A DNA stretch of 64,000 nt from contig NZ_CP011509.1 of NCBI RefSeq assembly GCF_001027285.1, positions 11,308,501-11,372,500 on the forward strand. Direction: 5' to 3'. This document shows positions 1 through 64,000 of the stretch, one piece after another; within the stretch, counting starts at the first letter, position 1; every line of letters begins with the position of its first letter. A model generated the notes under the pieces. The model did no database searches and was not told the DNA's origin. It saw nothing but the letters and a program-made list of their open reading frames with translations. Source of the DNA: Archangium gephyra. GTDB taxonomy: Bacteria > Myxococcota > Myxococcia > Myxococcales > Myxococcaceae. The translations under genes were made by a program, and so were the position numbers.

Positions 1-20
1 ACCTTGTTCTTCGACGCCAT
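1..20 (-). CDS. Possible start of a gene running off the left edge
   Basis: On the minus strand an ATG at position 20 is followed by codons reading MASKNK before the window ends. A purine-rich AGGGGAG lies directly against the ATG, which is too close for a normal ribosome binding site, so this start is weak. Nothing can be said about the product. Confidence 0.25.
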
Positions 21-131
21 CTCCCCTGAAAACCAACACGGCCCCCCCCTTGTCAAATGGACCGTCCGCCCGCCCCTGGGACGTCCGGCCCTGCTGGACT
101 AGACTGCCCCCACCTCCAGGGGAAAACGCAC

Positions 132-548
132 ATGGCGGAGCAGAAGCGGGAGTGGTCGTTCGGCAAGCATCACATCTGGCTCGAGCCGCCCGACGTGCTG
201 GTGGTGAAGTACGACGGAGACGTCCGCCTCGAGGATGCCCGGCGCGTCATGGAGATCTTCCAGGAGGTGGGCTCCCAGACGCCCTTCCACGCCCTCATCC
301 ACTTCGGCGAGGCGAACATGGAGAAGGACGCCCGCGCGCACATGATGCAGCACGCCCGCGCGGAGTGGTTCAAGGGCATCGTCGGCGTGGGCGGCAACAT
401 GGTCCAGCGCGCCGTGTCCAAGACCATGATGGTCGCCCTCTACATCACGGGGAAGTGGACCGTCGAATCCGACTTCGTCGAGACCGAGGAGCAGGCGCGC
501 GCCGCCATCACCCGGCAGCGCACGAAGCGGTTGAACAGCGCCGCGTAG
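132..548 (+). CDS. Small conserved hypothetical protein, possibly STAS/SpoIIAA-like
   Basis: A 138-residue soluble protein with no signal peptide or membrane segment. The start is placed at the ATG preceded by AGGGGAAAA with normal spacing, although the frame stays open upstream. Its early strand pattern (WLEPPDVLVVKYDGDV, then an acidic helix and FHALIHFGEAN) resembles the alternating beta/alpha layout of SpoIIAA/STAS-like regulators in myxobacteria. That is a fold impression, not a motif match, and no phosphorylatable serine can be assigned. It converges on the next gene with no gap between stop codons, so it is probably monocistronic. Confidence 0.7.
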   Translation: MAEQKREWSFGKHHIWLEPPDVLVVKYDGDVRLEDARRVMEIFQEVGSQTPFHALIHFGEANMEKDARAHMMQHARAEWFKGIVGVGGNMVQRAVSKTMMVALYITGKWTVESDFVETEEQARAAITRQRTKRLNSAA

Positions 549-1160
549 CTACGAGCGGGCACTCTCCACGGCCAGCCGCAGCTCGCGGAACAGCCGCGCC
601 AGGTCCGTGGGCCGGTAGTGCGCATTGAGTCCACTCGGGTTGGGGAGCACCCAGACGCGCGTGCCGCCCAGCGTCCACGGCTGGGCCCCCAGCGAGGCCT
701 TGGGGTGTCCGAAGGCCGTGCGCCAGGCGCCGATGCCCAGCACCGCCACGCAGCGGGGACGGTAGCGCCGCACCTTCGCCTCCAGCCGCCGCCCGCCCTC
801 GGCGAGCTCCTCCGCCGTCAGCACGTCCGCGGAGACGGTGGCCCGGTCCACCACGTTGGTGATGCCGTACCCGAGCGTGAGCAGTTCCTCCTGCTCGGAA
901 GGTGCCAGCAGCCGTTCCGTGAAGCCCGAGGCATGCAGCGCCGGCCAGAAGCGGTTGCCCGGCCGCGCGAAGTGGTGGCCCACCACGGCCGAGTACACGC
1001 TGGGGTTGATGCCACAGAAGAGGACCTTCAGCCCGGACGCGATGAGGTCCGGCATGTAGCGCCCCACCGCGGCGAGCAGCTCGTCCTTCGTGGGCCTGCG
1101 AGGTGACTTCAGGCGTTCCTCCCGTGGGCTGAACCTATACCGTCTCCCCCGCCGCGGCAT
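549..1160 (-). CDS. mug: Mismatch-specific uracil/thymine-DNA glycosylase (Mug/TDG family)
   Basis: Cytoplasmic base-excision-repair enzyme expected to remove U or T from G:U and G:T mispairs. The 203-residue protein carries both family motifs: GINPSVYSA with the catalytic-loop Asn (about residue 50) and the C-terminal NPSGLNAHY loop. The stretch GHHFARPGNRFWPALHASGF between them is typical of the family. The chosen ATG at 1160 gives a basic N-terminal tail of about 25 residues before the domain; the frame is open further upstream but overlaps the neighbouring promoter. It converges on the small gene at 132-548. Confidence 0.88.
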   Translation of the reverse strand: MPRRGRRYRFSPREERLKSPRRPTKDELLAAVGRYMPDLIASGLKVLFCGINPSVYSAVVGHHFARPGNRFWPALHASGFTERLLAPSEQEELLTLGYGITNVVDRATVSADVLTAEELAEGGRRLEAKVRRYRPRCVAVLGIGAWRTAFGHPKASLGAQPWTLGGTRVWVLPNPSGLNAHYRPTDLARLFRELRLAVESARS

Positions 1161-1244
1161 CCCCTCCGAATGGTGCACCGGTGGACGGGAGCCCTCCCCC
1201 CGGGCCCCCTCCCCTGCCCGGCGGGCGGCTACAGTCTTTGCTCC

Positions 1245-1547
1245 ATGCGCTCCCTCGATATGAAGCACGGGCCCATCGCCTCCGTGTTGATCGCCGACGA
1301 GCTCGCCTCGCCCCAGAGCGACAGTCTGGACGTCGTGGTCCGCCTCCAGGACGGCCGGCGCTTCGGCCTCACCCTCTTCACCCTCGAGCACCTGCGGCGC
1401 CAGCTCGACACGGCGCGCTCCCTCGTCACCCCCCGGATGCTCCTCGTGAAGGACTTCTCCGACGAGGCCATCCTCGACGCGGTGCGCTCGGCCATGAGCC
1501 AGGACTTCGAGCGGCTCGGCGTGCTGCAGCCGCTCATCAACCAGTAG
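1245..1547 (+). CDS. Conserved hypothetical protein, 100 aa
   Basis: A short soluble protein (MRSLDMKHGPIASVLIADEL at its start) that I do not recognise. It has a predicted beta-rich first half (DVVVRLQDGRRFGLTLF) and an alpha-helical second half ending LGVLQPLINQ. ATG 1245 is used; a second ATG lies at 1260. Its stop abuts the stop of the convergent decarboxylase with no spacer. It diverges from mug with about 85 bp between starts. Confidence 0.65.
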   Translation: MRSLDMKHGPIASVLIADELASPQSDSLDVVVRLQDGRRFGLTLFTLEHLRRQLDTARSLVTPRMLLVKDFSDEAILDAVRSAMSQDFERLGVLQPLINQ

Positions 1548-3065
1548 TCACGCGCCCTGGGCGAGCGCCGCGAGTTGCTCCCACACCGCGCGCACGTGGC
1601 GCTCCTCGGTGCGCGGGGCGCCGATGGCCATGCGCAGCACGTAGCGCGCGGGCGCGCCGTCCACCCCGGGCAGCACCGTGTGGGTGAGGAAGGCCTTGCC
1701 GCTCGCGTTCAACCGCTCCAGCAGCTGGCGGTTGCGCGCGTCCGTGGCCGGGGGCTCCTCGCCGGGTGCTGGCCGCAGCCGGAAGCACACCAGGGCCAGC
1801 GAGCGCGGCGTGGCCAGCTCGAAGCGCTCGTCCGCCTCCACCCAGGAGGTGAAGCGCTCCGCCAGCCGCACGTGCTCGCGGATGTAGGCCCGCAGGCCCT
1901 TGGCCCCGTAGTGGCGCAGGACGAACCACAGCTTGAGCGCCCGGAAGCGGCGGCCGAGCGGCACCTGCCAGTCCCGGTAGTCGATGACCGCGCCACTCGC
2001 GGTGGCCGCGTTGCGCAGGTACTCGGGCATGACGCTCAGCGCCTCCAGCAGGGCCTTGCGCTCACGCGTGTAGAAGGCGTTGCAGTCGAAGTTGGTGAGC
2101 AGCCACTTGTGCGGGTTGAAGGCGAAGGAGTCCACGGCCTCCAGGCCCTCCAGCATCCCGCGGTGCTCGGGGCAGACGAGCGCAGAGCCCGCCCACGCCG
2201 CGTCCACGTGCAGCCAGCCTCCCGCGGCCGTCACGCCCGTGCGCTCCAGCACGCCCGCCAGGGCGTGCACCGGATCCATGGCCCCCGAGGAGGTGGTGCC
2301 CAGTGACGCGCACACGAAGAAGGGCTGGCGGCCGACGGCGAGGTCCTCGCGGATGGCCCGCTCCAGCACCTCCGGGCGCAGGGCGTAGGCGCCGTCCGTG
2401 CCGAGTTGGCGCAGGTGCACGTCGTCCGACACGCCGCGCACCACGCCGCACAGCATGGCCGCCTTCAGCACGGACGAGTGCGCCTGCGTGGAGGTATAGG
2501 CCACCAGCTCCGCCTCGCGGCCGAGCTTGCGCCGCACCCGCTCGCGCGCGGCGACCATGGCCACCAGGGTGGCCTCGCTGGCGGTGCCCTGGATGACGCC
2601 GCCGCCGGTGCCCGAGTCCGAGCGGAAGGAGGCCGGCAGCCCGGTCAGCTCGGCCAACCAGTCGAGGACGCGCGTCTCCATCTCGGTGGCGGCGGGGCTG
2701 GTGGACCAGAGCATGCCCTGTACGCCCAGGCCCGCGGACAGCAGCTCGCCGAGCACCGCCGGCCCCGAGGCGTTGGCGGGGAAGTAGGCGAAGAAGGAGG
2801 GGGACTGCCAGTGGGTGAGCCCGGGCAGCACCACGTCCTCGAGGTCCTTGAAGATGGCCTCCCAGCCCGCGTCGCCACCCAGGCCCTCCTCGGGCGGGTG
2901 GGCGGGGAGCTTCGCCATCACCTCGCCCGGAGCCACCGCCGCGCGTACCGGGAAGGACTCCAGCCGGGCCCAGTAGTCGGCGATCCAATCCACCATCCGG
3001 TGGCCCAGCCTGCGGAACTCCTCGGCGCTCAGGTGGGGGACCGCCCCTTCACGCGCGTCGCTCAT
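1548..3065 (-). CDS. Pyridoxal-phosphate-dependent amino acid decarboxylase (group II, aromatic-L-amino-acid type)
   Basis: A 505-residue cytoplasmic PLP enzyme of the group II decarboxylases, which convert amino acids such as tryptophan, tyrosine or DOPA to the amine. The family signature NPHKWLLTNFDC holds the Schiff-base lysine (about residue 320). HVDAAWAGSALVCPEHR carries the Asp that contacts the cofactor nitrogen, and GGVIQGTASEATLVAM is the N-terminal substrate/cofactor segment. The length and the N-terminal LSAEEFRRLGHRMVDWIADY match eukaryotic-type aromatic decarboxylases. Substrate cannot be told from sequence. It is a single gene between a convergent neighbour and a repeat-rich spacer. 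Confidence 0.9.
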   Translation of the reverse strand: MSDAREGAVPHLSAEEFRRLGHRMVDWIADYWARLESFPVRAAVAPGEVMAKLPAHPPEEGLGGDAGWEAIFKDLEDVVLPGLTHWQSPSFFAYFPANASGPAVLGELLSAGLGVQGMLWSTSPAATEMETRVLDWLAELTGLPASFRSDSGTGGGVIQGTASEATLVAMVAARERVRRKLGREAELVAYTSTQAHSSVLKAAMLCGVVRGVSDDVHLRQLGTDGAYALRPEVLERAIREDLAVGRQPFFVCASLGTTSSGAMDPVHALAGVLERTGVTAAGGWLHVDAAWAGSALVCPEHRGMLEGLEAVDSFAFNPHKWLLTNFDCNAFYTRERKALLEALSVMPEYLRNAATASGAVIDYRDWQVPLGRRFRALKLWFVLRHYGAKGLRAYIREHVRLAERFTSWVEADERFELATPRSLALVCFRLRPAPGEEPPATDARNRQLLERLNASGKAFLTHTVLPGVDGAPARYVLRMAIGAPRTEERHVRAVWEQLAALAQGA

Positions 3066-3150
3066 CTCGGTTCTCCTCTCTCGGGTGGCCTCTCATACGA
3101 CGGCCCTTCCGGGCACGGGTAGAGCCGAGTGGAAACGCGCCCAACAAACA

Positions 3151-3304
3151 CCCCTCTCCCCCCGGGAGAGGGACGGGGTGAGGGTGCCCGAGCCGGTTCT
3201 CCTGACCCGCGCGTCACACGGAGTCGCCGATTGGAAGACAGTGCGAGGGGCAACCTGGTTACATCCGATACCCTCACCCCGTCCCTCTCCCGAAGGGAGA
3301 GGGG
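3151..3304. repeat. REP-like long inverted repeat
   Basis: Arm 3151-3187 (containing CCCTCTCCC, GGGAGAGGGACGGGG) recurs in inverted orientation at 3269-3304 (CCCTCACCCCGTCCCTCTCC). Each arm is itself an imperfect palindrome around a CTCTCCC/GGGAGAG core. Such GGGAGAGGGACGGGGTGAGGG elements are commonly seen as dispersed intergenic repeats in GC-rich proteobacteria. The spacer between the arms shows nothing else recognisable. Confidence 0.75.
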
Positions 3305-3362
3305 AAATGGCCGCGGGGAAATGGCCGCGGGGAAATGGCCGCGGGGAAATGGCCGCGGGGAA
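3301..3362. repeat. Four-copy 14-bp tandem repeat
   Basis: The unit GGGGAAATGGCCGC is repeated four times without mismatch (3301-3356), followed by GGGGAA of a fifth. It abuts the right arm of the REP-like repeat and ends 16 bp before the stop codon of the convergent lyase-like gene. Each unit contains ATGGCCGC. Confidence 0.9.
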
Positions 3363-3377
3363 GTCGTCAGCACATGT

Positions 3378-4202
3378 TCAGCGGCGCCGGGCGCGACGCA
3401 GCAAGCCACCGAGCCCCAGCAGTGCCACCACCCACAGCGGCCCGCCCGCGCTCGAGCAACCGACATGCAGTGGCACCTCCTCGAACGTCGGAGGGGTGGC
3501 GCCCGTATCCGGCAACGGAGAGCTGGGCACGATGGGCGGCGTCTCACCGTCCGGCGTGGGCTGGGACACCGGCGGCAGCACGTCCTCCAGCCGCGTCCCC
3601 TGCACGAAACCGTCGTGGTACACGACGCCCACCGGCAGCACGGTGTCGCTGCGGTACAGGCCCAGCTTCAGGTAGATGCCATCCCCCGGGTACATCGTCG
3701 CGTGTGCGTACCGCGACAGCACGCGCTGGCCGTTGTGCCACAGCTCGATGAAGCCCACCGAGGGATCCGACGACCACTTCACGTGGAAGATGAAGTCCTG
3801 CCACTGCCCGCGCACCAGCGCCGTCTTCCACGGCGTCACACTGTTCGTCAGCGTCAGCCGGAGCTCCTCGCCGTAGACGAAGAACTCCACCGGCGGCGAG
3901 CCGCAGCAGCCATTGTGGTGCCACTGGGTGAAGACCTGCCACGTCTTCACGCTCGGGTAGTCCTGGGGGAACAGCACCTGCCAGCGGTAGTAGTACTCCG
4001 AGCCCTCCTTCTCGTAACCCTGGTAGACGAGCTCGTTGCGGTTGCCGCTGGCGTTGATGGGGTCATCCCCCTGCCTCACCGTGGCCTGGAGCGCGTAACG
4101 TCCCTGGAACACCGGCGACTGCACCACCTGGAGCCGATCCGCGCTCACCTGCTGGGCGCGCGTGTACTGGGAGCTGTTGCCCGTCTCGAAGTCCCCCGCC
4201 AC
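3378..4202 (-). CDS. Secreted polysaccharide-lyase-like protein with MYXO-CTERM tail (signal peptide frameshifted)
   Basis: The 274-residue frame opens at a GTG directly at the mature domain (AGDFETGNSSQY). The body (QGRYALQATVRQGDD, RNELVYQGYEKEGSEYYYRWQV, FTQWHHN, YLKLGLYRS) has the jelly-roll look of heparin-lyase/PL20-type proteins, which cleave uronic-acid polysaccharides; substrate unknown. After a Pro-rich linker it ends GCSSAGG, a hydrophobic stretch and RRARRR, matching the MYXO-CTERM sorting tail. A good signal peptide (LRALLVSLLAILMPG, start TTG 4267 or GTG 4288) lies just upstream but one base out of frame, joined at a five-G run (4193-4197). One extra G would give RADVVWRGDFETG. 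Either a broken gene or a base-call error. Confidence 0.75.
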   Translation of the reverse strand: MAGDFETGNSSQYTRAQQVSADRLQVVQSPVFQGRYALQATVRQGDDPINASGNRNELVYQGYEKEGSEYYYRWQVLFPQDYPSVKTWQVFTQWHHNGCCGSPPVEFFVYGEELRLTLTNSVTPWKTALVRGQWQDFIFHVKWSSDPSVGFIELWHNGQRVLSRYAHATMYPGDGIYLKLGLYRSDTVLPVGVVYHDGFVQGTRLEDVLPPVSQPTPDGETPPIVPSSPLPDTGATPPTFEEVPLHVGCSSAGGPLWVVALLGLGGLLRRARRR

Positions 4203-4576
4203 ACGACGTCGGCCCGCACCAGCCCTGGCATCAGGATGGCGAGCAGTGAAACCAGCAGTGCTCTCAAGGCGCCCTCGCTAATGTTTGACACTCAACGGCA
4301 AGGGCCACGCTCCCACGTTCCTCCTTTATTTCAAGCGGCTGTTATTTCTTTTGCCTTGACAGCCCAGCGGACGAGCAAGGGAGCGATTGTCCCTCGGAGA
4401 CAGCCATTCCCAGAGATGGATGGGATTAGGCGAACCGGGCAGCCAGCCGGGCGGGCTTCAGGTGCGACGCGGCGCGTCGAAGCGGCGGGGCAGACGAGCG
4501 GCTGACGGAGTACCCGGGTGGTGTATGGTGCCCCCCCTCTGCGGTCCCCCGTCCGAGGGGTGATCCGGGTGCTCCC
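4203..4576. other. Divergent intergenic region with out-of-frame signal peptide and an AT-rich patch
   Basis: This holds the displaced signal-peptide codons of the lyase-like gene (4203-4267), a 12-codon minus-strand frame (4316-4281) behind AAAGGAGG, and an unusually AT-rich stretch at about 4325-4356 that is the likely promoter zone for the lyase gene and/or astA. A TTGACA occurs at 4356-4361 on the plus strand but no convincing -10 follows it. Nothing else is seen up to astA. Confidence 0.5.
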
Positions 4577-5602
4577 ATGCTCGTCCTGCGCGATGTCCAG
4601 AAGACCGACCTGCCCGGCCTGAAGCGGCTCGCCGCGGTGCTCAACACCGTCAACCTGCCCAACAACGAGGAGACGCTCGAGGCCATCATCGACAAGTCCG
4701 TGAAGAGCTTCGCGGGCAAGGTGAAGAATCCCTTCGATCGCGAGTACCTCTTCGTCCTGGAGGACGTGCGCAACGAGCTCATCATCGGCACGTCGATGAT
4801 CATCGCGCAGCACGGCACCTACGAGGCGCCGCACACCTACTACGACGTCTCCGAGCGCGAGCACTACTCGGCCACCATCGGCCGGCACTTCCGGCACAAG
4901 GTGCTGTCCATCGGCTACAACTACGAGGGCCCCACGGAGATTGGCGGCCTGGTGGTGGACCCGCCCTACCGCGCCACGCCCGACAAGCCCGGCAAGCAGC
5001 TGTCCTACGTGCGCTTCCTCTTCATGGCCATGCACAAGCGGCTCTTCCGCCCCAAGGTGCTCGCCGAGCTGCTGCCGCCGCTGCTGCCCGACGGGCGCAG
5101 CCTCCTGTGGGAGGCGTGCGGCAAGAAGTTCACCGGCCTCACCTACCACGAGGCGGATCGCCTCAGCCGGCAGAACAAGGAGTTCATCAAGGAGCTCTTC
5201 CCCAACTCGGACATCTACGCGTCGCTCTTCCCCGAGCGCGTGCAGAAGGTGCTCGGCGAGGTGGGGCCCAACACCAAGGGCGTGCAGCGGATGCTCGAGC
5301 GCGTGGGCTTCCGCTACGTGGAGCGAATCGATCCGTTCGACGGCGGTCCGCACTTCGAGGCCAACCTGTCGGACATCACCCTGGTGCGCCGCTACCGCTC
5401 GCTGAAGCTGGCCGAGCAGGACTTCGACATGGAGGGTGATGACGTGCTCGTGTCCTACGAGCGCGAGTCGGGGCGCAACCGCTTCCGCGCGGTGCGCACC
5501 ACGGCGCGGCTGGACGACAAGAACGCCTACCTGCCGGCGAAGGCCAAGGAGCTGCTGGAGGCTCCGGCGGGCGCGAAGCTGTCCGTGATTCCCTTCGACT
5601 GA
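4577..5602 (+). CDS. astA: Arginine N-succinyltransferase
   Basis: First enzyme of the arginine succinyltransferase pathway: succinyl-CoA + L-arginine give N2-succinylarginine, feeding arginine nitrogen and carbon into glutamate and succinate. The 341-residue protein matches the family in length and carries its marks: an N-terminal LRDVQKTDLPGLKRLA, TEIGGLVVDPPYR, LSYVRFLFMA, the LLWEACGKKFTGLTYHEADRLS block and FPNSDIYASLFPERVQ. ATG 4577 is the natural start. No other ast genes adjoin it, so it is either an isolated copy or one that supports arginine use together with genes elsewhere. Confidence 0.92.
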   Translation: MLVLRDVQKTDLPGLKRLAAVLNTVNLPNNEETLEAIIDKSVKSFAGKVKNPFDREYLFVLEDVRNELIIGTSMIIAQHGTYEAPHTYYDVSEREHYSATIGRHFRHKVLSIGYNYEGPTEIGGLVVDPPYRATPDKPGKQLSYVRFLFMAMHKRLFRPKVLAELLPPLLPDGRSLLWEACGKKFTGLTYHEADRLSRQNKEFIKELFPNSDIYASLFPERVQKVLGEVGPNTKGVQRMLERVGFRYVERIDPFDGGPHFEANLSDITLVRRYRSLKLAEQDFDMEGDDVLVSYERESGRNRFRAVRTTARLDDKNAYLPAKAKELLEAPAGAKLSVIPFD

Positions 5603-5620
5603 GCGGAGTCTCCGCCGGAG

Positions 5621-6364
5621 TCACTCGCTGGCGGGCCGGGGCGCGGGCCGTTCGATGAGGCCCGCCCTGTCGAGCAGCTCGCGCACGCGGGTGGTGAGGG
5701 CCACGTGCTCGGGGTTGCTGGCCGTCATGGGCTCGGGGGAGAGCACGAGGAGCCAGCCCAGCGTGCCCACCGGCTCGATGCGCACGGGCGCGGGCAGCGG
5801 CGGCAGCGTGCCCAGGCGGCGCGACAGGTACGTCAGCCAGCCCACCCGTACCTCGGACCCGCGCTTCTCCACGAGGTCCACCATCTGCGAGGAACTGGCC
5901 ATGGCGTAGTCAGGGTCCCACGCCGTGGCCACACTGGTGAGCACCTCGGCCAGCACGGGTGAGCGGACCAACCGTTCCCAGACCGCGCTCTTCCAGAGTG
6001 GGTTGAGCAGGCAGGAATTGGGCACTCCCCACGGTGAGTATCCGCCACAATGGAGGTGAACGTGGATGGCGTCCTTCTTGGCATTCCACACCATCAGGCG
6101 GAAGCCCATGTCCTCGATGACCTTCTTGCCGACGTCGGTGCGATTTCGGCCCTTGAGGAACAGTGTCTCCAACTCCTTCATCTCCGGACGGACGGGCCAG
6201 CCCGGCAGGTCGCGGGGAAAGCCCCGGCCCGCCCGGTACCACTGGGAGAACGCCGGGTCACACCGCGCCAGCATGTGGAAGAAGAGCTCCGCGCGCCGGG
6301 CACACTCCAGCGCCGTTTCCCTGCGTGGTCCCCAGTACGCTCCGACGTAGTACTTGTCCTGCAT
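5621..6364 (-). CDS. Imm52-family immunity protein
   Basis: A 247-residue cytoplasmic protein starting MQDKYYVGAYWGPRRE, the N-terminal pattern of immunity protein 52, a family known to accompany Tox-REase-5 toxins in polymorphic toxin loci. Further marks are CARRAELFFHMLARCDPAFSQWY and the run through GKKVIEDMGFRLMVWN. Its start is 12 bp after the toxin stop, with AGGGAG upstream, so it is translated from the same message. By family it should neutralise the C-terminal nuclease domain of the neighbouring lipoprotein. It converges on astA. Confidence 0.85.
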   Translation of the reverse strand: MQDKYYVGAYWGPRRETALECARRAELFFHMLARCDPAFSQWYRAGRGFPRDLPGWPVRPEMKELETLFLKGRNRTDVGKKVIEDMGFRLMVWNAKKDAIHVHLHCGGYSPWGVPNSCLLNPLWKSAVWERLVRSPVLAEVLTSVATAWDPDYAMASSSQMVDLVEKRGSEVRVGWLTYLSRRLGTLPPLPAPVRIEPVGTLGWLLVLSPEPMTASNPEHVALTTRVRELLDRAGLIERPAPRPASE

Positions 6365-6376
6365 GCGTGCTCCCTT

Positions 6377-7948
6377 CTACTGCACGGGCCGCGTGTGGTG
6401 GACGGTGATGTTCTTCCAGTTGTTTTCCTTGAAGGTTTCTCGAAGGAACTCCGCCACCTTGGCATCGGCAACGTGCCAGGACACCGGCATCCCAACCTGC
6501 TGGGCCATCTGCGATTGTCTCCCGGCCTGCTCCATCATCTCGTCGAACTTGCCGGAATTCACGAACCAGGGCTTGGGCGACCCATCCGCCTCGAAGAAGG
6601 AGCAGTAGCCGGGACCCTTGGCCTCCAGCAGTTCCCCTAGTTTGATGCCGTCGAACTCCACTTCTCCAATCATGTACACCCACCACGCGGGCCGCCCCGT
6701 CACCTGCTCCTGGTAGTCCTGGGAGCGCTTGGACTCGTTGGTAGGCTTCTTGTACGTCCACCTGCCGGGGCTCCGCGCCGGAGCCTTCTGGGACGCCTTC
6801 CCCGCCTTGCCGCTCGCGCCGCCGGTGTTGCTGCCCCGGCCCTTCCCCGCCATGTGGAGGATGGAGAAGGCACGCAGGTCCACGCCCACCGTGCCCACCG
6901 CGCCCGCCACCACGGCTTCGCCCAGCACCAACTCTCCCCTGGCCGTGAGCGACAGTCCTGGCAGGTCCGCTCCCAGTCCGCCCATGCGGCCCACCGTGGC
7001 CCGTGCGCCTCCGAGCAGCAGGAGCAGGTGCGTGGACAGGCGCGCCGCCTCGCGTATCTGGTCCTCCCGCGACATGGCGCCGTAGCGCGCGAAGTACTCG
7101 GGCGAGGTGGCAATCAGGTACGCCACCGTCGTGGGCAACTGCCCCAGGTCCTCCAGCGTGCGGATGGGGTTGAGGACGGAGTGCGCCAGCGCCAGCGTCA
7201 TCTCCCCCAAGGCGTCCTGGGCCCCATCCAACGCGGCGTTGAGCGGGTCCCTCCCCATGCCCGATTCGGCCAGGGGCTCGCTGTCCTCGCGCCGCAGGGC
7301 CTCGGTCACCGGGTAGAAGACGCCTCCGTGTGAGAAGTAGAAGCCGCCCACCACGAGGCGGCCCACCGCCCACTCTCCTTCCACCAGTTTCAGGGGTCCC
7401 CGGCGTTGAAGGGGCGTGCCGTCGAGCGCGGCCACCAGGTAGCCGTCCGGACGCACCATCACCAGCCGCTCGAAGCGCTCGGCGCGCCACTTCAAGTCCG
7501 CGTAGTCCACGCGCTCGCCGCCCTCGAGCACCTCGCGCAGCAACCAACTCAGCGCCCGGCGTGGAGCGAAGCTCCGCTGTGTCACCGGCGTCTTCACCAA
7601 TCGGCCCAGCAGCTGGCGCGCCTGCTCCACGTAGAGCGCCGCGCCCGCCGGGTGACGCGCCTCTTCCCCGAGGCCACTGGCCTCCTGCACCACCTGGAAG
7701 AAGTCCTCCGTCTGCTCGGGAAAGCCCCCCGCTGCTCCCTCCAGCGCTCCAGGCACAGCGGTGACGACGGGCTGCCATGCTCTGGCCCCCTCACGCAGCG
7801 AGGAGGACCGGGAGTGGAGTCCGAAGCCGCTCGTCAGGCTCGCGCGCGGCGGGGCCGTGGCGCACCCACCGAGGAGAACGGCCACGGCCATGGCCAGAAC
7901 GACCACGCCGAGCCAGCCGCCGTGCGCTCCGATGGAATGAGTGGACAT
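6377..7948 (-). CDS. Lipoprotein polymorphic toxin with C-terminal Tox-REase-5 nuclease domain (SitA-like)
   Basis: A 523-residue exported lipoprotein (signal peptide, lipobox LLGGC near residue 26). A long myxobacterial-type delivery region of about 330 residues precedes a Gly-rich linker (MAGKGRGSNTGG). The last ~130 residues (KPTNESKRSQDYQEQVTG, GVEF-like EVEFDGIKLGELLEAKGPG, KPWFVNSGKFDEMMEQA) match the restriction-endonuclease-fold toxin 5 domain; the Asp and the Glu-x-Lys of EFDG...LEAKG are the likely metal/catalytic residues. The ATG at 7948 is preferred over a TTG nine codons upstream. The layout, lipoprotein plus variable C-terminal toxin plus adjacent immunity gene, is that of the SitA toxins that move between kin by outer-membrane exchange; that role here is inference. 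Confidence 0.85.
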   Translation of the reverse strand: MSTHSIGAHGGWLGVVVLAMAVAVLLGGCATAPPRASLTSGFGLHSRSSSLREGARAWQPVVTAVPGALEGAAGGFPEQTEDFFQVVQEASGLGEEARHPAGAALYVEQARQLLGRLVKTPVTQRSFAPRRALSWLLREVLEGGERVDYADLKWRAERFERLVMVRPDGYLVAALDGTPLQRRGPLKLVEGEWAVGRLVVGGFYFSHGGVFYPVTEALRREDSEPLAESGMGRDPLNAALDGAQDALGEMTLALAHSVLNPIRTLEDLGQLPTTVAYLIATSPEYFARYGAMSREDQIREAARLSTHLLLLLGGARATVGRMGGLGADLPGLSLTARGELVLGEAVVAGAVGTVGVDLRAFSILHMAGKGRGSNTGGASGKAGKASQKAPARSPGRWTYKKPTNESKRSQDYQEQVTGRPAWWVYMIGEVEFDGIKLGELLEAKGPGYCSFFEADGSPKPWFVNSGKFDEMMEQAGRQSQMAQQVGMPVSWHVADAKVAEFLRETFKENNWKNITVHHTRPVQ

Positions 7949-8107
7949 GCCATGGACTTCAGGCGAACAGGACAAGGGCGGTCAAATCAGCAGGTAGGGA
8001 CAGACAGGGCCTTCCCAGACCACCCCATCCAGCCGTCCGCGCACCAGGGCAGGCGACGAGCCAGGCCGTGCGTGGACGCACTTCCGGTGAGCGCCACGGC
8101 CCCTGAC

Positions 8108-9127
8108 TCAACGCGCCAGGGGCAGTCGCACCACGCGGTACTCGCCGCGCAGCAGCGCCAGCCACCGCTCCCCGGCCTCCACCGAGGGCCCTCCCGGTTC
8201 GGTCACGGCGAGCGGCAGGTGCGTGTCCCGGGTGACGGGGTCCAACGAGGTGGGATCCAGATCCAGCGTGCCGCCTCCGGCGAGCCCCACGCGCACCCAT
8301 GCATGGGGCCGGCCCGGTCCTCCGTCCACGACGAGCAGCCCGTGCACCAGCGCCACCTTGTGTCCCCGCGCCGCCGCCCGCGCCGCGAAGCGCAGCGCAT
8401 GGGCCAGACACCCGCCCGCCTCGCCCTCGCCCCCCTCGCGCCAATCCGCGGCCCCCGGGCCCTTCTCCGGAAAGGCCGCGTGCACCGCCTCCGCGAGCGC
8501 CCGCGCCTCGCCCGCTCGCCAGTCCGTCAACCAGCCCGGCCTCACCACGAGAGGCCAGGAAGGTGAGAAGGCGAGCGGTCCCGACGTGCCCTCCACGGGG
8601 ACTCCTTCCGCGAAGAGCTCCGGTGGCGGCCTCAGCCGTACGCCTGGTGCGACCGCGGTGAAGCGCGACTCGCCCACCTCCAACGCCGCCATCCGCCCGC
8701 GCTCGTCATAGCGTGCGGTGAAGGGCTGGCCGAACATCGTCCCCTCCACCGTGTCGCCCCGCACGGCGGTGATGCAGTGCGGCCCCTCGCGGCCAGACAG
8801 CTCCTCCCGCCCCGTCACACAGCCGGGCGCACGGGGACCGCGCCACAGCCACAGCGCCTGCGGAATGCTCGCGCGCCCCACCACGGTCTCCCCCGGGCCC
8901 ACCTCCAGCGAGGCCTCCCTCACCCGCTCGCCCATGTGCGCGCCCCGGGTGTGCAGGTGGCGCGAGGTATAGGTGAAGCGCTTCATCTCCGGTGTGAGGG
9001 AGAGGGTGACGGTGCCCACGGGCACCCCCTTCCAGGCGAAGACGAAGCGAGCGGCCTCCCCAGGAGGGAGCGGCGAAGCGCCCCCCGCTGGCAGGGCGAG
9101 CAGGAGAGCGGAGACGAGCGGGAGCAC
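8108..9127 (-). CDS. Exported DUF3108-like / transglutaminase-like protein
   Basis: A 339-residue protein with a signal peptide ([18 protein letters not shown]) from a GTG start. The N-terminal part ([20 protein letters not shown], then [12 protein letters not shown]) resembles the lipocalin-like DUF3108 domain. The C-terminal part has an ordered Cys-His-Asp set: [20 protein letters not shown], then [11 protein letters not shown], then [11 protein letters not shown]. That is the arrangement of the papain/transglutaminase-like fold (catalytic Cys about residue 252). Likely periplasmic. Its start lies 67 bp from the divergent chemoreceptor-fusion gene, so both promoters share that short gap. 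An ATG at 9196 is possible but would overlap the neighbour. Confidence 0.75.
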
Positions 9128-9194
9128 CCCCCCAGTCTGCGCCGATTTGAGGATCCCGGCGAGAATGCACGATACGGTGGGACTCCGTTCACCC

Positions 9195-12100
9195 ATGGTC
9201 GCCAAAAAGTACCTCTTCACCTTCATGGTCGTCGGAGGGCTCACGCTCGCCGTTGGCCAGGGCACCCTCCTCAGGCTCTACACCGGCCGCCCCCTGGATT
9301 GGGGCAGCTGGGCCGTGCTGCTGCTGGGCACCCCGCCCCTGCTGCTGCTGGCGAGCTATCTCTTCTGGTACAGGTGGGCCGGCGAGCGCGCCGCGCAGCG
9401 CACCCAGCTGCTCACCCGGCTGGCCGAGGGAGACCTCACCAACAACGCCTACAGCGGTGTGGAGGATCAGCGCGAGGTGCGCCGGCTGCTCTTCTCCCTG
9501 CGCCGCGCGCTCAGCCAGGTGCAGCGGGTGACGAGCAACGTGCGCCGCACCTGCCAGGGCGTGTCCGAGGAGGTCCGGGTGCTGCTGGAGGCCGCGCGCC
9601 GCCAGGGGGGCGCCGTGGAGCGCTCGCAGGAGTCGGTGAACAGCATGGGGCAGAGTCTCCAGGCCGCGGGCAAGCGCGTGGCCCAGCTGGAGAGCTTCGC
9701 CCAGGAGACGAACAGCTCACTGGTGGAGATGACGGAGCGGCTCGGGCAGGTGGCCGAGGCGCTGCTCTCGCTGGACGAGTTCTCGCACCGCACCACGCAG
9801 CAGGTGCAGGCCATGAGCGAGCGGCTGCACCACATCGCCTCCTCCGGTGACGAGCTGGCGCGCTTCGCCAGCGAGGCGGAGGCCTTCGTCCAGGTGGTGC
9901 ACACCGGCATCGACGCCGTGCGCCACCGCGCCTCGGAGACCAACCAGCTGGCCCACGCCGTGACGGCCACCGCCGAGCGCGGTGAGGTGCTCGTCAACGA
10001 CTGCGTGCAGGGCATGTACCGGGTGGAGGAGACGGTGCGCAAGGCCGCCGAGCTGGTGGATTCCCTGGGCGTGCGCTCCACGCAAATCGGCCGCATCGTG
10101 GACGTCATCCAGGAAATCGCGGACCAGACGAACCTGCTGGCGCTCAATGCCGCCATCATCGCCGCCCAGGCCGGTGAGCAGGGCCGGCCCTTCGGCGTGG
10201 TGGCCGATGAAATCCGCAGCCTGGCCGAGCGCACCGCGCGCTCCACGCGGGAGATCGCCACCATGGTGGGCGGCATCCGCCGGGAGGTGGTCACCACGGT
10301 GTCGCTGGTGAAGGAGGGCCGTGAGCAGGCCAGCACGGGCGTGCAGTTGGGAGACCGGGCGGCCGAGGCGCTGATGGAGATCCGTACCATCACCCAGCGC
10401 ACCTTCTCGGCGGTGGAGGCGACGCTGGCCGAGACGAAGCGGCTGGAGGCGCAGGGCTCCACGGTGGTGGACGCCAGCCACCGGGTGGCGCGGCGGGTGG
10501 ACGACGTGACGCGGGCGGCCATGGAGCAGGCGGGGCACGGGCGCGAGCTGGTGCACCAGACGCAGCAGATGGCCAAGCTGGCCCAGGAGGCCTCGCAGAA
10601 GGCCGAGGGCCAGGCGCGCACGGGCCGCGACCTGTCCGGCGCGGTGGTGAGACTGAGCACGGCCATCGAGGAGATCCGCGCGGCGCACAACGTGCTGACG
10701 CGGGGGGACATGTCCATCGGTGAAGAGGTGGCGCGGGTGCGCGAGGACGCGCTCCAGGTCATCCGCATCGGCGACGGGCTGAGCCGCACGGTGGAGCAGC
10801 TGGCGCACGAGGCGGCCAGCCTGGATGGCGAGGTGTTCCGCTTCCGGCTTCCGGCGCCCCACCCGGGCGGCACGGTGCGCGCGGGCATCCACCAGACGGC
10901 CTTCGTCCGGGCCCTGGGCGGGTTGGATCCGCTCTTCGCCGTGGACAACCAGCTGCTGGAGATGAGCTGCTGCGTCTTCGCCAACCTGCTGCGGCTGGAC
11001 GACGGCGTGCTGGTGCCGGAGCTGGCCGAGCGCTGGGAAGCGGACCCCTCGGCGCGCCGCTACCGCTTCTACCTGCGCCAGGGCATCACCTTCCATGACG
11101 GCATGCCCCTGACGGCGCGCGACGTGAAGCGTCACTTCGAGCGGCTGTTGGACCCGGCGGTGAAGTCTCCGGATCGCACCCTGCTGGAGGACGTGGAGGG
11201 CGCCAGGGCCTTCGCGTCGGGCCAGGCGCGCGACGTGACGGGCATCGAGGTGCTGGATGACCAGACGTTGGAGATCCGCCTGGAGGAGCCCAAGGCCTTC
11301 TTCCTGCAGCTGATGGCATTGCCGCGCACGGCGGTGGGCCGGGTGACCGCGAGCGGGCAGGTGGTGGGCACGGGCCCCTACCGGCAGGTGGAGTTCGGGC
11401 AGGAGCGCATCGTGCTCGAGCGCAACCGCACCTACTGGCGCCAGGGGCAGCCGCTGCTGGACCGGCTCGAGTTCCACCTGGTGGACTCGCGCGAGCAGGC
11501 CGTGCTGGCCCTGCAGGAGAACAAGGTGGACCTCGTCTCGCACCTGTTCGCCATGCACGTGGAGTCGCTGGAGCTGGATGGGCAGCAGGTGGTGACCAGC
11601 ACCACGCCGTCCACGTCGTTCCTCGGCTTCAACCTGCGCGAGGCGCCGTACAACGACGTGCGGGTGCGCAAGGCGCTCCGGGCGGGAATGGACATCCAGG
11701 GGCTGGTGGACCGCTTCCACAAGGGAGCGCGCATCGCCCGCACGGTGACGCCGCCGGAGCTGCTGGATGACGAGGGTGTGCTGACCGAGCCAAGGCTGGA
11801 CATCCATCTGGCCGAGCGGCTGCTGCGCGAGGCCGGCATCCGGGTGCTGCCGCTCACGCTCTACTTCGCGAAGGGACGCGACACGACGGCCGAGGACGCC
11901 GTGCTCTTCCGGCCGCTGCTCGAGGCGGGACTGCTGGAGCTCAAGCACGTGGAGCTGCGCGCGGAGGAGTTCGCCGAGCGGCGGCGCGAGGGGCGGCTGC
12001 CCGCCTTCCGGGTGGGGTGGATCGCCGACTTCCCCGACCCGGACAACTTCCTCTACTTCCACCTCAACTCGAAGGCGCAGACCGTCTACTCGATGGGCTA

Positions 12101-12356
12101 CCGCAACGCGGAGTTCGACAGGCTGACGGCGGAGGCGCGCATCACCGTGGACCCGGAGCGGCGCAAGCAGCTCTACCGGCTCGCGGAGAAGATCGCCCAC
12201 GAGGAGTGCCCCGTCATCCCCATCTTCCACCACCGCGTGCACGCGGCGGCGAGCGGGCTGGTGCAGGGGCTGCGGCTGCATCAGGCGCCCCCGCAGGTGC
12301 GCTTCGATGAGCTGTGGCTGGACAAGCAGGAGCAACGGCCGGAGCCGAGGAGCTGA
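9195..12356 (+). CDS. Chemoreceptor (MCP) signalling domain fused to a family-5 extracellular solute-binding domain
   Basis: A 1053-residue fusion. Residues ~5-25 and ~36-56 are two membrane helices joined by a loop of only about 12 residues, so there is almost no periplasmic sensor. A HAMP-like helix pair follows (~57-115), then a long coiled coil with the conserved MCP tip [20 protein letters not shown] (from about residue 307) that binds CheA/CheW. From about residue 557 to the end runs a complete SBP_bac_5 (DppA/OppA-like) domain: [66 protein letters not shown]. With this topology the solute-binding domain should be cytoplasmic. ATG 9195 is chosen because the hydrophobic helix begins immediately after it. 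Confidence 0.88.
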
Positions 12357-12359
12357 GCC

Positions 12360-14447
12360 TCAGGGGCTCGCACGCCGCGAGCCGGAGACGCCGGACGCCT
12401 GGGGCCATCCGCGCGTCTCCGCCGTGAGGAAGGGCTCGAGATTGAATGCCTCGAGCCGCCAGGTGCCCCCGCGCTCGAGGGCGACGTAGACGAAGTGCCC
12501 CGCGTAGGTGGCCCCCACCACGCGGGGAGTCCCGGGCAGCGGGCACATCATCAACCGCTCGCCCCCGGCGAACACCTGGAGGTGGGCCCGCGTGACGCCC
12601 TCGCGCCGCATGCTCGTCACGGTGCTCACCCCACCGCCCTGGACCAACGCGGCCTCATGCAGCACCCCGGGAGCCTTGTCCGGGAAGACGGGCACCTCCC
12701 AGCGGCTCGCGCCTCCCCGCGCGTCGAACGCGCGCAGCAGCACGCCCTCCTCCTCCGGAGCGCAGGCCGTGCCGTCGGTGCGCGGACACGTCCGCGCGAA
12801 GGCGTAACCGGTGTCCTCCAGCAGCAGCACGGGCTCGTCGAGCGGCCGGACACTCGAAGCACCGGCGTCCCACCGCGCCACGCAGGGCAGTCCCCCATCC
12901 ACGCCCACGAAGGCCCGCGTTCCCGCGAAGAGCCAGTCCCCCGCCACGGCCAGCGAGGCCCCCGACTCCGGCACCTCCTCGAGCAGCGGGACGGGCCGGA
13001 AGCCCGTGCCACCGTCTTCGGGTTCGGCGCGCACCAGGGGCCCACGGGCGGCGAAGAGGAACACCTCTCCACGCGAGTCCAGCGCCACCCGGGACGCTTC
13101 CGCGAAGCCCGCCACGGCCCCCTGACGCAACACCCCTCCGTCCGGGGCGAGCACCACGAGCGCCGGGTCTCCCCCGGTCCACGACACGAGCGACACCACG
13201 TTGCCCCCGGGGCCAAGCGCGACGCGCCCCGCGCCCGTGGAGGGACCCCCCGCGCCCGGAGGCGCTTCGAGGCTCGTGAGAGGAACGCGCCACTGGGGAG
13301 CCCCCGTCACCGAGGACGCATAGGACTCGAGCGCTCCCGGCTCGTGCAGCACCACGCCCGCGTCCGAGACGGCGAGCAGCGCGCGCGCCGTGCCCTCCGG
13401 ATAGGGCGTCTCGAAGCGCAGGAAGCCCTCGCTCGTATAGGACACCAACCGGCAGCCCGCATCCCCGCCACACACCGACGCGAAGAGGGACTCCCCCTGC
13501 GCGAGCAGCACCGGACCGCCGGGCGAGAACGAGGGCTCACCGCCGAGCTCCTGGGCGAAGGCCGGCACGAGCTCCGTCACGTCCGGACGCACGCACTCGC
13601 CAGCGCTACAGTGGCCTTCTCCCTGACAGGGCGTGGCGGGCGAGCAGAGGAAGCCCTCGGGGGTGGGAACCTCGCGGCAGGAGCCGGAGAAGCACAGCCG
13701 GGCGGTGACACAATCCACCTTGCCGCAGACGGAGAGGTCGCGGGCATCCACCTCGGTGCAGCCCCGCTCGCGGTCGCACAGGCCCACGCGGCAGGGGTTG
13801 CCCGAGGAAGGACACACCACGGGCGAGGTGATGCACCCCTGCTCCGGTGAACACGCATCCCGGGTACACGGGTTGCCGTCGTCACACGTGCGAGGCGAGC
13901 CCACGCAGGCCCCCGCCTGGCAACGGCCATTCTCCTGGCACCGGCTGCTGGCGATGCACGCCGCGCCGTCCGGAGACTCCGACTCCACGCACACGCCCGG
14001 CTCCAGCTCGAAGCGGGACTGGCGGCACGGCGCCGAGGGCACGCAGGCCAACGGCCGCACGCCCTGTCCGCGCAGGGCCACCTCCACCGAGCGCCCTCCG
14101 GAGGACAGCACCAGCGTGCCCTCCGCCGGACCATTGCCCGCCGGGAAGAGCACCTCCAGGGAGACGGAGCTGGCACCCGGGACGGACACCTCGGTCCCGG
14201 CCAGGGAGAAGGGACCGCCGCGCACCGAAGCGGAGACGGTGACGCTGGCGCGGCCCGTGCCCACCACCGTCACGGTGCGGCGCGCCGTGTCGCCCTCGAG
14301 CACCCGGCCGAAGTCGAGCACCCGCGCCTCCACGTCGAAATCCCCGCGGCTCCCGCCCACCGGCGGCTCGTCACACCGGCACCCGCCAGCGAGCACGAAG
14401 GCCACGAGGAGCAGCAACCAGGGATGGGAGCGGAGCATGACCGCCAC
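12360..14447 (-). CDS. Cys-rich lipoprotein with ASH-like and beta-propeller-like regions
   Basis: A 695-residue exported lipoprotein (LLLLVAFVLAGGCRCD lipobox). After it come an immunoglobulin-like ASH/Hydin-type segment (LDFGRVLEGDTARRTVTVVG, residues ~40-130), a cysteine-rich block (~135-285) with repeats such as RCQENGRCQAGACVGSPRTC and NPCTRDACSPEQGC, and a C-terminal half of beta-propeller-like repeats (GGVLRQGAVAGFAEASRVAL). Function unknown; surface binding is plausible. The GTG at 14447 has GGAG at good spacing; an ATG lies three codons later at 14438. It is last in the minus-strand run from mpg, 71 bp after the DedA gene, and convergent with the MCP fusion. Confidence 0.75.
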   Translation of the reverse strand: MAVMLRSHPWLLLLVAFVLAGGCRCDEPPVGGSRGDFDVEARVLDFGRVLEGDTARRTVTVVGTGRASVTVSASVRGGPFSLAGTEVSVPGASSVSLEVLFPAGNGPAEGTLVLSSGGRSVEVALRGQGVRPLACVPSAPCRQSRFELEPGVCVESESPDGAACIASSRCQENGRCQAGACVGSPRTCDDGNPCTRDACSPEQGCITSPVVCPSSGNPCRVGLCDRERGCTEVDARDLSVCGKVDCVTARLCFSGSCREVPTPEGFLCSPATPCQGEGHCSAGECVRPDVTELVPAFAQELGGEPSFSPGGPVLLAQGESLFASVCGGDAGCRLVSYTSEGFLRFETPYPEGTARALLAVSDAGVVLHEPGALESYASSVTGAPQWRVPLTSLEAPPGAGGPSTGAGRVALGPGGNVVSLVSWTGGDPALVVLAPDGGVLRQGAVAGFAEASRVALDSRGEVFLFAARGPLVRAEPEDGGTGFRPVPLLEEVPESGASLAVAGDWLFAGTRAFVGVDGGLPCVARWDAGASSVRPLDEPVLLLEDTGYAFARTCPRTDGTACAPEEEGVLLRAFDARGGASRWEVPVFPDKAPGVLHEAALVQGGGVSTVTSMRREGVTRAHLQVFAGGERLMMCPLPGTPRVVGATYAGHFVYVALERGGTWRLEAFNLEPFLTAETRGWPQASGVSGSRRASP

Positions 14448-14518
14448 TTGATCGCGGCTCCGCGCGGACGCTCAACGTCTCCCAGGGGCGACGGATGGAT
14501 GAATGACAGTTCGGCCTG

Positions 14519-15145
14519 TCACTCGGGCGAGGCCGACGCCTGCGCCTTCCGCTTCGCCAGGGCGCGCACCAGCACCGCCACCACGCCCACCCCCACCAAC
14601 CCGAGGACGGCCCACTGGTAGCGCCACATCAGCGCCTCCAGCCGCTCCAGGTTGCCGCCCACCGCCGCGCCCAGCGCCAGCACCAGGCCCGTGTGCGCCA
14701 TCGCCGACAGCGCCCCGAGAATCAGCGCGTTGCTGCGCGGCATGTGCGCCGCCCCGGCCGCCACGAAAATCAGCCCCCGCACGCCCGGGATGAAGCGGTT
14801 GGCCAGCAGCAGCCACGGCCCCTTGTGCCGCATCTGCGACTGCACCGCCTCCAGCCGCGCATGGGAGATGCCGAAGAACACGTCCCCCGGCTTCCGCTCG
14901 AAGCGCCCCACCAGCCACCGCCCTACCTGGTAGTTGATGAGCGCCCCCACCACGCTCCCCGCCACCACCACCAGGAACACCAGGGGCCAGGGGTGCTCAC
15001 CCCGCACCGCGTACACACCGCCCAGCAGCGTGATGGTGTCCCCGGGGAACGGCGGCACCACGTACTCCACCGCCGCCGCCAGCCCGAGCACCAGCAGCCC
15101 CAGCAGTCCGATATTGGAGATGAGGTTGTCGAGGAACTCGACCAT
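14519..15145 (-). CDS. DedA-family membrane protein (VTT/SNARE-associated domain)
   Basis: A 208-residue inner-membrane protein with about five hydrophobic segments. The family marks are VEYVVPPFPGDTITLLGG near residue 30, GSVVGALINYQVGRWLVG, and RFIPGVRGLIFVAAGAAHM (the Arg-Pro-x-x-Arg-type motif). DedA proteins act in lipid scrambling/undecaprenyl-phosphate recycling and membrane homeostasis. ATG 15145 lies 11 bp after the rlmN stop, so it is co-transcribed with rlmN. Confidence 0.88.
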   Translation of the reverse strand: MVEFLDNLISNIGLLGLLVLGLAAAVEYVVPPFPGDTITLLGGVYAVRGEHPWPLVFLVVVAGSVVGALINYQVGRWLVGRFERKPGDVFFGISHARLEAVQSQMRHKGPWLLLANRFIPGVRGLIFVAAGAAHMPRSNALILGALSAMAHTGLVLALGAAVGGNLERLEALMWRYQWAVLGLVGVGVVAVLVRALAKRKAQASASPE

Positions 15146-15156
15146 GCCCCGGCAAC

Positions 15157-16224
15157 TTAACCAGCCGTCACCGGAGGCGGCAGCACCACGCCGCCATATT
15201 GTGAAGCTTCCAGCGTCCCGCACGCCGCCCCGATGTCCTTGCCTCCCGAATAGCGCCGCGCAATCGGCGCTCCCAGGATCTGCAGGTGGTCCCGGAACGC
15301 CTTCAACTCCTCGGCCGAGGGCGGCAGGTACTTGCCCGTCGGGTCCGTCACGTCGATGAGGTCCACCTTGATGGGGATGCCCTCGAACGTCGCCTTGAGC
15401 GCCTCCGCGTCCTCGCGCCCCAGGTTGAAGCCGCTGATGGCCACGTAGGCGATCATCGCCCGCTCGCGCCGCACCGTGGCGTACTCGCGGATGGCCTCCA
15501 CCAGCTCCGGCAGCGGGTGCGTCTTCTCGATGGGCAGCACCTTCACCCGCTTCTCCGGGATGGCGCTCGTCACCGAGAAGGCCAGCCGGTACGGGTGCCC
15601 CTCGCGCACGTAGCGCCGGATGGCCTGCACATGGCCCGCCGTGGAGAAGGTGATGGAGGGGCCGGCGATCGCGAAGCCCGCCGGGTGGGAGAGGATCTGC
15701 GCCGCGCGCAGCGTCTCCGTGTAGTTGAGCAGCGGCTCCCCCATCCCCATGAACACCACGCCGCGCACCGGCCGGTCCGCCTCGGCGCGCACCTGCATCA
15801 CCTGGTCCAGAATCTCCCAGGTCTGCAGGTTGCGCTTGAAGCCCAGCTTGCCCGTCATGCAGAAGTCGCACGCCAGCGCGCAGCCCACCTGGCTGGAGAT
15901 GCACACCACGTACTTGTGGTCGAAGATGGGGATGCGCACCGCCTCCACCCGGCCCCCCAGGGGCGAGGCGAAGAGGTACTTCACGAAGCCGTCGTCGGCC
16001 TTGCGCCGCTCCACCACCTCCAGGCGCGTCATCTCCATGTTGTCCCGGAGAAAGTCCGCGACACGCCGCGGCACCTGCGGCGCCTGGCACACCTCCTCGA
16101 GCGAGGAGGCCCCATGGGCGAAGACAGAGGCGAACACCTTGCGCACCGCGACCGGCGACGGCTCCGCGGGGGCGAGGGCCTGCTGCAGCTCCGGCAACGA
16201 CAACGACTTCAGATTGAGCTTCAC
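15157..16224 (-). CDS. rlmN: Dual-specificity 23S rRNA/tRNA adenine-C2 methyltransferase
   Basis: Radical-SAM enzyme expected to methylate C2 of A2503 in 23S rRNA (and A37 of some tRNAs). The 355-residue protein has the CxxxCxxC iron-sulfur motif in SSQVGCALACDFCMTG, the SAM-binding GMGEPLLNY, ITFSTAGHV and, near the C-terminus, GAACGTLEAS containing the second catalytic cysteine. The GTG start overlaps the stop of the upstream zinc-finger gene as GTGA, indicating translational coupling. Confidence 0.93.
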   Translation of the reverse strand: MKLNLKSLSLPELQQALAPAEPSPVAVRKVFASVFAHGASSLEEVCQAPQVPRRVADFLRDNMEMTRLEVVERRKADDGFVKYLFASPLGGRVEAVRIPIFDHKYVVCISSQVGCALACDFCMTGKLGFKRNLQTWEILDQVMQVRAEADRPVRGVVFMGMGEPLLNYTETLRAAQILSHPAGFAIAGPSITFSTAGHVQAIRRYVREGHPYRLAFSVTSAIPEKRVKVLPIEKTHPLPELVEAIREYATVRRERAMIAYVAISGFNLGREDAEALKATFEGIPIKVDLIDVTDPTGKYLPPSAEELKAFRDHLQILGAPIARRYSGGKDIGAACGTLEASQYGGVVLPPPVTAG

Positions 16225-16460
16225 GAGGCGGACTTGATGCGCGCGCGCAGGTATTCGGTGAGCTTCGTCGAGACTTCCTTGGGCATCTGCTGGGCCATCG
16301 CACGCTTGCACAGCCCCGGCGTGGCCCTGTAGGTCCGCAGGAAATCGACGCAGGGCGCGCACCCGGACAGGTGCTCGCGCAGGTGTTGTGACTCCTCGGG
16401 CGTCATCTCGCCATCGAGGAAATCCAACAGGAGGTTGATGGCGTCTTTACACGTGTACAT
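16221..16460 (-). CDS. Zinc-finger anti-sigma-factor-like protein (zf-HC2/ZAS)
   Basis: A 79-residue protein with the anti-sigma zinc-finger core HLREHLSGCAPC (His-x3-Cys-x2-Cys), preceded by LLLDFLDGEMTPEES as usual for ZAS domains. There is no membrane segment, so it should be a soluble anti-sigma factor or redox/zinc sensor. ATG 16460 has GAGG upstream; an alternative ATG lies ten codons earlier. It sits 60 bp after an ECF sigma gene, its presumed partner. Confidence 0.88.
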   Translation of the reverse strand: MYTCKDAINLLLDFLDGEMTPEESQHLREHLSGCAPCVDFLRTYRATPGLCKRAMAQQMPKEVSTKLTEYLRARIKSAS

Positions 16461-16520
16461 CCGAACCTCGGCCGTGGCCTGCCTCGTCATTCACGAAGAT
16501 GCCCAGCCTCCCGATGGGTT

Positions 16521-17147
16521 TCACCCGCCCGCACTGCCTTGATTGTAGAACCGGTCGATGGCTTCGCGAAGCGCGAGCCGGGCGCGGTGCAACCGGCTCT
16601 TGATGGCGGGAATGGAGTCCCCCGTCACCTCGGCGATCTGTTCGTAACTGAGGCCCTCCACGTCTTTCAAGAGAAAGACTTCCCGGTACCCCTCGGGCAG
16701 GCGGTCGGTCGCCCCCTGGATGGCCCGCCCGAGCTCCGCGTCCAGAATCTTGCCCTCGGCGCTCCGGCTCCAGTCCTGGGGAGGGTACTCGGCCAGGCTC
16801 CCACGCTCGGTGAACTCCGGGCCCTGGAGCTCTTCCTCGGCCGCCTGCACCACCCGCCGGTGCCGCAGCCGCATGAGGGCGTTGTTGGCGGCAATCCGGT
16901 GCACCCACGAGCCGAAGGCGGCATCCCCCCGGAAGTCCTTGAGGTGTTGATAGGCGGACAGGAAGGTGTCCTGGGTGATTTCGGCCGCGTCGGCCTCGGA
17001 GCGCGTCATCCGCAGCGTCAGGCCGTACACCTTGTCCCGATGGGCCTCCACCAACGCCTCGAAGGCGCTGATGTCGCCGGCCTGGGCCCGCGCCACGAGC
17101 TGCCGATCCTCTTCCTTGACGGCGTCGTCGGACATCTCGTCGGACAT
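16521..17147 (-). CDS. ECF-type RNA polymerase sigma factor (RpoE-like)
   Basis: A 208-residue sigma-70 family protein with region 2 (FEALVEAHRDKVYGLTLRM, DAAEITQDTFLSAYQHL, FGSWVHRIAANNALMRLR) and region 4 (RLPEGYREVFLLKDVEGLSY, EIA-type recognition helix, IKSRLHRARLALRE). An acidic linker lies between. The adjacent zinc-finger gene is its likely anti-sigma factor. It starts 34 bp after the mpg stop on the same strand, so the sigma gene may be read from an mpg promoter as well as its own. Confidence 0.93.
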   Translation of the reverse strand: MSDEMSDDAVKEEDRQLVARAQAGDISAFEALVEAHRDKVYGLTLRMTRSEADAAEITQDTFLSAYQHLKDFRGDAAFGSWVHRIAANNALMRLRHRRVVQAAEEELQGPEFTERGSLAEYPPQDWSRSAEGKILDAELGRAIQGATDRLPEGYREVFLLKDVEGLSYEQIAEVTGDSIPAIKSRLHRARLALREAIDRFYNQGSAGG

Positions 17148-17181
17148 GAGGGGCCCACCCTTCCAGTCAAGCCGGGCTCCG

Positions 17182-17763
17182 TCAAGGCCGCTCTCGGCGG
17201 CGGCGGGACGGTGGACGGCTCACGTGTTGACTGTCCCGGAGCCACAACCGGTAGGGCTCCCGGGCCCACTCCCCGGCGTAGTCCACCCCGATGCGGGGGC
17301 CCCGCTCCACCCGGGCCTCCGGCACCGGCTCGCCCGGGGCCAGGTGGAGGGCCGCGTCCTGCAAATCCCACCGGTTGTGGGCCAGCGTCAGTCCCAGGGC
17401 CCGGCACAACCGCCCCGGCCCATCCGTCCGGGCGTCCTCGGGCAGCCCCGCCACCGGCTCCACCGCCCGCACCAGCACCGCCGAGCCCACCCCCTCCACG
17501 TCCGTCACCACGTTGAAGCAGTGGTACATGCCATAGATGAGGTAGACGTAGGCCCGCCCCGGCGGCCCGAAGAGCACCTCGGTCCGGGGCGTGCGGCCCT
17601 TGGAGGCGTGGCAGGCCAGGTCGTGCTCGCCCACGTAGGCCTCCGTCTCCACGATGCGGCCCACCCGGCGCCAGCCCCCCTCCTCGACGACGAGGTGGGT
17701 GCCCAGCAGTTCCCGGGCCACGGTGAGCGCGGGGCGCGCATAGAAGGAGACGGGGAGTCGCAC
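17182..17763 (-). CDS. mpg: DNA-3-methyladenine glycosylase (AAG/MPG family)
   Basis: Base-excision-repair glycosylase for alkylated purines. Family blocks are clear: SFYARPALTVARELLGTHLV, RIVETEAYVGEHDLACHASKG (catalytic Glu in VETEAY), GPPGRAYVYLIYGMYHCFNV, LVRAVEP and GPGRLCRALGL. The GTG at 17763 gives the usual N-terminus (RLPVSFYARP); a TTG at 17802 would add 13 residues rich in Gly and Arg, and neither has a strong ribosome site. First gene of the minus-strand run mpg, sigma, anti-sigma-like, rlmN, dedA. Confidence 0.9.
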   Translation of the reverse strand: MRLPVSFYARPALTVARELLGTHLVVEEGGWRRVGRIVETEAYVGEHDLACHASKGRTPRTEVLFGPPGRAYVYLIYGMYHCFNVVTDVEGVGSAVLVRAVEPVAGLPEDARTDGPGRLCRALGLTLAHNRWDLQDAALHLAPGEPVPEARVERGPRIGVDYAGEWAREPYRLWLRDSQHVSRPPSRRRRERP

Positions 17764-17920
17764 GGGACGAGAACGGATGCCGCCGCCCCCGCCTGCCGTC
17801 AATGGCCGGGGCCGGAAGGCGTCCGGGGTGTCCCCCAGGCGGACAGGCGGACACGATGCCGCCCGACTGAGCGCCAGGACAGTTCACACCGGGGGGTGCG
17901 TGGTGCATTGTGCGCCCACC

Positions 17921-19471
17921 ATGGCTTCTACCGGCCGGATCTCCGGTCTCCTGCTTCCGCTCTTCTCCCTCCGCTCGAAGACCGACTTCGGTATCGGCGA
18001 CTTCGGCGGGTTCGATGGCCTCTTCCAGTGGATGGAGACGGCGCGCCAGCGCCTGCTGATGCTGCTGCCGCTCCTGCCCACGTCTCCGGGCGACCCCAGC
18101 CCCTACTCCACGCGCTCGGCGTTCGGGCTCAACGCGCTCTTCATCAACCTGGAGATGGTGCCCGAGTTCCACGCCACCGGCGGCGAGGCGGCGCTCTCCG
18201 GCGAGGAGAAGCGGCTGCTGGCCGAGGCGCGCGCCGCCCCCCGCATCCGCTACGACCTGGTCTTCCGCCTCAAGGGCGCGGCCTTCCGGCGCTCCTTCGA
18301 CCACTTCGACCGCACCGAGTGGCCCCACGCCCCGCGCGCGAAGGAGTTCGACACCTGGCGCAAGCAGCAGGGGGAGTGGCTGGAGAGCTACGCGCTCTAC
18401 ACCGCCATCTCCCAGGACCGCCACCAGGCGCCCTGGTGGGAGTGGCCGGAGCCGCTGAAGAACCGGCAGCCCGAGGCGCTCGCGGCCGAGACGAAGCGGC
18501 TGGAGCACGAGGTGCGCTACCACGCCTGGCTGCAGTGGGTGGCCGAGGTGCAGTGGAACACGGTGCGCGAGCGGGCCAAGGCGCGCGGCGTGCTGCTGTG
18601 CGGGGACGAGCCCTTCATCATCGGCCAGGACAGTTCGGACGTGTGGGCGCACCCGGACATCCTGCGCCGCGACGCGCGCCTGGGCGTGCCGCCGGATGCC
18701 TTCTCCGCCACGGGCCAGGACTGGGGCCTGCCCTACTTCGACTTCGAGCGGATGGAGAAGGACGACTACCGCTGGCTCAAGTCGCGCGCCGTCAAGGCGG
18801 CCAGCTACTACGACCTGCGCCGGGTGGACCACGCCGTGGGCTACTTCCGCCAGTGGATCCGCGACGAGAAGACGCCCACCGGCCGCTTCATCCCCGAGAC
18901 GGAGGAGGCCTGGAAGCGCAACGGCGAGAAGAACTTCCGCCTGCTGTCCAAGGACGCGGGCATCGTCGCCGAGGACCTCGGGGTGATTCCGCCCTTCGTG
19001 CGCGCCATCCTCAAGGACCTGGGCCTGCCGGGCTACCGGGTGATGCGCTGGGAGCGCGACGACGCCGTCTACCGCAACCCGCACGAGTTCCCCGCCGTGT
19101 CGCTCGTCACCACCGGCACCCACGACACAGAGCCCGTGGCCGACTGGTGGGAGAACGCGGCCACCGAGGAGGAGCGCCTGGCCATCGCGCGCGTCTACCC
19201 CGAGTTCCAGGGCCTCGGCGTCACCAAGGAGTTCACCCCGGACATCCACCGGGCCACGCTCGCCGCCGCGCTCAACGCGGGAAGCGACCTGTGCGTGCTG
19301 CCCTGGCAGGACGTGCTCGGCACGCGCGACCGCATCAACCTGCCGGGCTCCATGAGCGACGCCAACTGGTCCTACCGCATGAGCCAGAACGTCGAGGACC
19401 TGCTGAGCACCGAGGAGACGCGCAAGGCCGCCGAGCGGCTGGGCCTCCTCACCGCCTCGGCCCGCCGCTGA
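17921..19471 (+). CDS. malQ: 4-alpha-glucanotransferase (amylomaltase, GH77)
   Basis: Cytoplasmic disproportionating enzyme that transfers glucan segments between alpha-1,4-glucans in maltodextrin/glycogen metabolism. The 516-residue protein shows the GH77 layout: ISGLLLPLFSLRSKTDFGIG, LLPTSPGDPSPYSTRSAFGLN, CGDEPFIIGQDSSDVWAHPD, DLRRVDHAVGYFRQW (nucleophile Asp), AEDLGVIPPFVRAILKDLGL (acid/base Glu) and TGTHDTEPVADWW. ATG 17921 starts right before the first conserved strand. It is divergent from mpg. Confidence 0.93.
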   Translation: MASTGRISGLLLPLFSLRSKTDFGIGDFGGFDGLFQWMETARQRLLMLLPLLPTSPGDPSPYSTRSAFGLNALFINLEMVPEFHATGGEAALSGEEKRLLAEARAAPRIRYDLVFRLKGAAFRRSFDHFDRTEWPHAPRAKEFDTWRKQQGEWLESYALYTAISQDRHQAPWWEWPEPLKNRQPEALAAETKRLEHEVRYHAWLQWVAEVQWNTVRERAKARGVLLCGDEPFIIGQDSSDVWAHPDILRRDARLGVPPDAFSATGQDWGLPYFDFERMEKDDYRWLKSRAVKAASYYDLRRVDHAVGYFRQWIRDEKTPTGRFIPETEEAWKRNGEKNFRLLSKDAGIVAEDLGVIPPFVRAILKDLGLPGYRVMRWERDDAVYRNPHEFPAVSLVTTGTHDTEPVADWWENAATEEERLAIARVYPEFQGLGVTKEFTPDIHRATLAAALNAGSDLCVLPWQDVLGTRDRINLPGSMSDANWSYRMSQNVEDLLSTEETRKAAERLGLLTASARR

Positions 19472-19478
19472 GGCACCC

Positions 19479-19518
19479 GCACCGGCCCGGGCCCCTCTCC
19501 ACGGGGGTGGCCCGGTGC
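19479..19518. terminator. GC-rich hairpin between convergent genes
   Basis: GCACCGG (19479-19485) pairs with CCGGTGC (19512-19518), with further GGGCC/GGCCC pairing inside. It sits between the stops of malQ and the small lipoprotein gene and could end both transcripts. There is no T-run. Confidence 0.4.
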
Positions 19519-19537
19519 CGTGCAGTCTGGAGCCGCG

Positions 19538-19858
19538 CTACCTCGGCTTGATGCACTTCACCTGGCCGGGGAAGCCATCGAAGATGGCGCACTCGTTGCC
19601 CTCCTTGGCGCACTGGAGCCGCTGGCACACGTCGAGCGTGAGGCACAGCGCGGGCGAGCGGCCGTACTCGAAGAACACCTCGAGGCAGGCCTCATCCGCG
19701 AATTGGCAGCCCAGGGTGGAGCACTGGAAGAGCGTCCTGTCCGGCGAGCCCAACGTCTGCCCTTCCCGGATCTGCACGACCTCGTCCTCACTCACACCGC
19801 ACGAGGTGAGCACCACCAGCGCCGCCGCCGCCAGGAATCCTCTGATTGGCCATGACAT
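19538..19858 (-). CDS. Small Cys-containing lipoprotein, unknown function
   Basis: A 106-residue lipoprotein: MSWPIRGFLAAAALVVLTSC, with lipobox LTSC. The mature part has seven further cysteines (FQCSTLGCQFADEACLE, LCLTLDVCQRLQCAKEGNEC) suggesting disulfides. No family recognised. It is divergent from tamA and convergent with malQ. Confidence 0.75.
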   Translation of the reverse strand: MSWPIRGFLAAAALVVLTSCGVSEDEVVQIREGQTLGSPDRTLFQCSTLGCQFADEACLEVFFEYGRSPALCLTLDVCQRLQCAKEGNECAIFDGFPGQVKCIKPR

Positions 19859-20022
19859 ACGGCCCCACTCTGGGGCAGCCGGGCCCGGGATGCACGCCCC
19901 ACGCGCCTCCGGGCGCGCGCCATCGGACAGAGCCACCTCCCGGGAGGGCACCAAATGTCCGCTGGCGGAGACGCTCCACTCCGGGCGGGTGCATCCCCGG
20001 CCGTCCGGGCTATGTATCCTGG

Positions 20023-22278
20023 GTGGACGTCGCGGACTTTCGCCTTCGCCAGTTCCTTCGCGGTACCAGCCTCCTGCTCCTCCTCTCGGCCGGGTGCGGC
20101 ACGCCCTCGGGCGCCACCCGGCCGGACCAGCCCAAGGTCGTGGACCTGAAGATCGAGGGTGCCGACGAGGTGAAGGCCTCCGACATCAAGGAGAAGATCG
20201 TCACCAGTGAGACGCCCTGGTGGGAGCCCTTCAACCCCTTCGTGGGCCCCAACTACTTCGACGAGAACGCGTGGCTCGCGGACCTGCGGCGCATCAAGCG
20301 CTTCTACCAGTCGCAGGGCTACTACCAGGTGCAGCTCGAGTCGGAGCAGCTCGAGGACACGGTGGTGCGCAAGGGGGAGGACGCCGTCGCGCTCCGGGTG
20401 AAGGTGCGGCAGGAGGGCGAGCCCACCCGGGTGGGTACGTTCGAGGTGAAGGGGATGGAGGCGCTGCCCCCGGAGCACCGCGCGCGGGTGCTGGCGGAGC
20501 TGCCGCTGGAGCCGGTCCGGGGGGACGAGGAGCGGCCCATCTTCCGCGAGGAGGGCTGGGAGGAGACGAAGGAGCTGATGCAGCAGCGCCTGCGCGAGCT
20601 GGGCTACGCCGAGGCGGAGGTGAGCGGCGAGGTGCAGGTGGACCTGGCCACCCACGAGGCGAAGGTGCTGCTGGAGGTGAGGCCGGGCCTGCGCTACCGC
20701 TTCGGCAACATCTTCGTGGCCACGGACGCCAACCCGCAGGTGAAGCCGCGGCGCATCATCGAGCAGGCGCAGGGCGCCATCCGCAAGGGCGAGTGGTACA
20801 GCGAGACGGCGCTGTCCGAGGCCCAGTCGCGCGTCTTCCGCATGGGCGTGTTCGGCGCGGTGAAGGTCAACCGCGGCGCGCCGGACCGCGAGGCCCGCAC
20901 GGTACCGGTGGTGGTGGACGTGCGCGAGGCGCCCTTCCGCTCCATCCGCCTGGGTGGCGGCGTGGGCCTGGACGCGGCCCGGCAGGAGGTGCGCGCGGTG
21001 GGCGAGTGGACGGACCGCAACTTCTTCGGCGGTCTGCGCCGGCTCACCGTGGGTGGCCGGGTGGGTTATGCCTTCATCCCCGACATCCGAGCCGCCTTCG
21101 ATCGACTCGACACGGATGGGGACGGCGTGTTGGACGCCCCCAACCTCAGCACCCCGCACGGCGTCGTCTTCGAGCTGTCCACCCAGTTCGAGCAGCCGCG
21201 CTTCCTCGCCCGCGACTTGAGGCTGCAGACGACGCTCACCGCGGAGCGGGGCCTGGAGCAGGCCTACAACTTCATCGGCGGGCGCCTGCGCGGCGGCGTC
21301 ATCTGGCAGCCCTACCCCGAGTTCTCCCTCTTCCCCAGCTACAACCTGGAGGTCTACCGGCTCCAGGGTCAGCGCGGCCTGCAGGACCAGACGACCGTTC
21401 CGCCCCTCGTGCTGGGCTGCCCCGCGGGCGCGGGCGTGGACACCTGCAACATCTCCGTGAGCTACCTCGAGCAGATCGCCGAGTGGGACCGCCGCGATGA
21501 TCCCATCGCGCCGAGGAACGGCTTCTACACCGCGCTGTCGCTGCAGGAGGGCGGCGGGCCCCTCCAGGGTGACTACGACTTCCTGCGCGTGCTGCCGGAC
21601 GTGCGCGGCTACTACACCTTCGGCGACAGCGAGCGCTTCACCCTGGCGGCACGGCTGCGGCTGGGCACGCTGTTGACCCCCGTGGTCACCAACGAGGCGG
21701 GCGAGCGCATCCGGCAGGAGAGCGCCATCGTCAACCGCTTCTTCGCGGGCGGCGGCGCCTCCATGCGCGGCTTCAACAGCCGGCGGCTCTCGCCCATGAA
21801 CCGGATCAGCAAGGACGCCAACCTGTCCCCCTCCGACCAGATCGTCCCCATCGGCGGCAACAGCCTCGTGGAGACCTCGGTGGAGCTGCGCATGAAGGTG
21901 ATCGGCAACCTGTACCTCGCCGCCTTCCACGACACCGGGCTCGTGGGCGCCGGCCCGCTGAACTTCGGGTCCCATCAGGCCGACGTCCGCAAGGAGAGCG
22001 GCCGCGTCTTCGGGGACTACCACTACCAGGCGGTGGGGCTCGGTGTGCGCTACGTCACCATCGTCGGGCCCCTGCGGCTGGACCTGGCCCGGAGGTTGAA
22101 TATTGGCCGGCCCCTGCCCATCTTCGACCCGGCCTCCGGAGCGCCCGAAACCCTGGGGGGACTGGGAGATTGCTTCGGAATCGGTGGGGTGGAGTCCACC
22201 GCGGCGGCCGCCAATCTCTATGCTGGAAGCCCGGAAGGACTCTGCACGTTCTTCCTGTCGATCGGAGAAGCGTTTTGA
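20023..22278 (+). CDS. tamA: Omp85-family outer-membrane protein, TamA-like
   Basis: A 751-residue outer-membrane protein: an export signal, POTRA-like repeats (KVVDLKIEGADEVKASDIKE, VGTFEVKGMEALPPEHRARV, YRFGNIFVATDANPQVKPRR) to about residue 300, then a C-terminal beta-barrel (surface antigen domain) with FAGGGASMRGFNSRRLSP and GLGVRYVTIVGPLRLDLARR. The stop overlaps the start of the tamB-like gene (TTGA), which supports the TamA/TamB assignment over BamA. TAM helps insert outer-membrane proteins and move lipids. The start is GTG 20023; the signal LLLLLSAGC resembles a lipobox, unusual for a barrel protein. Confidence 0.85.
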   Translation: MDVADFRLRQFLRGTSLLLLLSAGCGTPSGATRPDQPKVVDLKIEGADEVKASDIKEKIVTSETPWWEPFNPFVGPNYFDENAWLADLRRIKRFYQSQGYYQVQLESEQLEDTVVRKGEDAVALRVKVRQEGEPTRVGTFEVKGMEALPPEHRARVLAELPLEPVRGDEERPIFREEGWEETKELMQQRLRELGYAEAEVSGEVQVDLATHEAKVLLEVRPGLRYRFGNIFVATDANPQVKPRRIIEQAQGAIRKGEWYSETALSEAQSRVFRMGVFGAVKVNRGAPDREARTVPVVVDVREAPFRSIRLGGGVGLDAARQEVRAVGEWTDRNFFGGLRRLTVGGRVGYAFIPDIRAAFDRLDTDGDGVLDAPNLSTPHGVVFELSTQFEQPRFLARDLRLQTTLTAERGLEQAYNFIGGRLRGGVIWQPYPEFSLFPSYNLEVYRLQGQRGLQDQTTVPPLVLGCPAGAGVDTCNISVSYLEQIAEWDRRDDPIAPRNGFYTALSLQEGGGPLQGDYDFLRVLPDVRGYYTFGDSERFTLAARLRLGTLLTPVVTNEAGERIRQESAIVNRFFAGGGASMRGFNSRRLSPMNRISKDANLSPSDQIVPIGGNSLVETSVELRMKVIGNLYLAAFHDTGLVGAGPLNFGSHQADVRKESGRVFGDYHYQAVGLGVRYVTIVGPLRLDLARRLNIGRPLPIFDPASGAPETLGGLGDCFGIGGVESTAAAANLYAGSPEGLCTFFLSIGEAF

Positions 22279-25200
22279 GCGACACCCCGTCCCCGACCCC
22301 TCCCCGGAAGCACCGGGGCCGCTGGCTGCTGTGGGGCCTGCTCGGCCTGCTCGGGCTGGTGCTGGTGCTCGTGGTGGGCGCGCTCCTCTATGCCACCGGA
22401 CCCGCGGGTGAGGCCCGCCTCCAGGCCCTCGTCGTCCAGCAGGCGAACGAGCAGCTCGCGGGCAGGCTGGAGGTGGGCGGGCTCGACCTGGGCCCGCGCT
22501 CCGTCGTCCTCACCGGCGTGAAGCTGTACGACCCGGAGGGCGAGCTGGTGGCGGAGGTGGAGCGGGTGGAGGCGCAACTGGCGCTCACCCCGCTGGTGGG
22601 CAAGCACGTGGTGCTCCGCTCCGCGCGCCTGGAGCAACCCCACCTCTACCTGCGCCAGGACGAGCGCGGCCTCAACCTCTCGCGCGCCATCGAGTCCCGC
22701 AAGCCCAAGACGCCCGAGGACCCCAACGCGCCGCGCGGCACCCTGCGCTTCACCCTCGAGGAGCTCCAGCTCGAGGACGGCTCCGTCGACTACGTCGCGG
22801 AGGCGCCCGAGGGCAACCGCGAGGTGCGCCTGGATGACCTGGATGCCTCGGGCGCGGCCTCCTGGGCCTCGGCCACCGAGGCGCTCGACGCGAAGCTCGA
22901 CGCCACCGCCAGTCTCGGCAAGCCCGTGACGGGCCCGGTGCGTCTGGCCCTGAAGGCCCAGGGCGAGGAAGGCACGCTGAGCGCCGACGTGGACATGAGT
23001 GGCCCGGGCCTCGAGTTGAAGGCCACCGGCGGGCTGGAGGGCGAGAAGCAGGCCCGCGTCGAGGTGAAGCAGCTCAGCGTCGCCCCGGCGACGGCGCGCG
23101 CCTTCCTGCCCTCCTACCCGCTGGCCGCGCCCGTCACCCTGTCGGGCACCGTGGCCCAGGCGGGCGATACGGTGCGGGTGGACCTGGACGCCCAGGCCGC
23201 CGACGGCACCGCCGAGGTGGAGGGGGCCCTGGATGTGGAGCGGCTGCGCACCGACGGCCTCACCGCCCGCGTGCGCCAGCTCGACCTGGGGAAGCTGCTG
23301 GGCGGCGGACCGAGCACCGTGCTCGCCGCGGATCTGCGCGTCACCGGAGGCGGCAAGAGCCTGGAGACGCTCGATGGCACGGTGGACCTCACCCTGCCCC
23401 CCTCGCAGGTGGGAGGCCGGACGCTCGGCCCGGTGGAGCTGCACGCGAGCGCGAAGCAGGGCCGCTTCGAGCTCTCCCAACTCCAGGCCCAGGCCCCCGG
23501 CGCCAGCCTCAGCGCGCGCGGCGGAGGCACCCTGGAGGACCTGCGGCTCGAGGGCCGGCTCGTGGCCTCGGACCTGGAAGCCTTCGCCAACACCGTGGGC
23601 CGGCTGGGTGACGGCAAGCCCCTGCCGCTGTCGGGCCGCGGCTCGCTGGACTTCACCGTGTCCGGCCCGGCGCGCCACCCCGCCGCCAGCCTCCAGGGCG
23701 GCTTCGAGGCCCTCGCCTGGGCGGACACCGCCGTGCAGGGCCTGACGATCGACGCCCGGGTGCCGGATGTCACGCAGCCCCTCACCACGGATGCGACGCT
23801 GAAGGCCACGAAGCTGAGCGCCGGTGGCCGCACCTACGAGGACCTGAACGCCGCGCTCGTCACCCGCGGCCGCGCCCTCGAGGCCACCGTGAGTACCGGA
23901 GGCGCCACGAACCTCCTCGTGTCCCTCAAGGGCACCGTGGACAAGGACAACGAGGGCCTCGGGCTCGACGCGCTCACCCTGCGCTACCCCGAGGCGGGCT
24001 GGACGCTCCAGCGCCCCACCCACCTGGGCTGGGGCAACGGCCGCGTGGAGGTGGCCACGGAGAAGGAGCCCCTCACCCTCACCTCCGGGCCCCAGTCCCT
24101 CTCGCTGTCCCTGCGCATGGAGGGCGAGCGCCTCAACGCCCGCACCGAGCTGCGCGACTTCGACCTCGGACGGCTGCCCAAGGCCTTCCTGCCCGCCTCG
24201 CTCGACGTGGACGGCCAGCTCTCCGGCCAGGTGGCGGTGAGCGGCCGCATGGCCCGGCCGGACGCCACGGTGGACCTCACCCTGCGCGGTGGCCGCTACC
24301 AGCAGTACGCGGACCTGGGCTTCGACCTCCAGGGCCGCTACGTGCGCGACCGCGCCACCGGCACCTTCGCCGCCAATGCCCCCGCGGGCCGCATCTCGGC
24401 GAAGTACGACGTGCCGGTGCAGGCGCTGATGCAGCACCGCCGCGAGCCCGTGGACCTGGAGCTCACCCTGGACCAGGTGGACATCGGCCCCGCGCTGCGC
24501 ATGGCCGGACAGCCCGAGTCCGCCACCGGCATCCTCTCCGGCAACATGACGCTCAAGGGCCTGGCGAATGATCCACGCCTGCAGCTCACGCTGAAGGGCT
24601 CGGGGCTGCGCTACTGGGGGGTGCCGCCCCAGCAGCCGCCTCCCGTGGTGCTCGCACCGGGCTCGCTGCCTCCCGAGCTGCGTGGGGAGCCGCTCGGCTT
24701 CGAGCTCACCGCCCGCTCCGACGACCAGGACGGCACGCTCAGCGCGAGCCTGGACCTGCACGGCATCGGCTCGAAGGCCACCGCCAGCCTCGCGACGCCC
24801 TTCACGCTCGGCCGGCTCCTGACGAACCCGCCCACGGCGGCCCAGGTGCTGGACACGCCCATGCGCGAGCTGCGCGCCGACATCCGCGAGCTGCCCCTGG
24901 GCCTGTTGTCCCAGCTGGGCGTGGCCGAGCGCGCGGGCGGCCTGCTGTCGATGACGGCCCACGTCACCGGCCCCCTGCTGGCCCCCGTGGGCGAGCTGAA
25001 GCTGGAGGCGAAGCGGGCCACGGTGAATGGCCTCCAGCCCCTGGACGGCAACCTCGCGCTGAACACGGACAAGGACTCCGTGAGGCTGCAGCTCGTCGCG
25101 AGGCGGGAGAGCACGCTGCTCGCGCAGGTGGACGCCCACGTCGAGGCCCCCATCGCCGCGCTGCAGGACCAGGAGGTGGTGGGCTACATCCCCTTCACGC

Positions 25201-26984
25201 TCGCGGTGCGGGCCGGCCCCATCTCACAGCGCGAGCTGATGGGCCTGGCGTCCTCCAGCTCCGGGGGGCGGCCGGGCTCGGTCTGCCGGACCGAGGAGCA
25301 GGACTCGCGAAGCACCGACATCCAGAACGTCCTGTCGCTGAACCTCCAGGCGCGCGGCACGCTGGCGGACCCGCAGGTGGACCTCACCGCCGGAGTGCAG
25401 AACATCGGCTTGAGCCAGATTGGCCTCGGCCAGGCGCGCCTCCACTACACCTACGGTGACGCCCGCTCCGTGTTCAACGCGCTCCTGTCCGCGCCCCGGG
25501 GCGGCACGCTGCTGGCGAAGGGACAGCTGACGCAGGACCTGTCCCTGCCCACGCTGCGCAAGGGCGTGGACTTCGCCCGGGTGCCGCTGGAGGTGGACGT
25601 GGACGCGCACCAGTTCGACCTGTCCTTCCTCTCCGGCTCGCAGCTGCCCATGGTGCGCACCATCGGCGGCGTGCTGCGCATGGAGAAGGTGCACGTGGGC
25701 GGCACCATCGGCGCGCCCACCTACCGGGGCACGCTCGAGTGGGTGAAGGGCCGGCTCGCCCTGGAAGGCATGGGCGACTACCAGGACATCCACGTGGCGC
25801 TCGACGTCACCGACAAGCGCCTGAACCTCTCGGACCTCTCCGCGAGCAGCGGCGGCGGCACCCTGAAGCTCCAGGCCAAGGCGGACCGCACGTCCGCGGA
25901 GGCGTACTCGCTCACGGGTGAGGGCAACCTCGACAACTTCCCGCTCGTCTACGAGGACCAGCTCCTGGCGCTCCTGCGGCTGCGCACCGAGTTCCAGGGC
26001 GAGGTGTCCAGCAAGCTCGTCAACCTGCGCAACCTCGCCATTCCCGAGGCCCACATCCTCCTGCCCGAGGCCAAACGCAAGGATTTGCAGTCGCTGGAGC
26101 GGCCCGAGGGCATCGTCCTGGTGTGCAACGGGACGCCGATGAAGGCACCGCGGCGCAAGCGGACGGCCGACGCGGCCAGCCCGGGGACCGCCACGGGAGG
26201 CGCGGGCCCGGTCCACGAGGACGAGGAGCCCCAGCGCCAGTACATCATCAACGTGAACGCGCCGAAGAACCTCTGGGTGCGGGGCTCGGACGTCAACGCG
26301 GAGGTGGGCCTGTCGGAGAACTTCCGCGTCGAGTACTCGGACGCCACCTCCATCTACGGAGAGGTGCGCGTGCTGCGCGGCGAGGTGGAGGTGATGGGCC
26401 GGCGCCTCACCGTGCAGAACTCCAGCCAGGTGCGCTTCACCGGCCCGGCCGCCATGCCATACATCAACGCCACGGCCGAGTATGACAACGAGCGCGCGGG
26501 CGTGAAGGTCTTCATCACCGTGCGCGGACAGGGCAAGGAGTTCACCATCAAGCCCACCAGCGAGCCGCCGCTGCCGGAGACGGAGATCTACACGCTGCTG
26601 GCCACGGGCCGGCGCACGCTCAAGGCGGGCGGCGGCGGGTCGTCGATGAACCAGGAGCAGGTGGCCTCGGTGCTGGGCTCGGCGCTGGCCTCGCAGGCGC
26701 GCAAGGCCTTGGCCGCGAAGCTGCCGCTGGACGTGTTCACCATCGAGGCCGGCGAGGAGGGCTTCTCGGGGGCACGGCTGGAGGTGGGCACGTACCTCAC
26801 GGATGACCTGTACCTGGGCTACAGCGGCCGCCTGGGCGCCGCGCAGACCCAGTCCAGCACCCGGCGCGAGAACAACAACGCCGTGCGGCTGGAGTACCAG
26901 TTCAGCCCGCAGTGGAGCGTCGAGGGCGAGTACGGAGACGCCCAGCAGGGCGGCGCGGACGTCATCTGGAGCAAGGACTACTGA
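22275..26984 (+). CDS. tamB: TamB-like translocation module inner-membrane protein (DUF490/AsmA-like)
   Basis: A 1569-residue protein from a TTG start overlapping the tamA stop by 4 bp. A single N-terminal membrane anchor (residues ~18-40) is followed by some 1500 residues of periplasmic beta-strand repeats of AsmA/TamB type (GRLEVGGLDLGPRSVVLTGV, FALSQLQAQAPGAS-like segments). The C-terminal DUF490/TamB domain is visible as VRVLRGEVEVMGRRLTVQNS, ETEIYTLLATGRRTL, EAGEEGFSGARLEVGTYLTD and LGYSGRLG. It is thought to bridge the periplasm to TamA for lipid/protein delivery to the outer membrane. Confidence 0.88.
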   Translation: MSDTPSPTPPRKHRGRWLLWGLLGLLGLVLVLVVGALLYATGPAGEARLQALVVQQANEQLAGRLEVGGLDLGPRSVVLTGVKLYDPEGELVAEVERVEAQLALTPLVGKHVVLRSARLEQPHLYLRQDERGLNLSRAIESRKPKTPEDPNAPRGTLRFTLEELQLEDGSVDYVAEAPEGNREVRLDDLDASGAASWASATEALDAKLDATASLGKPVTGPVRLALKAQGEEGTLSADVDMSGPGLELKATGGLEGEKQARVEVKQLSVAPATARAFLPSYPLAAPVTLSGTVAQAGDTVRVDLDAQAADGTAEVEGALDVERLRTDGLTARVRQLDLGKLLGGGPSTVLAADLRVTGGGKSLETLDGTVDLTLPPSQVGGRTLGPVELHASAKQGRFELSQLQAQAPGASLSARGGGTLEDLRLEGRLVASDLEAFANTVGRLGDGKPLPLSGRGSLDFTVSGPARHPAASLQGGFEALAWADTAVQGLTIDARVPDVTQPLTTDATLKATKLSAGGRTYEDLNAALVTRGRALEATVSTGGATNLLVSLKGTVDKDNEGLGLDALTLRYPEAGWTLQRPTHLGWGNGRVEVATEKEPLTLTSGPQSLSLSLRMEGERLNARTELRDFDLGRLPKAFLPASLDVDGQLSGQVAVSGRMARPDATVDLTLRGGRYQQYADLGFDLQGRYVRDRATGTFAANAPAGRISAKYDVPVQALMQHRREPVDLELTLDQVDIGPALRMAGQPESATGILSGNMTLKGLANDPRLQLTLKGSGLRYWGVPPQQPPPVVLAPGSLPPELRGEPLGFELTARSDDQDGTLSASLDLHGIGSKATASLATPFTLGRLLTNPPTAAQVLDTPMRELRADIRELPLGLLSQLGVAERAGGLLSMTAHVTGPLLAPVGELKLEAKRATVNGLQPLDGNLALNTDKDSVRLQLVARRESTLLAQVDAHVEAPIAALQDQEVVGYIPFTLAVRAGPISQRELMGLASSSSGGRPGSVCRTEEQDSRSTDIQNVLSLNLQARGTLADPQVDLTAGVQNIGLSQIGLGQARLHYTYGDARSVFNALLSAPRGGTLLAKGQLTQDLSLPTLRKGVDFARVPLEVDVDAHQFDLSFLSGSQLPMVRTIGGVLRMEKVHVGGTIGAPTYRGTLEWVKGRLALEGMGDYQDIHVALDVTDKRLNLSDLSASSGGGTLKLQAKADRTSAEAYSLTGEGNLDNFPLVYEDQLLALLRLRTEFQGEVSSKLVNLRNLAIPEAHILLPEAKRKDLQSLERPEGIVLVCNGTPMKAPRRKRTADAASPGTATGGAGPVHEDEEPQRQYIINVNAPKNLWVRGSDVNAEVGLSENFRVEYSDATSIYGEVRVLRGEVEVMGRRLTVQNSSQVRFTGPAAMPYINATAEYDNERAGVKVFITVRGQGKEFTIKPTSEPPLPETEIYTLLATGRRTLKAGGGGSSMNQEQVASVLGSALASQARKALAAKLPLDVFTIEAGEEGFSGARLEVGTYLTDDLYLGYSGRLGAAQTQSSTRRENNNAVRLEYQFSPQWSVEGEYGDAQQGGADVIWSKDY

Positions 26985-27073
26985 CGGCCCGGCGGCTTGA
27001 CGGGTGTGCTCACGTTCCCGTGTAGTTCCGCGACCGCGGTCTTGCGTCCCCGCGGATTGCTCGGGAAGGCAGC

Positions 27074-28687
27074 ATGTCCACCCGTCTCACTGGATCGTCC
27101 TCGGGGGCGCGGCCGCGCTCCTGGTGGGGCGGCCGGGTACTGATTCTCCTCTTCCTCTTCACCGCGTGCGCCACGGGGCATCCCCCGGCGCCGACAGCTG
27201 CCCGGGACTCCGGCATGGCGGGCACCACCGTGTACGAGGTGGAAGTGCTCGAGCCGGGCCACGCGGCGACACGGCCGGTGTCCATTGGCAGGGCCGAGTT
27301 CCAACGCTCCTTCCAGCGGCTCGTCCGCGAGGTGCAGTTGGGGAACAAGACCCCCCAGGAGGCCGCGCGCGAACTGCTGAAGGGACAGGTGGAGCAGCCA
27401 GCGGAGTGGCAGCAACTGGAAGGCGTGTGGCTCGCCGAGGTGTACAAGGACCGCGTCCTCACCCTGGTGCCCCAGGATGAGAACAGCCGCCTCATCCCCG
27501 AAGCGGACGAGGCCTTGCGGAGCAGGTACGTGCAGTGGTGCGCGCGGCGGGGTGGGGGTGACTGTCTGCACCTGTTCGACGACGGGCCCTACCTGCGCAC
27601 GGATGACCGGCGCACGCTGGCGCTCGCGCTCTCCTTCGGCTCGGTGCTGGAGGAGACGCTCGAGGCCCTCGGACGAGAGGTGAATCCGCGCGCGGTGGTG
27701 GCCACGTGCTTGTGGACCGTGAGTTTGTATCTGGCGTTGTGGCTGGTGCCCGAGCCAACCACGAAGGCGCTTGCCGCGAGCCTGTCCGTGATTCTGGTGG
27801 CGTGGCTGGGCGTGGACACGGTGTGGGGTCTGATGGACGGCTGGGCGCGTCTGGCCACCCAGGCCCATCAGGCCACCACCTTCGAGGAGTTGCGCGAGGC
27901 AGGTGAGCAGTTCGCCAAGGTGCTGGGGAAGGACGCGGCCCGGACGATGCTGCTCGCGGTCGGAGCATTGACGGGACGCACGCTGGGAGAGGTCGCGGCA
28001 CGGGTGCGCTCACTGCCTGGGTACAGCGCTGCGGGAGCGCAGTGGGAGGCGCAGGGCGGAGCCGCTGTCCTGGGCCGCTTGCAGGTACGTGAAATGGGAG
28101 TGGCCAGGGAGGGCGCGCTCGCCGCCGCGGTGGAGGCGGTGGAGATGGTGGTGGCCACGCCCGAGGGCGCTGTCGCGGTGGCGGTGCTCAGCCAGAACGG
28201 TTCGGCGAGCGCGGCGGGTCCGGCGCCAGGGGGGAACTCCGTCACCACCGTCCTGCGGCACCGGGGTGGCAATCAACAGGTAGTCCTCGGCAATGGCCAG
28301 CGCTGGCACCTGCCGCGTGGCAGGTCACCCCAGGACATCCCGGCGGAGGATCCGCTGGGCGACGAGCTCCAGGCCGCAGCCAATCAGGTGGCGAAACAAT
28401 GGGGGCCAGGCGAACTCACACGCGACGAGAAAGCGGCCATCAACGAGGCCATTGAGGCGGGCAATTATTTTCAGGCATCCCGGCTGGAAGGACAGGCCCG
28501 TGGGCGCTGGGTCGAGGCGCAGCTGCGAGAGTTGTTCAAGCACCTGAAATGGAAACGCCAAGGGGTCGATATCACGGGCCCTAACGGGCAGGAGTACCAT
28601 TATGAGGTGCTCGCCGGGTCAGCGGATAACTTCGGACGCCACGGACGCCGGATGTATGACGTCTTCTTCCGGATGATCTTCTTCTGA
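27074..28687 (+). CDS. SitA5-like lipoprotein polymorphic toxin
   Basis: A 537-residue lipoprotein (lipobox LFTACATG near residue 34). The N-terminal region (YEVEVLEPGHAATRPVSIGR, then FQRSFQRLVREVQLGN) and two hydrophobic stretches (~215-255) recall the SitA5 group of swarm-inhibition toxins. The variable C-terminus begins after about residue 430; its end (KWKRQGVDITGPNGQEYHYE, then DNFGRHGRRMYDVFFRMIFF) is the presumed toxic domain, activity unknown. SitA toxins pass between kin cells through TraAB outer-membrane exchange and kill those lacking the immunity protein. GGAAGG precedes ATG 27074. The family call is from memory of the pattern, not a search. Confidence 0.75.
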   Translation: MSTRLTGSSSGARPRSWWGGRVLILLFLFTACATGHPPAPTAARDSGMAGTTVYEVEVLEPGHAATRPVSIGRAEFQRSFQRLVREVQLGNKTPQEAARELLKGQVEQPAEWQQLEGVWLAEVYKDRVLTLVPQDENSRLIPEADEALRSRYVQWCARRGGGDCLHLFDDGPYLRTDDRRTLALALSFGSVLEETLEALGREVNPRAVVATCLWTVSLYLALWLVPEPTTKALAASLSVILVAWLGVDTVWGLMDGWARLATQAHQATTFEELREAGEQFAKVLGKDAARTMLLAVGALTGRTLGEVAARVRSLPGYSAAGAQWEAQGGAAVLGRLQVREMGVAREGALAAAVEAVEMVVATPEGAVAVAVLSQNGSASAAGPAPGGNSVTTVLRHRGGNQQVVLGNGQRWHLPRGRSPQDIPAEDPLGDELQAAANQVAKQWGPGELTRDEKAAINEAIEAGNYFQASRLEGQARGRWVEAQLRELFKHLKWKRQGVDITGPNGQEYHYEVLAGSADNFGRHGRRMYDVFFRMIFF

Positions 28688-28705
28688 CAGAAAGCAAGAG
28701 GGCAC

Positions 28706-29314
28706 ATGAACATCATCTATGAAGACCGGGAGATGGAGGGTGAGCGGCTGGAACTGGCCGGCAAGGAAGAAATCTACTTCCTCGGTCCGAACCTGACCCT
28801 GCGGCGTTGCACCCTGGTACTTCGCGTGCCCGCACGCTGGTTGCACATCCTGCCCACGCGCTTCATTGATTGCTCCATCCAGGTGAAGCAGGAGTTGAAG
28901 AACCATGATTGGTCGAGGGCGTTCCTGAAAGGCTGCCGGTTCACCGGGCGCTTGACGGGCTGTGACTTCGGCCATCGGCTCCCCCACTGGCCGGGCCGGG
29001 AAAACGGCGGCATCGAGGACTGCGACTTCTCCGAGGCTCAGTTGCAGGGCTGCCGCTTCCACGGCTGTGACATGCGGACCCTGCGCCTGCCATCGTGGCC
29101 TTGCTTCACTCTCCTGGATCCCATCGGCAAGAGCCAGGAGTTGAACAGCCTCAAGTGGCCAGGCCGGTCTCACATCATCGTGGTAGGCCTCGATACCGAG
29201 CCCCCCTCCACCGTGGCTGTGACCTATCACGCCCCGACGGTCGCGAAGCGGTACGGGACCACTCCGGAAGAGCTCAAGGCTGTCATCGAGAAGCTCGACT
29301 TCGTCGTCTACTGA
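28706..29314 (+). CDS. Presumed immunity protein for the SitA5-like toxin
   Basis: A 202-residue soluble protein starting 18 bp after the toxin stop, with AGAGGG upstream. The middle has loosely pentapeptide-like repeats (GCRFTGRLTGCDFGH, IEDCDFSEAQLQGCRFHGCD), suggesting a right-handed beta-helix. The rest (DTEPPSTVAVTYHAPTVAKR) is unrecognised. Position and co-translation make it the cognate immunity gene; that role is inferred, not shown by a domain. Its stop is 4 bp from the convergent spermidine-synthase-like gene. Confidence 0.7.
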   Translation: MNIIYEDREMEGERLELAGKEEIYFLGPNLTLRRCTLVLRVPARWLHILPTRFIDCSIQVKQELKNHDWSRAFLKGCRFTGRLTGCDFGHRLPHWPGRENGGIEDCDFSEAQLQGCRFHGCDMRTLRLPSWPCFTLLDPIGKSQELNSLKWPGRSHIIVVGLDTEPPSTVAVTYHAPTVAKRYGTTPEELKAVIEKLDFVVY

Positions 29315-29318
29315 CGGC

Positions 29319-31898
29319 TCAGTGCCCCGCGGGCCGCAGGCAGTCCAGCTCCAGGTCCAGCAGGAAGGACAGGAAGGCGTTGTCGCCCACCTGAGCGCGA
29401 GCCTCCTCCACCCGTGCCCGCGCCGCGTCCCACTCCCCTCCCCGCTTGAGCCGCGTGGACTCCAACACCCGCCGGTTGGCCTCCAGCTCGCGCGAGAGCC
29501 GCACCCCGTCCAATCCCTCTCCTCGCACCAGCGCCGGCTGTTCCGCCATCGCGAGCAGTGCCTCCGGATCGAACGGCTTGTCCGCGTTGAACAAGAAGTA
29601 CTCCACCGCCGGGTGGTCATCCGTCACCGGTGCATAACCCCGCGTCCAGCGCCGCAGCGCCTCCGTGCCCGCCACGTACGTGCCCATGAGGCCATACGGC
29701 GAGGTGAAGCCCACGTCCGCCAGCGAGCGCGCCACCGGCGCCTGCGCCCACCGCGCCTCCCAGCCCGCCACGTCCACCCCCAGCGGCCGATCCGCCGCCA
29801 CCAGCACCGCCTCGTAGTCCGAGGGAATCCACAGCGTCACCTCGGAGAAGGCCTCCAGCAGCGAGGACACCATGCCCCGCGTCAGGTTGTCCGGCTGCTG
29901 CTGCAAGGGAATCCACTGCGCCAGCACGCCCCCCGGCGCCAGCCGCTGCTTCACCTCCCGGTAGAACTCGGTGGTGTAGAGCCCCACCACGCCCGCCGAG
30001 CGCGGCGGCGGCGGCTCGAAGGAGATGACGTCGTAGCGGCCCTGGGAGGCCAGCAGGAAGTGGCGCCCGTCGTCGAACACCACGTGCGTGCGCGGATCCT
30101 CCGCCGCGCCGTGGTTGTGCTCGGCGAAGTGGGGCGCAGCGGCCAGCACGTCCGGATTCGTATCCACGATGGTGAGCGAGCGCAGGCCCGGGTGGCTCGT
30201 GAACGAGCCCGCGGTGCTGCCCGTGCCGAAACACACCTGCAGCACCTCCCTCGGCTCCGGGTGCAGCAACATGGGCAGGTGCGCCAGCGTGGCCATGTAG
30301 CGCTTCCTCGGCAGCGCCGTGTTCGCGTACGACACCGAGCCGAACAGCAACTGCTGGTGACGGAAGCTCCGCTCCCGGCACCCCGGGCCACACGCGTACA
30401 ACCCCGAGTCACACACCGACGCGTTGTCGTACTCGAGCACCGCCAGCGCTCCGTCCACGCCCTCGCGCACGAAGCGCACCCGCGAGTCCACATGGTCGGC
30501 GAAGGCGCGCACCAGCAAGTCGCCGGGCACCATCACCACCGCCACCGCGAGCAGCGCCGCCCCCGCCCACATGCTCCGGCGCGCGCGCGGCTGCGCCTCC
30601 GTATCCAGCGCCTGCACCCCGAGCGCCAGCGCCATGTTGAGCGCGCACACCAGGACGAACGTCCACTGCGTGCCCACCGCCGGCACCAGCACGAAGCCCA
30701 CCGCCAGCGAGCCCACGATGCCACCCAGCGTATTCACCGAGTACAGCAGGCCCACGTTGCTGGCCGCGTTCGCCACGTGCCGCGTGGTGAGCTGCACCAC
30801 CAGCGGGAAGATGATGCCGATGAGCGAGGCGGGCACGAGGATGACGAGCGCCGCGTGCAGCAGCATGCCCACGTAGACGGCGTTGGGGCCCCAGCCGCCC
30901 ACCAGGCCGGACAGCAACTGGCTCACCGGACGCGACAGGCCCAGCAGCGCCATGGACAACAACCCCGCGAAGGCGAGCAGCGACTCCACGGTGACGAAGA
31001 GCTCCAGCTCACGCACCCGCCCGGCCAGCTTCAGCGAGTACACGAACCCTCCCACCACCAGCCCCAACAGGAACGTCACCAGGAGGATGGTGAAGGCATA
31101 CGTGGTGGAGTCCAGCGAGGTGGACAGCAGGCGGAACCAGAGCACCTCGTAGGAGATGGACGCGAAGCCACACAGCGCGAAGGCCGCGACGAGCAGCGTG
31201 CGGCGCGAGCCCTGGAAGGCCGAGGCCTCCCCCGGCGACTCGGGCGCCGCGGGCGCGGAGGCGGAGAGCGGCTCGGGGCGCAGCCACAGGTGCAGGAGCA
31301 CCACCGCGAGTCCCACGAGCACGTTGAGCCCCGCGGCGAGCGCCGCCGTGCGCCACAGCCCCACCGCGCCGATGAGGTAGAAGCCCGCCAGCCCGCAGCC
31401 CAGTGCCGCGCCCAGCGTGTTGAGCGAGTACAGCACCCCGAAGGAGCGCCCCAGCCCCTCCAGCTCGCGCGCCACGAAGCGCATGAGCACGGGCAGCGTC
31501 CCGCCCATGAAGAAGGTGGGCGGCAGCACCAGCAGGAAGGCCAGCACCCCGCGCACCGGCAGCGGCCCTCCGCCCGGCAGGCCCAGCGCGGAGAGCCCCT
31601 CGGGCAGCGAGGCCAGCACCCGGGTGATGCCCAGCGCGAGCACGCCCGTGGCCGCCTCCAACAACCCATAGGCCAGCAGCGGGTGCTTCAGCCTGTCCGC
31701 GACCCGCCCCCACCCCAGGCTGCCCAGGACGAGCCCCGCCAGGAAGGCGGACACCACCAGACTCGCCGCGAACGTGGTGTGGCCCACCACCAGCGTCAGG
31801 TAGCGGACCCAGATGACCTCGAAGACGAGCCCGCTCATGCCCGAGGCGACGAAGAGCAGACCCACGGCGGCGAATACCCTGGCGGAGATGCGATTCAC
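29319..31898 (-). CDS. Membrane protein with MFS-like half and spermidine-synthase-like methyltransferase-fold domain
   Basis: An 859-residue protein. Residues 1 to ~470 hold about 12 or more hydrophobic helices (GLLFVASGMSGLVFEVIWVR, FFMGGTLPVLMRFVA, GVLYSLNTLGAALGC), the membrane part seen in fused MFS/spermidine synthases. A soluble domain follows with a Rossmann core: QVCFGTGSTAGSF (~554), LTIVDTNPDVLAAAPHF, DDGRHFLLASQGRYDVISFE and YREVKQRLAPGGVLAQWIPL. Substrate unknown; polyamine synthesis is not proven. The start is GTG 31898 without a clear ribosome site. It is last in the operon with the octaheme cytochrome, 66 bp away. Confidence 0.85.
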   Translation of the reverse strand: MNRISARVFAAVGLLFVASGMSGLVFEVIWVRYLTLVVGHTTFAASLVVSAFLAGLVLGSLGWGRVADRLKHPLLAYGLLEAATGVLALGITRVLASLPEGLSALGLPGGGPLPVRGVLAFLLVLPPTFFMGGTLPVLMRFVARELEGLGRSFGVLYSLNTLGAALGCGLAGFYLIGAVGLWRTAALAAGLNVLVGLAVVLLHLWLRPEPLSASAPAAPESPGEASAFQGSRRTLLVAAFALCGFASISYEVLWFRLLSTSLDSTTYAFTILLVTFLLGLVVGGFVYSLKLAGRVRELELFVTVESLLAFAGLLSMALLGLSRPVSQLLSGLVGGWGPNAVYVGMLLHAALVILVPASLIGIIFPLVVQLTTRHVANAASNVGLLYSVNTLGGIVGSLAVGFVLVPAVGTQWTFVLVCALNMALALGVQALDTEAQPRARRSMWAGAALLAVAVVMVPGDLLVRAFADHVDSRVRFVREGVDGALAVLEYDNASVCDSGLYACGPGCRERSFRHQQLLFGSVSYANTALPRKRYMATLAHLPMLLHPEPREVLQVCFGTGSTAGSFTSHPGLRSLTIVDTNPDVLAAAPHFAEHNHGAAEDPRTHVVFDDGRHFLLASQGRYDVISFEPPPPRSAGVVGLYTTEFYREVKQRLAPGGVLAQWIPLQQQPDNLTRGMVSSLLEAFSEVTLWIPSDYEAVLVAADRPLGVDVAGWEARWAQAPVARSLADVGFTSPYGLMGTYVAGTEALRRWTRGYAPVTDDHPAVEYFLFNADKPFDPEALLAMAEQPALVRGEGLDGVRLSRELEANRRVLESTRLKRGGEWDAARARVEEARAQVGDNAFLSFLLDLELDCLRPAGH

Positions 31899-31964
31899 GG
31901 GAGGTACGACTCTACCCCGGCTCGCGCCTCCCCGCCGCTCCGCCCGCAGGAGGGGCAGGCGGGC

Positions 31965-34019
31965 TCAGCGGCCCGGGCCCCTCCGCATGAACTCCAGCCG
32001 CTGCCGCGCCCCCCGGTGCTGGGAGTCGAACCGCAGCGCCTCCTCCAGCCGCTCCTTCGCCTTCGGCAAGTCCCCCTGGCGCGCGTAGACGTCGGCCAGC
32101 ACCACCAGCACCTCGGCGTTGTACGGCTGCATATCCAGGGAGCGCTCCAGCTCCTGGACACCGGTGGCCAGGTCTCCCCGGCGCAGCGCCAGCTGGCCAA
32201 GCATCACGTGCGGCATCGTCAGCCCCTCCGACTCGGGCTGGTGCGCCAGCGTCTCCAGCGCCGACAGCCCGCGCGCATCTCCCACGCCCGCGAGCGGAAT
32301 GGCGGCGGCCTGCCGCACCCAGAGCGACTTGTCCTTCAGCAGCGGGGCGAGCACGTCCGCCACGTCGCGCGTGCCCGTGGTGGACAGCGCCTCGGCGATG
32401 TCCGAGCGCAGGATGGGGTCGGTGGCCGTGGCGAGCGCCGCCTTCAGCGCGGGCACCGCCTCCTTGCGGAAGCGCTGGGCCAGCAGCTGGGCCGCCACAC
32501 CCCGCAGGGCCGGCGCCTCCTTCTTGTCCGCCAGCACCTGCTCCAGCGGCACGCGGCTGTCCGCGGCCGTCTTCGTCGCGATGGCGTCCGCCAGCCGCAG
32601 GCGCCGCGCCTGCCGCTGCTTCGCGTTGGGCCACCACTTCTCCAGCGACTCCGCCATCGCCTCGGGCGAGGCCTTCTCGTGCGTGTGGCACGCGTTGCAC
32701 GCATTGGGAATGTCGTGCTTCACCGTGTTGCGCGGCACCGGCACGTCGATGGCGTGGTCCGCGAAGTGGTCCAGCACGCCGGAGATCGTCGGCGGCATGT
32801 GGCAGGCCACGCAGTCCTGCGCCTCGGCCGAGGCGTGGTGCGTGTGCCGGGTGCCCTCGGCGACCTCCTTCGCGTGGCAACCCTGGCAGCTCGCCGAGCC
32901 CACCGTCACGCCCTTCGCGAGGTGCTTGGGCTGCTTGAGTTCATTGTCCGTGTGCTCCGCGTGGGGCGCGGTGTGGCAGGTGAGGCACGTGGCGCCGCCC
33001 TGCAGGTAGCAACGCGACTGGGTGAGGGCCTGGTACTCGAAGCTGGACGTCTTCGGACGTCCATCCTCGAAGAAGTCGCCGGAGCGCTGATTGCCCAGCA
33101 GCACCAGCATGGGCTGGTAGTAGTCCTCGTAGCGCTTCCCCGGCTGATACCGGTGCGCCGCGTCCAGCAGCGGGAAGAGCGTGCGGTGCGGCCCATGGCA
33201 CTGCGCGCACACGGCCAGCGCCTGCTGGGGCGGAAGCTTCGACGGCTGGATGATGTCTTTGGTGAGCTGCGTGTCCACGTGGCGCGCGCCGGGGCCATGA
33301 CAGCTCTCGCAGGCCACGCCCGCGTCCGCGAAGCCGGTGCTCCACTTGTGGCTGGCGCGGTCGTAGCGCGTGTTGAGGCCGGTGACGTGACAGTCCAGGC
33401 ACGAGTGCTGGCTGTTGCGCTGCCAGTTGGCCCAGAAGAAGGGATGGTCCGGCGTCAGCGCGCCCTGCTTGGACTCGGAGTAGTCCACCCACTCGCCCTT
33501 GCCGGTGACGTGGAAGTAGATGGGCAGCACCTGCCAGCGCCCGTCCGGCATCATCGTGACGGGGTCCTGCATCCGCTTGCCCCCCACCACCCACTGCACC
33601 GGGTACGCCCCGAGCGCGCCGCCCGGCCCCTTCGTGCGCATGGCGTAGTGCGAGTCATCCTGGGAGATCATCCACGCCTCGCTGGAGTCTCCCTTGTAGT
33701 GGGCGTTGTTGAAGTCGCCGACCACGTAGTCCGGAGTGGCCTCCGAGAGCGCACGGGCATGCCAGTCCTTGCGCCATGCGGCGTGCTCGCCGTCATGGCA
33801 CTCGCCGCACTTCTCCGAGCCGACATAGCCAGGAGGCGGAGGCAGCAGCTCCGCCGTCACCTTGGGCGCGGGCGCAGCGGGCGCTGGCGGCGCGGCACGT
33901 ACGGTGGAGGGCGCGGCGGGCGGAGCATCCGGCGCGGCTGGGCGCCGGAGCACAACGGCCCCACCCGCCAGCACGAGGAGGACGGCAACCGCGAGGAAGA
34001 GCGTACGGGAGCGGGGCAT
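31965..34019 (-). CDS. Octaheme cytochrome c with HEAT- and TPR-like repeats
   Basis: A 684-residue exported protein with an N-terminal signal/anchor (LFLAVAVLLVLAGGAVVL) and a Pro/Ala linker. Eight CxxCH haem sites are visible in order: CGECH (~71), CLDCH, CESCH, CAQCH, CLTCH, CQGCH, CVACH and CNACH (~443). The pattern resembles cytochrome c554/NrfB-type multihaem proteins. From about residue 475 come HEAT-like helices (PALRGVAAQLLAQRFRKEAV) and then TPR-like repeats (GDLATGVQELERSLDMQPYN, GDLPKAKERLEEALRFDS). Probably a periplasmic electron carrier. ATG 34019 begins the signal sequence. It is co-directional with the flanking genes. Confidence 0.9.
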   Translation of the reverse strand: MPRSRTLFLAVAVLLVLAGGAVVLRRPAAPDAPPAAPSTVRAAPPAPAAPAPKVTAELLPPPPGYVGSEKCGECHDGEHAAWRKDWHARALSEATPDYVVGDFNNAHYKGDSSEAWMISQDDSHYAMRTKGPGGALGAYPVQWVVGGKRMQDPVTMMPDGRWQVLPIYFHVTGKGEWVDYSESKQGALTPDHPFFWANWQRNSQHSCLDCHVTGLNTRYDRASHKWSTGFADAGVACESCHGPGARHVDTQLTKDIIQPSKLPPQQALAVCAQCHGPHRTLFPLLDAAHRYQPGKRYEDYYQPMLVLLGNQRSGDFFEDGRPKTSSFEYQALTQSRCYLQGGATCLTCHTAPHAEHTDNELKQPKHLAKGVTVGSASCQGCHAKEVAEGTRHTHHASAEAQDCVACHMPPTISGVLDHFADHAIDVPVPRNTVKHDIPNACNACHTHEKASPEAMAESLEKWWPNAKQRQARRLRLADAIATKTAADSRVPLEQVLADKKEAPALRGVAAQLLAQRFRKEAVPALKAALATATDPILRSDIAEALSTTGTRDVADVLAPLLKDKSLWVRQAAAIPLAGVGDARGLSALETLAHQPESEGLTMPHVMLGQLALRRGDLATGVQELERSLDMQPYNAEVLVVLADVYARQGDLPKAKERLEEALRFDSQHRGARQRLEFMRRGPGR

Positions 34020-34053
34020 GTGGTGGGGGGCGGAGACCTGGTGAAACCCTACT

Positions 34054-34266
34054 TCAACCGCGCGTCGCTTGCTGAGCGGCCGCGCCACTCGGAGCCGGCA
34101 CCCGTGGGTGACGCCGTGCACGAAAGTCGCTGCGCAAAACATCCACCATGCCCGCCTGCCCGCACGCGATGCAGGCAATAGACGGATCCTCGGGCGAGGA
34201 ATGCAGCTCGACGGGAGCGCCCGCCGGAAGGCGCCGCACATACCCGTCCAACAAGAGTCTCTTCAT
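34054..34266 (-). CDS. Small CxxC protein
   Basis: A 70-residue protein (MKRLLLDGYVRRLPAGAPVE) with one CxxC pair in PSIACIACGQAG, possibly metal-binding. Its ATG overlaps the response-regulator stop by one base (TGATG), the main argument that it is real, and it ends 34 bp before the octaheme cytochrome. Function unknown. Confidence 0.6.
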   Translation of the reverse strand: MKRLLLDGYVRRLPAGAPVELHSSPEDPSIACIACGQAGMVDVLRSDFRARRHPRVPAPSGAAAQQATRG

Positions 34267-34715
34267 CACGGCGGAACCTCACTCGTCCGGAGCCCCGGGC
34301 CCTGGTGCATGGAAATCTCCCGGCGCACGGTGGCTGTCAGGACCTTCAGGTCCACCGGCTTGTCCAGGAAGGCGCGCACTCCCAACCGCCGCGCGGCCTC
34401 ACGCGTCGCGTCATCCGCGAAGGCCGACAGGATGACCACCGGGCAGAACAACCCGGCCGCCTGCGCCTGGAGGAGCACGTCCAGCCCGGTGAGCCCCGGC
34501 CTCCGCGCATCCGACAGGAGGAGATCCGGCGGCTGCAGCGGACCGCCACACACCCGCGTCAGCGACACGTAGTCGGACAGCTCGAAGCCATCCTCCAGCG
34601 CGACCACCGCGTAGCCCGCCCGTGCCAGCGTCAGCGTCAGGAGCGCACGCAATTCGGTGTCATCCTCGGCCAGCAGGATGCGCGGTGGGTGGGGTTCCGA
34701 GGGAGGGGAAGACAT
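34266..34715 (-). CDS. Response regulator, receiver domain only
   Basis: A 149-residue single-domain CheY-like protein. It has the acidic pair in ILLAEDDTELRALL, the phospho-acceptor Asp in PDLLLSDARRPGLTG, the Ser of VILSAFADDATR and the conserved Lys in RAFLDKPVDLK. There is no output domain. ATG 34715 is used; the frame extends upstream but without family sequence. The stop overlaps the next gene's start, so it is the first gene of an operon leading to the octaheme cytochrome and the membrane synthase. Confidence 0.88.
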   Translation of the reverse strand: MSSPPSEPHPPRILLAEDDTELRALLTLTLARAGYAVVALEDGFELSDYVSLTRVCGGPLQPPDLLLSDARRPGLTGLDVLLQAQAAGLFCPVVILSAFADDATREAARRLGVRAFLDKPVDLKVLTATVRREISMHQGPGLRTSEVPP

Positions 34716-34970
34716 CACGGCACACCACCCGGGCGGAGAGAGAATCCCCTTCCACAGCAGGACCTGTGCCAGAGGGATGCCCCGCCCCACGAGGCCGCGC
34801 ATCCGGGAGCGGAGCCCCGAGTCATTCTGCCCCGCGGGGGGCACTCTGCCCCATGCCTCCCCACGTCAGGGACCTGTCATCTCCGCCACCGCCGCGCTCA
34901 TCCCCCGCGCATGACGCCGCGACAGGCGTTATCCAGGGGGCCCCATCCGCTTCACCCTGGAGAGTCGACC

Positions 34971-36182
34971 TTGAGCACGAGCACCAACCGTCACGACCTG
35001 TGGGCGCCGGAGGCGCGCGCCAACCCCCTCCCCGTCTACGCCCGCATGCGGCAGGAAGCCCCCCTCGTCCGGCTGTTCGACCCCTACTACAAGGTCCCCA
35101 TCTGGATGGCGACCCGCTACAAGGACGCGGTGGAGCTGATTCGCGACCCGCGCTTCACCAAGGACATGCGCAAGCTGCCCGACAGCTCGCCGTCCAAGCA
35201 GCTGCGCTCCGGCGAGAGCGACGTCTTCAACCAGCACATGCTCTCGGTGGATCCGCCCGACCACACGCGCCTGCGCACGCTGGTGTCCAAGGCCTTCACC
35301 CCGCGCCGCGTGGAGGAGCTGCGCCCGCGCATCACCGCCATCTCCCACCGGCTGCTGGACGCCGTGCAGACGAGCGGCTCCATGGATCTGCTCGACGCCT
35401 ACGCCTTCCCCCTGCCGGTGACGGTCATCGCCGAGATGCTCGGCGTGCCGCAGGAGGACCAGGACCAGTTCCGCGAGTGGACGAACATCGTCATCAACCC
35501 GCCCCTGGATGGAGACCTCCAGAACGTTCGCAAGGCCGGCATGCAGTTCGCCCAGTACTTCCAGGGCATGATGGCCAAGCGCCGGGCCGAGCCCCGGGAT
35601 GATCTGCTCAGCGCCCTGCTGGCCGTGGAGGAGCAGGGAGACCGGCTCTCGCCCATGGAGCTCACCAGCATGCTCTTCCTGCTGCTGGTGGCGGGCCACG
35701 AGACGACGGTGAACCTCATCGGCAATGGCGTCTGGGCGCTGCTCAACCACCCGGAGCAGCTGGAGCGGCTGCGCGCCAACCCCGCCCTCATCGAGTCCGC
35801 GGTGGAGGAGATGCTGCGCTTCCGCGGCCCGGTGGAGACCAGCACCCAGCGCTGGGCGACCCAGGAGCTCGAGTTCCGCGGCCAGGTGATTCCCGCCGGC
35901 GAGACCGTGGTGGCCTCGCTGCTGGCGGCCGACCATGACCCCGAGCACTTCGCCGAGCCGGAGCGCTTCGACATCGCCCGCGAGCCCAACCGGCACATCG
36001 CCTTCGGCTTCGGCATCCACTTCTGCCTGGGCGCGCCCCTGGCCCGGCTCGAGGGCACCATCGCCATCAACCTGTTGCTGGAGCGCATGCCCCGGCTGCG
36101 CTTCGCGGAGGACCCGGCCCGGCTGCGCTGGCGTGACGGCATCCTCGTCAACGGCCTGCAGCGCCTGCCCGTGGCCTTCTGA
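34971..36182 (+). CDS. Cytochrome P450
   Basis: A 403-residue soluble bacterial P450. It has the oxygen-binding I-helix LLVAGHETTVNLI (~241), the ExxR of ESAVEEMLRFRGPVE, and the haem-ligand loop FGFGIHFCLGAPLARLEG with the cysteine at about residue 352. SVDPPDHTRLRTLVSKAFTP is typical of class I bacterial P450s. The start is TTG 34971 with GGAG nine bases upstream. No ferredoxin or ferredoxin reductase lies nearby, so electrons must come from elsewhere; the substrate is unknown. Confidence 0.92.
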   Translation: MSTSTNRHDLWAPEARANPLPVYARMRQEAPLVRLFDPYYKVPIWMATRYKDAVELIRDPRFTKDMRKLPDSSPSKQLRSGESDVFNQHMLSVDPPDHTRLRTLVSKAFTPRRVEELRPRITAISHRLLDAVQTSGSMDLLDAYAFPLPVTVIAEMLGVPQEDQDQFREWTNIVINPPLDGDLQNVRKAGMQFAQYFQGMMAKRRAEPRDDLLSALLAVEEQGDRLSPMELTSMLFLLLVAGHETTVNLIGNGVWALLNHPEQLERLRANPALIESAVEEMLRFRGPVETSTQRWATQELEFRGQVIPAGETVVASLLAADHDPEHFAEPERFDIAREPNRHIAFGFGIHFCLGAPLARLEGTIAINLLLERMPRLRFAEDPARLRWRDGILVNGLQRLPVAF

Positions 36183-36236
36183 GCGCCCGCCTTCCGAGCC
36201 CACCGCGCGGGAAGTTCATGCCAGGATGAGCCGCGC

Positions 36237-37109
36237 ATGAACCTCCCGTGTCCCCGCTGCCAGCATCCCCTCACCCCCGGAGCCACGTCGTGTCCGGGTT
36301 GTGGCACCTCGTTGCTGCGGGAGGCCACCCCGGGTGGCGCCGAGCCCACGTGCGCCTACCACCCCCAGCGGGTGAGCCTGGCCATCTGCGACCGCTGCGG
36401 CTCCTTCGCCTGCGCCGAGTGCCTGCGGCTCAGCTCGCGCCAGGAGGTGCTGTGTCAGCGCTGCCATGCGCTGGAGCAGGACACCCCGCTGCCGTGGGAT
36501 CAGCGCGAGGAGCTGGGCACCTTCACCGCCTGGTGGAAGACGGTGCTGAGCGTGATGTTCCACCCGGACACCTTCCCCACCATCCGTCCCGAGGGCAGCA
36601 CCGGCGAGGCCCTGCTGTTCGCGACGCTGTGCGCCGTGCCCACCAGCTTCGTGGCGGGCCTCACCTATATGGGCGTCCTCGCCTTCGTGCCCTACCTGCT
36701 CCCCCCGGAGGCCCAGTCCGCGGGCAACCTCCCCACGTGGGTGGGGCCGCTCATGTTCCTGGCCGTCATGCTCCTGGGCCCGCTGTTCTCCGTGGCCACC
36801 ACCGTCATCTTCGCGGGGCTCGACCACCTCGTGCTGATGATGGGAGGCATCACCCGGGGCTATTCCGTGACGCTCCGGGCCCACGCCTTCTCCCAGGCGC
36901 CCTGGGTGCTCGGCGCGGTGCCGTGCATCGGCCCATATGTGGCCCCCGTCTGGGCGCTGGTGGCCCGCGTCTTCGCCTACCGCGGGCTGCACCAGACGAG
37001 CTGGGGCGTGGCGCTCGCGGGGACCCTGATCCCGCCCCTGCTCTCCTGCTGCCTGTGCGGAGGCGCCTACCTCTCCCTGATCATGAGCGGCCTGCGCGGC
37101 CTCAACTGA
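36237..37109 (+). CDS. YIP1-family membrane protein with N-terminal zinc ribbon and B-box-like motif
   Basis: A 290-residue protein. Residues 4-24 are a zinc ribbon (CPRCQH then CPGCGTS). Residues ~38-78 form a B-box-like set (CAYHPQRVSLAICDRCGSFA, CAEC, CQRCHALE). About five membrane helices follow from residue ~125 (LLFATLCAVPTSFVAGLTYM, VATTVIFAGLDHLVLMMGG), the YIP1 layout. YIP1 proteins are linked to membrane trafficking in eukaryotes; the bacterial role is unknown. It starts 54 bp after the P450 and may share its transcript. Confidence 0.85.
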   Translation: MNLPCPRCQHPLTPGATSCPGCGTSLLREATPGGAEPTCAYHPQRVSLAICDRCGSFACAECLRLSSRQEVLCQRCHALEQDTPLPWDQREELGTFTAWWKTVLSVMFHPDTFPTIRPEGSTGEALLFATLCAVPTSFVAGLTYMGVLAFVPYLLPPEAQSAGNLPTWVGPLMFLAVMLLGPLFSVATTVIFAGLDHLVLMMGGITRGYSVTLRAHAFSQAPWVLGAVPCIGPYVAPVWALVARVFAYRGLHQTSWGVALAGTLIPPLLSCCLCGGAYLSLIMSGLRGLN

Positions 37110-37122
37110 GCCGCCGCCCGCC

Positions 37123-38175
37123 TCAGAGGGCGTAGGTGGCGTAGCAGGTGCCCACCGGACCGGTGCCCGACGTGGGGGCCGTCGGAGCCGACTGCCACGC
37201 GCCCTCGGCGCCGCACTGGTGCCACTGCGAGTCCCCGCTGGACTGCACGCACGTGCGCGCCGGCACCGAGCGGCCCAGGGTGGCGGACGAGCAGTACGGC
37301 CAGGACGCCGTGCAGTTGGTGGGCTTGGTGGTGGTGCCCGCCGTGAAGGTGCCGTCGGCCTGGCACTGCCGCCAGATGGCGTCCGAGGAGCTCTGCACGC
37401 ACACGCCCACGCCCACGTTCGCCTCCACCGTGCCCGAGTAGCACGTGACGGTGGAGCCACCGGTGCCCCAGTTGTACTCGCCCTTGAACTGGTTGTACTT
37501 CACCGCCACCAGCGACGAGCCGCCGATGTCCGTACGGCCGCACTGGATGGCGTACGCGCCCACCCAGGGGGTGTACGTGTAGAGCGCCGCGGTGGCCTTG
37601 TTGACCGGCTTCACCGAGCACGGATCCGACGTGCTCTTGAGCACGCCCGGCTTCCACCCGGAGATGGTGGCCCGGCCCGCGTCCAGGTCCACGAGGTAGC
37701 CGCGCAGCTTCTTCGCCGAGCACTCGATCTGCTTGCCGAAGCCCGCGTAGGAGGTGCTGCACCCGCCGCTGTCCGGGCAGCCACAGCCGGTGGCCTTGGC
37801 CAGGTTGGTGGAGGTGCCGCTGGTGATGAGGCTCGACTCCGTCTGGATGCGCGCCAGCATGTAGAGCGGGTTGATGGTCTGCAGCTTGGACTGCTCCACG
37901 ATGAGCGTGGCCGCCGTCTTGTTGTTCCAGGCCGGATCCTTGTAGGTGGCCAGGTACGAGCCCTTCTGCTGCAGGAAGGCCTGCACCTGGGCCACGGTGA
38001 TCCACTGGCCGCCGGTGATGTCCGTGTCCTCGAGCAGCCGGTGCATGTCGTACTCGGTGGTGGCCGGCTCGAGCACCTGGCCCGTGAGCTCGTCCACCAC
38101 GGCCTCGTCCTCGGACGGACCGCAGCCCACGGCCAACAGGGCCGGCAACAACAACAGCGTGTATCGCAGCTTCAT
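37123..38175 (-). CDS. Lysozyme-like lipoprotein with two C-terminal Cys repeats
   Basis: A 350-residue lipoprotein (MKLRYTLLLLPALLAVGC). The middle (NPLYMLARIQTESSLITSGT, then YAGFGKQIECSAKKLRGYL and WVGAYAIQCGRTDIGGSSLV) looks like a GH73/lysozyme-like peptidoglycan hydrolase fold with the Glu of QTESS as candidate acid. The C-terminus has two related units of about 50 residues (VGVCVQSSSDAIWRQCQADG and PARTCVQSSGDSQWHQCGAE), possibly wall-binding. It may act in prey or self wall turnover. It converges on the YIP1 gene with 13 bp between stops. Confidence 0.75.
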   Translation of the reverse strand: MKLRYTLLLLPALLAVGCGPSEDEAVVDELTGQVLEPATTEYDMHRLLEDTDITGGQWITVAQVQAFLQQKGSYLATYKDPAWNNKTAATLIVEQSKLQTINPLYMLARIQTESSLITSGTSTNLAKATGCGCPDSGGCSTSYAGFGKQIECSAKKLRGYLVDLDAGRATISGWKPGVLKSTSDPCSVKPVNKATAALYTYTPWVGAYAIQCGRTDIGGSSLVAVKYNQFKGEYNWGTGGSTVTCYSGTVEANVGVGVCVQSSSDAIWRQCQADGTFTAGTTTKPTNCTASWPYCSSATLGRSVPARTCVQSSGDSQWHQCGAEGAWQSAPTAPTSGTGPVGTCYATYAL

Positions 38176-38281
38176 CGCGTGCCTCGGGTGTGGCCGCGAA
38201 ACCGGGCGGGGGTGGCCTGGCTCCACGGCGGGGGGAGGACGCCTCTTAACACCAGGAAAGCCCTACTTTCCCGTTTTTTAT

Positions 38282-38305
38282 GAATGTTGGAGGAATCCAA
38301 CATTC
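38282..38305. repeat. 10-bp inverted repeat with 4-base loop
   Basis: GAATGTTGGA and TCCAACATTC form a perfect stem around GGAA, 15 bp beyond the stop of the large VWA gene (minus strand). A second small hairpin (GGAAAG/CTTTCC) and six T's lie at about 38254-38279. The T-run is on the wrong side for terminating the VWA transcript, so an operator or RNA structure upstream of the lysozyme-like gene is equally possible. Confidence 0.5.
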
Positions 38306-38320
38306 CTCAGGGAGGAGCGC

Positions 38321-41029
38321 TCACTTCCCCAGGCGGCGGCGGGCGCGCTCGCGAGCGGCCTCGAGCGCCGAGTCCACGCCCCGCGCCTCGCGCGGTTTCG
38401 CCTCGGGCGCGGCCGGGGTTTCCGGAGCCGGGCCCGTCCCGGACGCGGGCTTCATCGCGGGCGGAGCCGCGGGGGAGGCAACCACCGCGCGCCGGAGCCT
38501 CGGCCCCGACAGGAAGCGGCGCACCACCACCTCCGCCAGCAGCACCGCCACCGCCAGGGCCACCAGCCAGGGCGCGAGCGCCACACGGCCCTCGGACTCG
38601 GGCGCCTCCGTGAAGAGGCCCGTCATGGAGAGCCGCTCCAGGCCTCCCCCCACGGCCGCCACCCCGCGCAGCACCGCCAGGCCCTCCTGGGCACTGCCGG
38701 GCTCGAACTCGGGCGCGTAGGGCAGCGTCACCGGAGGCGCCCGCAGCACCCGCCCGCCCAGCTTCACCACCGGGTGCCACGTGCCGCTGCCCGGCAGCGT
38801 GTACTCGGCCGCCACCCGGTCCTCGTCCTCCCAGCGCATGGGCAATTCCACCGGCGCGCCCCGCCCGTCTCCTGGCAGCAGCACCAGCGAGGGCAGCGCA
38901 CCCGGTAGGGCCTCTTCCGGCGCGAAGTCCAATGTCACCCGCAGCAGGTTGCCCCGCCGCTCCGAGCGCGCCACCGCCTCGCCCGCGTCCCCCGCGCCGC
39001 CCATGCTCCAGCGCACCATGCCCTCCAGGGCCGCGCGCAGACCACTCCAGGTGCGCAGCTCGCCGGTGAAGGCCCCGTCCACCTCCGCCATCAGCGCCAC
39101 CACCCGCCCCGAGCCGCGAGGCCACAGCGCCAGCACGGGCGCCGCGTTGTCATCCAGCGTCCGCAGCGCCACGCTCGCGCGAGGCCGCAGGTACGTGAGG
39201 TTGTAGCCGCCCACCTGCGGCAGCCCCATCGACGGCAGCCTGCCGAGCAGCGGCAGGTCCGGCGCCGCCTCCAGCGAGGCGGGCTCGTCCACGAAGGTGG
39301 CCCGCGCCACGGCGATGGTCTCCTGGCTGAAGATGCGCGGCAGGCTCATCGCGTCCTCGGCGAAGTAGACGCGGCCTCCGCCCTTGATGGCGATCTCCTC
39401 GAGCAGCGCCGCGTCCGGGTCCTTCTTCGAGCCCAGGCCGATGACGGACACCGTCACCTTCTGGCCCCGCAGGTCCGAGAGCGTCTTCAGGAAGTCATCC
39501 GGCTCCTCCGAGTCCGCCGCGTCCGAGAAGAGCAGCACGTGCCGCGTGAGCTTGTCGCTGCGAAGAATCTGCTTGCGGCCCTCGCGCAGCGCCACACCCA
39601 CGAAGATGCCGCCTCCCCCGCTGAAGCCGCGCGACACCGCGTCCAGCGGCAGCCCGTTCTCCACGGGGCTCATCGGGAAGATTTCATGCACCTCGGTGTC
39701 CACCATGTGCACGGACACCTCGTCCTTCTCGTTGAGCAGCGTGAGCGCGCCCACCACGCCCTCGGCGGCCAGCTCCATCTTCGTGCGCCCGTCCGGCACC
39801 GTGGCGCCCATGGAGCAGCTGCAGTCCATCAGCACACTCATGGCCAGGGCCGTGCGGCGCTGCTCCTCGCGCATCTCCAGCGACACCGGCAGCAGCGGCT
39901 CCACCGGCGAGCGGCGGTACCCTCCCTCGCCGAAGCTGGAGCGGCCGCCCGTCATCACCAGCCCGCCACCGGCCTGCTCCACGTAGGAGGCCAGCACGTT
40001 CAGCGCCGGCTCGCCGAGCTGGTTCGCGTCCACGTTCTCCAGCACCACCGTGCCCACGCCGTCCAGGGCATCGAGCGTCACGGGGAAGGGCGCGCGCACC
40101 TCCAGCATCAGCCCCGCCGAGCGCAGCGCCCGGGCCAGCGTGCCCTCCGGCTGCTTCGTGAGCAGCAGCACCCGGGGAGGCCCCTCCACCCGCAGCACCG
40201 CCTGCCCCACGTCGTTCTCCACCACGCCGTCGCCGGGCGCCTCCACCGTCAGCCGGTAGGCCACGAGGCCCGGCTCGTCCACGAGGTCGCGGAAGGGCAG
40301 CAGGTTGGGCCCGGCCTGGAAGTCGAAAGGCCCCTTCACCAGCACGCGGCCGTTGCGCTCCAGGCGCACCGTGCCGGTGACGGGCGCCGAGGCCACCACC
40401 ACGCCGCTCATCTGGAAGGGCTCGTGCGCCTTCACCGCGGCGGGCACGTCCAGCGAGAGCACGGCCAGGTCGAGCGGCGAGTCCTCGCGCGCCACCTGGC
40501 GGAAGTCCACGGCGATGCCCCGGGCCGCCAGCCGCCGCGCCGCGCCACGGGCATCCGCGCCGGTGGCCCGTCCGTCGGACACCACCAGCACCCGGCCCGT
40601 GCGGCCCGGAGGAATGAGCGCACCCGCCGCGTCCAGCGCCGCCGACAGGTCCGAGGCCTCCGCGTCCACCGGCCGGGTGAAGCCACCGAAGCGCCCCGCC
40701 TCCGACAGCGGCTGCTCCACCCGCGCCTCACGGCCGAAGGAGATGACGCCCACCCTGTCGCCGGTGCGCCGCTGCGTCTCCAGCAGGCCCACCAGCTCCG
40801 AGGCCACACGCCCCGCGTCCGCCGGCATGGAGCGCGAGCGGTCCACCACCACCACCACGTCACTGCCCGCGTGGCGCAGCAGCCACTCGGGGCCGGCCAG
40901 CGCGCCCACCACGAGCAGCAGCAGCGCCCACCGCAGCGCCATGGGGGGACCGGGCCGCTGGCCTCGCTTCCACAGGAAGAGGCCCAGCGGGAGGAGGAGC
41001 ACCAGCGCCTGGGGCAGGGAGAAGCTCAT
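38321..41029 (-). CDS. Large membrane protein with two von Willebrand A domains
   Basis: A 902-residue protein with two N-terminal membrane segments (ALVLLLPLGLFLW; ALRWALLLLVVGALAG), a first VWA domain with MIDAS VVVVVDRSRSM (~63), a glutamine-amidotransferase-like segment (SYVEQAGGGLVMTGGRSSFG), and a second VWA domain with DCSCSM (~403) and VLLFSDAADSEEPDDF. A C-terminal helix (LAPWLVALAVAVLLAEVVV) and a charged tail follow. Such proteins usually sit beside MoxR, DUF58 and BatA-like genes; here that locus begins 8 kb away at 49-59 kb. A role in metal-dependent protein assembly with the MoxR ATPase is inferred. Confidence 0.85.
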   Translation of the reverse strand: MSFSLPQALVLLLPLGLFLWKRGQRPGPPMALRWALLLLVVGALAGPEWLLRHAGSDVVVVVDRSRSMPADAGRVASELVGLLETQRRTGDRVGVISFGREARVEQPLSEAGRFGGFTRPVDAEASDLSAALDAAGALIPPGRTGRVLVVSDGRATGADARGAARRLAARGIAVDFRQVAREDSPLDLAVLSLDVPAAVKAHEPFQMSGVVVASAPVTGTVRLERNGRVLVKGPFDFQAGPNLLPFRDLVDEPGLVAYRLTVEAPGDGVVENDVGQAVLRVEGPPRVLLLTKQPEGTLARALRSAGLMLEVRAPFPVTLDALDGVGTVVLENVDANQLGEPALNVLASYVEQAGGGLVMTGGRSSFGEGGYRRSPVEPLLPVSLEMREEQRRTALAMSVLMDCSCSMGATVPDGRTKMELAAEGVVGALTLLNEKDEVSVHMVDTEVHEIFPMSPVENGLPLDAVSRGFSGGGGIFVGVALREGRKQILRSDKLTRHVLLFSDAADSEEPDDFLKTLSDLRGQKVTVSVIGLGSKKDPDAALLEEIAIKGGGRVYFAEDAMSLPRIFSQETIAVARATFVDEPASLEAAPDLPLLGRLPSMGLPQVGGYNLTYLRPRASVALRTLDDNAAPVLALWPRGSGRVVALMAEVDGAFTGELRTWSGLRAALEGMVRWSMGGAGDAGEAVARSERRGNLLRVTLDFAPEEALPGALPSLVLLPGDGRGAPVELPMRWEDEDRVAAEYTLPGSGTWHPVVKLGGRVLRAPPVTLPYAPEFEPGSAQEGLAVLRGVAAVGGGLERLSMTGLFTEAPESEGRVALAPWLVALAVAVLLAEVVVRRFLSGPRLRRAVVASPAAPPAMKPASGTGPAPETPAAPEAKPREARGVDSALEAARERARRRLGK

Positions 41030-41105
41030 GGAGGAGGTCCCGCCATGCTACCCACCCGGCCCCGCCCGGGGAAAGGGGACCCGCGCCTCCACGGGCTCCC
41101 GTGGG

Positions 41106-42482
41106 CTACCGGAAGTCCAGACTGCCATCCAGCACGGTCTGCCACGCTGGCGTGAGCGGCTCACTCACGGGCGTCTGCGTGAAGTAGTCCGCGTAGTGGC
41201 CCATGTCGGCATCGAAGCGGGAGTCGAGGCGGATCCGGTAGGCGCCGGAGTAGTAGGGGAACACGGAGGACGTCTCATCCAGGCGCAGGGTGAAGGGCTT
41301 GAACGAGGTCACCGTGCCCGGTGCCCTCACCGTCCAATTGAACTGCAAGGAGCTGCGCTCGTCGACAGGGGCCACGAAGAGCTCCACGATCTGCGCGGCG
41401 GCATCCGTGCTCCACGTGAAGACGAGGTCGGGGTCCGCACGGGTGGGAGTCGGCTCGAGCCCGGGCCCCAGGGTGGTGGGCGAGAGGAGAGTCGTCGGCT
41501 TCGGGAGCGGGAGCGTCACGGAGGAGAGGTCCTCCACGGGAAACGCCGCATACACCCCCCCGTGCGAGAACTCGGAGAACCAGCCCACGTCGACGAGGAG
41601 CCTCGCACGGACCGTGTCGAAGGGAGCCGTCAGCGTGAAGGATGGGATGGAGGACGGGAGCCGCGACGGGTAGGAACCGTCCTCCGTCGTCTCGAAGAGG
41701 AGCCGGCCGTCCAGGAAGAACTGAAGACTCGCCGAGGCGGAGTCGTGCTGGTAGGCCTCCGCGCCCTGCAGGGTCAACCGCGTCTGCTGGTTGACGGGGT
41801 GATCGAGCACGAGCTCCTGCCCGGAGACCTCCTGATCGGCGGACAAGGCGATGCCCCTCTTCAAACCGATCGCCTTGCTGCCGAAGGGGCCGTCGTCCGG
41901 GTCTCTTTCGGTCGCGACCAGGTTCACCACCGCGGGCAGTGTGCCCTCGACCAGGATGCGGAAACTCCCGTCCGCCTTCACAGGGGTGCCGAAGGTGCCC
42001 CAGATGCCCGGGCCCACGGCCTTGACGCCCACCTGGGACGGGTCACCCATCCCCTTCACCTTGCCACTGATGTACGCGCGCGACGGGCTCGTGGAGCTCT
42101 TCCGCGCGGCGAGCAGCCAGACTTCCGGTCTCTCGAGCGCGAGATAGGTGGACACATTCTTGAAGCCGGACTCGTAGTGTGCCACCACGGTGACGTCCTG
42201 AGGCCCCACGAGCGACGGATCCTCGAAGGTCACGTCACCCGAGGCGTCGAGCCGCGTGAAGAACCGGGTCCCGTCCCCGAGCATGACATAGGCGCTCGTC
42301 GCCCCCTCGTTGTTCTCCCAGAAGCGCGTGTGGATCTTGAGGGAGCCCGAGATGACCTGGGGCGGCGAGTCCCCCGGCTCCTCCTGGGGAGGAGGGTTGT
42401 TCCCGGGAGGGGTGTCCCGGCCACAACCGGCCACCCATCCCACCATCACCAACGCGAGAAGGCCTCTCCGCATCCACGTCAT
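41106..42482 (-). CDS. Lipoprotein, unknown function
   Basis: A 458-residue lipoprotein (LLALVMVGWVAGCGRD). The mature part is beta-rich with two short carboxypeptidase-regulatory-like segments (YISGKVKGMGDPSQVGVKAV, FGTPVKADGSFRILVEG) and a later Ig-like region. No enzyme motif is seen. ATG 42482 gives the signal peptide. It follows two small genes on the same strand, 70 bp away. Confidence 0.72.
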   Translation of the reverse strand: MTWMRRGLLALVMVGWVAGCGRDTPPGNNPPPQEEPGDSPPQVISGSLKIHTRFWENNEGATSAYVMLGDGTRFFTRLDASGDVTFEDPSLVGPQDVTVVAHYESGFKNVSTYLALERPEVWLLAARKSSTSPSRAYISGKVKGMGDPSQVGVKAVGPGIWGTFGTPVKADGSFRILVEGTLPAVVNLVATERDPDDGPFGSKAIGLKRGIALSADQEVSGQELVLDHPVNQQTRLTLQGAEAYQHDSASASLQFFLDGRLLFETTEDGSYPSRLPSSIPSFTLTAPFDTVRARLLVDVGWFSEFSHGGVYAAFPVEDLSSVTLPLPKPTTLLSPTTLGPGLEPTPTRADPDLVFTWSTDAAAQIVELFVAPVDERSSLQFNWTVRAPGTVTSFKPFTLRLDETSSVFPYYSGAYRIRLDSRFDADMGHYADYFTQTPVSEPLTPAWQTVLDGSLDFR

Positions 42483-42552
42483 GGTGCTCCCCCTTTGGGA
42501 AGGAAGAGCCCGTGACCTGGAAAATGATGCAAAGAATCTGGCCCGGGCCGCG

Positions 42553-42792
42553 CTAGGGCACGTCCACCGCGCGCCCCCCGAACGGAGGATCCGCCTGGAT
42601 GGCCTGGGCCAGACGATCGGCGAAGGCCTGGCCCTCCCGTGCGTAGGCGGCCGTCTCTTGCGCATCCAGCCGCACCCGCACCGCCGACATCGCGATGCCG
42701 CCGACCACCACTTCGATGGTCAGCACCCCGCTCCGGTCGCGCAGCAGCCTGTAGAGGAGTGGACTCTGGAGCAGGACCTCTTCGTCACTCAA
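42553..42792 (-). CDS. Small hypothetical protein
   Basis: A 79-residue protein (SDEEVLLQSPLLYRLLRDRS at its start) with no signal peptide and no recognised domain. The TTG start overlaps the upstream lipoprotein's stop as TTGA and has GGAGG at good spacing, so it is translationally coupled to that gene. ATG starts exist only later in the frame. Confidence 0.65.
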   Translation of the reverse strand: MSDEEVLLQSPLLYRLLRDRSGVLTIEVVVGGIAMSAVRVRLDAQETAAYAREGQAFADRLAQAIQADPPFGGRAVDVP

Positions 42793-43403
42793 GGGACCTC
42801 CTCGACCCGGGCCTGCGAGACCGGAGCGTTGATCACCATCACCTCCGGCACTCCGCCGGACGTGAACCCGCCGAACTTGAAGCAATCCGTGTCCTCGGCG
42901 CTGGTGCACTTCCACACGCCGGGATCGCTCTCGACGGGCAGGCGCGCGCAGACGCCGCTGGCGTCGAGGTCGAGCGTCATCATCCGCAGCGTCCCCTCGA
43001 AGTTCTTGGACGGCAGACCGAGCGCCTTGCCGAGAACCGCCGGGTCATGCTTTCCGTCCTTCATCGAGTCCTGGACGGCTTTCTGGATGACGCTCGCTGG
43101 CGCCGCGAACAGGTAGCAGCCGGTGTCGTTGCAGCGGCCAAAGTTCTTCGCGTTCGTCTGGACGACGAACGTCTGGAAGGCGCTGTCCTTCATCAGCCAC
43201 GACACCTGCCGGCCGGGGAATTTCTCGGCCACGTGCTTCTCGATGTTCCAGGGGCTGGCGCGCTGATCCGCCTCCCGGGAGAGCTGGGCCTGCGTGGCAT
43301 CGCACCGCGCGATGAGCGGCTCGGGGGCCGGCTTGACGGCGGTGCGGGTGGAGACACAACCGGACGCGACCAGGACCCAGAACAGCATGACGACGTTCTT
43401 CAT
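42789..43403 (-). CDS. Small lipoprotein, unknown function
   Basis: A 204-residue lipoprotein (MKNVVMLFWVLVASGCVSTR). The mature part has paired cysteines (FGRCNDTGCYLF, VWKCTSAEDTDCFKFGG) likely forming disulfides, and no recognised domain. It is co-translated with the following 79-residue gene, and lies 100 bp downstream of the jacalin-like gene across a strong hairpin. Confidence 0.72.
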   Translation of the reverse strand: MKNVVMLFWVLVASGCVSTRTAVKPAPEPLIARCDATQAQLSREADQRASPWNIEKHVAEKFPGRQVSWLMKDSAFQTFVVQTNAKNFGRCNDTGCYLFAAPASVIQKAVQDSMKDGKHDPAVLGKALGLPSKNFEGTLRMMTLDLDASGVCARLPVESDPGVWKCTSAEDTDCFKFGGFTSGGVPEVMVINAPVSQARVEEVP

Positions 43404-43460
43404 GGCGGCCTCACGGTGAACGTGGAAAGGGGAGCAGCGTACCCCCGGCGCCAGACTCTC

Positions 43461-43495
43461 GCCCCAGCGCGGCCCCTGGAGAGGCCGCGCGGGGC
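43461..43495 (-). terminator. Strong GC hairpin after the jacalin-like gene
   Basis: GCCCCAGCGCGGCC (43461-43474) pairs with GGCCGCGCGGGGC (43483-43495) around an 8-base loop: 13 pairs with one bulged A. It starts 8 bp past the stop of the jacalin-like gene on the minus strand. There is no T-run, so termination is probable rather than certain. Confidence 0.5.
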
Positions 43496-43503
43496 ATCGC
43501 GTG

Positions 43504-46026
43504 CTAGGTCAACTGCACGTTACAGCCAATGGCGGCGATGAACCGGGTCCCATCCGAGTGCGTCACCGTCGTCCCGAAGAACGACCGGATCGCACTGCCG
43601 GCGGGCGCGGCGAGCGTGAAGGGCCGCGGGTTGTCCACGTGGTGCATGGTCCCGAAGGGGCCGTAGCTCTTGCCGTTCGCGGTATGGAAGGTGATCTGCG
43701 CCACCTGCGCCATGCCGAAGTACGTGCCCGTGAAACCCGTGAGCGACACGATCGCATCACCGGTGAGATCGATCGTGGTGGGGGTTCCGCCCGGACCACC
43801 CTGGATGGGGGCGGTATTGGAGCCGTAGCCCGGCTGGATGGCGTCGATGATGTCGCCGGAGCGCACCAGCAGGCGGGTCATGGGCCCCCAGCCACTGACC
43901 GCGAGCAGATTGTCCCAGCTCGTTCCCGGTCCTCCCACGGGCTCGAGGCGGTCATACGGCATGCCCGAGTTGAACCAGTTCAGGATGAGGTTGCACTTGA
44001 TGGCCGACAGGTCGCGGGTCACCGGCATGTGCATCGGCTGGCTGATGTCCAGGCCGAGGACACGCTGGATCGGCTGGCGGTTCTCCACCACCCCGTCATA
44101 GGTCCACAACCCGAAGCGGCCCATGATCGGATAGAGCATCCCGTATTGCCGCAGGATGTCGCCGATGCCATTGACCCACGTGGGCGTGCCCGAGATCGGA
44201 TTCTGCTGGTAGATCTGGACACTGATGAGGTCGTCGGGATCCTGTTGGTAATCCGCGACCTGGGGGTTGAAGGAGTAGGTGGTGAAGTAGACCTGCCCGT
44301 CGACGAAACCTCGGGGATTGCCTGGATCCTCGCCGGTGATGGTGAGGGTGGCTTTACCGTTGATGATCGGCACGGTGTTCGAGGAGAGGACCAGCCGCCC
44401 GGGGGGCGTCGAGGTGTTCGTCTCGTTGATGCCGTTGGTGCCCCCCGTCCCCTGGGTGTTGAGGGTGTAACGGGCCGCATCGCACGGGCTGAGGGTGCTC
44501 AAGCTGACCTTGTAGTTCTCCAGCCCCTCCACGCGGCCGAACTTGCGCACGTAGATATCGACGGTGTGGGTCTCTCCGAGCGGAAAGGTGGGCGTGGTCT
44601 GCATGCCCGGGTTCATACGGAAGACGAACTTGTCCGCTCGCATGCTCAAGCCCTCGGAGTTCTCCTCCAGCAGGGGCTGGGTCAGGAGCTGGCCGTTGGG
44701 GAGCTTCGTGGTGGAGAGAAGGGCGAGCGGGCGGTTCGCGAGACTCTTGGGGTCGACGGAGCCGAAGTCGGTGACGACCAGCATCCCGGATTTCTTGTCG
44801 ATGAAATCGGGGTTGGCGTAGTCAATCGATGGAACGAAGGTCGTGTACGACTTGATGGGTCCGGTGAAGCTCTGCCCGGTGACGGTGTAGTAGGCGAGCG
44901 ACAACGTCCCGAGCTTCTCCGCCCACAGCGGCCGCCCCGGCAGCGCGACGGGCAGCGAATTGGCGAGGTCGAGGGTCAACGAGGGCTTGGAGCTCTCGAG
45001 ATCGAGCCTGGCCTGGGCCCACCACGCGGGGAAATTCTCGGCCGTGGGCGGTGCCAGGGTCCGCGCCGTCACGGCATAGGTGGGCTCGTCATCCAGACAA
45101 GGCCCGACGGAGCCGACGAGCTTGCCGTAGTTGAAGTCGTAGAGAGGCTGCTCGGGCAGGGGCTGACCGGTGCTGTAGTCGATCCAGGGCTTGTAGGGCT
45201 GCTTCGTCACCTCGAGGATCACCGGACCGTACTGCTGCGCCGTGCTCTGCCCCAGGAGCTGCTCGAGCAGGGCGTTGACGTAGCTCTGCGTGGGGATGAA
45301 GCCCCGCCCCTTCCCCTTGGGCGTGCCCGTGCTGTCCACGTTCATCACGTAGGCCTGGAGGCTCACGATCTTGTCCAGGACCGCCTGGGGAACCCCCTTC
45401 GCCCCCATCGCCTGGAAGGTGGCGGAGGTGAAGGCATACAGCTGCGGGGCGTTGTTGTGGGCGCTGACCACCATGCGAATGGACAGGCGGTTGGGCGAGC
45501 GGGCCTTGAGCGCCTGGAGGACCGCCGAGTTCCCGACGTTCCATTTCAGGTTCGTGAGCGTCGATTGGTAGACGGCGGAGCCGCTCGCGGAGTTGCGGGG
45601 TGTATTCGGGCCCTGCGAGTTCCCCCAGATGCCATTGAACGCGACCGGCGAGAACACCCCCTGGACCCAGGCGCCGGAGAAGTCGCCGAGCATGACAGTG
45701 AGACCCCAGACCTCACTGACGTTCTGCTGCATGGGATCCAGGTCCACCAGCTTGGGCTCGGAGCCGGAGTTATACACGGCCGTGACCGTGCACCCCAAGA
45801 GGGAGTCGTTGGTGACGCCGGGGGCCTCGACGGTGGTCACCTTGCAGTTCTTCAGATCGAAGATGCCATTGCCCTTGGGCTCCCAGAAAAGCTCGATGTT
45901 CTCGGGCTTGAGCGAGTTCTCGTTGTAGTTCGCCGGGTTGTAGTTGTTGGGCGTGTTGTTGATGGTGGAGGGCGAGGCCTGGAACGAGCCCGCGAAGTTG
46001 ATGCGTGGTTGGTCGAGATAGCTCAT
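43504..46026 (-). CDS. Large protein with C-terminal jacalin-like lectin domain
   Basis: An 840-residue protein starting MSYLDQPRINFAGSFQASPS, without a classical signal peptide. The N-terminal ~740 residues are beta-rich and not recognised. The last ~95 have the jacalin beta-prism pattern: TTIDLTGDAIVSLTGFTGTY, VAQITFHTANGKSYGPFG, FTLAAPAGSAIRSFFG and FIAAIGCNVQL. A mannose/galactose-type lectin function is expected for that part only. It starts 19 bp after the haem lipoprotein's stop, so the two are one operon. By eye the N-terminal coding is less GC-rich than its neighbours. Confidence 0.8.
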   Translation of the reverse strand: MSYLDQPRINFAGSFQASPSTINNTPNNYNPANYNENSLKPENIELFWEPKGNGIFDLKNCKVTTVEAPGVTNDSLLGCTVTAVYNSGSEPKLVDLDPMQQNVSEVWGLTVMLGDFSGAWVQGVFSPVAFNGIWGNSQGPNTPRNSASGSAVYQSTLTNLKWNVGNSAVLQALKARSPNRLSIRMVVSAHNNAPQLYAFTSATFQAMGAKGVPQAVLDKIVSLQAYVMNVDSTGTPKGKGRGFIPTQSYVNALLEQLLGQSTAQQYGPVILEVTKQPYKPWIDYSTGQPLPEQPLYDFNYGKLVGSVGPCLDDEPTYAVTARTLAPPTAENFPAWWAQARLDLESSKPSLTLDLANSLPVALPGRPLWAEKLGTLSLAYYTVTGQSFTGPIKSYTTFVPSIDYANPDFIDKKSGMLVVTDFGSVDPKSLANRPLALLSTTKLPNGQLLTQPLLEENSEGLSMRADKFVFRMNPGMQTTPTFPLGETHTVDIYVRKFGRVEGLENYKVSLSTLSPCDAARYTLNTQGTGGTNGINETNTSTPPGRLVLSSNTVPIINGKATLTITGEDPGNPRGFVDGQVYFTTYSFNPQVADYQQDPDDLISVQIYQQNPISGTPTWVNGIGDILRQYGMLYPIMGRFGLWTYDGVVENRQPIQRVLGLDISQPMHMPVTRDLSAIKCNLILNWFNSGMPYDRLEPVGGPGTSWDNLLAVSGWGPMTRLLVRSGDIIDAIQPGYGSNTAPIQGGPGGTPTTIDLTGDAIVSLTGFTGTYFGMAQVAQITFHTANGKSYGPFGTMHHVDNPRPFTLAAPAGSAIRSFFGTTVTHSDGTRFIAAIGCNVQLT

Positions 46027-46045
46027 GGCGGTCGGCTCGCGGGTC

Positions 46046-47485
46046 TCAGGGGCTGTTGAGGTAGGCGTTGCAGGTGGCGGGCAGGGAGCCGTCCGAGCAC
46101 CCCCCCGGCATCTGGACACTGTCGAAGAGGTGGCTCAAGCCCACGGGCGGCAGGTACTGGCTGTTGGTGGGACCCTGCATGTTGTGGCAGCTCAAGCAGC
46201 TGTAGGTGTTGTTCACTCCCGCGACACCATTCTGGACGAAGGTCTCCATGGAGGTGTTGGCGGCGGAGAGCGAGCCCGCCTGCGCTTGCAGGTAGGGAGG
46301 AAGGGTCTTTCCGACGGTCCACACGTTCCCCACGAGCTCGTAGTTGGCCCAGACCTTGTTGATGCGCGTGGGGTTGGCCTGGATGAGCGCCTGGACGCTG
46401 CTATTGATGGCGTTGATGGCCGCGGTGCTCTCGGCGAGCAGCTTGCGGGTGTTGTCCTGGCAGGCGAACTGGTTGGGATCGGCGGTGCAATCGTCGCCTC
46501 CGGGGAAGGTGCCCGTGGCCGAGTCCCCGTCCGGGTGCATGCGGCAGACCTGGGCCGGGGTGCCGGGCTGATAGGTGTTGGTCGTGCAGGTGGTGCACTT
46601 CGGGTTGTAGAAGTTCCACGAGCCGCCCAGGGGAGGCGGGGCCGAGGTGTTGCTGCAATCGGGCGCATTGTTGCGGTGCTCGAACGTGGCCCAGATCATC
46701 GCCGGGAAGTTCGGGGTCTTGGACACGATGTGCATCCCGGTCAGCCCCAGATTGACCTGGCGGCAGGGCCCGCCCTTGTACTGGATGATGCCGGGGACCA
46801 CGTAGAAGAGGCCCGAAGCGGCGCCCGCGTCGTCGAGCACCATCCAGCTCGTCTTGAGCTCGACGGCGGTGTCGGGCAGGGACAGGTTCGGATACTTGCT
46901 GATCAGGTCGATGCCCTTGTTCCCCGGCTTGAGGGGGCCCGCGCAGTTGGCCTTGTAGAGCTGGCAGGCCGTGAGCATGGTGTACTCGCTCTGATTCACG
47001 GACATGCCGTAGTAGACGAACTCGCCTTTCAGATCGATCAGCGGCTGCTCAGAGCCGGCCTGCTTGGTGATGTCGGAGTAGACGCGGGGCGTCTTGCCGG
47101 TGGTGGCGGAGGCCTTCTGGATGGAGCCGCAGGAGGTGGGGGGCTCCTGTCCCCAGGGGGTGGGCGTCCCGTCCTTGATGAAGATGCCGTAGGAGGGCAT
47201 CCACGTCTCGAATTGCAACCGGGTGGGATCGCCGCTGGCCGGTTGGACGAGCGCGAGCATGGACTGCCACATGAACTGCTCGAAGTTGCAGGCCGTCTGC
47301 TGATTGCCGGGCACTTCGCTGGGCAGGGTGGAGCTGGTGAGCCAGGCCGGATCAGCTGGACAGGAGCTGGTTCCAGTTGAAGGCACCGGAGTCCGGGGCG
47401 CTTCGATGACGGGCTTCGGGGGGCAAGCCATGAGCCCCATGGCGCCGAGAGCCACGGCCAGCATGCTGAACGGTCTGTGAGACAC
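46046..47485 (-). CDS. Lipoprotein with a single c-type haem site
   Basis: A 479-residue lipoprotein (MLAVALGAMGLMAC). The body is unrecognised (ACNFEQFMWQSMLALVQPAS, YVVPGIIQYKGGPCRQVNLG, FEHRNNAPDCSN), with a cysteine cluster KCTTCTTNTY. Near the C-terminus is one haem-binding site CLSCHNMQGPTN followed by a possible Met ligand, so it is probably a monohaem cytochrome-like protein. It heads an operon with the jacalin-like gene. Its partner and substrate are unknown. Confidence 0.75.
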   Translation of the reverse strand: MSHRPFSMLAVALGAMGLMACPPKPVIEAPRTPVPSTGTSSCPADPAWLTSSTLPSEVPGNQQTACNFEQFMWQSMLALVQPASGDPTRLQFETWMPSYGIFIKDGTPTPWGQEPPTSCGSIQKASATTGKTPRVYSDITKQAGSEQPLIDLKGEFVYYGMSVNQSEYTMLTACQLYKANCAGPLKPGNKGIDLISKYPNLSLPDTAVELKTSWMVLDDAGAASGLFYVVPGIIQYKGGPCRQVNLGLTGMHIVSKTPNFPAMIWATFEHRNNAPDCSNTSAPPPLGGSWNFYNPKCTTCTTNTYQPGTPAQVCRMHPDGDSATGTFPGGDDCTADPNQFACQDNTRKLLAESTAAINAINSSVQALIQANPTRINKVWANYELVGNVWTVGKTLPPYLQAQAGSLSAANTSMETFVQNGVAGVNNTYSCLSCHNMQGPTNSQYLPPVGLSHLFDSVQMPGGCSDGSLPATCNAYLNSP

Positions 47486-47596
47486 GGGTTTCTCCTCCAG
47501 GAGATGTCGCCAGAAGATGCGTCTGGCATTCCCGAAGGAGCCTACCCGTACCCGTACTTCGAGTAACGAGTCTCGTGTTTTCTTTTTCTCCAGGTC

Positions 47597-48862
47597 TCAG
47601 CGCGCGAGCAACCAGGCCGCGAGCGGCCCCCAGGCGAGTGCGGGCGCGTCCTCCGCGTACAAGAGCTCGCCATGACCGAAGTCCTCGGCGACTCGCTCCG
47701 GCCCGAAGCGATGGATGACGAGCGTGGTGACGTCGGACGACGAGACCCTCGTCGTCGAGTACAGACCGTGGTCGCCAAACCCGCCCGCGGCACCGAGATA
47801 GAAGAGCGGGACGCGAATCTTCGCGAGCTCCGGCCTCGGTGAAGTGCCACACCAGATCTCATCGAAGTCCGCGGTCTCGCGCATCGACTGGTGCGGCGGC
47901 GCGCTGGCGAACCACGCGCTCACGCGGTCCTCGGATGACTCGCGCAACCCGGTGACATGGCCCTCGGCGTCGAGGCTCGGCGCACTCAAGTGGTACAGCG
48001 GCGTATACGGCGCGAACCACCAGGTCAGGCCCGCCAGCGTGAGCAGGACTCCGCGATTCGTGTAGGACGGGAACAGGGGCGAGGGCTCCTCAGGCGCGCT
48101 CCGAGCCAACTGGCCCGCCGTGATGAAGAAGCTGTTGCTGGAATCGGTCACGCCCTGGGCCAGCGCTTCGCGTCCCGCCGCGGCATTGGCGCACGCCAGG
48201 GCCCGCAGCTCGGCGTCCTCGGGCGCGATGTCGTAGTAGATGTCGAGCGCGGCGATCGCCGAGACGTGGCGGCCATCGGCGGCGGCATACGCGTAGGTAA
48301 GCTGGGCGCCATGCGAGAATCCGCCGAGGACGATCCGGCCCGGAGCTCGGTCGGTGACGGTCCGCGTCGCCCGCGCGAAGGCGAGCGCGACAGCGGTGTC
48401 CCCGATGGCCTGGTGGACGCCCATCCCGCCCAGATCAGAGATGTCACCGTCGGCGGAGGGCAGCGTCCAGCGCCGATCGACGCCCCAGACGTCGATGCCG
48501 CGGGACACCAGATACGGGGCGAGCCCAGGGGCCGGCGATGCGGGATTGCCGAGCGACGGCACGAAGTTCGTGACGAAGTTGGCGAAGTCTCCGTGCAGCA
48601 GCATCACCGCGTGCGGGGCCGGACGCGGCCGCCAGGGAGAGAGCTCGCGGACGACACGGTGGACGCGCACGCGTGCATTCGGCGTGGAACCGGCGCGGAG
48701 GTCGAATTGATAGTGATAGATGTCACCGGTGACATGCTCGCGCGTCACCGCGAACGGTGCGCTGACAGAGGCGAGCTGTTCCGCTTCGGTGCGCGTGAGG
48801 GAAGACGCGAGCGCGGGCGTGCACGCGACGAGCACGGCGATGGCGAGGCCAAGACGAGACAT
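47597..48862 (-). CDS. Secreted alpha/beta hydrolase
   Basis: A 421-residue protein with a signal peptide (SRLGLAIAVLVACTPALASS). The hydrolase fold is shown by the oxyanion strand VMLLHGDFANFV, the nucleophile elbow VLGGFSHGAQLTYAYA (Ser about residue 189) and a late FGHGELLYAEDAP with the candidate catalytic His. IDVWGVDRRWTLPS is typical of lipase/peptidase-like members. Substrate unknown. It lies 111 bp upstream of the haem lipoprotein on the same strand. Confidence 0.82.
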   Translation of the reverse strand: MSRLGLAIAVLVACTPALASSLTRTEAEQLASVSAPFAVTREHVTGDIYHYQFDLRAGSTPNARVRVHRVVRELSPWRPRPAPHAVMLLHGDFANFVTNFVPSLGNPASPAPGLAPYLVSRGIDVWGVDRRWTLPSADGDISDLGGMGVHQAIGDTAVALAFARATRTVTDRAPGRIVLGGFSHGAQLTYAYAAADGRHVSAIAALDIYYDIAPEDAELRALACANAAAGREALAQGVTDSSNSFFITAGQLARSAPEEPSPLFPSYTNRGVLLTLAGLTWWFAPYTPLYHLSAPSLDAEGHVTGLRESSEDRVSAWFASAPPHQSMRETADFDEIWCGTSPRPELAKIRVPLFYLGAAGGFGDHGLYSTTRVSSSDVTTLVIHRFGPERVAEDFGHGELLYAEDAPALAWGPLAAWLLAR

Positions 48863-49040
48863 GGAGCAAACTCCTGCGGCCGAGCCGAGGTCACTCATGG
48901 GCGACGTCGGCTCGAGCCCGGGTGCGAGAGTGGATACCTCATCCGTGAAGCGCCTCTGGCATATCAGCTGGCCAGACCCTCACGGGGTGTCGCGTTCGCC
49001 CGAGCGGTTTTCTCGAATCCCAACCAAACAGGAGTGAGGC
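48863..49040. other. Intergenic region, nothing recognised
   Basis: 178 bp between two minus-strand genes, more AT-rich than its surroundings near 48960-49030. It should hold the hydrolase promoter, but no clear -35/-10 pair is visible. It also marks the right edge of the presumed inserted block. Confidence 0.4.
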
Positions 49041-50774
49041 TCACTTCACCTCGGTGCGCCGCGTGAGGTGGAAGTCCGCGAGCAGCGCCGCCAGCAGGAC
49101 CAGCAGCGGCCAGCGCGCCCGTCCAGGAGCGGCGCCTCCCGCCTCGTCACTCCCCGCCGCCTGCGCGGGTCTGTCGCCCTCGCCGCGCCCGCGCAGGTCC
49201 GACTCGCGCGCATCCAGCGGCAGCACCTCCACCGCGTCCACCGGCTCGCCGTCCCGCTCCAACGTGTAGCGGCCGGGCACCGCGGGAGGCGGCAGGCTCA
49301 ACGCTCCCGCGCCGAAGAGGGGCCGCGTTCCCTCCGGACCCTCCAGCGTGTAGCGCGAGCCCGGGCGCGTCACCACCGCCAGGGACTCGCCGAGCGAGAG
49401 CTGCCGCCGGGGGAAGCCCTCCTGCGAGCGCCGCACCTCGCGCAACAGGTTGCCCAGCAGCACCGGCCACGCGGGCGTGCGCTGCACGTTGGAGCGTGAC
49501 AGGTCCACGTTGAGGTGCACCTGCCCCTCGGCCTCGGAGAGCAGCACCACCGTGCCCGCCGTCATCAGCGCCCGGCCCGGAGGAGGCTCGGCGCCGGCCG
49601 CCCAGCGCACGCCACCCAGCTGCACGTCATCCAGCAGCGGGTGGCCCTTCTCCGCGAAGAAGGGGCCCACGAAGGTGCGCACGGCACCGCCCGCGCCCAC
49701 CGTCACCCGCGCGTCCGAGCCCCGGGGGCCCACCACGAGCGCCCCCTCACCGGGCCCCTGCTCCACACCCGGCGACACCGCGAGGAAGCGCTCCAGCGCC
49801 GAGCGCGCCTGCGCGTCCAGTCCCTCGGCCAGCGCCACGCGCACCCGGCGCTCCGGGGCGGGCGGCAGGCGGGCCTCGCCGTCCTCGGGCAGTGCGTCCG
49901 GAGGCAGGGACACCTCCACGTCTCCCGCGTTCTCGAAGGTGAAGCGCAGCGTGGCCGCGCCCTCCTCGGGCAGCCGCACCCGCTCGCGCCGCTCGGTGCC
50001 CTCCTTCGCACCGGGGCCGGGCCGCGCCACCGCGCGCACCTCCGTCTCCTCGGGCCCCGTGCCGAAGCGCGCCACCCGCAGCGTCACCGTGGCCGTGGAG
50101 CCCTCGTCCCTGCGCCACGTGGACACCAGCGCCACGTTGTCCCGAGGCGCCCCCAGCGCCGTCCACCGCACCGCCGCGGGCACGGCCACGCCTTCCGCGG
50201 GCGGAGCATCGGTGAGGAAGTGCACGCGCCGTCCCGGGCCCGCCAGCTCCTGGGCCCACAGCAGCGTGGGCGCCACGTCATGGTCCGCCCCCAGCGCCCG
50301 GAAGGACTCCAGCGCGGCCAGTGCGCGCGAAGGCTCCGCCTCCGGCCCCGCCAGCACGCGCGGCACGGTGCCACTGGCCAGCACCGTCACGCTCGTGGCC
50401 TTCTCCTCCTCCACGCGCCGGGCCGCCTCCGCGCGCACCTTCTCCAGCACGGGGCGTCCGTCCGCACCGCGCGCCGACAGGGAGAGGCTGCCGTCCACCA
50501 CCAGCACCAGGTGCCGCGTCCGGGCGTCCTCGCCCAGGCGCACGTCCGCGAGGAAGAGGGCCGCGGCCACCACCGCCAGCGCCTCCAGCAGCAGCGAGGC
50601 CTCGCGGGTGAAGCGCTCGAAGCGGGGGCCGGCCTCGGCGCGGGGGCGGGGCGTGCGCCAGAGGAAGAGGGCGCTCACCACCACCGGCTTCTGCTTGCGC
50701 CGCAGGAAGTATGCCGCCACCAGCGGTACGAGCGCTCCCAGCGCCAGCAGTCCCCAGGGGAAGCCGAAACTCAT
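49041..50774 (-). CDS. BatA-like membrane protein with VWA domain
   Basis: A 577-residue protein with the BatA N-terminus (MSFGFPWGLLALGALVPLVA, then YFLRRKQKPVVVSALFLW), a second membrane segment, and a VWA domain starting HLVLVVDGSLSLSA (~90); the MIDAS Asp-x-Ser-x-Ser is present as DGSLS. A C-terminal helix (RWPLLVLLAALLADF) ends the protein. Such proteins work with MoxR AAA+ and DUF58 partners; those genes are at 51.9-58.1 kb on the same strand, separated by a plus-strand lipoprotein gene. Confidence 0.85.
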   Translation of the reverse strand: MSFGFPWGLLALGALVPLVAAYFLRRKQKPVVVSALFLWRTPRPRAEAGPRFERFTREASLLLEALAVVAAALFLADVRLGEDARTRHLVLVVDGSLSLSARGADGRPVLEKVRAEAARRVEEEKATSVTVLASGTVPRVLAGPEAEPSRALAALESFRALGADHDVAPTLLWAQELAGPGRRVHFLTDAPPAEGVAVPAAVRWTALGAPRDNVALVSTWRRDEGSTATVTLRVARFGTGPEETEVRAVARPGPGAKEGTERRERVRLPEEGAATLRFTFENAGDVEVSLPPDALPEDGEARLPPAPERRVRVALAEGLDAQARSALERFLAVSPGVEQGPGEGALVVGPRGSDARVTVGAGGAVRTFVGPFFAEKGHPLLDDVQLGGVRWAAGAEPPPGRALMTAGTVVLLSEAEGQVHLNVDLSRSNVQRTPAWPVLLGNLLREVRRSQEGFPRRQLSLGESLAVVTRPGSRYTLEGPEGTRPLFGAGALSLPPPAVPGRYTLERDGEPVDAVEVLPLDARESDLRGRGEGDRPAQAAGSDEAGGAAPGRARWPLLVLLAALLADFHLTRRTEVK

Positions 50775-50917
50775 GTAGGTGAGTATACGAGGGTTTTCCT
50801 GTCCATGGCCGGCGCATGGGGCGCGCGAATGCCGTTGCCCGGATTCACGCCTCGCGGGTCGAAGAAGGCATCCGGAGACGCTCCCTCGGGGCGCTCCCAC
50901 CCGTTCGAGGAGACATC

Positions 50918-51931
50918 ATGCGTTCGTTCAAGACGTCGTTGAGGAGCTCGCTGTCCCTGGTCCTGCTCGCCACCGGTGCGTGTGGCCCTTCACTGGGAGG
51001 CGCACCCCCTCCGCCCCGATCCCCCACGGGCGCCGGGTGTGACGACTCCGCCACGAGCCAGTTCGTCGCCAACAAGCTCACCCTGCCCTCCCTCACCCGC
51101 TCCTACGCCGGGGACATGGACGGAGACGGCAGCACCGACAACCGCTTCCACACGCTGTTCGCCGGCCTGCAGACGGTGGGGTTCGACACCCAGACGATGG
51201 TCAACAACATGGCCACCAATGGCCGGGGCATGACGCTGATGGAGATGCGCGGGTCCGCCCAGCGCGAGGGCTGCGCCGCGACGATGCGCATGCAGGCCGC
51301 CGAGCATCCCCCGGCGCCCCCCCGCTATGACGGGCGGGACACGTTCACGCCCAGGCCCGGCAGCCCCGCGGTCTCGCTCTCGGGCTCCGTGAGCAATGGC
51401 GTGCTGGGCACCACCTCGCCCACGAAGATGCAGGCCTCGGAGGTGACGCCGCTGCGCATCCAGGTGACCCTGGTGGAGGGGGTGACGGTGCCCCTGGATC
51501 TCTACGGCGTCGAGGTCCAGGGCGCGCTCTCCGACAGCGGCGCCATGGAGGGCGAGGTCCATGCCGTGCTGCGCAAGCAGGACATCGACGAGCAGGTCAT
51601 CCCGGCCATGGCCCAGGCACTCACGGCCAAGGTCAACAAGGAGCCCACCGGAGCGGTGGCGCAGAGCATCGTGGCGTTCTTCGAGGACACGGAGGACTCC
51701 GCCACCTCGAAGGCGAAGTGCGACGCCGATCCGGCCCGGTGCTGCGCGATGAATCCCGCCACGTGCGAGCTCTCGGCCGAGGAACTGCGGGAGAACGCGA
51801 TGCTGATGGGGTACCTGGAGCCCGACGTGCAGATGTTCGACAACGGCTCCTGGAAGCCGACTCCCGGGGGCACCGCCAAGGACTCCCTGTCCGTCGGCTT
51901 CGGACTCTCCGCGGTGCAGGCCTCGTTCTGA
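50918..51931 (+). CDS. Lipoprotein with a Ca-binding-like loop, unknown function
   Basis: A 337-residue lipoprotein (LSLVLLATGACGPS) with AGGAGA before ATG 50918. DMDGDGSTDN (~65) is an EF-hand/thrombospondin-3-like calcium loop. A CC-containing segment (DPARCCAMNPATCE) lies near the C-terminus. No family recognised. It is the only plus-strand gene between 37.1 and 63.5 kb, lying between DUF58 and BatA-like genes and ending 7 bp from the DUF58 stop. Confidence 0.75.
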   Translation: MRSFKTSLRSSLSLVLLATGACGPSLGGAPPPPRSPTGAGCDDSATSQFVANKLTLPSLTRSYAGDMDGDGSTDNRFHTLFAGLQTVGFDTQTMVNNMATNGRGMTLMEMRGSAQREGCAATMRMQAAEHPPAPPRYDGRDTFTPRPGSPAVSLSGSVSNGVLGTTSPTKMQASEVTPLRIQVTLVEGVTVPLDLYGVEVQGALSDSGAMEGEVHAVLRKQDIDEQVIPAMAQALTAKVNKEPTGAVAQSIVAFFEDTEDSATSKAKCDADPARCCAMNPATCELSAEELRENAMLMGYLEPDVQMFDNGSWKPTPGGTAKDSLSVGFGLSAVQASF

Positions 51932-51938
51932 GCCGCCC

Positions 51939-52802
51939 TCAAGCGCCCGCTGGGAGGAAGAGCGGCCGCAGCGCTCCGGCCACCAGCGCGCGCAGGGCCT
52001 GGGGCGCGGGGGCCACCAGGTGCACCGCCCGGGCCCTCGCCGCCGCGGCCCCCAGGGACTTCTGGTGCTCGGCGAAGCGCCGCGTGTAGGCCGCCAGCAC
52101 CTCTTCCGTGAGGAGCTCCTCCAGCGCCGCGCCGCTCTCCGCGTCCACCAGCCGCGCCCCTTCGCCTCCCGTGGGCTCCAGGTCCTCCGCGTCCAGCACC
52201 TGCACCAGGAAGAGGGCCGCGGCCCCCTGCGCCAGCCTCGACACCAGGGCCGGCAGCGGGGCCTCGAAGAGGAAGTCGCTCACCACCACGCGCAGGCCGC
52301 ACGGGCGCAGCGGTGGCAGACGCCCGAGCGCGGCGTGTAGATCGTCCTTCGCGTCGAAGCTGGCGGAGCGCAGGGCGGAGCGGCACACCTGCCCCTGCAC
52401 GCGCTCCGGACGCGCGCCGCCCACCACCAACGTGGGGCTGAGTCCCTGGTGGGCCCCCACCTCCGTGGCCAGCAGCGCCAGCTCGCGCGCACAACCGGCC
52501 TTGCGCGGCGACAGCGCCATGCTGCGCGAGCCGTCCAGCAGCACCTCCAGGCGCGGGGACACCTCGTCCTGGCGCACGCGCAGAATCAGCTCACCGGTGC
52601 GTGCCACCGCGTTCCAGTCCATCTGCCGCAGATCGTCTCCCGGCTGGTACGCGCGGAAGTCATGCAGCTCCAGCGAGGAGCCGGCCGAGGCCGCGCGCAC
52701 CGCGCCCACGCGGCCCCGGTGGGGCGTACGGGGCAGGGCCAGCGCGAGGCCCGGGGCCAACCGGGCCACCTCCGCCTCGTCGAAGTCCAGCGGGGTGCTC
52801 AT
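51939..52802 (-). CDS. DUF58-family protein
   Basis: A 287-residue cytoplasmic protein with the DUF58 signature ELHDFRAYQPGDDLRQMDWN (~50-70), followed by a VWA-like core (LEVLLDGSRSMALSPRKAG with MIDAS-type DGSRS, and LRVVVSDFLFEAPL). DUF58 proteins accompany MoxR ATPases in putative metal-dependent chaperone systems. Its ATG overlaps the ABC permease stop as ATGA. Confidence 0.9.
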   Translation of the reverse strand: MSTPLDFDEAEVARLAPGLALALPRTPHRGRVGAVRAASAGSSLELHDFRAYQPGDDLRQMDWNAVARTGELILRVRQDEVSPRLEVLLDGSRSMALSPRKAGCARELALLATEVGAHQGLSPTLVVGGARPERVQGQVCRSALRSASFDAKDDLHAALGRLPPLRPCGLRVVVSDFLFEAPLPALVSRLAQGAAALFLVQVLDAEDLEPTGGEGARLVDAESGAALEELLTEEVLAAYTRRFAEHQKSLGAAAARARAVHLVAPAPQALRALVAGALRPLFLPAGA

Positions 52803-54306
52803 GAGGCGTGGGCCCGGCGCTCGCGCTCGACGAGGGCCCGGTCCGCGGCGAAGGCGGTGAGCACGGCCACCAGCCACACGCAGGCGAGCAGCCCCAGGTT
52901 CATCTTCGTCTCCTGCACCGAGTAGTCGTAGTCGCTGAAGTTGGCCACCCCGACGAAGGGGTTGAGCAGGTTGAAGAGCGGGTCATCCACGCGCTGGTCG
53001 AAGAGGACGGCCAGCAGCGGAAGCAGCGCGCTGGCCAGGCCCGCCATCGCGAAGAAGAGGACGCGCACCACCGCCGGGGAGGCGAGCCGGTCCGAGCTCG
53101 GCAGGCGCCCCACCACCAGCGGCAGCGACAGGTAGAGGATGGCGTAGGCCGGCGCGGCGAGCACCCCGAGCAGATGGGCGTGGGAGGAGTCGGAGCTGGA
53201 GCTGTTCAGGGACAGGAAGAAGAACCCCATGCACAGCGCCGTCCAGCCGAGCACCAGCAGCACGATGAGCCGGAAGCCCCGCACCGCGCCCGGACGCAGG
53301 AGGGACCAGGGCCGCGTGAGGACACGCAGCGCCCGGGCCTGTCCATCCACGTCCGTGGCCACGAAGATGCCGATGACGCACAAGTGCAGACACCCCAGGA
53401 CGCTCGTCGCCGCGGCCGCGGCCGTCGGTGGGGTGTCCCACAGCCACAGTCCCATCACCAGCGCGCCGGTGAGCACCATCTGCACCGTGAGCGCCAGCCG
53501 GGGGCCGCGCGTGTAGTTCTCCGTGGAGAGCGACAGGCGCGCGGCGGCCGTCTCGAAGAGCAGCCACCCGTAGGAGAACATCACCCAGAGGCAGATGCCC
53601 GTGGCGAGGAGGAAGCCATTCTCGCGCACGACGGAGCGGTAGCCCTGCTCGCTCAGGAAGAAGGCGGCGATCAGCCCGTACATCAGCGCCATGCCCAGCG
53701 TGCCCAGCAGCACGAGGTTCACCAGGGCGCGGCCGATGCGTCCATCCGCGAGCGTGGCCACGCACACCGCCACCACGGTGAGGAAGAGGAGCCAGCTGGC
53801 GCCCAGCCCGAGCACCAGGAGGATGGTCGGCAGGTCGATGCCGTTGAGGTAGTAGCTGAAGAGGAGGAAGGGCCCCACGGCGGAGGCGTACAGCCCGGCC
53901 TGCACCAGGAAGGAGGCCACCTTGCCGCGGAGAATCCGCCGGGGCCCCAGGCCGGTGAGGATGAGCAGCACCCACGTCTCGTCCTCGCGCTCGCGCGCCA
54001 GCGAGCGGTAGGCGCTGTAGGGGATGATGAAGAAGTGCACCATCGCCAGGCAGACGTAGAAGCCGAAGAAGAAGCCCTGGCCCTGGGTGGAGAGCCCGTC
54101 TTCCCGCGAGGTGGCGTAGGCCACCATGGAGAGGATGAAGCAGGAGAGCAGCATCAGCCCGAAGCTCACCCAGAAGACGCGAGAGCGGACGCCCTGGCGC
54201 ACCTCCTTCACCACCAGCGGGTTGAGCCGGTCCCCCAGCCGCTCCAGCAGTCCGGGCCGGGCCTCCTCGCGCGGGGCGGTGCCCGCGGTGTCCGTGGCGA
54301 GCGCGC

Positions 54307-54310
<4 letters not shown>
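52799..54310 (-). CDS. ABC-2-type transporter permease
   Basis: A 503-residue inner-membrane protein with about 12 hydrophobic helices, beginning with the cytoplasmic RLNPLVVKEVRQGVRSRVFW typical of ABC-2 permeases of the gliding/MoxR-associated type. SLAREREDETWVLLILTG is also characteristic. The GTG start overlaps the ATPase stop (GTGA), tying it to that gene. Substrate unknown. Confidence 0.88.
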
Positions 54311-55283
<973 letters not shown>

Positions 55284-55287
<4 letters not shown>

Positions 55288-57107
55288 GGTGCGTCCACCC
55301 TTCCGCGCACGAAGTGCAGGCCCTCGTGCAGCTCCACCGGGAGCGCCGACAAGGGCAGCAGTCCCGGTCCCCCCAGCTTCGCGGCGAACCCCCCCTCCGG
55401 AAGCGGCTCGTCCAGCGTGCGCCAGGCCACGCGAGAGAAGCGGTGATTCACGGACGCGGAGAAGTCCACCACCTGGAGGAAGGACACCTTGTCCCCGGTA
55501 GCGGGCGCCAGCGTGGCCTCGCCCTCGGCGCCGTCGGCGAGTGCCGGCAGTTGCCACAGCTTGCCACCGAGCCGCACGTGACCCGACGCCAGCGGCGCGC
55601 CGAGCGCGTTCTGCACGCGCAGCCCCTGGCCCTCGCGGCGCACGGTGAGCCGGGCCCGCGAGGGCAGCATCGCCACCTCGCCCCACTCGCGGTAGGTGCG
55701 CGAGGGCAGGAAGCCGCCCGTCACCGCCATGCCATTCGTCCAGTCCGCCTCGGTGGCCTGCGACTCCCAGTCCACGTCCGGCCCGAGCAGCGCGGCCATG
55801 GCCGGGACGTGCAGGCCCTCCGGCTCCAGGTTGGCGTAGTAGCCGCCGACGCCCACCATCAACGCCCGGTCCCGGTCCCGGTCCAGCCAGATGAGGCTGT
55901 AGCGGGCGGCGTGGATGACGAAGCCCTCCACGAGCACGGACCAGGCGACGATGGCCAGGCACGTGACGAGCGCCACCGAGGGCACGGCGATGAGCAGCGC
56001 CACGGGCCCCTTGCGCCGGGCGAGCATGAGGCCTCCGGGCCCCACCGCCAGCACGAAGAGGGTGATGAGGAGCAGGAAGCGGCCCACCGGCGCCTGGACG
56101 CCGGGCAGCAGCGGCGCCTCGCCGTTGTTCAGCAGGTGGTTGCTGTTGAAGGGCCCGCGCTGCCAGCTCGGAGGAGGGCCCGCGGGAGCGACGACACTCA
56201 CGGGAGCCTGGGCAGGCTCCTCCAGGAGGTTCACGTCGGCGAGCAACCCGTCACCGCACTCCTGCGCCTTCGCGCACACCCGCAGCCGGCCGAAGCCATA
56301 GGGGAGCACGCCCGTGGGCGTCTGGGTGAGCAGCGGCAGACGCGCCACCACATCGCGCGGAGGACGGAGGAGGACCAGGTGGCCACCGGTGGCGGCGTAG
56401 GCCTCGAGCGCGCTCCAGGCATCCGCCGGAATCGCGGTGACGTCCCCGGCCACCACCACCATCCGGTGGCCCACGTAGAGGGCGAGCTCGCGCGGCGCGT
56501 CCTGCGGCGGGATGAAGCGCACCGACAGCTTCGGCTTGTCCTTCACGCGGGGCAGCTTCGTGCCCGACTGGAAGGCCTGCTCCGAGCCCAGCACGAGCAC
56601 CGGCTGGCCCGACGGGTCCACCGAGTAGAAGTTGAAGGAGCGGAAGGCACCGCCCGGACTGCTCAGGCGCACCAGGCCGCCCTGCGCGGTGCTGGGAACC
56701 GGAATCCAGGCGGAGAGCCGCTGGCGGGCCCCCACCTCCACCTGCCGCGTGGACACCTGGGAGCGGCCTACCCGCTGCGACTCGACGCGGATGCTCACGG
56801 CATGCGGGGTGGCGCCCGGGTTGAAGAGCACCACCTCCAGGGGGATGTAGCCGCCCGCGGGGCGCAGCACGCTGTTGAGCACCGTGGCCTTCAGGGCGCT
56901 CTCGGACAACTCCACCGCCTGGCCCGGCACCTCCTCGTAGCCGGGAACCCAGTTCGCGTCGTGCTCCTCGGCGTCCTCCTCGTCGCTGGCGGGCTCCTCC
57001 TCGACGGCCGGGGCCACCACCGCCGTGGGCTCGGTGGCCACCGCGAGCGTGGGGCTCAGTCCCAGCAGCAGGGCGAGGAGGAGCGCGGCGCGAAGACGCT
57101 CACGCAC
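55284..57107 (-). CDS. Exported membrane-anchored protein of the MoxR/ABC locus, unknown function
   Basis: A 607-residue protein with a signal peptide (LRAALLLALLLGLSPTLAVA), an acidic linker, a large periplasmic beta-rich domain, and two membrane helices at about 345-400 (GRFLLLITLFVLAVGPGGLM; ALLIAVPSVALVTCLAIVAW) followed by a C-terminal beta-rich domain. The GYFAATGGHLVLL-type segment (EAYAATGGHLVLLRPP, ~240) recalls DUF4350/amidotransferase-like gliding proteins. The GTG start overlaps the MoxR stop by 8 bp; the stop overlaps the ABC ATPase start. Confidence 0.78.
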
Positions 57108-58095
57108 GGGGCACCTCGGGAACGGCCTGCAGCAGGGCGCGCACCACGTCCAGGGTCCCCACCTTCTCCAGCGAGGCCTCGTAGGCGAGCACCAGGCGGT
57201 GGTTGAGGACGGCGGGAGCGGCGGCCACCACCTCGTCGAAGCCCACGTTGGGCTTGCCCCGTATCAACGCGAGCGCCCGTCCGGCCGCGGCCAGCGCCAG
57301 CGCCGCGCGAGGGCTGGCCCCATAGCGCACGAAGCGGCGCACCGGCTCCGGCGCGCCCGGGCCACGCGGGTCGCTCGCCTCCACCAGCCGGCCGATGAAG
57401 TCCGCCACCGGCACCGGCAGGTGCACCCGGTCCACCGCGGCGAAGAGCGAGGCGAGGCCCTCGGCGTCCGTCACCGAGGGCAGCACGGGTGGAGTGCCGC
57501 GCACGCGCGTGGTGAGCAGGGTGGTGAGCGTCTTCGCCCCCACGGGCGGCACCTGGACGCGGAAGAGGAAGCGGTCCAGCTGCGCCTCGGGCAGCGGGTA
57601 GGTGCCCTCCAGCTCGATGGGGTTCTGCGTGGCGAGCACGAAGAAGGGCTCGGGCAGCGGGCGCGTCTGGCCGAGCACCGTCACGCTGCGCTCCTGCATG
57701 GCCTCCAGCAGCGCGGACTGCGTCTTGGGGCTGGAGCGGTTGATTTCATCCGCGAGCACCACGTTGGCGAAGAGGGGGCCCTCGCGGAAGGTGAACTCCC
57801 GGCGGCCCTCGCCCTCGAGGACGTAGGTGCCGGTGATGTCGCCGGGCAGCAGGTCCGGGGTGAACTGGATGCGGCGGAAGGGCAGTCCAAGCAGCCGCGC
57901 GAGCGCCTTGCACAGCTCCGTCTTGCCCAGGCCCGGCAGGCCCTCCAGCAGCACGTGGCCGCGCGCGAGCACCGCCGCCGTCACCTGCTCCACCACCTGC
58001 GTCTGGTCGAGCAACACCTGATTCAGCCCCTTCTGGAGCTGCGCCACCCTCTCCACCGCGCCCTGCACCTCGGCGGGGCTCAACAGTTCCGACAC
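57100..58095 (-). CDS. MoxR-family AAA+ ATPase
   Basis: A 331-residue cytoplasmic AAA+ protein with Walker A GLPGLGKTELCKALA (~53), Walker B ANVVLADEINRSSPKTQSAL (~115), sensor 1 FVLATQNPIELEGTYPLPEA and the C-terminal lid (SPRAALALAAAGRALALIRG). MoxR ATPases are thought to act as chaperones that load metals or assemble complexes together with VWA proteins. The GTG start has AGGAG upstream. It is the second gene of the operon starting at 59522. Confidence 0.93.
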   Translation of the reverse strand: MSELLSPAEVQGAVERVAQLQKGLNQVLLDQTQVVEQVTAAVLARGHVLLEGLPGLGKTELCKALARLLGLPFRRIQFTPDLLPGDITGTYVLEGEGRREFTFREGPLFANVVLADEINRSSPKTQSALLEAMQERSVTVLGQTRPLPEPFFVLATQNPIELEGTYPLPEAQLDRFLFRVQVPPVGAKTLTTLLTTRVRGTPPVLPSVTDAEGLASLFAAVDRVHLPVPVADFIGRLVEASDPRGPGAPEPVRRFVRYGASPRAALALAAAGRALALIRGKPNVGFDEVVAAAPAVLNHRLVLAYEASLEKVGTLDVVRALLQAVPEVPRA

Positions 58096-58109
58096 GGCCG
58101 ACTCCTCTC

Positions 58110-59522
58110 CTAGGGTTCCCCCCCGAAATACCGCTTCACCAGGTCCCGGTTGCGGGGCAGCAGCGGCCCCGCCGAATGTCCCGCCTCCGCGTCGCCCTGG
58201 GCACCCGTCCCCTGCCCGCCGCCGCCTCCTCCACGGCCCTCGCTCCGCTGCGGTTCCGCGGAGCGCAGGCCCCACAGGCCCTGTGCCTCGCCGCCCTGCC
58301 CCTTCGGCAGCGGCTTGAAGTCGAGCCGCTCCGGATCCATCTCCGCCTTGTCGCCGAAGACGAGCGGCTGGCTCTCCCCACCCCGTGACACGCCGCCCTT
58401 GCCCGGCCGCGTCTGGCGGCTCGCGTGGCCGTCCTGGCGACCCTGCCCCTCGCCCTCGCCCTCGCCTTCTCCTGGCCGCGAGCCATTGCGCCCATTGCGC
58501 CCGTTGCCCTGGCCGAAGCGCTGCTCCAGCTCGCGTTGGCGGCGCTCGAGCGTCTCGCGCAGGCTGGCCACCTCATCACGCGAGCGAGCACCTCCGCTGC
58601 CGCCCTGCTTCGCCTCGGCCTGGCCGCGGGTGCCCCCATCCCCCGCGCCCGGGGCTCCCCCGCTATTGCCGGAGGCGGGGTTCCCCTCCTCCTGGCCCTG
58701 CTGCTGCCGCTGCGCGGCGGTGTCGGAGCCCAGCGCCATCAGCGCGTTCTCAAGGGCCTCGCGCTCCCGGGTGGCGGCCTCGGCTCCGGCGGCGGCGTCC
58801 AGCGACTCCTCCAGCTCGCGAGCGGCCTCGGAGGCGGTGGCCAGCTCGGCGGCGGCCTTGGCGGCGCGGGCCTCCAGCGACTTCTCCAGGCTGTCGGCGG
58901 CCTCCCAGTCGGTGCTGTCGAAGCGGCCCTCGGCGACCTCCTCGGACAGCCGGCGCAGCTCCTCCTCCAACGGAGCGCCCAGCGGCTCCTCGCGGGCGAG
59001 CGCCTCGGCCTTGGCCTGCACGGCGGCCACCTTCGCCGCGGCGGCCGCGTTGGCGGGGCCCACCCGGCGCGCGGGCAGCGGCAGGAGGAAGCCCACCGCG
59101 AGGAAGGCGAGCGCCGCGAGCAACGCCCCCACCGGGCGCTTCCAGGCCACGGGCGGGAGTGTCACCGCCCGGGCGTACTGGTTGGCGGAGAGCTCCCACT
59201 CGCCCACGGGGCGCTCCAGCCGGGTGAGCAGCAAGCCGCCCGCGCCGGCCGAGCGATCCGCCAGCACCGCCGCGTGGGTCAGGGACACGCTCCGGGCGCG
59301 GGCCCGGACGAAGCACCACGCACCCGCGGCGAGCAGCGGCACGGGAAGCACCCAGGCGGCGGCATCGCGCCACAACAGCCGGGCCAGCACACAGCCCGTG
59401 GCGGCGGCCCACACGGGAGCCACCGCCGCCTCCGTCCAGAGGACGGCATTGAGACGCCGCCGTACGCGCCGGACGGGAGCGAGGACGAGGGCCTGCAGGC
59501 GGCGTTCATCGCTGGCGGGCAT
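58110..59522 (-). CDS. Membrane protein with long Ala/Glu coiled coil
   Basis: A 470-residue protein with three or four N-terminal helices (WTEAAVAPVWAAATGCVLAR, AAWVLPVPLLAAGAWCFV, VGALLAALAFLAVGFLLPL), an Ala/Glu-rich coiled coil (~160-280) and a Gly/Gln/Glu-rich disordered tail including GEGEGEGEGQGRQDG. It resembles the large uncharacterised coiled-coil proteins that head MoxR/gliding operons. It lies 14 bp upstream of moxR and should be the first gene of that operon. Confidence 0.8.
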   Translation of the reverse strand: MPASDERRLQALVLAPVRRVRRRLNAVLWTEAAVAPVWAAATGCVLARLLWRDAAAWVLPVPLLAAGAWCFVRARARSVSLTHAAVLADRSAGAGGLLLTRLERPVGEWELSANQYARAVTLPPVAWKRPVGALLAALAFLAVGFLLPLPARRVGPANAAAAAKVAAVQAKAEALAREEPLGAPLEEELRRLSEEVAEGRFDSTDWEAADSLEKSLEARAAKAAAELATASEAARELEESLDAAAGAEAATREREALENALMALGSDTAAQRQQQGQEEGNPASGNSGGAPGAGDGGTRGQAEAKQGGSGGARSRDEVASLRETLERRQRELEQRFGQGNGRNGRNGSRPGEGEGEGEGQGRQDGHASRQTRPGKGGVSRGGESQPLVFGDKAEMDPERLDFKPLPKGQGGEAQGLWGLRSAEPQRSEGRGGGGGGQGTGAQGDAEAGHSAGPLLPRNRDLVKRYFGGEP

Positions 59523-59567
59523 GAGGGCTCCGAGTCTCGGACACTCGGCGGCCCTTCCACAAGCCAC

Positions 59568-61103
59568 CTACTCCAGGGAGAAGGCGAAGAACTTGTCGTT
59601 GGCCGTCCCCATGCCGAAGCGCCCGTAGCCCGAGCCCCAGTAGACGGAGCCCTCCACCACGGCGGCACCGGCGTTGACGGAGCCACCGGCGGTGAAGTCC
59701 CAGAGGGTCTCCCCCGTCCGCGCGTCCAGGGCGTACATGTGGCCCTCGGCATCCAACGAGCCCGCGTAGACGACGCCGTTGGCCACCGTCACCGGCCCCA
59801 TGGGCATGGACTCCTGGGGGTCTGCCTTCTGCCAGAGGATCTCCCCGGTGGCCGCATCGAGCGCGGTCCACGAGCCCCAGGTGATGCGCTCTCCCGAGAC
59901 GAGCGTGTGGGGCTTCTTGTTCCAGTTGACGTTGCCCACGTAGATGCGCTCGCCGTCGGTGGCCGAGCCCCACATGATGCCGCCCGAGGAGCCGCCCGGC
60001 CCCACCAGCTTGTTCCAGACGACGGCGCCGGAGTCCGGATCCAACGCCCAGAAGATGCCGCTCTTCTGCCCGGCGCCGATCAACTCGCGCTTGCCGCCGC
60101 CCGGGGTGTTGGCGGTGAAGAGCATGACGCCCTGGCCGAAGTCATAGTCGGGACCCACGGGCGAGGGACACCACGGCTGGGGATCCAACGAGCAGGCGAA
60201 GTTCCACGCGTCGAAGCCCTGCAACCGCCGGCCCCACTTCACGGCGCCCGAGTCCAGGTCCAGCGACACGAACGCATCGATGTAGTCCTCCGTGGCCAGG
60301 CAGCTCTCGGCGGCCTCGGGAGGAGAGGACTCGATGCAGGCCTCCACAGCGTCGGGGACCTCGTAGTTGTTGCCGGTGGTGACGTAGAGGCTGTTGCGCT
60401 TCGTATCCACCACCAGGGTGTTGCTCCACACGGCGCCGCCGCTGTAGCCCTCGGGCACCATGTACGCCTGCCACCGCCGCTCGCCGGTGGCGAGGTCCAC
60501 GGCCACCACACTGCCGCGGAAGGTGCAGCAGACGTAGGAGGGGTCCGCGGTGAAGGCCTCCTCCATGGAGGAGACGCCCACGTAGACGCGCCCGTCGTGG
60601 ACGATGGGCGACTGGGTGATGACGGCCGCCGGATGCGGATCCACCTGCGTCTTCCACAGTAGCTCGCCGCTGTGCTTGTCGAGCGCGATGAGATGGCCGC
60701 CCTGCTGCGAGCCGAGGATGAGCCGGTTGCCCACCACCGCGGGCGTCACGCGCGAGACGGAGTCCGGCACGCCCGTGTACTCGGAGATGGCGTGGGACCA
60801 GAGGACGCGCCCCGAGCGCGCCTCCAGCTTCCACAGCTTGCCGCCCCAGTCGGGGAAGTAGACGGCGCCAGCCTCCACCGCCGGAGTGGCCGAGATGGAG
60901 CCCGCCGCCGAGAAGACCCAGCGGGGCTTCAGGCCCGGCACGTTCCGCCGGCTCAGCACGCGCTCCGACTCCTGGTGGCGCGTGTTGGACAGGTTGAGCC
61001 CCGCCAACGTCCACTCCGCCGGTTTCGCACCGGGCTCGCACGCCAGCACCGCGACGAGACCCAACACCAACGACATCCCCCTTCGAAACACTCTTCCCTG
61101 CAT
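59568..61103 (-). CDS. PQQ-type beta-propeller lipoprotein (polyvinyl-alcohol-dehydrogenase-like)
   Basis: A 511-residue lipoprotein (MSLVLGLVAVLAC). Repeats such as GGKLWKLEARSGRVLWSHAI, GGHLIALDKHSGELLWKTQV and GHMYALDARTGETLWDFTAG are PQQ-enzyme propeller blades (seven to eight). The adjacent cysteines of YVCCTFRG recall the vicinal pair of quinoprotein dehydrogenases. No CxxCH haem is present. Whether PQQ is bound is not known. A 26-bp palindrome at 61198 lies about 95 bp upstream of the start. Confidence 0.85.
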   Translation of the reverse strand: MQGRVFRRGMSLVLGLVAVLACEPGAKPAEWTLAGLNLSNTRHQESERVLSRRNVPGLKPRWVFSAAGSISATPAVEAGAVYFPDWGGKLWKLEARSGRVLWSHAISEYTGVPDSVSRVTPAVVGNRLILGSQQGGHLIALDKHSGELLWKTQVDPHPAAVITQSPIVHDGRVYVGVSSMEEAFTADPSYVCCTFRGSVVAVDLATGERRWQAYMVPEGYSGGAVWSNTLVVDTKRNSLYVTTGNNYEVPDAVEACIESSPPEAAESCLATEDYIDAFVSLDLDSGAVKWGRRLQGFDAWNFACSLDPQPWCPSPVGPDYDFGQGVMLFTANTPGGGKRELIGAGQKSGIFWALDPDSGAVVWNKLVGPGGSSGGIMWGSATDGERIYVGNVNWNKKPHTLVSGERITWGSWTALDAATGEILWQKADPQESMPMGPVTVANGVVYAGSLDAEGHMYALDARTGETLWDFTAGGSVNAGAAVVEGSVYWGSGYGRFGMGTANDKFFAFSLE

Positions 61104-61197
61104 GCTTCCTCTCTCGACACACGGCTCCATTTGAAGCGCGAGGCAATGTGACCGGGAGGTAGCTGGATTTCAACCAGGCCCGAGCGGTTGGAGAGAA

Positions 61198-61223
61198 TCC
61201 ACTTCTACGTACGTAGAAGTGGA
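61198..61223. promoter_or_regulatory. 26-bp perfect palindrome, copy A
   Basis: The core ACTTCTACGTACGTAGAAGT (61201-61220) is perfectly self-complementary and extends three bases each way. It lies about 95 bp upstream of the PQQ-like gene and 60 bp beyond the stop of the unknown gene at 61283-61960. A near-copy is at 62136-62160. The likely role is an operator for a dimeric regulator. Confidence 0.6.
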
Positions 61224-61249
61224 AGTGAAGAGGGCCGCCGCGGAGGCGA

Positions 61250-61264
61250 TGGCCCGGCGGGCCA
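61250..61264 (-). terminator. Short GC hairpin after the 225-aa gene
   Basis: TGGCCC/GGGCCA stem with a 3-base loop, 18 bp beyond the stop of the minus-strand gene at 61283-61960. No T-run follows. Confidence 0.35.
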
Positions 61265-61282
61265 CCCGGCCCTCAGGGGAGG

Positions 61283-61960
61283 TCAGCTCACTGAGCGTAC
61301 GAGCTTGGGCTGGAGACCATCCATGAGCGCCTCCACGAGCCGCTCCATGTCATCCATGGGGACGCCCTGGATGGTGAGCAGCGTCTTGCCTCCCTGGACG
61401 CTCGTCTTGAGTTGCACGCGCGCGCCCTGGGCGAAGTGCCGCGAGAAACTCTCCCGCATGAAGTCCACGCGGGCCGCGTCTGGCGGAGGCATGGACGGCC
61501 TCGACGGCTTGCGCTTGTGCTTCACCGCGCTGAGCAGTTCCTCCAGGTTGCACTCGGCGAAGGGCTTGGACACCACGGTACCGCCCTCCTGGGGGACGTC
61601 AACGGGCATGGCGCCCACGTCACCGGCCGCGAGCGCGAGGTCCGCCGCCTTCGCGTAGGTGCTCAGCGAGGCCAGTTTCGCCACCCCGTACGCCTTGCAG
61701 GCCTCCTCGGTGAACTGCCGCGCCACGGCGCCGTAGCGGCTCAGGGTCGACTGCGCCAGCTCCTTGAAATTCTGGCTGAAGAACTGCTGGGCGCTGGTGT
61801 ACCCATTCTTCTCCGCCAGCCTGTTGCTCACGGTGTGGTTGTAGAGTCGGCCGATGGCATGGTGCCCGGCGTTGCCCTCGGTCAGGTGGGCGCGGATGGA
61901 ATCGCGCACCTGGACAAGCGTCAGCCCGGACAGGGTGTCACTCTCGTTCATCTCACTCAT
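61283..61960 (-). CDS. Hypothetical protein, possible DNA-binding regulator
   Basis: A 225-residue soluble, mostly helical protein with SALS-like segments (AGHHAIGRLYNHTVSNRLAE, NGYTSAQQFFSQNFKELAQS, YGVAKLASLSTYAKAADLAL), the last reminiscent of a helix-turn-helix but not a clear match. A basic Pro-rich hinge (KHKRKPSRPSMPPP) precedes a C-terminal domain of strands (ARVQLKTSVQGGKTLLTIQG). GGGGAG precedes ATG 61960. It lies between two copies of a palindrome, which would fit an autoregulated repressor; that is inference. Confidence 0.7.
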   Translation of the reverse strand: MSEMNESDTLSGLTLVQVRDSIRAHLTEGNAGHHAIGRLYNHTVSNRLAEKNGYTSAQQFFSQNFKELAQSTLSRYGAVARQFTEEACKAYGVAKLASLSTYAKAADLALAAGDVGAMPVDVPQEGGTVVSKPFAECNLEELLSAVKHKRKPSRPSMPPPDAARVDFMRESFSRHFAQGARVQLKTSVQGGKTLLTIQGVPMDDMERLVEALMDGLQPKLVRSVS

Positions 61961-62135
61961 GGTTGCTCCCCTCGGTATGAGGTCAGCCACGTGAATCGCG
62001 GCTGGCCCCCAGGAGCAGCAAGGCCCAGGCCATGAGCAGGGCCCGTGAACTCGCGGGCTTGCACGAGGCAGCGAGCGCGGAAGGTCTCCATTCGCGATGG
62101 GCAGTCCATGCGCTGAGACAGACAGCCCCCTCTCA

Positions 62136-62160
62136 TCCACTTCCACGTGCGTAGAAGTGA
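62136..62160. promoter_or_regulatory. Imperfect palindrome, copy B
   Basis: TCCACTTCCACGTGCGTAGAAGTGA matches copy A except for two inner bases and the last base of the arm, and is near-palindromic. It lies about 175 bp upstream of the 225-residue gene's start and 80 bp from tRNA-Cys. Confidence 0.55.
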
Positions 62161-62239
62161 AACGGGGGGGTCAGGATTTCGCGCGCGCGCCGTCTCTCTT
62201 CCCAGAGCGATTCGAGGGAGACCTCGGGCGCTCCGATGA

Positions 62240-62312
62240 GGCCCGTTCCGCCCGGGGCGGCGGCGGTCTGCAAAACCGTTGTAGCCGGGTTCGACTCCCG
62301 GACGGGCCTCCA
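62240..62312 (+). tRNA. tRNA-Cys (GCA)
   Basis: Acceptor GGCCCGT (62240-62246) pairs with ACGGGCC (62302-62308); discriminator T and encoded CCA follow. The anticodon stem GCGGT/ACCGT closes the loop CTGCAAA with anticodon GCA; the T-arm is CCGGG TTCGACT CCCGG. A discriminator U and anticodon GCA are the identity elements for cysteine. The D-stem is short (GCC/GGC). Confidence 0.93.
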
Positions 62313-62383
62313 CCTTCTTCATGCACGACGAGGCCCCGGCCCTTCGACTCGCCGGAGCCCCGCGAGGCCGCCACGTCCCGTGG

Positions 62384-63181
62384 CTACTGCTGCTGCTCTT
62401 GCGGCAGCTGCCCGTCCTGGCCGCTCAGGTCCTGACTGCCGCCCGTGCCCTGCTGCGGATTCCGGCTCGTCACGTCCACGCGCAGCGCCGTCGGCTCACC
62501 GCCCACGTCCTGGTACGAGGCGCGCACCTGGCTGCCCTCGGCGATGTCCGCGCTGGAGGCCTGGCGCCCATCCACCAGCACCTGCGTCTGCGCGTTGAGC
62601 TGCAGGCGGATCTGCGGCTGCCCCGCTCCGCCCGCGCTGCTCAGCAGCAGCTCATCCGGGCTCGCGCTCATCACCCGGCCCGTCACCAGCTGCTGCAGCT
62701 GCTGGCTTCCCTGCTGCTGGGCGCTCTGCTGCTGGGTGCGCGCCATCTGCTCCTGCTGCTGCGCGGCCTGCTGCTGCGCCTGCGCCAGCTCCTGCTGCTG
62801 CTGGCGCTGCGCCTCCAGCGCCTGCTGCTGGGACTGCTGGATCTCCGCCTGCGCCTGCGTCGCCTGATTGTTCGCCTGCTGCTGGGTGCGCTGGGCCTCC
62901 TGGAGCTCCTTCTGCGCCTTGGCCTCCGCCTCCTGCAGCTCCTGCCGGGCCTTCTCCACGTCCTGGCGTGCGTCGGCCACCTGCTTCTGCTCGTCAGCGG
63001 CGCGCTCCTGGACGTCCTGGGCCTGCTCCATCGCCTGCCGCGAGCGCTCCTGGGCCGCCTCCACCTGGGCGCGCGCGTCGTTCTGGTTGTCCTGCTGCTG
63101 TTGCTGCCCCTGCTGCTTGCAGCCGGCGGTGACTAGCAACGCGGCCACTCCGGCGGTCCACCACACCGAGCCCTTGAACAT
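62384..63181 (-). CDS. Glutamine-rich coiled-coil lipoprotein
   Basis: A 265-residue lipoprotein (VAALLVTAGCKQQG). Residues ~22-165 are an almost unbroken Gln/Ala/Glu coiled coil rich in CAG/CTG codons (AQQQAAQQQEQMARTQQQS). The C-terminal part (LVTGRVMSASPDELLLSS, IRLQLNAQTQVLVDGRQAS) is a small beta domain like periplasmic DUF-type lipoprotein tails. It is possibly an envelope spacer; function unknown. It diverges from the TonB receptor gene, with 318 bp between. Confidence 0.8.
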   Translation of the reverse strand: MFKGSVWWTAGVAALLVTAGCKQQGQQQQQDNQNDARAQVEAAQERSRQAMEQAQDVQERAADEQKQVADARQDVEKARQELQEAEAKAQKELQEAQRTQQQANNQATQAQAEIQQSQQQALEAQRQQQQELAQAQQQAAQQQEQMARTQQQSAQQQGSQQLQQLVTGRVMSASPDELLLSSAGGAGQPQIRLQLNAQTQVLVDGRQASSADIAEGSQVRASYQDVGGEPTALRVDVTSRNPQQGTGGSQDLSGQDGQLPQEQQQ

Positions 63182-63336
63182 GGACCCCTCCTGTCAGTTA
63201 CGAGACAGGCCAAAGATGGCGCCCATCGGCGCGACGCCAACCCGGAGTGCCCTCGGGGGGGGCTGCTCTGGCCGCCTGCCATCCGGACGTGGGATCAGGG
63301 GACGGCAACACCGGCCGTGAAACCCGGCGGCTGGGG

Positions 63337-63352
63337 CGCGAAAATTTTCGCG
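63337..63352. promoter_or_regulatory. 16-bp perfect palindrome upstream of the TonB-dependent receptor gene
   Basis: CGCGAAAATTTTCGCG is perfectly self-complementary and strikingly AT-rich in its centre for this genome. It lies about 150 bp upstream of the receptor start, in the 318-bp spacer between divergent genes; the rest of that spacer shows nothing clear. Possible operator. Confidence 0.5.
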
Positions 63353-63499
63353 TCACCGGAAACCGAGCCCTAGCATACACGGTTTTCCGTTGGATTAGCG
63401 ACGTTGACGGTAGGCCCTCTTCCCACACACGATTCGCGGCCAACGGCAGCCCGTACAGGGGGGCCGCTCCATCCGCAGCAACGTTGAGGTGAAGAGCGA

Positions 63500-64000
63500 A
63501 TGACGCTGAAACAAGCGTTGATTTCGGGGTGCGCACTCGCACTCCTTTCCGTCGAAGCCAAGGCGCAGGAGCAGGGCGCGGCCGCCCCGCAGCCCGCGGC
63601 TCCGCAGCCGGCCACCACCGCGGCTCCGGCCCCGGCTCCGGCCAACACGCGCAAGGTTACCGGCAAGGTGCTGGATGCGCTGACGAACGATGGCCTGCCG
63701 CTCACGCGCGTCATCATCAAGGGCACCACCAAGGGCGTGGAGACGGAGCTGGACGGCTCCTTCAGCCTCGACATCCCCCAGGGCCCGGTCACGCTGCTCT
63801 TCTCCAGCCAGGACCACAAGGATCGCGAAGTCGTCGTCGGCGCCAACCGTGACACCGTGTCGGTGGCGCTGGACGCCACCTTCGTCGAGGAGATGGTGGT
63901 GGTGGGCCGCGCCAGCGAGCTGGCCCGCAAGCACCTGGCCAACTCGGTGGCCTCGGTGAACAACGAGGACCTCAACCGCGCTCCGGCCTCCACGGTGGAT
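63500..64000 (+). CDS. TonB-dependent outer-membrane receptor, N-terminal part (continues past the window)
   Basis: At least 167 residues read from ATG 63500 without a stop to the window end. A signal peptide (LKQALISGCALALLSVEAKA) is followed by a Pro/Ala linker, a carboxypeptidase-regulatory-like domain (~52-125: KVTGKVLDALTNDGLPLTRV, GVETELDGSFSLDIPQGPVT), a TonB-box-like FVEEMVVVGRAS and the opening of the plug domain (NSVASVNNEDLNRAPASTVD). This layout is that of SusC/OmpA-type and carboxypeptidase-regulatory TonB receptors. The ligand is unknown. Confidence 0.85.
   Translation, partial: MTLKQALISGCALALLSVEAKAQEQGAAAPQPAAPQPATTAAPAPAPANTRKVTGKVLDALTNDGLPLTRVIIKGTTKGVETELDGSFSLDIPQGPVTLLFSSQDHKDREVVVGANRDTVSVALDATFVEEMVVVGRASELARKHLANSVASVNNEDLNRAPASTVD

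Follow-up and report, generated by a model that had tools for sequence, protein, structure and literature searches.

The gene at positions 9195-12356 of the window (the whole 64,000-nucleotide stretch of Archangium gephyra DNA analyzed here, C1:11308501-11372500 of a genome that consists of a single contig of 12,489,432 bases) encodes a 1053-residue protein of the McpK type that is best explained, and in our estimate probably so, as an orphan membrane-anchored receptor in which a cytoplasmic peptide-type solute-binding protein (SBP) domain is the sensor. Most chemoreceptors detect their signals on the outer side of the membrane, and SBPs of family 5 usually serve import. The finding is real and conserved, and it is partly known from a published receptor catalogue (see below).

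The gene is a single forward-strand frame that starts with ATG at 9195 and ends with a stop codon at 12356 (Table 1). Pfam matches to MCPsignal (residues 251-427, 2e-36) and SBP_bac_5 (residues 606-960, 2e-69) are both far above the cut-offs, and no Pfam match to HAMP or Cache was obtained for this protein; HAMP is likewise absent from the Pfam families found in the 33 aligned members of the family. All these members possess both the MCPsignal and the SBP domain, which excludes a fusion artefact caused by an assembly or frameshift error; the order proposed in the earlier note, with the SBP domain placed after the signalling coiled coil, is confirmed by Pfam and is kept throughout the 33 sequences. 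The genome that includes the window contains 32 MCPsignal and 6 SBP_bac_5 matches, and both domains are encoded together by only two genes, the one described here and a paralogue (C1:3218578-3221733) that is approximately 80% identical to it.

Table 1. Features of the mcpK-like gene and the adjacent divergent gene (positions are those of the window).
Feature	Position	Strand	Residues	Basis
Transglutaminase-like protein gene, divergent from mcpK	8108..9190	-		Pfam Transglut_core3; start codon uncertain
mcpK-like CDS	9195..12356	+	1053 aa	orthologues found in other genomes
TM1	9210..9278	+	~6-28	hydropathy maximum at 7-25, seen in almost every orthologue; model helix 2-30
Short outer loop	9279..9305	+	~29-37	too small to hold a sensor domain
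TM2	9306..9368	+	~38-58	hydropathy maximum at 39-57 with basic residues after it
HAMP-like remnant, motif LAEGDLT	9369..9479	+	59-95	visual likeness to the McpJ-like receptor's HAMP
Long signalling coiled coil	9471..10832	+	93-546	all-helical in the low-pLDDT full-length model; full-length alignment with the McpJ-like receptor
MCPsignal domain	9945..10475	+	251-427	Pfam 2e-36
Receptor tip	10113..10232	+	307-346	I322 and Q325 at the positions of Tsr E385 and R388
Linker	10833..10868	+	547-558	non-helical gap in the model; matches the C-terminus of the McpJ-like receptor
SBP family 5 domain, predicted cytoplasmic	10869..12332	+	559-1046 (start ~557)	Pfam 2e-69, model, Z scores
D945 codon	12027..12029	+	945	amino-group anchor; counterpart of OppA D419 and DppA D408 in the alignment

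No permease or importer gene was matched in the vicinity of mcpK, and two other SBP genes of the same genome do adjoin permease genes, so that a role of the McpK-type SBP domain in ABC transport is unlikely. The transglutaminase-like gene, the start of which lies near or overlaps that of mcpK, is adjacent to mcpK in most Myxococcaceae loci but is not found beside the paralogue; a similar-looking gene is divergent from the mcpK orthologue of G163. Downstream, a convergent gene (12360-14447, minus strand) encodes a lipoprotein-like product with a match to the Dicty_CTDC repeat and is also located downstream in many relatives. Elsewhere in the window, an AstA-type arginine N-succinyltransferase is encoded at 4577-5602 on the plus strand (Pfam, 1e-100).

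Hydropathy analysis delineates two membrane segments (residues 7-25 and 39-57) and none of comparable strength elsewhere in the protein, and the full-length model contains helices at residues 2-30 and 36-77, separated by a short turn, with no further membrane element. Of the two helices and the loop of about 12 residues described in the earlier note, the helices were borne out by hydropathy and the loop turned out to be nearer 10 residues; given a loop of this size, the claim that the protein has no periplasmic sensor is supported. Averaged over 32 orthologues, the positive and negative charges number +1.84/-0.16 N-terminal to TM1, +0.50/-0.78 within the loop and +4.59/-1.38 C-terminal to TM2; this bias points to an N-in/C-in orientation, under which the SBP domain should be cytoplasmic, as the earlier note had predicted. 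Together with the need of an MCP tip for cytoplasmic partners, the charge bias argues strongly for this location, and the C-terminus would be inside even if TM1 were a cleaved signal peptide because TM2 would remain. No second signal peptide or separate secretion signal was found ahead of the SBP domain in the window protein; almost all of its nearest SBP relatives elsewhere carry N-terminal signal or lipoprotein sequences. For the M. xanthus orthologue, three TM helices predicted by TMHMM are tabulated (PMC3945109, Table 1). The third of these is likely to be a false positive: the candidates for the additional segment, the third-strongest hydrophobic stretches of the sequences analyzed here, belong either to the receptor hairpin (residues ~308-326 and ~354-372) or to an SBP helix that is buried (~580-608), and the latter helix belongs to the confidently modelled SBP fold. 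Thus, hydropathy and charge bias indicate neither a third membrane segment before residue 557 nor a periplasmic C-terminus.

The AlphaFold model of residues 551-1053, built from an alignment with 65 relatives, has a pLDDT of 94.5. When this model was compared with known structures using Foldseek and VIA-align, OppA, DppA, GbpA and similar proteins were the nearest folds, with Z scores of up to 38.5 over approximately 465 residues (36-38.5 against solved peptide-type SBPs, including 36.7 for OppA, 1ola, and 37.2 for DppA, 1dpp). The cluster-C (SBP family 5) fold is complete in the model, and the DppA/OppA-like fold that had been suggested for this region was accordingly recovered as a whole.

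To derive residue equivalences, OppA and DppA of E. coli were aligned with the domain. D945 aligns with OppA D419 and DppA D408, the amino-group anchor, and is an aspartate in 32 of the 33 members and an asparagine in one, so the loss of conserved ligand-binding residues, which the earlier note had considered as contrary evidence, is not observed. W942, which is invariant, and R939, which is nearly so, align with OppA W416 and R413, respectively. The OppA and DppA residues compared here contact the peptide. The title of PDB entry 8z1z, which names DppA R383D+D436R (precursor numbering), fits this role. DppA R355, the anchor of the dipeptide carboxylate, falls in an alignment gap, with a nearly invariant arginine (R895) close by; given the lack of an unambiguous counterpart, the ligand may be something else than a free dipeptide. 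Between orthologues, dN/dS of the SBP domain is below 1 (0.31-0.43), and 54 of its positions are invariant; evolution is slower in the coil than in the SBP and TM regions, the CheA/CheW-interaction region of the coil being under strong constraint (dN/dS approximately 0.1).

Over residues 75-552, the coil can be aligned with a receptor of the same genome encoded by a 771-aa frame, which we denote McpJ-like; this name, like DifA-like and FrzCD-like below, was given on the basis of size, context and CheW/CheA neighbours rather than by comparison with a named reference. The C-terminus of the McpJ-like receptor falls at the start of the SBP linker and, given that the C-terminal arm of the coil ends where this receptor ends, the SBP domain appears to be an addition to a receptor C-terminus. 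The two proteins (L048/L038 for the McpJ-like receptor) share the tip, the coil length and the closest position in the tree of signalling regions; unlike McpK, the McpJ-like receptor has an N-terminal extracytoplasmic region, a Pfam HAMP domain and methylation-like motifs, and lacks a C-terminal SBP domain. Its gene is in an orphan locus (G000:C1:10673500-10677500) beside transporter-like and deacetylase-like frames.

At the tip, I322 (33 of 33 members) and Q325 (32 of 33) replace Tsr E385 and R388, and among the receptors of the window's genome this combination is limited to the McpK type and the McpJ-like receptor. The departure lowers the claim that canonical mixed trimers are formed, not the likeness to MCPs. 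The McpK orthologue at L180 (G153) differs from the rest of the family in that the conserved tip glutamate is replaced by valine (AAQAGVQG). No methylation consensus site is conserved across the 33 members, the best one (residue 492) being present in 10 of the 33 under an approximate consensus; given this and the difference of the tip at two trimer-contact positions, ordinary MCP behaviour should not be assumed. The coil beyond the tip comprises approximately 232 residues in McpK, 235 in the McpJ-like, 167 in the DifA-like and 152 in the FrzCD-like receptor. In a tree of the signalling region built from 170 columns and few genomes, McpK joins the McpJ-like receptor with 93/93 support and groups with neither the FrzCD-like nor the DifA-like receptor, which weakens the Frz-type option within the Che/Frz-type pathway proposed in the earlier note; the published assignment (Moine 2014) is to the Dif system. 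Our best guess is that the output pathway is the module used by McpJ-like receptors. The full-length model (mean pLDDT 72, pTM 0.55) is poor in the coil, where the alignment is shallow, and was not relied on in this region.

The distribution of the fusion was analyzed in 195 genomes of the phylum, 96 of which belong to the family of the window's genome. The SBP domain with the preceding coil was detected in 89 of the 96 Myxococcaceae genomes, in a few of them as fragments only, and outside the family in G035, G042 and G163, with a contig-end fragment in G164; the same domain order, for which the earlier note had proposed a search, is thus found in other genomes. Among the matches listed, no coil-to-SBP junction was found in any other of the 195 genomes. 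Judging from these sequences, the fusion is old within the class and apparently confined to it. Two single SBP matches in related genomes (L042 and L043) were considered as fusions and rejected as ordinary lipoprotein-type SBPs. Among the best 80 loci of a wider contig search, the receptor fusion was found only in L078, with a fragment in L079, and viral contigs yielded only distant, partial relatives.

In genus g1, the paralogues allow the evolution of the two parts to be compared. Within a genome, the paralogues are 91-99% identical in nucleotide sequence across residues 96-550 (G000, G001 and G003; for G004 the comparison covers residues 331-550 only) and 78-85% identical across the SBP domain. 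Between genomes, the coils of orthologues are approximately 88-94% identical, usually less than those of paralogues from the same genome, and the SBP domains of the a-copies are 85-92% alike, which makes them closer to each other than to the b-copy of their own genome. Accordingly, in nucleotide trees constructed with FastTree, the coil groups the g1 sequences by genome (support 1.0 in G000, G001 and G003, and 0.70 in G004), and the SBP domain groups the b-copies together (support 1.0) and apart from the a-copies. Grouping of the coil by genome and of the SBP domain by copy implies gene conversion limited to the coil. This pattern would suit a division in which the SBP domain determines specificity and the coil provides a common output; gene conversion may, however, merely track stretches that were already similar and need not reflect a division of labour. 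In the pocket, the paralogues differ at positions 709, 1013 and 941; these differences are no more than suggestive, being too few for a test.

McpK (MXAN_6456) of M. xanthus is listed as an orphan receptor of 1048 aa with an MCP domain at residues 246-463 and a solute-binding domain (Moine 2014, PMC3945109). The window protein matches it in length (~1050 aa), domain order (MCP followed by a C-terminal SBP domain) and orphan locus, although we equated McpK/MXAN_6456 with the window orthologue by these published features and not by a sequence under that name. The domain combination is therefore already catalogued and is not new. In the same study, McpK was placed with DifA in the Dif system by length class 44H (a coil of 44 heptads), and the mcp genes were deleted systematically; in the accessible text, mcpK is not among the mutants named as defect-free, and no phenotype of its own was found (PMC3945109). 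As published, McpK has three TM helices and belongs to class 44H and the Dif system, whereas the protein described here has two TM helices, a longer coil and an McpJ-like grouping. In the accessible text of Moine 2014, no mention was found of a cytoplasmic sensor or its conservation, of the unusual tip or of the paralogue pattern. The tip, the lack of conserved methylation sites and the paralogue pattern are new here. No statement on a ligand of McpK or on a cytoplasm-facing sensor was found in the searchable papers, and the Pfam names of the two domains, searched for together in open-access papers, gave no match, which is not proof of absence.

Compared with OppA and DppA, the McpK SBP domain has the whole fold and the amino-group anchor (D945) in common, but it lacks a signal peptide and an adjacent permease, is attached to a receptor and predicted to be cytoplasmic, and does not clearly retain DppA R355. 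Cytoplasmic use of such a domain has precedent: in E. coli SgrR, a family-5 SBP domain is part of a cytoplasmic regulator (for the SgrR type, a weak NCBIfam match was obtained), and two Anaerolineae proteins (L121:2640-6527 and L131:703-4608) carry a C-terminal SBP_bac_5 domain after AAA_16, one with a BTAD and one with a guanylate-cyclase domain, and likely represent further, independent cytoplasmic uses. These proteins share with McpK a family-5 SBP domain in a cytoplasmic regulator; their outputs are DNA binding or an activator ATPase or cyclase, they lack a chemoreceptor coil and they are not membrane-anchored.

Under the explanation that we consider probable, the two short membrane helices would serve only as an anchor, and the signalling hairpin would enter the cytoplasm up to the CheA/CheW-binding tip and return to its membrane-proximal end, where the OppA/DppA-type Venus-flytrap at the C-terminus would be placed. 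The flytrap would close on a ligand present in the cytoplasm, most likely a peptide or some other compound that bears a free amino group, and closure would shift the helix bundle, starting at the membrane-proximal end, and so change the kinase output. A different use of the same location, namely that the cytoplasmic SBP domain is a protein-protein docking domain (for example, for a peptide importer, contacted on its inner face, or for another cytoplasmic protein) that reports on its partner with no free ligand, appears unlikely. Such docking would agree with the carboxylate anchor of DppA not being clearly kept and, if the hairpin geometry is correct, with the SBP domain staying close to the membrane; it is difficult to reconcile with the retention of the amino-group anchor and of W942/R939 in nearly every member, and no importer gene is next to mcpK. 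Given that family-5 SBPs are usually extracytoplasmic and that three TM helices are predicted by TMHMM for the M. xanthus protein, an inverted (N-out/C-out) receptor or an exported SBP domain might also be considered, with a periplasmic SBP domain and a coil that is no conventional signalling domain. We regard this as very improbable because the charge bias over the 32 orthologues is strongly C-in, the constraint on the CheA/CheW-interaction region makes sense only in the cytoplasm, and there is no conserved cysteine pair in the SBP domain.

No more credence can be given to a vestigial SBP domain that has kept its fold but lost its sensing role: the faster evolution of the SBP and TM regions would be expected of such a passenger, but the domain is retained in nearly all of the 96 family genomes and in three outside, its invariant positions and binding-site residues are conserved, and so, separately, are the two copies. 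The alternative that concerns the output only, and is compatible with the cytoplasmic-sensor explanation, is signalling via Dif (exopolysaccharide control) rather than with McpJ-like receptors, as in the published assignment (Moine 2014, PMC3945109). It seems rather doubtful, though a good deal less so than an inverted or vestigial SBP domain, given that the signalling domain groups with the McpJ-like and not the DifA-like receptor in the tree mentioned above (170 columns, few genomes), that the length of the coil beyond the tip is also that of the McpJ-like type, and that I322/Q325 are common to McpK and the McpJ-like but not the DifA-like receptor.

On the explanation of McpK as a receptor with a cytoplasmic SBP sensor, the signal would enter the hairpin through its C-terminal end, and social, predatory bacteria could link their motility or development to peptides inside the cell. 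A more specific and tentative reading, to which we give slightly less than even weight, is that one lineage of chemoreceptors converted a periplasmic peptide-binding flytrap into a cytoplasmic sensor on the returning end of the hairpin, that through it the array monitors pools of peptides within the cell, such as those from prey digestion or protein turnover, instead of the surroundings, and that in g1 a second specificity arose by duplication, with a common output maintained by conversion. The arrangement is kept across the whole family, including the genetically tractable M. xanthus, so that these predictions are directly testable there.
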